From Xenorhabdus griffiniae (GTDB lineage Bacteria > Pseudomonadota > Gammaproteobacteria > Enterobacterales > Enterobacteriaceae), in assembly GCF_015163655.1 (NCBI RefSeq), contig NZ_JADEUF010000028.1, positions 1 through 37,002 of the forward strand: a stretch of 37,002 bases of DNA, given 5' to 3'. Below are positions 1-37,002 of this stretch, piece by piece. Position 1 is the stretch's first letter. Each line of letters begins with the position of its first letter. Under the pieces are notes generated by a model. It had not been told where the DNA came from and made no database searches. It was given only the letters and a program-made list of their open reading frames with translations. Both the position numbers and the translations under genes were made by a program.

Positions 1-15
1 ATCTTGTTGTGACAT
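1..15 (-). CDS. Possible 5' end of a minus-strand gene running off the window
   Basis: On the minus strand an ATG at 15-13 opens a frame reading M-S-Q-Q-D before the window edge. It is preceded by a purine-rich AAAGGA stretch about 14 nt upstream and a second AAGG immediately before the start. Only five codons are visible, so nothing can be said about the product. The start region resembles, in inverted orientation, the start of the small plus-strand ORF at 74. Confidence 0.35.
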
Positions 16-79
16 AGCCTTTTGTTCCTTTATTTCTTTCAGTTTGGTCACTTAAAGTTATAAAGGACAGGCTATGTCA
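10..79. repeat. Imperfect inverted repeat with a duplicated translation-start region
   Basis: TGACATAGCCT (10-20) is the exact reverse complement of AGGCTATGTCA (69-79). The similarity continues inward with small gaps through TCCTTTA-like sequence. Each arm contains a Shine-Dalgarno-like AAAGGA followed by ATGTCA, so the two arms look like inverted copies of one gene start. It may be a small mobile-element end or a local inverted duplication. Confidence 0.45.
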
Positions 80-151
80 TTTCAACTCACCTCGAAAGTC
101 GAGCATCGCGTTGTATTAACTCTATTTAATTATATGAGTGGTTATAAATAG
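74..151 (+). CDS. Small 25-aa ORF of unknown status
   Basis: ATG at 74 is preceded by AAAGGA at 62-67 and opens a 25-codon frame (M-S-F-Q-L-T-S-K-V-E...) ending at TAG 149-151. The ribosome site is plausible, but the product is too short to assign. The start region mirrors the minus-strand start at 15, so this may be the stub of a duplicated or truncated gene rather than a functional peptide. I do not recognise it. Confidence 0.25.
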   Translation: MSFQLTSKVEHRVVLTLFNYMSGYK

Positions 152-168
152 CGTTTCAAAATGATAGG

Positions 169-202
169 GGTATTCCTTACGACGAGCGGGGTAAGGAATG
201 CC
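169..202. repeat. Intergenic hairpin
   Basis: GGTATTCCTTAC (169-180) pairs with GTAAGGAATGCC (191-202), with one G-T wobble, around a 10-base loop: a 12-bp stem. There is no T-run on either side, so it is not a canonical terminator. It is unrelated in sequence to the 105-bp element that follows. Confidence 0.5.
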
Positions 203-240
203 AACATCTGATACTCTCAGTATTATGAAATACCTATTTA

Positions 241-349
241 TATACGCATTAAACTTCAAGTTGCAATTTACAACACTCTATGAAACGTGATTTCTCCCCC
301 CGCTTTGTGGGGAGAAATTACACTCATCTTAAAGTTAGAAATTGGTGTA
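241..349 (+). repeat. 105-bp-class inverted-repeat element, copy 1 (MITE-like)
   Basis: The left end TATACGCATTAAACTTCAAG and the right end (reverse complement beginning TACACCAATTTCTAACTTTA) form imperfect terminal inverted repeats. The centre holds a hairpin, ATTTCTCCCC (290-299) pairing with GGGGAGAAAT (309-318). The same architecture and much of the sequence recur at 17630-17720 (opposite orientation) and more divergently at 17969-18073. No coding capacity. It is best read as a non-autonomous repetitive element of this genome. Confidence 0.7.
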
Positions 350-670
350 ACCCCATTAATTTAATTACATTAGAAATTTTTTAATCCTAATTAATTTGTT
401 AACAACAAAATAACCTCAGTTAATAAAATCTACCAACCTCACATTTTCAAAAAAAATCAGATAGATTAAACCTTACCCAAAATGTAAAAAATAAAATAAA
501 AATCAATAAAATAAAAAAAGATATTGACTAATAAACCCTATTATTAGTGAAACAAATAATAATAATTATCATTTACATTATCATTTGAACGGTGTACGTT
601 TTTCTCGCGCGATAGATCAGGCCGTTTTTAAGATTGGGTAACGAGGGATCCCCCACTCCAAACGAGGATA
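350..670 (+). promoter_or_regulatory. AT-rich leader/promoter region of the hemophilin locus
   Basis: This stretch has no supportable gene. From about 350 to 550 it is extremely AT-rich with long A-runs. A TTGACT hexamer lies at 524-529, but no well-spaced -10 partner is obvious. A Fur-box-like sequence follows at 558-576. The remaining roughly 95 bases before the start codon would be untranslated leader. Confidence 0.45.
558..576 (+). promoter_or_regulatory. Putative Fur box
   Basis: AATAATAATTATCATTTAC matches the classical 19-bp Fur consensus (GATAATGATAATCATTATC) at 14 of 19 positions by hand alignment. The surrounding 555-588 is a run of overlapping NATNAT-type hexamers, as in natural Fur operators. 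Its position about 100 bp upstream of a heme-uptake locus fits iron-dependent repression. Binding is an inference. Confidence 0.6.
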
Positions 671-673
671 ATG

Positions 674-1414
674 ATGAAAAAGTTCAACGTATTAATCGCC
701 GCTTTAGGCACATTGGGATTTATGGCACAGGCTCAGGCAGAAGTTGGTTTCGGGCAGAGTCAAATAAGCTCACCATCATATGTCAAGGTTGGTGAAACTC
801 AAACAGGTTCAAATTCACACGGTGGTGCGAATGGCGCCCCAGGCATTGGAGTCAGTTCAATCGGTGGAGGAAAACTCATCGGTTTTTCTGGCTTAACTCG
901 CATGGCACCAACGGACAGCAATGGTATTCATAATATCTCAAGAGCAGGTGCACCAGGCTCTCATGGCGGGATGGGGGTATTCCATTTTAGTAAGGTTGCT
1001 AATGCTGACGTTTATTTTGGTGAATGGTCTCAGACCGGTCAGGCTGGTGATAGTACCCATACGGTTTACTATGCAGGCAAGGATATCACTACCAATATTC
1101 CAACCGACGGTACAGCAACTTATACAGTGACAGGTATTAACCAGTACAGCGGTGACAATGCTCTGGCCGGTACATTTACCGCAGACTTCGGTGAGAAAAC
1201 CCTGGTCGGTTCCATGGAAAATACCGCAATGACAATAGATATTAGTGCCAATATTGGCGCTGATGCCAAATTCAACGGTATAGCCATAACTGATGATTTG
1301 GTTGGCAGCACCAGTGGTCACTTCTTTGGCGATAACGCATCTAGTTTGGCAGGGTATGCGAAATTTGCTGATGATGACACCAAAGATACCGCCTTTGGTG
1401 GTTCTAAACAGTAG
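674..1414 (+). CDS. hrpC: Hemophilin-like secreted heme-binding protein (T11SS cargo)
   Basis: Predicted secreted hemophore that binds heme and is exported by the DUF560 outer-membrane protein encoded next. Residues 1-22 form a signal peptide (M-K-K, hydrophobic core, cleavage after A-Q-A before E-V-G-F). The mature N-terminal half is rich in Gly, Ser and His, with several H-G and H-N positions that could ligand heme. The C-terminus has the TbpB-type beta-barrel ending, with G-H-F-F-G-D-N-A...L-A-G-Y followed by A-F-G-G-S-K near the end. There is no lipobox Cys, so the protein is soluble rather than a lipoprotein. ATGs lie at 671 and 674; GAGG at 664-667 is spaced better for 674. Hemophilins of Haemophilus, Acinetobacter and Xenorhabdus share this layout, and hrpC is the Xenorhabdus name as I recall it. 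The heme ligands are not proven from sequence. Confidence 0.82.
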   Translation: MKKFNVLIAALGTLGFMAQAQAEVGFGQSQISSPSYVKVGETQTGSNSHGGANGAPGIGVSSIGGGKLIGFSGLTRMAPTDSNGIHNISRAGAPGSHGGMGVFHFSKVANADVYFGEWSQTGQAGDSTHTVYYAGKDITTNIPTDGTATYTVTGINQYSGDNALAGTFTADFGEKTLVGSMENTAMTIDISANIGADAKFNGIAITDDLVGSTSGHFFGDNASSLAGYAKFADDDTKDTAFGGSKQ

Positions 1415-1426
1415 TCATTAATTTTT

Positions 1427-1465
1427 CAGAGAACAGTGCCATCCTGGGCTGTTCTCTGTTTTTTT
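1427..1465 (+). terminator. Strong intrinsic terminator between hemophilin and its secretor
   Basis: CAGAGAACAG (1427-1436) pairs perfectly with CTGTTCTCTG (1449-1458) around a 12-base loop, followed directly by seven T residues (1459-1465). It lies 13 bases after the hemophilin stop and before the secretor gene. It should end most transcripts after the cargo gene and let only a fraction read on. Confidence 0.85.
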
Positions 1466-1502
1466 ATTCTTAATAACGTGAGCTTTGTGATCTGGTTTCC
1501 CG

Positions 1503-2978
1503 ATGTCTGACAATAAAATTACGCCAATATTATCAACGGCACTGGTGGCGCTATGCCTATCCCTATCCGTTTATGCCGATGAAGATACCCCAAGAAAAAT
1601 CTGGCAAGAAGCACAACATAATCAACAGGAAAATGAAACCAATCTGATTACGCCAGATCCTATTTTTGTTGAAAATAATGCTTCACTGATTGTCATTAAC
1701 GGACAAACGTTTCAGGTCGAAAACAATATTAATGATATCGGCCAAGCACTATTCCTGGCTATTAACCATCAACAATGGTCAGATGTCAGACGTTTTCTCT
1801 CGGCTTATCAAAAATTGCCGGAACATGATGTAATGTTGGTCAATTTTGCTCAGGGCGGGCTGGCACGTCTTGAGGGCAATTTAGATCTCGCCGCTTATCA
1901 TTATCAACAAGTTCTGAATCAACAGCCCGATTTTCCTCGTATCGAACTGGAATTAGCTCGCGTCTATTTTGAGGATCATAAAAATCGGGAAGCTGAGCAA
2001 CTATTTACTGGATTGTATAAAGCACAAAAGTTACCAGAAGTCGTGCTGAAAAATATTAACAGCTATCGGGAAGCGATAGATCTGAGAAATAGTTGGCGCG
2101 GCTCTTTCTCGGCTGGTTACGCTTATAATGATAATGTAAATATGTCTCCTGATCAGGAAAATCCCCGTTACGATTTTGATCCCATAGAGCAAATACTCTA
2201 TAAAAGGCAGATACCAAAGGCCATCAGAGCATGGGGTACGTCTTATGACGCAACATTAAGTCGGCGTTATCAACTTACAGGACATCACGGTATTTTTGGT
2301 CGTGGCCTGATTTATGGTGAAAACTATCGTAATTACCATGATGAAAACGAGAATACATTTCAACTGGTTAGTGGATACAGCTACAAAAGCAAAAGTCACG
2401 ATTTCTCTTTTGGGCCTCTGTTTGAATATAAACAACGAGCAGGCGAACCCTATTACCGTGCGGTAGGTGCCAAAACAGAATGGCGATGGGCGTTCACACC
2501 CAAAACAGCCATGAATGTTGAACTTGAGCACAAACAGCTACATCATCAGCCAAGTTTTCGCAGGAAAGATGGCAGCTTTACCTCAGCCTACCTCACTCTA
2601 TTCCATTCCATTAGCAAAGACGTTGTCCTGTTTGGCGGCGGCGATTGGGTTTATCGCGACAACGACCAGTATGCCGTGGATCGCTACCAGCAATGGGGAA
2701 TTCGGACAGGGATTGCCGGACAAATCTATCCCGGAATCAATGGTTCTCTGTTTGCCACACTGAAAAAACGTCATTTTGGCGCTTACAACCCGATGTTGAA
2801 TGCCACACGCCAAGATAATGAGCAGATTTACAGCGCCATCATAAAAGTACCCGCCGCTGAAATATGGGGCATGACACCTTCTTTCACTTTCCGCCATCGA
2901 CGCAATCACAGCAATGTGGCTTGGATGTACAGCTATAACAAAAACGAAGTGCTAATCAGACTAGAAAAATATTTTTAA
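1503..2978 (+). CDS. hrpB: Type 11 secretion system outer-membrane translocator (DUF560/Slam family)
   Basis: Predicted outer-membrane pore that moves the neighbouring hemophilin across the outer membrane. The 491-residue protein starts with a signal peptide (cleavage near V-Y-A before D-E-D). A helical TPR-like periplasmic region follows, at about residues 75-195, including A-Y-H-Y-Q-Q-V-L and the L-A-R-V-Y-F-E repeat signatures. From the segment S-F-S-A-G-Y-A-Y-N-D-N-V-N onward it is an aromatic-rich alternating beta-barrel ending in L-E-K-Y-F, an outer-membrane C-terminal signature. This is the order found in Slam and NilB proteins. The start has no convincing Shine-Dalgarno site, which together with the upstream terminator suggests lower expression than its cargo. 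Clustering with a TbpB-barrel cargo supports the assignment. The symbol is recalled from Xenorhabdus. Confidence 0.85.
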   Translation: MSDNKITPILSTALVALCLSLSVYADEDTPRKIWQEAQHNQQENETNLITPDPIFVENNASLIVINGQTFQVENNINDIGQALFLAINHQQWSDVRRFLSAYQKLPEHDVMLVNFAQGGLARLEGNLDLAAYHYQQVLNQQPDFPRIELELARVYFEDHKNREAEQLFTGLYKAQKLPEVVLKNINSYREAIDLRNSWRGSFSAGYAYNDNVNMSPDQENPRYDFDPIEQILYKRQIPKAIRAWGTSYDATLSRRYQLTGHHGIFGRGLIYGENYRNYHDENENTFQLVSGYSYKSKSHDFSFGPLFEYKQRAGEPYYRAVGAKTEWRWAFTPKTAMNVELEHKQLHHQPSFRRKDGSFTSAYLTLFHSISKDVVLFGGGDWVYRDNDQYAVDRYQQWGIRTGIAGQIYPGINGSLFATLKKRHFGAYNPMLNATRQDNEQIYSAIIKVPAAEIWGMTPSFTFRHRRNHSNVAWMYSYNKNEVLIRLEKYF

Positions 2979-3039
2979 TCAAATAGTTATTCTTTTCTTT
3001 TGTGTGATGATAATTGATAAATCGAGGCAAGAGACATCA

Positions 3040-6018
3040 ATGACATACCGAATTAAAACACAGTTCACCCCCACCACAATTGCATTGTCACTGGCATTAT
3101 CACTAATTGCCCCACCCCTATTTGCCGAATCTAAACCTACAGCCACAACCTCAAATAGTAAGACGGATCTAGGCAAGATTCGTGTCACGGATAACAGTGA
3201 TAAAGATGAAGAGGGTTATAACGCAGTCTATGACAAAGATATCTCCAATATTTATATCGGCAAAGAGCAGATAGAGCGCTACAAGGGCGCTTCTCCCGCC
3301 GATTTAATTAAAGGTGCTGTCGGTGTATATAGCGGTGACGCCCGCAATAGTGGTGCCCTGGATGTCAATATCCGTGGTGTTCAGGGACAAGGGCGAATTC
3401 CCATCACCATCGATGGCACAGAACAGGCTATTACCGTCGGGCGAGGTTATAATGGAGCCAATAACCGTAACTACATCGATCCAAATTTAATCAGTAGCAT
3501 TGAAATCGAAAAAGGCCCTTCACTGAACCGTAAAGTTAAAGGATCAATCGGTGGGGCAGTATCTATCAAGACCTTGACCATTGATGACGTGGTGCCAAAA
3601 GGGGAAACTTTCGGTATCAATACTAAGCTGGAAACCAGTAGTAACTCAGTGAGGGAGCGTACACCATCCCTACAATTGGGACAGGACTACCGCGATATTC
3701 CTAACTTTATCCAAAACAAGGTGGAAACCGATCCAGAGTTGCAAATTACACCTCATTCATCGAAAGACAATAAACTGTTTGGTTTCAAAGATAATGCCTT
3801 CCGCATCGCATTAGGAACACGGCAGGAATATTTTGACCTAATGCTGGCCTATGCATACCGTCGTCAGGGTAACTATTTTGCCGGCAAAGGGGGCGCCCAT
3901 CGCTATGATGAACCCATTACGGAAAACGACAGGGAACTCATGAAGAATGTCCAGACAACACTGGACCCCTATCTGCCTTTTGCCGCTCGTATCTATCGTC
4001 CCGGTAATGAAGTTCCTAACACTTCCAGTGAAATGCGTTCTGTATTAATTAAAAATACTTGGCGTTTCACCGAAGATCAGGTTCTACAGTTGGGGATTCG
4101 TAATACCCATATGGAGTTTGGTGATATTATGCCTTCACGTCTGGGCTGGGTCATACCTGAAGAAAATAAAGTTCCTCAATGGCCATTAGCGAAAGTTCTC
4201 CAGAAAGCTGCCAACCTGACCTATAAATGGCAACCTGAGAATAACCCCTATGTCGACTTCGACATGAATTTATGGACAACTCGCACCACCAGCAATACCA
4301 ACACCGCCGGAGGATATCCGCGTACTCCTGTTGACAGAGACTGGCGTTGGGAAGATGGTCTTGAGGGCAGAAACGCCAATATCGATGGCACATTGATCAA
4401 TACTGCCATCACCCATTCTCAAAACAATCGTTGGGGTGTTGATCTTTCCAATAAATTTACCCTGCACCCGAGTTTAGAACTGACTTTAATGGGAAATTTC
4501 CAACGGGAACGCCTTGATTCCAATGATGATTATGATTCACCTAATCTATATTTTGACCAGTCACCGACACGGAAAGGACAACGTCAGGAAATCAATCTCG
4601 CCTTTAACTTTAACTGGCGACCTGCTTCATGGCTGGAACTGAATGCAGGAGCCAAGCGCGTTTCTTATTGGTCTCAAGATGATTTGCTTAATGAACGGCG
4701 TGCCGTAAAAGATAGCCGTTATCAGAAACAACCGGAAACCATTGGTCATGAAATGAGTTATTGGCGAACAATAACTGAAACTGAATCTAATATGATGAAA
4801 AAAAGAAAACAATTTATAAGATCAAACAACAGCTTGAAAATGAGCTCCGCAGAGAGGATTGAGTTTATGAATAAACTCCAAACTGAATACCCTGTGGTTG
4901 AGACAACTCGTATTGATTCACGTGATGGCCTAAAGCGTAATATGGTTAGAGAAAAATTCACTTGGAAGTACGATCCTAGCAATGGCAAGCTCAGTAAAAG
5001 CGGTAACCCCTATTTCAATGGCCAATTAGACATGAATGAAAAGGTTATTGACCCAATAAGCGGCAAAGAAGTCTATAAATATGAATACGGTGAGAGAGCT
5101 GACGCTACTGGCGTACAAGGCCCTGCTGTTGACGATCTCTGGGAAACTGCGCCAAAACGTAAGGATCACGCTTGGGCACCCACTTTCTCCGCAACGGCCT
5201 ATGTTACAGATGATTTCCGTATCTACGCCCGTTATGCTGAAGCGGTAAGAATGCCCAGCATTTTTGAAGATACCGTCGGTTTTTCAGGCTCTCCAACCAA
5301 CCAAATAGGCCATAAATTTAAGCCTGAGCGCGCCAAAACCGCGGAAGTTGGCTTAGTCTATGACTTTAGCCAATTAGTCGAAGCTGAACGCCATGCCGAT
5401 ATCAAACTCTCCTATTACAACACCCTCATTGAAAATGTGTTCGATCGGGACACTACCTATAAATTCTCCCAATTGGACAAACAAAAATTGGCTGGTTTGG
5501 AACTACAAGCACGCTATGACAACGGCAGTTTCTTTGCCGATATGGGGTTGGTCTATAACATGAAAAACAAGGTCTGTGACAATAACTCTGTCATGAGACT
5601 GGATTCCCAGAATCGTTATGGTATACCCGAATGTATTGATGGTGGTTTCCCTGGCGGTTATTTACGTACCTCTATTCAGCCTAAATACTCAGCTAACCTG
5701 AGCGTCGGCGGCCGCCTGTTTGATGAAAAACTGGAGCTAGGTAGCCGAATACTCTATCACAGTAAGGCAGAAAACAAGGATGAAAAATGGCTGATGAATG
5801 CCTTACCGGATATTTATAAAGGACAGTCTAATAACCCAATGCGCTGGAATCCGGTGTTTACGGTTGATGCCTATATCAACTATCAAATCACTCCTACTAT
5901 ATCCATAGAGTTAACTGGCACAAACCTAACTAACCGCTACTATCTCGATCCGCTGACACGTTCGATGATTCCAGCGCCGGGCAGAACTTTTAAACTCAGT
6001 TTGACCAGCCAATTTTAG
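3040..6018 (+). CDS. TonB-dependent outer-membrane receptor, probably heme/hemophilin
   Basis: Large TonB-dependent receptor, 992 residues from the ATG at 3040. That start is chosen over an in-frame upstream ATG at 3004 because GAG at 3031-3033 is well spaced and a clean signal peptide follows (cleavage after L-F-A, residue 29). A TonB-box-like stretch (D-L-G-K-I-R-V-T-D) precedes the plug domain at about residues 55-185, which contains the typical A-D-L-I-K...G-V and I-E-I-E-K-G-P-S motifs. The rest is beta-barrel ending in L-T-S-Q-F. Codons around 4780-5160 encode an unusually long, charged segment, probably a surface loop. Two Cys in another loop (K-V-C-D and P-E-C-I) may form a disulfide. 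Neighbour genes point to heme uptake. I believe it is called hrpA in Xenorhabdus but am not certain. Confidence 0.85.
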   Translation: MTYRIKTQFTPTTIALSLALSLIAPPLFAESKPTATTSNSKTDLGKIRVTDNSDKDEEGYNAVYDKDISNIYIGKEQIERYKGASPADLIKGAVGVYSGDARNSGALDVNIRGVQGQGRIPITIDGTEQAITVGRGYNGANNRNYIDPNLISSIEIEKGPSLNRKVKGSIGGAVSIKTLTIDDVVPKGETFGINTKLETSSNSVRERTPSLQLGQDYRDIPNFIQNKVETDPELQITPHSSKDNKLFGFKDNAFRIALGTRQEYFDLMLAYAYRRQGNYFAGKGGAHRYDEPITENDRELMKNVQTTLDPYLPFAARIYRPGNEVPNTSSEMRSVLIKNTWRFTEDQVLQLGIRNTHMEFGDIMPSRLGWVIPEENKVPQWPLAKVLQKAANLTYKWQPENNPYVDFDMNLWTTRTTSNTNTAGGYPRTPVDRDWRWEDGLEGRNANIDGTLINTAITHSQNNRWGVDLSNKFTLHPSLELTLMGNFQRERLDSNDDYDSPNLYFDQSPTRKGQRQEINLAFNFNWRPASWLELNAGAKRVSYWSQDDLLNERRAVKDSRYQKQPETIGHEMSYWRTITETESNMMKKRKQFIRSNNSLKMSSAERIEFMNKLQTEYPVVETTRIDSRDGLKRNMVREKFTWKYDPSNGKLSKSGNPYFNGQLDMNEKVIDPISGKEVYKYEYGERADATGVQGPAVDDLWETAPKRKDHAWAPTFSATAYVTDDFRIYARYAEAVRMPSIFEDTVGFSGSPTNQIGHKFKPERAKTAEVGLVYDFSQLVEAERHADIKLSYYNTLIENVFDRDTTYKFSQLDKQKLAGLELQARYDNGSFFADMGLVYNMKNKVCDNNSVMRLDSQNRYGIPECIDGGFPGGYLRTSIQPKYSANLSVGGRLFDEKLELGSRILYHSKAENKDEKWLMNALPDIYKGQSNNPMRWNPVFTVDAYINYQITPTISIELTGTNLTNRYYLDPLTRSMIPAPGRTFKLSLTSQF

Positions 6019-6038
6019 GTGCTTGATAAGAGGATCGT

Positions 6039-6860
6039 ATGACCAATACAGCCATATTAGACAATCCAGCCGCTTGTTTTCCATTGATGCCCAAAAGGGG
6101 AGTGCTGGTTGGTATCTTAATCGCCATTTTATTGCATACCAGTCTGATATGGCTGTTTAACCGACATACTTCATATGATGATGACGCGGCGCATCATATC
6201 AACAATAACGCTTCTACTATGGGGTTATCCATTACGATGGTTGCTGCCCCATCGTGGGAAAATAAGCCGGAGCCTGTTTCTCCTCCCTCCCCACTTTTGT
6301 CCGCACCGGAATCACCAACAAAACCAGACCTCGTACTGGATAAAGCCATTCACCCTGAAAATAAGATAGCCAGACCGCCGGCAGCCGATAAGCCTAAGAA
6401 ACGCCAAAAGCAGCCGAAAGAAAAACCGCAAGAAGTGGCAGAAAAGAAAACCATCCAATCACCACAGGTAGAGAAAAACAATCAGACAGAGCAGGAAACG
6501 CACGGTAACGATCAGGCTAATTCAGAAGGCAGTATGAGCCGCGCAGCAACATCACAACCTTTGGTGGGGCAAGGAAATAGCGAAGTAGACAATTATTCGG
6601 CAAGACTGCGGCAAGAAATAGAACGCCATAAACGCTATCCTCGCAGAGCAAAGAGGATGAAACAACAAGGTATAGTCACAGTCAGCTTTACCCTGCTAGG
6701 TGACGGCACCTTGACTGCCGCCAAGGTCGTTAATTCCTCCGGCAATAGCACACTGGATAATGCCGCACTTGATGCGATCAATAGTGCCAATTCAGTTGGC
6801 CCTATACCAGCAGGTATAGAGCCTAATGTTATGCTGACACTTGATTTTACATTGAGGTAA
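6039..6860 (+). CDS. TonB-family energy transducer dedicated to the heme locus
   Basis: A 273-residue TonB-like protein that would couple the ExbB/ExbD proton-driven motor to the preceding receptor. It has a short cytoplasmic tail and one transmembrane helix at about residues 21-40 carrying a His as in TonB. A long Pro/Lys/Glu-rich periplasmic spacer (about 75-150) follows. The C-terminal TonB domain (about 180-273) contains the conserved Y-P-R-R-A motif, V-T-V-S-F and D-N-A-A-L-D-A-I. ATG at 6039 is preceded by AGAGGA at 6029-6034, only 20 nt after the receptor stop, so the two are co-transcribed. No exbB or exbD is in the window; the chromosomal motor is presumably shared. Possibly named hrpD. 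Confidence 0.85.
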   Translation: MTNTAILDNPAACFPLMPKRGVLVGILIAILLHTSLIWLFNRHTSYDDDAAHHINNNASTMGLSITMVAAPSWENKPEPVSPPSPLLSAPESPTKPDLVLDKAIHPENKIARPPAADKPKKRQKQPKEKPQEVAEKKTIQSPQVEKNNQTEQETHGNDQANSEGSMSRAATSQPLVGQGNSEVDNYSARLRQEIERHKRYPRRAKRMKQQGIVTVSFTLLGDGTLTAAKVVNSSGNSTLDNAALDAINSANSVGPIPAGIEPNVMLTLDFTLR

Positions 6861-6869
6861 GTCCCATCT

Positions 6870-6890
6870 CTCGCTCCCAATCGGGGCGAG
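6870..6890. terminator. Weak hairpin between the tonB-like gene and mnmE
   Basis: CTCGCTCC (6870-6877) pairs with GGGGCGAG (6883-6890), with one wobble, around a 5-base loop. The two convergent genes end on either side. No T-run follows on either strand, so efficient intrinsic termination is doubtful. Confidence 0.35.
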
Positions 6891-6930
6891 GAATGATTGT
6901 CATTGGCTAATTAATGGTCTTACTGCAATC

Positions 6931-8295
6931 TTACTTCCCAATACAAAAACTGGAAAAAATCCGCCCAAGTAAATCATCGGAAGTAAATTCACCAGTGATT
7001 TCGCTTAATGCTTGCTGTGCCAAACGCAGTTCTTCTGCCAGCAGTTCCCCTGAACGAGCAAAGATAAGCTGTTGGTGGCCTTCCTGTAAATGTTCTGCTG
7101 CCGTGTTTAATGCCTGCAAATGACGACGACGGGCAAGGAAGCCGCCTTCTGTATTGCTGTTGAATCCCATGGCTTCTTTTAGGTGATCACGCAGAAAACC
7201 GATACCTTTCCCATCACGGGCAGAGAGACGAATTAATGTATAGCCACTGGTTTCTGCAACACCCGTTTCTTCCCCCGTCATATCTGTCTTATTACGGATA
7301 ACAGTAACAGGTAGCGATTCTGGCAGCTTAGCCATAAATTCAGGCCAGATTTGTGCAGGCTCAACGGCATCCGTTGTCGTACTGTCTACCATAAACAGCA
7401 CGCGATCCGCCTGCTCAATTTCCTGCCATGCCCGTTCTATACCAATACGCTCCACTTCATCACTGGCTTCGCGCAAGCCTGCCGTATCAATCACATGCAG
7501 TGGCATTCCATCAATATGGATATGTTCACGCAAAACATCGCGTGTTGTGCCCGCAATATCAGTCACAATCGCGGCTTCACGACCTGCCAGTGCATTAAGC
7601 AAACTGGACTTACCCGCATTCGGTCGCCCTGCAATGACAACTTTCATACCTTCGCGCAACAAGCTGCCTTGACGCGCCTGTGAACGAACGTGCTCCAGTT
7701 CTGCGATCACTTCATCCAACTTGGCTTCTATCTTGCCGTCGGAAAGGAAATCAATCTCTTCATCGGGAAAATCAATCGCGGCTTCAACATAGATCCGCAA
7801 GTTAGTCAGCGCTTCTACCATTTCATGGACTTGGTTGGAGAATGCACCTTGCAGGGAGTTCATCGCGGAACGTGCGGCTTGTTCAGAACTGGCGTCAATC
7901 AAATCCGCAATGGCTTCCGCCTGTGCCAGGTCAAGTTTATCATTGAGGAAAGCCCGTTCAGAGAATTCGCCAGGGTTGGCAATGCGTACACCGGAAATCG
8001 CCAGAATGCGCTTTAACAGCAAATCCAGAATAACCGGCCCACCGTGCCCTTGAAGCTCCAGAACATCTTCCCCCGTAAATGAGTTAGGGCCGGGAAAGTA
8101 AAGTGCAATACCTTGATCAAGCACAGAGCCATCCGCATCACGGAAAGGCAGATAATCGGCATAACGAGGTTTTGGGAGTTTACCCAATACCACCTCAGCA
8201 ACTTTCGCAGCCTTAGGGCCAGAAATACGCAGAATGCCTACACCGCCTCGTCCCGGAGGAGTGGCCTGAGCGACTATTGTATCGGTGGTATTCAT
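6931..8295 (-). CDS. mnmE: tRNA modification GTPase MnmE (TrmE)
   Basis: A 454-residue K+-activated GTPase that works with MnmG to modify U34 (cmnm5U family) of tRNAs reading split codon boxes. The N-terminal folate-binding domain (about 1-118) begins with the characteristic [14 protein letters not shown] helical domain carries an inserted G domain with P-loop G-R-P-N-A-G-K-S (223-230), D-T-A-G-L-R-E switch II (from 270) and N-K-T-D. The protein ends in the invariant C-I-G-K, whose Cys is needed for modification. Full family length. It lies downstream of yidC in the enterobacterial order but is separated from it by a terminator, so it needs its own promoter or read-through. Confidence 0.97.
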
Positions 8296-8346
8296 GAAAT
8301 TCTCTCTTTTGACCTAGGTTCGTTATCTTTAAAAACTAAAATAATA

Positions 8347-8367
8347 AAGGCGGCCAATGACCGCCTT
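8347..8367 (-). terminator. Intrinsic terminator downstream of yidC
   Basis: On the minus strand AAGGCGG (8367-8361) pairs with CCGCCTT (8353-8347) around a 7-base loop and is followed by the T-rich TATTATTTTAG. It sits between yidC and mnmE and would end the rpmH-rnpA-yidD-yidC transcript. Confidence 0.7.
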
Positions 8368-8377
8368 CCACTTATAT

Positions 8378-8407
8378 TTTTAAAAACAGCTATTTTAAAA
8401 ACAGCTA
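8378..8407. repeat. 15-bp perfect tandem duplication overlapping the yidC stop
   Basis: The unit TTTTAAAAACAGCTA occurs twice in a row (8378-8392 and 8393-8407). The second copy includes the complement of the yidC TAG stop (8405-8407). This looks like a recent slippage duplication; because the extra copy lies beyond the stop, the protein is unaffected. Confidence 0.8.
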
Positions 8408-10021
8408 CTTTTTCTCACGGGTATGCAAACCACGTTTTTCCAGGCTACGGAAAATAACTTGCTGCTGGATAATAGTAACCAGGTTACTGACGATGTAGTA
8501 CAGCACCAGACCAGATGGGAACCACAGGAAGAAAACCGTGAACACAACAGGCATATAGGTCATGATCTTCTGCTGCATTGGATCAGTCACAGTAGTCGGT
8601 GACAGTTTCTGGATAACAAACATGGTCACACCCATCAGTAATGGCAGGATGTAGTAAGGATCTTGAGCAGACAAGTCGTTAATCCAACCAATGAATGGGG
8701 CATGGCGCAACTCAACAGAGCCCATCAACATGTAATACAATGCCAGGAAGATTGGCATCTGAATTACCAGAGGTAAACAGCCACCCAGTGGGTTCACTTT
8801 CTCTGTCTTATACAGTGCCATCATTTCCTGACTCATGCGCTGGCGATCATCACCAAAACGCTCACGCATTGCCGTGATTTTTGGCTGCAACAGACGCATT
8901 TTCGCCATTGAGGTATATTGCGCCTTGGTCAGCGGGTACATGATACCGCGCACGATAAAGGTAATCGCAATAATGGAGAAGCCCCAGTTACCGATGAACT
9001 CATGCAGGAATTTCAGCAATTTAAATAATGGCTGAGAAATAAACCACAACCAACCGTAATCCACGGTCAGATCCAGATGGGGTGCAACCGCTGCCATTTT
9101 GTCCTGAATTTCAGGGCCAACCCACAGGGTAGAAGAGATATTCTGTTGGCTGTTCGGCGCAATATTGATGTCTTCACCTTTGTACCCGATGATCGCCATT
9201 TTTTGGTTTTTCAGGTCTTTGGTATAGAAAGTACTGGTTTTGCTTTCTCCCGGAACCCACGCAGTGGCGAAATATTGCTGGAGCATTGCTACCCAGCCGC
9301 CTTTTGTGGTCACGGAAAGCGCTTTACTTTCAATATCATCAAATTTGTATTTTTCGTATTTTTCTTCATCAGAAGAGTAAGCAGCACCACGATATGTATG
9401 CAAAGCAAAGTTGCTACTGCCAGTATCGCGATGTTTTGGCAGCTCAACGCTCTGCTTCAACTGACCGAAAAAGGCCATCTGTAATGGTTTATCAGTGACG
9501 TTATTGATGTTGTAATCAACAGAAACTGCATAGTCGCCACGTCTTAAAACGAAGGTCTTGACATAAACAACACCGTCCGGCGCAGTATAAGTCATTGGGA
9601 TACGCAATTCATTCTGACCATCAGCCAAAACAAAGCTATCCTGAGTGGCATGATAAAGTGGGCGTTCAGCTTGATTATCGGGACCATTGATACCCGTTAA
9701 TCCACTTTGAGCCTGATAAGTAAATTCAGGGGTTGTTTCCAGCAATTTAAACGGAGTTTTGGAACCGAGAGTATCAGGATAGGCCAGCAGATCAGCCTCC
9801 TCGATATCACCGCCACGGGTATTAATGTGCAGTGAAAGCACATCCGTTTTCACGGTGATCAGTTTACCTTGCCCACTGCTTGCTTCGCTACTCAGCGTAG
9901 TATTTGCTTGCTGCGTGATCTGGGCCGTTGGTTGTGGGTTTTTATCATTTTCCCACGCCTGCCAGACCAAGAACGAAACAAACAGCAAAGCGATGAGAAG
10001 AAGATTGCGTTGCGAATCCAT
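8405..10021 (-). CDS. yidC: Membrane protein insertase YidC
   Basis: A 538-residue inner-membrane insertase (Oxa1/YidC family). It inserts membrane proteins alone or with SecYEG, including ATP synthase subunit c, encoded elsewhere in this window. The N-terminal signal-anchor helix ([14 protein letters not shown]) is followed by the large periplasmic beta-domain typical of Gram-negative YidC (about 55-330). A C-terminal five-helix core contains the hydrophilic-groove Arg in F-I-V-R-G-I-M-Y-P and the Lys-rich tail H-T-R-E-K-K. ATG at 10021 follows yidD by two bases, so translation is probably coupled. Confidence 0.97.
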
Positions 10022-10023
10022 CG

Positions 10024-10284
10024 TTAATGTTCTCTGTTATCATCGTTTTTTTTAGGTGGGACAGGATCATCACCACCTTCGTGTAAAGGGTGGCATTTTA
10101 ATACGCGTTTCACTGTTAACCAACTGCCTTTTATCATCCCAAACCTGCGCAATGCCTCTATGCCATAGTGGGAACAGGTAGGATTGAAACGACAACGAGG
10201 CCCCAGCAGTGGACTAATCACTAACTGATAACCCCTGATCAAAGCAATCAGGAGGCGCGAGCCAAGCGACAGTGACGACGCCAT
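10024..10284 (-). CDS. yidD: Membrane protein insertion efficiency factor YidD
   Basis: An 86-residue small protein of the YidD (DUF37) family that assists YidC-dependent insertion at the inner membrane. It has the amphipathic N-terminal helix ([16 protein letters not shown]) and the signature [10 protein letters not shown] followed by the K-C-H-P motif. Its start overlaps the end of rnpA by 37 bases in another frame, a conserved arrangement in enterobacteria, and it abuts yidC. Confidence 0.95.
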
Positions 10285-10607
10285 AATTTGCCCAAAGCTT
10301 CCGTTAGCTCACGGTTATCGAGCTCAGCGACCCCTTTCCTCACCAAAACCACAAAATCCATTGGAGGCAATTTATGCTGGTTTAAACGAAAACTTTCACG
10401 AGCCAGTCGCTTGATACGATTACGCTCATGGGCGCGTTTAACATTTTTTTTGGCGACGGTTAGACCGATGCGGGGATGCCCCAGCTCATTCAAGCGCCCA
10501 AGAATTGTTAACTCTGCGGAGCTTGCCCGTTGCGGCTGCTGGAAAACATAAGTGAAATGCTCGGGAGTTAACAAACGTAACTCCCTCGGAAAAGCGAGCT
10601 TAACCAC
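10248..10607 (-). CDS. rnpA: Ribonuclease P protein component
   Basis: The 119-residue protein subunit of RNase P, which with M1 RNA removes 5' leaders from pre-tRNAs. The RNR motif region ([22 protein letters not shown]) is intact and the N-terminus [11 protein letters not shown] matches the enterobacterial form. The start codon is GTG (complement of CAC at 10605-10607), as in E. coli, giving low initiation relative to rpmH 17 bases upstream. The 3' end overlaps yidD. Confidence 0.97.
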
Positions 10608-10624
10608 TTGGTTGGTTAGCTTTA

Positions 10625-10777
<153 letters not shown>

Positions 10778-10882
10778 CTAGCTTAAAATTTGTTACTGAT
10801 TCAGCAAATGCGTTGGCGACCAGTGAGAATAAAGTAGACACCGATGCCTCAGTCGCAACATCAATATATAGAAAGAGGCAGG

Positions 10883-10912
10883 ATTGTAATAAAATGTACT
10901 ACCCCTAGTCAA
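10883..10912 (-). promoter_or_regulatory. Candidate sigma-70 promoter for rpmH
   Basis: On the minus strand TTGACT (10912-10907) and TACAAT (10888-10883) are separated by 18 bases. The pair lies about 120 bases upstream of the rpmH start and points toward it. Confidence 0.55.
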
Positions 10913-11042
10913 TCTAAGATGACGCGAGCCTGACTGCCTCCCTGTCAGATTTTTTTATTTCAATCAATCACAGATAAGTCAGACTTTTTGCTACCCGAAG
11001 TGCTAACCCCAAATCCTCACCAGACCTAACCGGAAAAAATCG

Positions 11043-11071
11043 TTGGCATAACACGCAGGGTGCAAGATTAT
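11043..11071 (+). promoter_or_regulatory. Candidate upstream dnaA promoter
   Basis: TTGGCA (11043-11048) is followed after 17 bases by GATTAT (11066-11071). It reads toward dnaA, which would leave a leader of several hundred bases. E. coli dnaA also has two promoters; this assignment is by pattern only. Confidence 0.35.
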
Positions 11072-11138
11072 ACGGACTGTGTAATAAAGCGCAAGGATCA
11101 TACACCTATCATTGCATTCTTAATGCGTGATCATAGCA

Positions 11139-11147
11139 TTATCAACC
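11139..11147 (+). promoter_or_regulatory. Weak DnaA-box-like site
   Basis: TTATCAACC matches the DnaA-box consensus TTATCCACA at 7 of 9 positions. It lies between the two candidate dnaA promoters. Confidence 0.3.
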
Positions 11148-11257
11148 TATTGAATTTCAAACAGCAGCTAAATGAAGTTTGCTATATGCCATGATTACAC
11201 TACAGTATCTCTTACGGGCCTTTATATTCTGCAAGTGCCAAAGCGTGGTGATCTCCC

Positions 11258-11266
11258 TGTGGATAA
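11258..11266 (-). promoter_or_regulatory. Perfect DnaA box in the dnaA promoter region
   Basis: TGTGGATAA is the exact reverse complement of the high-affinity DnaA box TTATCCACA. It sits between the candidate upstream and downstream dnaA promoters, as the autoregulatory box does in E. coli, so DnaA is expected to repress its own transcription. A further 7-of-9 match, TGTGGATCT, is at 11360-11368. Confidence 0.8.
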
Positions 11267-11319
11267 AAAGCGTCAAAGCTGTGTAAAAGAATGAGGATTT
11301 GTGTCGTCTTTTGCGTTAT

Positions 11320-11352
11320 GATCGTTGATCCCGATCCCTGTCTCTCTATATA
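11320..11352 (+). promoter_or_regulatory. Candidate proximal dnaA promoter overlapping GATC sites
   Basis: TTGATC (11325-11330) and TATATA (11347-11352) are separated by 16 bases. Three GATC sites (11320, 11327, 11333) fall in or beside the -35 element and spacer, so Dam methylation and SeqA could tie transcription to replication-fork passage. The arrangement resembles the main dnaA promoter of E. coli in kind. Confidence 0.55.
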
Positions 11353-11516
11353 CAGATTATGTGGATCTTTGGGGAGCGATGATGTTAAAAATCGCCACAA
11401 GGTGCATGCTCTGTTCCTCGTCACATAAGAAACAGAGAGGAATAATGCCTTGTGCCCAATATAACGTGTCTTTTATTCCGGTTTCTTTTATTGGTCTTGT
11501 TTTAGGGGAGTTCGCC

Positions 11517-12905
11517 GTGTCACTTTCGCTTTGGCAGCAATGTCTTGCCCGATTGCAGGATGAGTTACCTGCCACAGAATTCAGTATGTGGATACGACCC
11601 CTTCAGGCAGAACTGAGTGATAACACTTTGGCTCTCTATGCCCCCAACCGTTTTGTGTTGGATTGGGTGAGAGAGAAATATATTAATAATATCAATTTGT
11701 TATTAAATGATTTCTGTGGTCCTGAAGTACCGTTACTGCGTTTTGAAGTAGGAAACAAACCTGTTTCACCAAACCAGTCTGCATCTCAGAAAATCATTGC
11801 CGATATGCCGGTGGCTGCTGCGCCGTCCAGTTCATCAGTACGCCCAAGCTGGGATAACGCAAAAGCTCAGCCAGAGTTATCTTATCGTTCCAATGTTAAT
11901 CCCAAGCATACATTCGATAACTTTGTTGAAGGTAAATCCAACCAGCTCGCCAGAGCTGCTGCCAGACAAGTGGCTGATAATCCTGGTGGAGCATACAATC
12001 CTCTGTTTCTTTATGGCGGAACCGGACTGGGTAAAACCCACCTTTTGCACGCTGTCGGCAACAGCATTATGGCACGCAAAGCTAATGCAAAAGTGGTTTA
12101 CATGCACTCTGAACGCTTCGTTCAGGATATGGTAAAAGCATTACAAAACAATGCTATAGAAGAATTCAAACGTTACTATCGCTCAGTTGATGCCCTGCTG
12201 ATCGATGATATTCAGTTTTTTGCCAATAAAGAGCGATCCCAGGAAGAATTCTTTCACACGTTCAATGCTCTGTTAGAAGGTAATCAACAGATTATTCTGA
12301 CATCAGATCGCTATCCGAAAGAGATAAATGGCGTCGAAGATCGGTTAAAATCCCGTTTTGGCTGGGGATTGACCGTTGCTATTGAACCACCGGAGCTGGA
12401 AACTCGCGTTGCCATTCTGATGAAGAAAGCCGATGAGAATCAAATCCAGTTGCCGGGAGAAGTGGCTTTCTTTATTGCTAAACGCCTGCGCTCTAACGTT
12501 CGTGAACTCGAAGGCGCTTTGAACAGAGTCATCGCCAATGCCAATTTTACCGGCCGTGCGATTACTATTGATTTTGTACGCGAAGCATTACGTGACTTAT
12601 TGGCTCTACAGGAAAAGCTGGTAACCATCGATAATATTCAGAAAACGGTGGCTGAATATTACAAAATCAAGGTTGCAGATCTGCTTTCCAAGCGCCGTTC
12701 ACGCTCCGTTGCCCGTCCGAGACAAATGGCAATGGCGCTGGCAAAAGAGCTGACCAATCACAGCTTGCCTGAAATCGGGGATGCCTTTGGTGGACGTGAC
12801 CATACAACCGTACTTCATGCTTGTCGTAAAATCGAACAACTGCGTGAAGAGAGTCACGACATCAAAGAAGATTTTTCTAACTTAATCAGAACATTGTCTT
12901 CCTAG
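11517..12905 (+). CDS. dnaA: Chromosomal replication initiator DnaA
   Basis: A 462-residue AAA+ initiator that binds DnaA boxes and opens oriC. The start is GTG at 11517, with AGGGGAG at 11504-11510. The protein then begins [12 protein letters not shown] as in E. coli, so the open frame upstream to 11325 is leader, not protein. Domain I is at about 1-85, a variable Ser/Pro linker at about 86-130, and the AAA+ domain carries Walker A G-G-T-G-L-G-K-T (167-174) and Walker B L-L-I-D-D-I-Q-F. The C-terminal DNA-binding domain has the [10 protein letters not shown] signature. It is first gene of dnaA-dnaN-recF-gyrB, four bases before dnaN. oriC itself is not in the window. Confidence 0.97.
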
Positions 12906-12909
12906 CGCT

Positions 12910-14010
12910 ATGAAATTTATCATTGAACGTGAGCAATTATTAAAACCTTTGCAACAGGTTAGCAGCCCCTTGGGAGGCCGCCCTACCCTGCCTATTTTAG
13001 GCAACTTATTATTACAGGTAACAGAAGGTTCCCTGCTGCTGACGGGCACCGATTTAGAAATGGAAATGAAAGCTCGGGTTACACTTACCCAGCCACATGA
13101 ACCCGGTGCAACAACTGTTCCTGCACGTAAATTTTTCGATATCTGGCGTGGGTTGCCTGACGGAGCAGAAATTAGCGTAGAACTGGATAGCGATCGCATT
13201 CTCGTCCGTTCGGGCCGCAGCCGTTTTTCACTCTCTACGCTACCCGCATCAGATTTTCCCAATCTTGATGACTGGCAGAGCGAAGTTGAATTTTCTCTGC
13301 CTCAGTCCACTCTGAAACGCCTGATCGAATCCACCCAATTTTCCATGGCGCATCAGGATGTTCGCTATTATTTGAATGGTATGTTGTTTGAAACTGAAGG
13401 CGAAGAATTGCGTACCATTTCCACAGACGGCCACCGTTTGGCTGTTTGTTCCATGAGCATCGGGCAAGATCTGCCGTCCCATTCCGTGATCGTACCTCGC
13501 AAGGGCGTCATTGAATTAATGCGTCTGCTGGATGGCGGTGACAATCCGCTGCAATTGCAGATTGGCAGCAATAACATTCGTGCTCATGTTGGTGATTTTA
13601 TCTTCACATCGAAGTTAGTTGATGGCCGTTTTCCTGATTATCGTCGCGTGTTACCCAAAAATCCCGATAAAACATTAGAAGCCAATTGTGACATGCTTAA
13701 GCAAGCATTTTCACGGGCCGCAATTTTGTCCAATGAAAAATTCCGGGGCGTTCGCATCTACTTGAGCGAAAATCAACTTAGAATTACCGCCAATAACCCA
13801 GAGCAGGAAGAGGCAGAAGAGATTGTTGATGTCAGTTACCAGGGGGCTGAAATGGAAATTGGCTTCAATGTCAGCTACATATTGGATGTCCTCAACGCAT
13901 TGAAATGCGAGCAAGTGAGCCTTCTGCTAACAGATGCCACATCCAGCGTAAAAATTGAGAATTCAGCGAGTCAGGCTGCGACTTATGTCGTGATGCCAAT
14001 GCGCCTGTAA
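12910..14010 (+). CDS. dnaN: DNA polymerase III beta sliding clamp
   Basis: A 366-residue ring-forming clamp that tethers Pol III and other clamp-binding proteins to DNA. It starts [14 protein letters not shown] and contains three repeated clamp folds of about 120 residues. The C-terminal Y-V-V-M-P-M-R-L, part of the hydrophobic partner-binding cleft, is intact. Family length is standard. It starts four bases after the dnaA stop, implying coupled translation and dnaA-driven transcription. Confidence 0.98.
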
Positions 14011-14027
14011 CAAAATTAACTCATTAT

Positions 14028-15119
14028 ATGATTCTCTCGCGTTTGCTGATCCGCGATTTCCGTAATATCGCGGATGCTGACCTGCCACTGGCAACCGGTT
14101 TTAATTTTCTGGTTGGGCCGAACGGTAGCGGCAAAACAAGTATATTGGAAGCCATTTATACCTTAGGCCACGGCCGTGCTTTTCGCAGTATTCAGGCAGG
14201 AAGAGTCATTCGTCATGATTGCGAAGAGTTCATTCTTCATGGGCGGCTTGATCAGCAACCCCATGAACGAACTTTATCGGTGGGCTTAAGCAAAAACCGT
14301 CAAGGTGACAGCAAAGTCAGGATAGATGGCAGTGATGGACATAAAATTGCTGAATTGGCGAAAATACTGCCGATGCAACTTATCACGCCAGAAGGCTTTA
14401 CGTTGCTAAATGGTGGCCCGAAATATCGTCGAGCCTTTATCGATTGGGGGTGCTTTCACAATGAACCACGCTTTTTTGCTGCCTGGGCCAACCTGAAAAG
14501 GCTGCTTAAGCAGCGGAATGCCGCATTGCGACAAGTCACCCGCTACAGCCAAATCCAGCATTGGGATCGAGAGCTTGCCCCATTGGCAAGTGAAATTAGT
14601 CAATGGCGGGCTGAATATATTGCGGAAATTTCCGAAGATATAGAAAAAACCTGCAAACAATTTTTACCTGAATTCACACTTAGTATCAGCTTCCAGCAAG
14701 GTTGGGACAAAGAAAGTGAATATGCGGAACTGCTCGCGCGGCAGTTTGAGCGCGACAGATCGCTAACCTACACCGCTTCCGGCCCGCATAAAGCCGATCT
14801 GCGGATCAGGGCGGACGGTACACCAGTAGAAGATATGCTGTCCCGTGGTCAGTTGAAGTTACTGATGTGCGCATTGAGGTTAGCACAGGGTGAATATTTC
14901 ACCCGACAGAGCGGGCAAAAATGCCTGTATCTGCTTGATGATTTTGCCTCAGAACTGGATGCCGGCCGTCGTCAGCTATTAGCCGAGCGTCTAAAATCTA
15001 CGCAAGCTCAGGTGTTTGTCAGTGCAATCACACCTGGACAAGTTACAGACATGATTGATGTAAATAGCAGGATGTTTCGCGTAGAACATGGCAAAATAGA
15101 GGTTCAACCACAGGATTAA
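14028..15119 (+). CDS. recF: Recombination/replication repair ATPase RecF
   Basis: A 363-residue SMC-like ABC ATPase that helps load RecA at gaps with RecO and RecR and supports restart of stalled forks. Walker A G-P-N-G-S-G-K-T is at residues 30-37, the ABC signature is L-S-R-G-Q-L-K-L, and Walker B is [12 protein letters not shown]. The start at 14028 has no good Shine-Dalgarno site, consistent with weak translation behind dnaN (17-base gap). Between dnaN and gyrB, as in other enterobacteria. Confidence 0.97.
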
Positions 15120-17552
<2,433 letters not shown>

Positions 17553-17576
17553 TATTCCCGCAACTATTTACAGAAC

Positions 17577-17632
17577 TATACCAACCTAACTTCAAGGTGT
17601 GTTTTATATCTCCCCGCTACGCGGGGAGATAT
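17577..17632 (-). repeat. Truncated inverted-repeat element with perfect 12-bp hairpin
   Basis: A half-copy of the 105-bp element: the end TATACCAACCTAACTTCAAG is followed by the central hairpin ATATCTCCCCGC (17606-17617) pairing with GCGGGGAGATAT (17621-17632) around a 3-base loop. It stops exactly where a full copy begins (TATACC at 17630). Without a T-run it is not a classical terminator, but it may define the gyrB mRNA 3' end. Confidence 0.6.
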
Positions 17633-17720
17633 ACCAATCTAACTTTAAGATGCGTGTAATTTCTCCCCGCGAAGCGGGGAGAAATCAGGTTTCATATCGT
17701 GTTGTAAATTACAACTTGAA
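17630..17720 (-). repeat. 105-bp-class inverted-repeat element, copy 2 (MITE-like)
   Basis: Its reverse complement aligns along nearly its whole length with the element at 241-349, including the TTTACAACA...ATGAAAC...TGATTTCTCCCC core. The central stem ATTTCTCCCCGC (17659-17670) pairs perfectly with GCGGGGAGAAAT (17674-17685). It is abutted by the truncated copy at 17577. The distal terminal repeat is degraded after 17720. Confidence 0.7.
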
Positions 17721-17968
17721 AAATAATCGGTTTATCTTCATCCAAAAATAAAATATTATAACAACCTATAAATATAAACCTGATGGATAATATAAAATAA
17801 ATATTACCCCATGATACAGGTAAATTAAAAATTAACCATTCATGAACAGCCCTTATTTCTTAATATATAACCATCCCTATTATTAGGTTATTATTTTTAT
17901 ATCCCTTTACATTCTGTTAATCCAATAAAAATAGCAAATCTATTTTTTCACACAAAAAATATAACCTC
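17721..17968. other. AT-rich intergenic DNA, no gene seen
   Basis: This stretch is dominated by A and T with frequent stop codons in all frames. I see no credible coding frame, RNA gene or strong hairpin in it. It separates two copies of the repeat element and may have accumulated through repeated insertion. Confidence 0.5.
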
Positions 17969-18073
17969 TATACTCGATAAACTTCAAGTTGCAATCCGCA
18001 AGACGAGGCGAGACCTTATATTTCCCCTCTGCGCTGGAAAATATAAAACACATCTTGAAGTTGGATTGGTATA
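17969..18073 (+). repeat. 105-bp-class inverted-repeat element, copy 3, divergent core
   Basis: Terminal repeats are TATACTCGATAAACTTCAAG on the left and, read on the other strand, TATACCAATCCAACTTCAAG on the right, closely matching the other copies. The core differs: TTATATTTCCC and GGAAAATATAA arms replace the CTCCCCGC hairpin. It may therefore be a sibling subfamily. No coding capacity. Confidence 0.65.
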
Positions 18074-18271
18074 TAATTTATAAATTTATTGTTTCAGCCT
18101 ATTCAATATAACAAAACCTGAACAATAACCTCTTTAAAAAATTATTGACAATAGATGACGGATAAAGTTAATTAATATCCCGACCCATTCATCTCGTCCG
18201 ATTTATCAGAAGCTGTATCATTATCCGTAGAAGATATTTACCTATATAGTAATGTCATTTAGGAGAAGATC

Positions 18272-18913
18272 ATGCAAAAATTTACAGACCAAACATCTAC
18301 CAAACCACATATTATTGATGCCATGATGGTGAGTCAAAATGAGCTAAGTCGTATATCCGACAATGCCAATGCTCTCCGTGCTAAGGCAATGGAGCTGACC
18401 GATTCGTGGGAAGGTGTTATGTTCGCATTAACTCATGATGAAATTGAAAATATCGCTCTGGCTGTTGGTTTCATTCCAGAAGTAGCCAGTAAAATTCATC
18501 ATGAAATTAAGTCACTCGACTATGCAAAAATTCAATCCCAAACAGGCACTGAATCACTTGCTACCAAACATAACATGGATATTAGTCTTCTCGCGCTTCG
18601 CGGTGTGACAGACTTTGATCATGCTTTGTCCCATATTAATGACAGTAATCTGGAAACAATTCTGGATGAAAACCAAGAGATGTTCCAGAAAATCCGTAAT
18701 GCACTTCCCGCCTATGAAGCTCGAATGAATTTTAGGCCCGAAACGGCTTCTGCGGTGCTTAAATCTCTGGGGGCAGATATATCACCTGAATTGCTTTATG
18801 AAATCTGTCCCAAATATCATACAACATCAGTTATAGACCTTGAAAACCGCAAAGGAGTCAGTACCGAGTTTATTCGTTGTGTCACGTTAACATTAGGTAC
18901 AACCGTTTGCTAA
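18272..18913 (+). CDS. Hypothetical 213-aa protein of unknown function
   Basis: I do not recognise this protein. It has a good ribosome site (AGGAGAA at 18261-18267) and a clean 213-codon frame. Composition is that of a soluble cytoplasmic protein: no signal peptide or membrane segment, and mostly predicted helices with charged and small residues. Three Cys lie in the C-terminal fifth, including the very last residue (L-G-T-T-V-C). The C-terminal part (about 145-213) looks like a separate compact unit. It stands alone between AT-rich repeat-bearing DNA and convergent asd, which suggests a lineage-specific accessory gene. The terminal Cys is suggestive of a modified or peptide-releasing protein, but nothing else supports that. 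Confidence 0.75.
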   Translation: MQKFTDQTSTKPHIIDAMMVSQNELSRISDNANALRAKAMELTDSWEGVMFALTHDEIENIALAVGFIPEVASKIHHEIKSLDYAKIQSQTGTESLATKHNMDISLLALRGVTDFDHALSHINDSNLETILDENQEMFQKIRNALPAYEARMNFRPETASAVLKSLGADISPELLYEICPKYHTTSVIDLENRKGVSTEFIRCVTLTLGTTVC

Positions 18914-18929
18914 AAGCCAAAAAATAATT

Positions 18930-18963
18930 AATGCCGCCAATATCTCTATCGAATGGCGGCATT
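18930..18963 (-). terminator. Bidirectional terminator between the 213-aa gene and asd
   Basis: AATGCCGCCA (18930-18939) pairs perfectly with TGGCGGCATT (18954-18963). On the minus strand it is followed by AATTATTTTTTGG, a good T-tract, so it mainly terminates asd. On the plus strand the downstream ATTATTCTC is weaker. Confidence 0.75.
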
Positions 18964-19006
18964 ATTCTCAACCAATATAATACTTCAATAAAAACTTAAC
19001 TCTTTT

Positions 19007-20128
19007 CTACAGCAAAATACGCAACATACGGCGCAAAGGCTCTGCGGCTCCCCATAGCAACTGATCGCCCACCGTAAAGGCAGATAAATATTCCGGTCCC
19101 ATATTCAACTTACGTAGACGTCCTACTGGTGTATTCAACGTGCCAGTCACCGCCGCCGGTGTTAACTCTCGCATCGTTAATTCGCGATCATTTGGAATGA
19201 CGCGTACCCAATCATTATGGGAAGCCAGCAATGTCTCAATTTCATGGATTGGGATATCTTTTTTCAATTTCAGGGTAAATGCCTGGCTATGACAGCGTAA
19301 TGCCCCAATACGGACACACAAGCCATCAATCGGGATCACGTTATTACCCGTGTTCAAGATCTTGTTAGTTTCTGCCTGGCCTTTCCATTCTTCGCGGCTC
19401 TGTCCATTTTCCAGTTGCTTATCAATCCACGGAATTAAGCTTCCCGCTAAAGGAACGCCAAACTGGTCAGTTGGCAATGCACCGCTGCGGGTAAAATCCG
19501 TTACACGTTTTTCAATATCCAAAATCGCACAAGCAGGATTTTGTAGCTCCTCAGCCACCTGATTATGCAGCATACCCATTTGCACCAGCAGTTCACGCAT
19601 ATGGCGAGCGCCACCGCCAGAAGCCGCCTGATAGCTTGATACCGATGCCCACTCGATCAAATCATTGGCAAACAGTCCGCCCAATGACATCAGCATCAAG
19701 CTAACCGTACAATTACCACCAACAAAGGTTTTGATGCCTTTATTTAAGCTATTTTGAATATGTTGATGGTTGACAGGATCAAGAATAATGACAGCGTCAT
19801 CATCCATACGCAGTGCAGAAGCAGCATCGATCCAATATCCCTGCCAGCCAGTTGCTCTCAGTTTAGGGTAGATTTCATTGGTATAATCCCCCCCCTGACA
19901 ACTAATAATAATATCCAGCGCACCTAGCGCATCAATATCAAAAGCATCCTGTAAAATGCCTGATGTTCCTGTGCGATTTATTGTAAACTGCGGGGCTGGA
20001 AGCCCGTGTTGGGAGGTTGTGAAGAAAACCGGATTTATTTCGTCAAAATCCCGCTCTTCTATCATCCGCTGCATTAATACCGAACCGACCATACCGCGCC
20101 AACCGATAAAACCTACACTCTTACTCAT
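19007..20128 (-). CDS. asd: Aspartate-semialdehyde dehydrogenase
   Basis: A 373-residue NADPH-dependent enzyme converting aspartyl phosphate to aspartate semialdehyde, the branch step to lysine/diaminopimelate, threonine and methionine. The N-terminal Rossmann motif [11 protein letters not shown] is present. The catalytic Cys is C140 in F-V-G-G-N-C-T-V-S. Later come the A-A-S-G-G-G-A-R-H and L-R-C-H-S-Q-A-F substrate/active-site motifs. It is the Gram-negative (E. coli) subtype throughout. Monocistronic, with its own terminator. In E. coli asd lies elsewhere on the chromosome, so its position beside gyrB marks a local synteny difference. Confidence 0.97.
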
Positions 20129-20538
20129 ATTTACCCTGCCTTAAAAGATGGTCATCAGATACCACTGATAGCACTAAAACTGACAAAATATGGCAAAAGG
20201 TGCAAGTATATTTATGAGCTATAGTGCTAGCATGGACGATCTTTCCCATCAGTTGTGAAATGACATACAATCAGATGTTATCCCAAATAATATCCATAAT
20301 GAATCTTATTAATTAGATTGGTATATTAAAGTTATTTAACTCCGTGGCACAATGCCCCCCGAAGAGGCGCAACGTTGGCAGAAAATTAAACGTGACTTTA
20401 TGCAGAATAAAACATTAGGTAGCGATAATGCCGATGTGGGTAATCGCGTTGTTATCCAACTTGCTAATTTAGTTGAGAGTGTTCAAGCTCTAGGTAATCA
20501 TTCGAGGTATTAAAAGAAAAAGTTAAGGAATAAGATAT
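20129..20538. other. Intergenic region between asd and the lemA operon
   Basis: It holds the divergent upstream regions of asd and lemA. A short solo match to the end of the 105-bp repeat (TTAGATTGGTATA, about 20313-20325) is present, as is the 53-codon ORF at 20352. I could not assign a convincing sigma-70 promoter to either gene by eye. Confidence 0.4.
20352..20513 (+). pseudogene. 53-codon ORF, possible gene remnant
   Basis: ATG at 20352 opens M-P-P-E-E-A-Q-R-W-Q-K-I-K-R-D-F and runs to TAA at 20511-20513, 25 bases before lemA. The composition is protein-like (heptad-like helix, ending V-E-S-V-Q-A-L-G-N) and denser in GC than its flanks. There is no ribosome site before the ATG. It could be the 3' remnant of a deleted gene. 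I do not recognise the family. Confidence 0.35.
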
Positions 20539-21102
20539 ATGGAAATTATGATCACGATTATAATATTTTTCTTCTTTTTTATCAGTGGGATAATCGGGGG
20601 GATCCGTCTCTATAACAGATTAGTTTTACTACGTAATAACGTTGATAATGCTTTCGCCAATATCGACGTTATATTGAAGCAACAGGCAGAGCAGATACCC
20701 GCTTTAATCGCTATCGTTTCCAAAGCGATGTCCCATGAGCGAGGGATCTTTACAACGCTCAGTGCTGCCCACCAGAATTACCTAAATTCTGGTTCTCTGC
20801 CTGAAAAAATTCATGCCTCCAATCAGATGGAACAGGCATTGAAAACCGTCATAGCCATCTCAGAAAATTATCCTATGCTGATTTCCGGTGAGAATTTTAT
20901 TGAACTCCAGAAAACAGTCAGCAACGTAGAAGATAAACTTGCACGCCGACGTGAAAGTTTTAACGATGCTGTGACAACTTACAACATTGGTATTCAAGTT
21001 TTTCCGGCACTCATTGTCGCAAGAGCGCTGAAATACCAACCTCTTCCTCTGTTAGAAATTTCGGCAGAAGAGAAGAAATATAACGGCATTCGGTTTGAAT
21101 AA
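20539..21102 (+). CDS. LemA family membrane-anchored protein (first copy)
   Basis: A 187-residue LemA-family protein: one N-terminal transmembrane helix rich in Ile and Phe (about 3-22), then an extended helical domain. The family core is visible as D-N-A-F-A-N-I-D-V-I-L-K-Q-Q-A-E-Q-I-P-A-L (about 37-57), with A-R-R-R-E-S-F-N-D-A-V-T-T-Y-N near residues 138-152. LemA proteins have no established enzymatic activity. Start is supported by AAGGA at 20525-20529. It heads a five-gene plus-strand operon and shares clear similarity with the third gene (21891), so the two are tandem paralogues split by a GIDE-domain gene. Confidence 0.85.
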   Translation: MEIMITIIIFFFFFISGIIGGIRLYNRLVLLRNNVDNAFANIDVILKQQAEQIPALIAIVSKAMSHERGIFTTLSAAHQNYLNSGSLPEKIHASNQMEQALKTVIAISENYPMLISGENFIELQKTVSNVEDKLARRRESFNDAVTTYNIGIQVFPALIVARALKYQPLPLLEISAEEKKYNGIRFE

Positions 21103-21137
21103 TTTGTTTGTATCAAGACAGGTAACTAAATTAACTA

Positions 21138-21878
21138 ATGACTTCTATAACCTACAGTACGAATTATTTAGATAATTCCATCACTTTCGGACTGTGTGCC
21201 GGATTTTTCATCATAATCGGTTTTTTGATATGGCGACAAAAAACCCCAAAAAAACAATTCTTCAAACTTCAGCAAATGCTTCCTACTTCTAAAATCGGCT
21301 CAATGGCGATGGGTTTAGTGGAAGTGCAAGGTACAGCAATTGCTGAAAAACAAAAATTGCGCACCGCGCCACTGAGTAAAAGAAGATGCATTGCTTACCA
21401 CTATACCGTACATCAAGAAACTAAAAATTCAGAAGGAAAGAAATACTACAAAACAATCACTGATCAAACCCAATGTGCACCTTTCAAAATTCAGGATGAG
21501 ACAGGTTCAGCGTCTGTGATTACTGACGATCTATCACTGGTTTCCCTGCCCCCTACCTGCAAATATGAAAAGGGAAATATGCGCTATGTTGAACGGGCAA
21601 TCTTCAACCATGATACCATTATGTTAATTGGCGCAGCCGCTGAAAAAGCTAACCAGATCGTGATCCAGAAAGACATCGAAAACGATATTTTGGCCGCAGC
21701 CCCGATCAAGTCCGTTAAACATTGGAATAAACACTATCCACTGAAGAAATCTGCCTTAACATTTATCATGATAGCCGTATTTCTGAGTGCAATTGTGCTA
21801 ACCATTCCATACGAATATAACGGGCAATCACTAACACTGATGTTTAATAAATCACCATTATTCAGTTGGCTGTTTTAA
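21138..21878 (+). CDS. GIDE-domain (MULAN-like) membrane protein
   Basis: A 246-residue protein with transmembrane helices near residues 13-32 and 206-227 enclosing a domain resembling the GIDE domain of mitochondrial MULAN-type E3 ligases. Visible features include G-L-V-E-V-Q-G-T-A, R-R-C-I-A-Y-H-Y-T-V-H-Q, D-E-T-G-S-A-S-V-I-T-D-D, and Y-V-E-R-A-I-F-N-H-D-T-I-M-L-I-G-A-A. No RING finger is present (no zinc-binding Cys/His cluster), as in other bacterial members, so ligase activity is not expected. GIDE and LemA genes are often adjacent in bacteria. Function unknown; a structural or membrane-stress role is inference. It lies 35 bases after lemA copy 1 and 12 before copy 2. Confidence 0.75.
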   Translation: MTSITYSTNYLDNSITFGLCAGFFIIIGFLIWRQKTPKKQFFKLQQMLPTSKIGSMAMGLVEVQGTAIAEKQKLRTAPLSKRRCIAYHYTVHQETKNSEGKKYYKTITDQTQCAPFKIQDETGSASVITDDLSLVSLPPTCKYEKGNMRYVERAIFNHDTIMLIGAAAEKANQIVIQKDIENDILAAAPIKSVKHWNKHYPLKKSALTFIMIAVFLSAIVLTIPYEYNGQSLTLMFNKSPLFSWLF

Positions 21879-21890
21879 TAGGGAAAGTCC

Positions 21891-22433
21891 ATGAACCCCC
21901 TTATGATCGCAACTTTTATCATTATTATTTTGTCGGTTTTGTTGTTCTATTATTTGAATGATATTTACAATAAGGTTGTTACGCTGAAAAATTACACCGA
22001 AAAAGCCTTTGCCAATATTGATGTATTGCTAAAACAGCGGGCAGATGAAATTCCTGGATTATTAAGGATTACCGAACAGGCTATGTCGCACCAAAAAGCA
22101 TTGCTGTTGGAACTCGCAGAGCTAAGAGAGCATTACTTTGCCAGCCCATATATTAATCAAAAGATAGAGATTAACAATAAAATCACCCACGTTTTACAAA
22201 ATATAAATTTATTAATAGAAAACTACCCTCACTTACAGGCACTAAAAAACCTGCATAAATTGCAAAATCGGATAGCTTCACTGGAAAACAAAATCGCTGA
22301 TCGCCGTGAATTTTTTAATGAAAGTGTCGCTCTCTATAATACTGGCATCCAAACCTTCCCTAATTTGATATTTGCTAAAATATTAGGTTATCAGCCACGA
22401 ACTATGCTTGATATCAGTATCACTGATGAATAA
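21891..22433 (+). CDS. LemA family membrane-anchored protein (second copy)
   Basis: A 180-residue LemA paralogue of the gene at 20539. It has an N-terminal transmembrane helix (about 3-22), then K-A-F-A-N-I-D-V-L-L-K-Q-R-A-D-E-I-P-G-L aligned to the first copy, and A-D-R-R-E-F-F-N-E-S-V-A-L-Y-N-T-G-I-Q-T-F-P near the C-terminus. AGGGAAA at 21881-21887 is its ribosome site, 12 bases after the GIDE-gene stop. Two LemA proteins in one operon suggests a hetero-oligomer or specialised partners; that is inference. Confidence 0.85.
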   Translation: MNPLMIATFIIIILSVLLFYYLNDIYNKVVTLKNYTEKAFANIDVLLKQRADEIPGLLRITEQAMSHQKALLLELAELREHYFASPYINQKIEINNKITHVLQNINLLIENYPHLQALKNLHKLQNRIASLENKIADRREFFNESVALYNTGIQTFPNLIFAKILGYQPRTMLDISITDE

Positions 22434-22442
22434 GGAAATCTC

Positions 22443-22832
22443 ATGCTAACTATCCCTTTTGATCTATTTGGTTTTGCCAACATGGTGGAAAAAGAACCTG
22501 GATATGTCATTGCCATATCAACCTTTGGCTTGTTTATTCCTTTCTTCATATTCGCTATATTGCAGAAAATCCCTCCATTAAAGACCTTCTCTAATATTAT
22601 CTTGGGAACTCTTGCATTATCACTTTTTCCAAATTTAATTGTATCGATATCTCTACTCGTTTTAAATATCAAAGGAATACACTCGTTCTTTATTTGCGTG
22701 ATTGTTATTCTGAATTGTTTTTTATTTGTCCTTTTTAATTATAATCAGTTAGCAGATTATATTAATTCATTTTCACCTGATCATAATCAGAAAATAGTTG
22801 GTAAGAAACGCGGTAAAAAGCAAGGTAGATAA
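22443..22832 (+). CDS. Small membrane protein with basic tail, unknown function
   Basis: I do not recognise the family. The 129 residues contain three strongly hydrophobic segments (about 20-42, 51-74, 81-100) and end in a very basic tail (G-K-K-R-G-K-K-Q-G-R) that would sit in the cytoplasm by the positive-inside rule. ATG at 22443 follows the second LemA gene by nine bases, with AAGGAAA at 22431-22437 overlapping its stop, so it belongs to the operon. A signal peptide is unlikely. It may be an adaptor or scaffold for the neighbouring membrane proteins. Confidence 0.65.
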   Translation: MLTIPFDLFGFANMVEKEPGYVIAISTFGLFIPFFIFAILQKIPPLKTFSNIILGTLALSLFPNLIVSISLLVLNIKGIHSFFICVIVILNCFLFVLFNYNQLADYINSFSPDHNQKIVGKKRGKKQGR

Positions 22833-22855
22833 CCCATCAGTAAGGGCGAGCATGT

Positions 22856-22913
22856 TCCCTGTTATGATAGGCAAAAAGTATCTTGGTAAGCCATTTCCAA
22901 TTCTCAACAGGGA
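22856..22913 (+). promoter_or_regulatory. Inverted repeat that could mask the rhomboid ribosome site
   Basis: TCCCTGTT (22856-22863) is the exact complement of AACAGGGA (22906-22913), which includes most of the GGGAG ribosome site (22910-22914) of the rhomboid gene. Pairing in mRNA would occlude initiation, a possible translational control. The stem is only 8 bp with a 42-base loop, so this is tentative. Confidence 0.3.
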
Positions 22914-22920
22914 GACAATG

Positions 22921-23481
22921 ATGGCAGTATGGTTTAAGCAACGCCTTTATATGCTAATAGGGTTAGCATCAATTCTTGTCATCATCCAGTTGCTTAATGC
23001 CCTAACCGATGGATCATTAACTTATCTCGGTATTATTCCCCGTGATGTTCGGGGATTGATAGGTATTCCCCTATCTCCTTTCCTGCATGGCAGTTGGGGA
23101 CATTTATTCAGCAACCTTCCTGTATTATTGGCATTAAGTGCATTATTGATGATCCATTCCATCCGTTATTATGTTATTGCCAGTCTGTTTATTATCTTTA
23201 CAGAAGGAATTCTGGTCTGGTTATTTGGCCGCACCGCTATTCATATCGGTGCCAGCGGCTGGGTTTTTGGCCTGTGGGGATTATTGCTGGCTAATGCTTA
23301 TTTCCTGAAGCGAATAAAAGATCTCTTCTTTGCACTTCTGGTGCTTATCTACTACAAAGGAATTGCCTTCGGTTTGTTACCATGGCAAGAATACATTTCA
23401 ACCGAAGGACATATTTTTGGCGCTATCTCAGGGATAGTTTTCTCTTGGATGACCAAAAAGTGGCTCATCACAAATCGTTAG
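22921..23481 (+). CDS. Rhomboid family intramembrane serine protease
   Basis: A 186-residue polytopic membrane protein with the rhomboid catalytic signature. H-G-S-W-G-H-L-F-S-N (56-65) lies before the second core helix, and the nucleophile motif G-A-S-G has Ser112. The general-base His is His164 in E-G-H-I-F-G-A. Hydrophobic segments number about six. Start: GGGAG at 22910-22914 fits the ATG at 22921 (another is at 22918); an upstream in-frame extension to 22852 lacks a good ribosome site. Rhomboids cleave transmembrane substrates within the bilayer. The substrate is unknown, but the operon partners (two LemA, one GIDE protein, a small membrane protein) are all membrane-anchored and are obvious candidates. 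Shorter than E. coli GlpG and lacking its N-terminal cytoplasmic domain. Confidence 0.85.
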   Translation: MAVWFKQRLYMLIGLASILVIIQLLNALTDGSLTYLGIIPRDVRGLIGIPLSPFLHGSWGHLFSNLPVLLALSALLMIHSIRYYVIASLFIIFTEGILVWLFGRTAIHIGASGWVFGLWGLLLANAYFLKRIKDLFFALLVLIYYKGIAFGLLPWQEYISTEGHIFGAISGIVFSWMTKKWLITNR

Positions 23482-23488
23482 TTAAAAT

Positions 23489-24937
23489 TTACTTCCATCG
23501 TAATGCCGTATCATTAATAGATTGCCCAAGTATCTCTTTATCCTTTTTATAATCATGTGAAACATACCAATTTTGGCTACGTCCCTGACGAGGAAGACCA
23601 GATTCACCACGTCTCACATAACCTGAACGCAAGGCACCAAAAATATGCTCATTAACCACAACTTCATCGGGTTGCGCATGTGGTGTAACAATCTTGGCAT
23701 GGCGGCGATCCATCTCATTTAACAAACGACAAATATATTCGGCTGAGAGATCAATTTTTAATGTCCAGGCATTATTGATATAGCCAACCAGATAAGCAAA
23801 ATTAGGAATATCCTGTACCAATGTTCCCTTATATAACAATTGGCTATGACTTTGTGGCTTCTGTCCATCAATAAAAAGTTCTATTCCCCCCATAAGATGT
23901 AATTTCAGCCCCGTCGCTGTCACTATGATATCTGCGGGTAATTCCTTACCAGATTGCAACAAAATACCATTTGCAGTAATACGTTCAATCTGATCGGTAA
24001 CGATAGACGCTTTGCCTTCTTTCAGTACCTTAAACAGATTACTGTCGGGAACAAAACACAATCGTTCATCCCATGGCATGTACTTTGGCGTCAAGTGTTT
24101 CATGTCAAAATCAGAACCAACCTTTCTGTGAGCCAATCCCAATAAAAACGATCTGAGCAAGTTGGGAAAATATCGACTTATCTTATACAACGAACTGAAA
24201 AATAAGATATTGCGATTTTTACTTAACGTATAAATCCAACGTTGGGGAATAATGCCCTTTAGCAATTCTGCAATCTTATCCCTTCCAGGTATTGATAAAA
24301 TGTAGCTAGGAGAACGCTGTAGCATGGTGATATGTTCAGTATCGTTAGCCATTGCCGGCAGTAAAGTGACCGCGGTTGCGCCACTTCCAATCACAACGAC
24401 TCGCTTTCCTTTATAGTCCAATTCTTCGGGCCAATATTGAGGATGAATGATTGGGCCGTTGAAATCTTCAAGACCAGGAAATTTGGGTAAATGAGGTTCA
24501 TCATAGTTGTAGTAACCTGTCGCCATGATAAGAAAATGGCAGGTAAATTGCCGTATTTCTTCAGTGGCTTCATCAATTGCAGTAATAGTCCATTGGCAAG
24601 TTTCATTTGACCAGTCAGTTTGAGTGATTTTCAACCCGAACTGTATTTTCTTATCAACATCATATTCTGTTGCTACTGAATGGAGATAGCGCCTAATTGA
24701 AGGTCCATCAGCAAAAATACTGGTATCTGTCCAAGGACGGAATTTATAGCCGTAGCTCATCATATCCGAATCTGTACGAATACCTGGATAGCGAAATAAA
24801 TCCCAAGTTCCCCCTATATTATGGCGACGTTCTAAGATCCCCACTTTTTTATTGGGACATTCCCTTGCCAAATGACACGCCATACCAATACCAGAAACTC
24901 CAGCGCCTATGATTAAAACATCATAATGATTACTCAT
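23489..24937 (-). CDS. Flavin-dependent monooxygenase, Baeyer-Villiger type
   Basis: A 482-residue class B flavoprotein monooxygenase. FAD-binding G-A-G-V-S-G is at 11-16, NADPH-binding G-S-G-A-T-A at 184-189, and between them the fingerprint F-N-G-P-I-I-H-P-Q-Y-W-P (159-170). That fits the F-x-G-x-x-x-H-x-x-x-W-P signature of type I Baeyer-Villiger monooxygenases rather than ordinary FMOs. Such enzymes insert oxygen next to a ketone or oxidise heteroatoms; the substrate is unknown. ATG at 24937 is preferred over an in-frame start at 24988 because AGGAG lies at the right distance and the Rossmann fold then starts at residue 5. It is convergent with the rhomboid operon (seven-base gap) and apparently monocistronic. 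No biosynthetic neighbours are visible. Confidence 0.85.
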   Translation of the reverse strand: MSNHYDVLIIGAGVSGIGMACHLARECPNKKVGILERRHNIGGTWDLFRYPGIRTDSDMMSYGYKFRPWTDTSIFADGPSIRRYLHSVATEYDVDKKIQFGLKITQTDWSNETCQWTITAIDEATEEIRQFTCHFLIMATGYYNYDEPHLPKFPGLEDFNGPIIHPQYWPEELDYKGKRVVVIGSGATAVTLLPAMANDTEHITMLQRSPSYILSIPGRDKIAELLKGIIPQRWIYTLSKNRNILFFSSLYKISRYFPNLLRSFLLGLAHRKVGSDFDMKHLTPKYMPWDERLCFVPDSNLFKVLKEGKASIVTDQIERITANGILLQSGKELPADIIVTATGLKLHLMGGIELFIDGQKPQSHSQLLYKGTLVQDIPNFAYLVGYINNAWTLKIDLSAEYICRLLNEMDRRHAKIVTPHAQPDEVVVNEHIFGALRSGYVRRGESGLPRQGRSQNWYVSHDYKKDKEILGQSINDTALRWK

Positions 24938-24944
24938 GTTGTTT

Positions 24945-25017
24945 CTCCTGCAAAAAGATTCTCTTAACCAGATAAGCGGTTTGTTCAAGATGTCATGTTA
25001 TTTTCTATTTGCAGGAG
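24945..25017. repeat. 10-bp inverted repeat flanking the monooxygenase leader
   Basis: CTCCTGCAAA (24945-24954), the ribosome-site region of the monooxygenase on the minus strand, is exactly inverted as TTTGCAGGAG (25008-25017). The 53-base spacer lies in the promoter/leader region, so this could be an operator or an inverted duplication of a gene start. Confidence 0.4.
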
Positions 25018-25087
25018 CAACCATTTGCATTTATGTGGGGGGAGTATCAGGATGTTAATGATTAGTTATTCAAAAAATGAATAGCTG

Positions 25088-25630
25088 TTACTTTATAGCT
25101 GCCAATAAATCCTGAATTTTTAAAAACATGGGAGTTGTTCTATCTGGTGCAGAAATTCCCAATTCAACAAATCCAAGGAGTGTATAAAATGCAATGGCAT
25201 CAGGATCAGCATCAAAAAATATTCCCTTAATTGGCATCACATTATGAACTTTAATGGCATGCTCTAAAAATTCCCTCATTAAAATATGACCATATCCTTT
25301 CTTTTGATGCTTAACTGATACTCCCAGCATCACCAAACGAACAACAGAAAGGTCACTTGGCATCGAACCGCTTAATACACTACTGAGCCGAGACTTTGCC
25401 AGTGAATAGCCAGTAAAACTACAAACTCCAAGTAATTCACCCGTTTTGGTGTCAATTAGGACCTTGGCAACACAATTTCCATTAGCGACGTTGTTCTTAA
25501 GACTACTGCGAACGTAACGATTAATAACATGATTGCCACAATCAAAGGCTTTTTGACCCGGATATGTCATATCGCTCTGATAGTTTACACAAATGTATTC
25601 AACCGCGATTTCATTTAGTGGCTTTTCCAT
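25088..25630 (-). CDS. GNAT-family acetyltransferase toxin (TacT/AtaT type)
   Basis: A 180-residue GNAT toxin. Family members acetylate the amino acid on charged tRNAs and block translation. Visible features are the F-D-C-G motif (29-32), the acetyl-CoA-binding loop Q-K-K-G-Y-G (109-114) matching Q/R-x-x-G-x-G, and a C-terminal F-Y pair with Tyr149, the usual catalytic position, before T-L-L-G-F. Its start overlaps the end of the antitoxin gene by 20 bases, the standard order for this toxin-antitoxin class. Apparently intact. The target tRNA cannot be read from sequence. Confidence 0.85.
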   Translation of the reverse strand: MEKPLNEIAVEYICVNYQSDMTYPGQKAFDCGNHVINRYVRSSLKNNVANGNCVAKVLIDTKTGELLGVCSFTGYSLAKSRLSSVLSGSMPSDLSVVRLVMLGVSVKHQKKGYGHILMREFLEHAIKVHNVMPIKGIFFDADPDAIAFYTLLGFVELGISAPDRTTPMFLKIQDLLAAIK

Positions 25631-25916
25631 CTTTTTTCTTTCTCATCAAAGCACATAAAGCAAGTGTTGGAGATGAGGGTTCAGAAATCAATACATTCAA
25701 GGTACGCCAGTTTTCTTCATCTAACTCACGGCGTTTTTGATTTTCCAAAACTTCTTCAGCTCGTTCGAAAGCTGTGTTCAAGATAAAAGCACTTAAATCA
25801 ACCCCAGCAACCTGCGCAGCCTGACGTAAGATTTCTTTTAGCTCGGTGCTGGTTTTTAACTCTATGCGCGCATTTTTAGCCGCTTTGAGCGTTTTTTCCA
25901 CTGATATCGTTGCCAT
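25611..25916 (-). CDS. DUF1778 ribbon-helix-helix antitoxin (TacA/AtaR type)
   Basis: A 101-residue antitoxin. The N-terminal ribbon-helix-helix DNA-binding domain is R-I-E-L-K-T-S-T-E-L-K-E-I-L-R-Q-A-A and on to about residue 50. A charged C-terminal segment (about 60-101) would wrap the toxin. It has a good ribosome site (AGGAG nine bases before the ATG at 25916). Family members neutralise the GNAT toxin and, with it, repress their own promoter. Confidence 0.87.
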   Translation of the reverse strand: MATISVEKTLKAAKNARIELKTSTELKEILRQAAQVAGVDLSAFILNTAFERAEEVLENQKRRELDEENWRTLNVLISEPSSPTLALCALMRKKKDGKATK

Positions 25917-25998
25917 TCCAAGTCACTCCTGTTGTTTGATAATTACCATTTCTTACTCGTTTGTAGTGATAGCTTTCGTGCATATATTGTACTGATGG

Positions 25999-26027
25999 AA
26001 GATAGCATTTAGTGGAGATAGATGCAA
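25999..26027 (-). promoter_or_regulatory. Candidate promoter of the toxin-antitoxin operon
   Basis: On the minus strand TTGCAT (26027-26022) and TATCTT (26004-25999) are spaced by 17 bases and read toward the antitoxin gene about 80 bases downstream. An 11-bp palindrome lies immediately upstream of the -35. Confidence 0.45.
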
Positions 26028-26028
26028 T

Positions 26029-26053
26029 TATGTACGGCTGTAAGCCGTACATA
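26029..26053. repeat. Perfect 11-bp palindromic hairpin upstream of the TA operon
   Basis: TATGTACGGCT (26029-26039) pairs with AGCCGTACATA (26043-26053) around a 3-base loop. It sits just upstream of the candidate antitoxin promoter. It could be an operator for the TacA/TacT complex or a mobile-element hairpin; no T-run follows. Confidence 0.55.
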
Positions 26054-26161
26054 TAAGATGAAAGTTTAACAATTGAGTGGCATTTGCTGGTTTCAACGCC
26101 GTCTAATTGTCGGTTTAGAACTGTTTGAAACCCTCTAAAAATTTGTATTTAATATAAAAAA

Positions 26162-26257
26162 TCAACTAGATATATCTTTCTCTTCAATGATTCGTTGCAT
26201 ACTTTCAATCCAAGAAACCTTAAAGGCGGGGTCGTTTGCAAACAGTTTGAACACCAT
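26162..26257 (-). CDS. 31-codon ORF overlapping the glmS stop codon
   Basis: The glmS stop and the ATG of this frame share one base (TAATG on the minus strand, ATG at 26257-26255), a classic coupling arrangement. It reads [20 protein letters not shown] and ends at TGA 26162-26164 after 31 residues. It could be a small expressed peptide or the truncated stub of a gene lost during insertion of the adjacent accessory DNA. Not recognised. Confidence 0.35.
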   Translation of the reverse strand: MVFKLFANDPAFKVSWIESMQRIIEEKDISS

Positions 26258-28086
26258 TACTCCACCGTCACCGATTTCGCCAAGTTACGTGGCTGATCCA
26301 CATCGGTGCCTTTGATCAAAGCAACATGGTAAGACAGCAATTGCAGTGGCACGGTATAGAAGATCGGTGCGATCAACTCTTCTACATGTGGCAGCGAGAT
26401 GATCTTCATGTTTTCGCTGTTGGTGAAACCGGCATCCTGATCAGCGAAAACATACAACAAACCGCCACGGGCACGAACTTCTTCAATGTTAGATTTCAGT
26501 TTTTCCAGTAGTTCGTTGTTCGGTGCAACGATAATAACCGGCATATCCGCATCAATCAGTGCCAACGGGCCATGTTTCAATTCACCGGCTGCGTAGGCTT
26601 CTGCATGAATGTAGGAGATCTCTTTCAGTTTCAGCGCACCTTCAACCGCGATCGGGTATTGATCGCCACGGCCAAGGAATAGAGCATGATGTTTTTCAGA
26701 GAAATCTTCTGCCAATGCTTCAATCAACTTGTCTTTAGACAACATGCTTTCAATACGGCTTGGCAGAGCATGTAAGGCATGAACAATATCTTGTTCCAGT
26801 GCTGTATCCGCACCTTTCAGACGTCCCATATAAGCCACCAGCATCAGCAATACAGTTAGCTGGGTGGTAAAGGCTTTGGTGGATGCCACGCCAATTTCTG
26901 CCCCTGCTTTGGTCATCAGGGCAAATTCAGATTCACGTACCAAAGAGGAACCGGCAACGTTACAGATGGTCAACGAAGTCAGATAACCGAGTTCTTTGGA
27001 CAAACGCAAGGCAGCCAAGGTATCAGCCGTTTCACCAGATTGGGACAGGGTGATCAGCAGGCTTCCTTTACGACACGCTGGCTTGCGGTAACGGAATTCA
27101 GAAGCAATTTCAACATCACATGGGATACCTGCCAGTGATTCGAACCAGTAACGTGAAACCATGCCTGCATTGTAGGAAGTACCGCAGGCAACGATTTGGA
27201 TATGCTCAACTTGGGACAGTAATTCCGTAGCATTAGCGCCTAGTTCTGACAGATTTACTCGACCATTGCTCAAACGGCTTTCCAATGTGCTTTTGATCGC
27301 CATTGGTTGCTCGTAAATCTCTTTCTGCATGTAATGGCGGTATACACCTTTATCGCCGGCATCGTACTGAACGTTAGATTCAATTTGTTCGCGTTCAACC
27401 GCTTCGCCCTGTACATCAAAGATACGAACGGTACGGCGAGTGATTTCTGCAATATCACCTTCTTCCAGATAAATAAAGCGGCGAGTCACTGGCAGTAATG
27501 CCAATTGGTCAGATGCCAGGAAGTTTTCACCCACACCTAAGCCAATGACCAATGGGCTGCCAGAGCGCGCAGCAACCAGCATATCAGGATAACGGCTGTC
27601 CATAATTACGGTGCCATAAGCGCCACGTAATTGTGGGATCACACGTTGCACCACTTCCAGCAGTGAACCGCCTTGTTGCTGCTCCCAGTGAACAAGATGG
27701 GCAATGGTTTCTGTATCTGTATCAGAAGCGAAGGTGTAACCACGCACTTTTAATTCTTCGCGTAGTTCTTCGTGGTTTTCAATAATGCCATTATGCACAA
27801 CAGCAATATGTTCAGAAACATGAGGATGAGCATTGCGCTCGCTGGGTTCACCGTGAGTCGCCCAACGAGTATGGGCAATCCCTGTTCCACCAATGACAGG
27901 CTGTTTATCTGCTTCATCAGCCAGCATCTGTACTTTACCCACTTCGCGCAGGCGGGTCATGCGGTTTTCACTGTCAACGACAGCCATACCCGCAGAGTCA
28001 TAACCACGATACTCCAGGCGACGAAGACCTTCGATCAGTATTTCTGCAATATCCCGTTGTGCTACTGCACCAACAATTCCACACAT
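26257..28086 (-). CDS. glmS: Glutamine-fructose-6-phosphate aminotransferase (isomerizing)
   Basis: A 609-residue enzyme making glucosamine-6-phosphate from fructose-6-phosphate and glutamine, the first step to UDP-GlcNAc for peptidoglycan and LPS. The nucleophilic Cys is at the mature N-terminus (M-C-G-I-V-G-A), and the class II glutaminase domain extends to about 240. Two SIS sugar-isomerase domains carry C-G-T-S-Y-N-A-G and S-Q-S-G-E-T-A-D-T. The C-terminal tail ends L-A-K-S-V-T-V-E, the E. coli-type active-site lid. It lies downstream of glmU with a terminator-like hairpin between. In enterobacteria the GlmY/GlmZ small RNAs control glmS; no glmS ribozyme is seen here. Confidence 0.98.
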
Positions 28087-28100
28087 TTTGTTTTATTCCC

Positions 28101-28122
28101 AAAAACAGGGCGATGAAGCCCT
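28101..28122 (-). terminator. Terminator-like hairpin in the glmU-glmS gap
   Basis: On the minus strand AGGGC (28122-28118) pairs with GCCCT (28111-28107) around a 6-base loop, followed by GTTTTT. It lies about 20 bases before the glmS start, where it may attenuate read-through from glmU or be part of the regulated glmS leader. A second small hairpin (CGGC/GCCG, about 28149-28159) lies upstream. Confidence 0.5.
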
Positions 28123-28207
28123 TTTATGTCGCCAACCTGATTGCGTTTCGGCTTTGCCGTCCCCGAGCTTTGTAGAGATGGGGATTTTTATTATGGATAT
28201 ATCTTAA

Positions 28208-29608
28208 TTATTTTTTCTTCACTGGACGCTGCCAGTTTTTAATATGAGTTTGCTTTACGCGACTGATAACTAACTCATTCTCAGCAACGTTTTTTGTTAC
28301 TGTGGTTCCGGCACCAATCGTCGCACCTTTCGCGACCGTAACTGGCGCAACAAGCTGAGTGTCAGAACCAACAAAAACATCATCACCAATGATGGTTTTA
28401 AATTTATTGGCGCCATCATAATTACAAGTAATGGTGCCCGCACCAATATTTACATTATTGCCAATTTCAGAATCACCAAGATAAGTCAGGTGGCCTGCCT
28501 TGGAACCTTTGCCAAGTGAGGATTTTTTCATTTCAACGAAATTGCCAACATGAGCTTTTTCCGCCAATTTGGAGCCAGGGCGTAAACGGGCAAAAGGCCC
28601 AATAGTGCACTCAGCCGCAATTTCAGAATCTTCGATGATAGTATAAGGATCAATCACTGCCCCATCACCAATAACACAATTTTTTAGGATACAACCAGAA
28701 CCGATCTGAACATTATTTCCCAGTGTTACATGGCCTTTAATAATCACATTGGTATCAATGACCACATCACGGCCATGTTCTAATGTTCCACGCAAATCAA
28801 AACGGGCAGGATCTAACAACATAACGCCCGCCAGCAGTAATTTTTCCGCTTGCTCAGACTGGTAAATCCGTTCCAAGGCAGAAAGTTGCAAGCGATTGTT
28901 TACCCCTTCCATTTCACTTAAACGGCTTGGGTGTACCGCTTTGATTTGACGGCCTTCTTTGTGTGCAAGCGCAATAACATCGGTCAGGTAATATTCGCCC
29001 TGTGCGTTATTGTTTTCCAGCCTGGATAACCAACGTTTCAAATCACCGCCATTCGCCACCAAAATACCCGTGTTAATCTCGTTGATTTTACGCTGTTCTT
29101 CCGTTGCATCTTTCTGTTCGATAATACCCGTCACTTCACCATTTTCACGAATGATACGACCATAGCCCGTTGGATTATCCAAAATGGCAGTCAATAAACC
29201 GATTCCACCTTCTGGCTTAGCTTCAATCAGACGCGCCAAGGTATCTTTACCAATCAAGGGCACATCACCGTAAAGAATCAGAATATCTTCATCATCCGAA
29301 AAATGCGGAGCCGCTTGCTGCATAGCATGACCTGTCCCAAGCTGTTCAGCTTGCAGTACCCAGTTCAAATCCTGGCTGGAAAGCGCTTGTTTCATCAAAT
29401 CACCACCATGCCCATAAACCAGGTGAACATTTTGGGCGCCCAACTCCATTGCGGTATCGATAACATGCTGAACCATCGGTTTACCGGCCAGCAAGTGCAG
29501 AACTTTAGGAAGTGCGGAATACATGCGAGTTCCCTTGCCTGCGGCAAGGATCACGACACTTTTTGTACCGATATTATTTGCGTTGTCATTATTTGCAATT
29601 ACAGACAT
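28208..29608 (-). CDS. glmU: Bifunctional UDP-N-acetylglucosamine pyrophosphorylase / GlcN-1-P acetyltransferase
   Basis: A 466-residue enzyme catalysing acetylation of GlcN-1-P and its uridylylation to UDP-GlcNAc. The N-terminal nucleotidyltransferase domain has L-A-A-G-K-G-T-R-M and Y-G-D-V-P-L. The C-terminal left-handed beta-helix shows hexapeptide repeats and the acetyl-CoA site region [14 protein letters not shown]. It ends in R-P-V-K-K-K as in E. coli. The start at 29608 is chosen because an AGG lies seven bases upstream and the in-frame extension to 29683 runs into the atp terminator. Even so, it has about ten more N-terminal residues, Asn-rich, than E. coli GlmU. Confidence 0.96.
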
Positions 29609-29687
29609 AAGAAACCTGACAATCCCAATTTTTAAGTATGAAAGTAAACCTGTTTGCGAAATAAATTGCCACATATTTCGCAATGCA

Positions 29688-29721
29688 AAAAAGCCAGTTA
29701 GTTTTCACCAACTGGCTTTTT
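29688..29721. terminator. Bidirectional terminator after the atp operon
   Basis: AAAAAGCCAGTT (29688-29699) pairs perfectly with AACTGGCTTTTT (29710-29721) around a 10-base loop. T-runs lie on both strands. It lies 30 bases after the atpC stop and separates the ATP synthase operon from glmU. Confidence 0.9.
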
Positions 29722-29751
29722 ATCTAACTGCCTATACCCTTTGGGTATTTA

Positions 29752-30174
29752 TTACATCATTTTTTTTGTCAATTCGATAACACGAAGTTTCGCGATCGCT
29801 TTCGACAATTCAGCAGATGCCTGAGCATAATCAACATCGCCGTGAGAATTACGGATGTGTTCTTCCGCCTTGCGCTTGGCTTCAAGCACTTTAGCTTCGT
29901 CCAAATCCTTACCACGGATCGCTGTATCGGCCAGTACGATAACGCCATTTGGCTGAACTTCAAGAATACCACCTGACAGGTAGATAAATTCTTCTTCACC
30001 AAACTGTTTAACAATACGTATCATGCCCGGTTTTATGGCAGTCAGTAGTGGTGTGTGTTGAGGATAGATCCCCAACTCACCTTCACTACCTGTCACCTGA
30101 ATTTTCTGTACCAGTCCTTCAAACATCTGTTTTTCAGCACTGACTACGTTCAGGGAGAACGTCATTGCAGCCAT
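29752..30174 (-). CDS. atpC: ATP synthase F1 epsilon subunit
   Basis: The 140-residue central-stalk subunit of F1. An N-terminal beta-sandwich (about 1-87, with [16 protein letters not shown]) is followed by a C-terminal helical hairpin that can inhibit ATP hydrolysis. Nearly identical in layout to E. coli epsilon. Last gene of the operon, 21 bases after atpD. Confidence 0.97.
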
Positions 30175-30195
30175 ATCAACCTCCCGTCAGCCGTA

Positions 30196-31605
<1,410 letters not shown>

Positions 31606-31612
31606 CTAGCTG

Positions 31613-32476
31613 TTAAACCGCAGAAGCACCCGAAACGATTTCGGTGAGTTCCTGAGTGATGCTGGCCTGACGAGCCTTGTTGTAAACCAACTGCAACTCT
31701 TTGATCAGGTTGCCACCGTTATCGGTTGCGGCTTTCATCGCTACCATTCGTGCGGCCTGTTCACTAGCCAGGTTTTCAACGACGCCCTGATAAACTTGCG
31801 ATTCTATATAACGACGCAGCAGGGTATCCAACAACGCCTTAGGATCAGGTTCATACAGATAGTCCCAAGACTTCTTCTTCAGTGTTTCATCGTCTCCGGC
31901 TGGCAGAGGCAATAACTGAGTGATCGTCGGAACCTGAGACATTGTATTCATGAACTTGTTTGTCACTATATACAGTTTATCCAGACGCCCTTCGTCATAT
32001 GCTTGCATCATGACGTGGACTGGCCCGATCAGTTCGGATAATGACGGGTTATCTCCCATCCCTGTTACTTGAGCAACAACGTTGCCACCAACAGAAGAAA
32101 AGAAGGAAACCGCTTTTGATCCAATAAGCGCCAAATCAACTTGAACGTTTTTATCAGACCAGTCTTTCATTTCTATCAGCAATTTTTTGAACACGTTAAT
32201 GTTCAAACCGCCACATAAACCACGGTCAGTCGAAACAACCACGTACCCAACACGCTTCACTTCGCGCTCTTCAAGGTATGGATGTTTGTATTCCAGATTA
32301 CCTAACGCAAGGTGTCCAATCACATTGCGAATGGTTTCTGCATAAGGACGGCTGGCCGCCATGCGATCCTGCGTTTTACGCATTTTGGACGCGGCGACCA
32401 TCTCCATCGCTTTAGTGATTTTTTGCGTGTTCTGCACACTGGCGATTTTGGTACGTATCTCTTTTGCGCCGGCCAT
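31613..32476 (-). CDS. atpG: ATP synthase F1 gamma subunit
   Basis: The 287-residue rotor shaft. Start at 32476 ([10 protein letters not shown]), supported by GGAG eight bases upstream; an in-frame extension to 32509 is not needed. The N- and C-terminal coiled-coil helices ([12 protein letters not shown] and [12 protein letters not shown]) are conserved, with the globular domain between. Confidence 0.97.
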
Positions 32477-32548
32477 TTCTGCTTCTCCGAATTCAACCAG
32501 ACGGCCCAAGTTTTTTCGCTAAATAGAATCAAACTGGGCCGAATAGTG

Positions 32549-34090
32549 TTACCAGGACTGAGTCGCCTTGAAGGATTCCAACAGAGCTTTCAGCTTCGCT
32601 TCGATCTCTCCATTGTAATCACCAGACTGGTCAATCTCTTTCAGAAGATCAGCATGTTCACGGTTAGCATATGCCAACAGCGCAGCTTCGAAACTGACCA
32701 CTTTTGCGATTTCGATATCTTCCAGATAACCACGTTCAGCAGCAAACAGAGACAGAGCCTGCTGTGCAATGGACATCGGCTGATACTGTTTCTGTTTCAA
32801 CAACTCAGTCACTTTCTGACCATGATCCAACTGCTTACGCGTTGCATCATCCAGATCAGAAGCAAACTGGGAGAATGCCGCCAGTTCACGGTACTGAGCC
32901 AGAGCGGTACGAATACCACCAGACAGTTTCTTGATGATCTTAGTCTGAGCAGCACCACCTACACGGGATACGGAAATCCCTGGGTTAACCGCTGGACGGA
33001 TACCTGAGTTAAACAGAGAAGATTCAAGGAAGATCTGTCCATCCGTGATAGAGATAACGTTTGTTGGTACGAACGCAGAAACGTCACCCGCCTGAGTTTC
33101 AATGATTGGTAGAGCAGTCAGAGAACCGGTTTTACCCTTCACTTCACCATGAGTGAATTTCTCAACGTATTCAGCGTTAACACGCGCTGCACGCTCCAAC
33201 AAACGGGAATGCAAATAGAAAACGTCACCAGGGTATGCTTCACGTCCAGGTGGACGACGCAACAACAGGGAAATCTGACGGTATGCTACAGCCTGTTTAG
33301 ACAGATCATCGTAAACAATCAAGGCATCTTCACCGCGATCACGGAAGTATTCACCCATCGCGCAACCAGAGTAAGGTGCCAGATATTGCAAGGCCGCAGA
33401 TTCAGAAGCGGATGCAACAACAACGATGGTGTTTTCCAGTGCGCCGTGTTCTTCCAGTTTACGAACGACGTTAGCAATGGTAGAGGCTTTCTGACCAATC
33501 GCAACGTAGACACATTTGATACCAGAATTACGCTGGTTGATAATCGCATCAATAGCCAGAGCAGTTTTACCTGTCTGACGGTCACCGATGACCAGCTCAC
33601 GCTGGCCACGGCCGATTGGGATCATGGCATCAACAGATTTGTAACCTGTCTGGACAGGCTGGTCAACGGATTGACGATCGATAACCCCTGGTGCGATAAC
33701 TTCTACCGGTGAGAAACCGTCGTTCTCAATAGCGCCCTTGCCGTCAATGGGTTCGCCCAGAGTGTTAACAACACGTCCCAGCAAACCACGACCAACAGGC
33801 ACTTCCAAAATACGGCCAGTACATTTGACTTTCATGCCTTCGGCCAAGTCAGAATACGGACCCATCACAACCGCACCTACAGAGTCGCGCTCCAGGTTCA
33901 GTGCAATTGCGTAACGGTTGCCAGGCAGGGAAAGCATTTCACCCTGCATGACATCAGCTAAACCATGGATACGAATGATACCGTCGTTAACGGAAACAAT
34001 CGTACCTTCATTGTGAGCTTCGCTCACGACATTGAACTGAGCAATACGCTGTTTGATCAGTTCGCTGATTTCGGTGGAATTCAGTTGCAT
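32549..34090 (-). CDS. atpA: ATP synthase F1 alpha subunit
   Basis: The 513-residue regulatory nucleotide-binding subunit, the same length as in E. coli. P-loop G-D-R-Q-T-G-K-T is at 169-176, and the alpha signature [13 protein letters not shown] contributes the Arg finger. The N-terminal [12 protein letters not shown] helix binds delta. Follows atpH by 14 bases. Confidence 0.98.
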
Positions 34091-34104
34091 ATGCTCCAGT
34101 CCCC

Positions 34105-34638
34105 TTAAGACTGCAAGACGTCTGTTAAACGATCCAGACGGCCACGAATACTGCCATCTATTACCATATCACCCGCACGGAGAATCACACCGGCAATAAC
34201 AGACTTGTCAATTTTGCAATTCAGCTTCACTTTGCGTGACAGACGTTTTTCCATCGCCGCAGAAATTTTAGCCTGCTGCTGCTCATTCAGTTCGGTCGCA
34301 GAAATCACTTCAACATTGATAGTCGATTCAAGTGACGCACGCAATTGGATAAATTGCCGGAAGACTTCTGGCAGTACCAGCAAGCGGCCATTTTCTGCCA
34401 TTACACGAATAAAGTTCTGAGCATGCTCATCAACCTGCTCACCACAAAGGGTGATGAAGGTTTTGGCTAACGTTTCCGGTGCTAATGAACCGGAAAGCAG
34501 CTCACCAACCTGCTCATTGCGAGTAACCTCAGCAATGAACGCCAGCATGTTCTGCCAGTGTTCGAGCGATTGGTGTTCTACAGCAAAGTCAAAAGCTGCT
34601 TTGGCGTAGGGGCGAGCTACCGTAGCAAATTCAGACAT
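34105..34638 (-). CDS. atpH: ATP synthase F1 delta subunit
   Basis: The 177-residue peripheral-stalk subunit linking alpha to the b dimer. The N-terminal six-helix domain begins [15 protein letters not shown]. The C-terminal domain has the family signature [17 protein letters not shown]. Lies 12 bases after atpF. Confidence 0.97.
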
Positions 34639-34650
34639 GCCCCTCCCTCC

Positions 34651-35121
34651 TTACAGTTCAGCGACCAGTTTATCAACGATGTCGCTGTTAGCAGCTTCAT
34701 CCACGGAACGTTCGATGATTTTCTCGGCACCTGCGATAGCCAACATCGCAACCTGTTTACGTAACTCTTCGCGCGCGCGCTTGCGTTCAGCTTCAATTTC
34801 AGCATGAGCTTGCGCCACAATTCTGTTACGTTCCAGCTCAGCTTCTGCTTTCGCATCATCAATAATTTGGGCTTTTTGTTTATTAGCCTGCTCAATGATA
34901 ACTTGTGCATCAGCTTTCGCTTTTTTCAGTTGGTCGGTCGCATTGGCTTGCGCTAAGTCCAGGTTCTTTTTGGCACGCTCTGCTGAAGCCAAACCGTCAG
35001 CAATCTCTTTCTGACGTTTTTCAATGGCCGCCATGATTGGTGGCCATACATACTTCATGCAGAACAAAACAAACAGGACAAACGCTAAGGCCTGGCCGAG
35101 GATTGTTGCGTTAATATTCAC
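34651..35121 (-). CDS. atpF: ATP synthase F0 b subunit
   Basis: A 156-residue stator. One N-terminal transmembrane helix (about 5-25, [18 protein letters not shown]) is followed by a long charged, Ala-rich right-handed coiled coil to the C-terminus. Two copies form the peripheral stalk. Same length as E. coli b. Confidence 0.97.
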
Positions 35122-35179
35122 GACACAATACCTCTATTTCAATTAATGAATTGGCGTAATTTTAAGTTCTGCTATCTTA

Positions 35180-35449
<270 letters not shown>

Positions 35450-35471
35450 ACAATTATTGATTGATAAAAAA

Positions 35472-36705
<1,234 letters not shown>

Positions 36706-36761
36706 GACTTTTGTTTTCTCCCTGTGGTACACCATCACATATCAGGCTTTGCTGAATGTTG

Positions 36762-36791
36762 TATAAAACTGGCTTTGCTTAAGAGTGTCAA
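36762..36791 (-). promoter_or_regulatory. Candidate proximal atp promoter
   Basis: On the minus strand the perfect -35 TTGACA (36791-36786) is followed after 18 bases by TTTATA (36767-36762), reading toward atpI. Confidence 0.5.
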
Positions 36792-36808
36792 GTGACAAAA
36801 ACGTGCAA

Positions 36809-36836
36809 ATTATACGGGCCGCTAAAATGAATTCAA
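36809..36836 (-). promoter_or_regulatory. Candidate main atp promoter
   Basis: On the minus strand TTGAAT (36836-36831) and a perfect TATAAT (36814-36809) are spaced by 16 bases. The transcript would start about 100 bases before the atpI ATG. Confidence 0.6.
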
Positions 36837-36950
36837 TCCATAAGTAGCGAAAAAGTGAATAATTATTTAAATTTCTAACTTTGGTGCTAGATCGCTCACA
36901 AATACCATTTAATATTCTGCAATGACTAATGCTATGACCCCAAAATTAAA

Positions 36951-36966
36951 CGTGATATACATCACA
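36951..36966. promoter_or_regulatory. CRP-like binding site
   Basis: CGTGA-N6-TCACA matches the CRP core TGTGA-N6-TCACA at 9 of 10 positions, with AT-rich flanks. It lies about 115 bases upstream of the candidate atp -35 or near the end of whatever gene lies to the right. The regulated gene cannot be settled from this window. Confidence 0.45.
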
Positions 36967-37002
36967 TTAAACAAAAATCATTAATTATATTTATCATTAA
37001 AT

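Follow-up and report, generated by a model that had tools for sequence, protein, structure and literature searches.

The closest described counterpart of the locus examined here is the hrp locus of Xenorhabdus nematophila, which comprises genes for TonB, HrpA (XNC1_0073), HrpB (XNC1_0074) and HrpC (XNC1_0075) and is termed conserved across Xenorhabdus; HrpB-dependent secretion of HrpC has been demonstrated in E. coli with the X. nematophila pair (available portions of PMC8406197). HrpC also appears, together with CrpC (cobalt receptor protein), in the list of verified cargos in the available text of PMC12282271. The same four parts are found in the hemO cluster of Acinetobacter baumannii (HphA, HsmA, HphR and a TonB-related protein), which in addition carries a gene for a heme-degrading enzyme (accessible part of PMC8560813). 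Hpl of Haemophilus haemolyticus has a single His ligand (same part of PMC8560813).

The stretch of DNA analysed here (hereafter the window; 37,002 nucleotides) is contig C194 of a Xenorhabdus griffiniae genome of 4.22 Mb in 272 contigs. Positions 671-6860 encode, in this order, a hemophilin cargo, a type 11 secretor, a TonB-dependent receptor and a TonB protein, called as four ORFs on the + strand (671-1414, 1503-2978, 3004-6018 and 6039-6860), and mnmE follows tonB on the - strand. The features discussed below are:

558..576, - strand: Fur-box-like site upstream of the cargo gene, matching the Fur consensus at 15/19 positions
671..1414, + strand: HrpC, predicted secreted hemophilin-type hemophore with a type I signal peptide, N-terminal heme clamp and C-terminal barrel
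818..820, + strand: His50 of HrpC, aligned His on His with HphA heme ligand H43 (profile alignment)
962..964, + strand: His98 of HrpC, aligned with HphA heme ligand H106 (profile alignment, high posterior)
1427..1458, + strand: terminator-like hairpin in the gap separating the cargo and secretor genes, an 11-bp stem (G-T allowed) with a loop of 10, followed by a T run (TTTTTTTA)
1503..2978, + strand: HrpB, type 11 (DUF560/SlipAM) outer-membrane protein with an N-terminal TPR domain (Pfam)
3040..6018, + strand (ORF from GTG 3004): HrpA, TonB-dependent receptor with plug and barrel, its heme/hemophore role assigned by linkage
6039..6860, + strand: TonB of the hrp locus (TonB_C, TIGR01352)

The four genes are real, and the ORFs and Pfam domains bear out the initial annotation, which had described a four-gene hemophilin, type 11 secretion and TonB receptor locus beginning at 558, the first base of the Fur-box-like site. 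With hrpC, hrpB, hrpA and tonB together, this is almost certainly the Xenorhabdus hrp locus, a predicted heme capture and import system equivalent to hrpC-hrpB-hrpA-tonB of X. nematophila. The named loci compared here do not include X. nematophila, and the likeness is one of make-up (the same four parts in the same genus); orthology to XNC1_0073-0075 is argued from this make-up, the shared genus and the statement of conservation in the available portions of PMC8406197. Given the published X. nematophila locus and the cargo listing, the first reading is correct and the system already known, and the locus is a clean example, from a nematode symbiont that is pathogenic to insects, of a heme-capture route already published.

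The cargo was matched by HphA_N (2e-29, 102.7 bits), HphA_C (3.5e-22) and, over its cut-off, TbpB_B_D (1.6e-10), in agreement with its description as a hemophilin-like protein with a TbpB barrel, and hemophilins in the PDB are its relatives by both sequence and fold, with 35-39% identity to A. baumannii HphA in the structure alignments that had been proposed as a check. As the 247-residue protein contains no Cys, it has no lipobox, as had been claimed; a lipidated Slam cargo is thereby ruled out, and 'Slam-dependent surface lipoprotein', the name of the matching NCBIfam family (NF041636), does not fit. A non-lipidated protein with one TbpB barrel encoded beside its secretor corresponds to a TXISS-1B cargo, and the HphA_N clamp and HphA_C barrel, with potential axial His residues in the clamp, place it among HphA-type hemophilins. 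Both ligand positions of A. baumannii HphA carry His in the window cargo, unlike the one-ligand arrangement of Hpl. For the pairing of His50 with H43, the posterior is low against A. baumannii HphA, at about 4 of 9 with 9us7, and higher against 8gmm. In the orthologues both residues are invariant, with His in the His50 column in 33/33 primary rows that have a letter there and in the His98 column in 33/33 primary rows, and in 28/28 rows of a second alignment for each, the rows of both alignments being partly from the same species and hence non-independent. HrpC would therefore be expected to bind heme between His50 and His98. The 33 rows include the first piece of the Photorhabdus luminescens DSM 3368 cargo (L034:8001-8746), which is split into two ORFs, so that this gene is either broken or affected by a sequencing error. 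The HrpC proteins of the 13 Photorhabdus loci (among L019-L034) have a single Cys, located within the signal peptide (GTCGL); this motif presumably does not form a lipobox, with Thr preceding the Cys.

The secretor, proposed as a DUF560 protein, matched SlipAM (2.5e-56, 191.8 bits) and TPR_Slam (1.3e-25, 90.3 bits), the barrel and N-terminal TPR domain of a TXISS-1B secretor; among solved structures, a sequence search returned only TPR proteins as its relatives (E up to 0.01). Identity to the window in Photorhabdus is 49-51% for HrpB, 60-62% for the receptor and 57-64% for intact cargos, and this lower likeness of HrpB suggests that secretor and cargo histories may differ.

The long TonB-dependent receptor and the locus's own TonB were likewise recovered, the former by Plug (1.1e-13) and TonB_dep_Rec_b-barrel (6.1e-27) and the latter by TonB_C (2.5e-16, 60.3 bits) and TIGR01352 (67.3 bits). 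Translation of the receptor is likelier to start at ATG 3040 than at GTG 3004, since a signal-peptide-like stretch follows 3040. Its best NCBIfam model is TIGR01785 (TonB-hemin), which it matches with 241.1 bits, below the curated cut-off of 316.85, and heme is thus assigned as its probable ligand by linkage and not by this model. The receptor also contains VRMPS at residue 748 and HKFKPE at residue 770, which we take to correspond to the FRAP box and the NPNL box of receptors for heme. The score below the cut-off, together with three genomes in which cargo paralogs lie close to genes for cobalt and cobalamin, would fit uptake by receptor and cargo of another metal or tetrapyrrole instead of heme, but this is highly improbable given that both positions of the HphA bis-His ligand are invariant in window-type cargos and that HasR, itself a hemophore receptor, is the nearest solved relative of the receptor in sequence (1.1e-27).

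A pattern scan of genome contigs recovered 32 related loci (19 Xenorhabdus and 13 Photorhabdus, including two identical X. indica contigs, the second of which, L013, was omitted from the trees); as the patterns were built from the window cargo, the scan could reach close relatives only. All 32 have the genes for cargo, secretor, receptor and TonB in the same order, which excludes a cluster restricted to one genome. The window cargo and its counterpart in Xenorhabdus sp. BG5 share 99% identity; for the cargos of the other 18 Xenorhabdus loci the figure is 75-89%. A cargo with 75-100% identity was found in 29/30 genomes of the genus, the one without it being 82% complete. Beyond tonB, mnmE was present in 11/19 Xenorhabdus and 0/13 Photorhabdus stretches; the four genes therefore hold together while the neighbour varies or falls out of view. 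The linkage of receptor and TonB to the cargo in all 32 loci fits uptake and makes it unlikely that the main job of the cargo is to keep heme from competitors (for example in an insect cadaver) or to protect against heme toxicity, and not the cell's own feeding. A hemophilin of H. haemolyticus does lower NTHi colonization via heme sequestration (available portion of PMC10964412), and the cargo here has no lipid anchor, both in line with such a role, but sequestration and uptake are mutually compatible. Heme-capture by the locus is well supported as a reading, and the heme is probably brought back into the cell as an iron source.

The description of the module as self-contained did not hold, because ExbB/ExbD and the inner-membrane heme genes lie elsewhere in the genome. 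Genes of the ExbB and ExbD families are found on contig C3, and an ExbB/ExbD-like pair on C112 looks by its neighbours, judged by eye, like TolQ/TolR; the genome also encodes two more TonB proteins. On C205, a receptor gene is clustered with genes for HemS and for a periplasmic binding protein, FecCD permease and ABC ATPase. None of the four genes in the window encodes a heme-degrading enzyme, in contrast to the A. baumannii cluster, and the HemS-type protein of this genome is encoded outside the hrp locus. Three other receptors (on C205, C1 and C259) exceed the TonB-hemin cut-off that the hrp receptor does not reach, so that heme probably enters by several routes, of which the hrp locus is one. 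It represents the outer-membrane part, with the remainder and the other routes supplied by the rest of the genome.

Upstream of the cargo gene, the Fur-box-like site was scored against a consensus that we take to be that of Fur. When the 300 bp upstream were shuffled 200 times by mononucleotide, a score of 15 never occurred and 14 occurred nine times, and a second site in the whole 37-kb window, at 18161, also scored 15/19. The stronger argument is consequently its constant position: in all 32 orthologous loci the best match upstream of the cargo (score 14-16) sits at a distance of 88-107 bp from the start codon, which is consistent with Fur control of the hrp promoter. Similarly, the case for the hairpin after hrpC rests on conservation, since a stem of at least 9 bp with a T-rich tail arose in 19/500 shuffles of the window's intergenic stretch. 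Such a structure follows the cargo stop in 31/32 loci (the exception, L016, has a stem of 6) and can be aligned across all 18 Xenorhabdus rows compared (a set without L004, L013 and the Photorhabdus loci). In Photorhabdus a hairpin occurs at the same place with a different sequence. A promoter and terminator scan gave no more than chance for promoter-like sites (7 versus 14.7 in shuffles) or terminator-like sites (6 versus 6.5), the terminator rule (loop of at most 8) missing the hairpin at 1427-1458 with its loop of 10. The hairpin is probably a partial terminator that leaves the cargo more abundant than the products of the downstream genes, and, as a second and smaller reading, may thus serve as a dosage attenuator.

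In the mechanism we propose, iron shortage would cause Fur to leave the hrp promoter, and the hairpin after hrpC would raise the cargo above the three downstream genes. HrpC would enter the periplasm via Sec, and HrpB would export it without lipidation through the outer membrane to the medium, where the clamp of HrpC would hold heme between residues His50 and His98, as modelled on H43/H106 of HphA. HrpC would then give heme to HrpA, with import powered by the TonB of the locus and ExbBD encoded elsewhere, and a HmuTUV/HemS-type set, also encoded elsewhere, would carry it to the cytoplasm.

One further cargo and secretor pair was found in the genome, outside the window:

L002 / G000:C230:19716-21991: paralogous hemophilin-like cargo and type 11 secretor

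The cargo of this pair on contig C230 has neither of the two heme-ligand His positions, no receptor beside it and no clear Fur-like site upstream. Window positions 1-112, at the contig edge, correspond to the terminal part of an IS982 element; the end of C230 aligns to 7436-7647 of a related locus (L003) and window positions 349-670 to its positions 7677-8000, which are adjacent parts of one intergenic region. In a closed genome labelled as the same species (G009), the gene row (L109, identified by ORF sequence) runs fdhD-like gene, paralog cargo, paralog secretor, convergent 254-aa-type gene, hrpC, hrpB, hrpA and tonB. From the alignment and this order, the proper place of the C230 pair is very likely upstream of hrpC, from which it would have been parted by the IS982 insertion. 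Full-length paralogs occur in 18/30 genomes of the genus (19 places): on the same contig and within about 6 kb of hrpC in 13 genomes, on a different contig in two (the window's own and G022) and elsewhere in three (G007, G011 and G012), with G010 uncounted as it holds split copies only. The paralogs of G007 and G012 have CbiQ and CobQ-like genes or CbiM close by, and that of G011 has the same CobQ-like ORF in its vicinity. At three loci (L106, L107 and L108), a hemophilin-like cargo paired with a secretor is found close to genes for cobalt transport and cobalamin synthesis, a type for which the available text of PMC12282271 supplies the name CrpC-type.

The paralogs lack both the His50 loop and a His in the His98 column (each in 13/13 rows, and in 22/22 of a second alignment), although the short, clamp-poor forms of 181-194 aa, which make up 3/13 and 4/22 of these rows, are uninformative on the loss of a single ligand. 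The one near-invariant His left is in column 37 (21/22). The G012 paralog, outside the 22-row set, lacks the deleted loop yet has His at 53 and 85 (own numbering) and may be an exception. Upstream regions of the paralogs reach at most 13/19 to the Fur consensus, and a hairpin of the same type follows the cargo gene in 9/13 paralogs, where the T run is mostly weaker. The missing ligand His suggest that heme binding has been lost in the paralogs, though another residue could serve: several hrp-locus paralogs have other clamp His near columns 78-82, and five full-length paralogs scanned scored 26.5-30.5 bits with HphA_N (cut-off 22; window cargo 102.7), both of which count against loss of function, while three short paralogs stayed below the cut-off (14.2-16.3 bits). 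The predicted structure of the L003 paralog (mean pLDDT 87.1) has a hemophilin as its top PDB match (TM 0.79).

With the ligand His, Fur-like site and adjoining receptor absent, some copies with hardly any clamp and members of the clade found near cobalt and cobalamin genes, one tentative possibility is that the paralog pair gave up heme, its fold having been adapted to a different ligand, such as a corrinoid or cobalt, or to a role directed at the host. The paralog is the sole part of the locus story still open to novelty. Neither the hairpin after the cargo gene nor the His loss in the paralogs was found in the available portions of PMC8406197, PMC8560813 and PMC12282271, and a 2024 paper in the reference list of PMC12282271, whose title refers to hemophilin homologs diversifying, may already cover the paralog change. 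Bis-His hemophilin, His-poor paralog and clamp-less paralog, all beside type 11 secretors, form a natural series within one genus that makes it testable what the secretor reads (the barrel) and what the clamp does (the ligand).

In a secretor tree, nine paralogs grouped with the HrpB proteins of Xenorhabdus, separate from those of Photorhabdus (100/100), but with only 90/77 for their placement inside Xenorhabdus HrpB. A cargo barrel tree (without L034) placed 13 paralogs on one side and Xenorhabdus and Photorhabdus HrpC on the other (100/99). Both trees contain long branches, so no claim is made on the history of the pair. One cargo data set held 28/33 primary cargos (without L013, L027, L029, L032 and L034) and 8/10 full-length paralogs (without L002 and L007). 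In a third tree, of cargos, 19 full-length paralogs, cobalt-locus rows included, formed one clade-like side (100/100), in which the three cobalt-locus rows were scattered among hrp-locus paralogs and are therefore not the nearest kin of the C230 paralog (74%, 74% and 60% identity to them, up to 91% to other hrp-locus rows). Short paralogs of 182-194 aa (L003:3647-4231, L003:4511-5068 and L006:4422-4970), with a signal peptide, a barrel and nearly no clamp, stand in a row with a full-length paralog ahead of one secretor.
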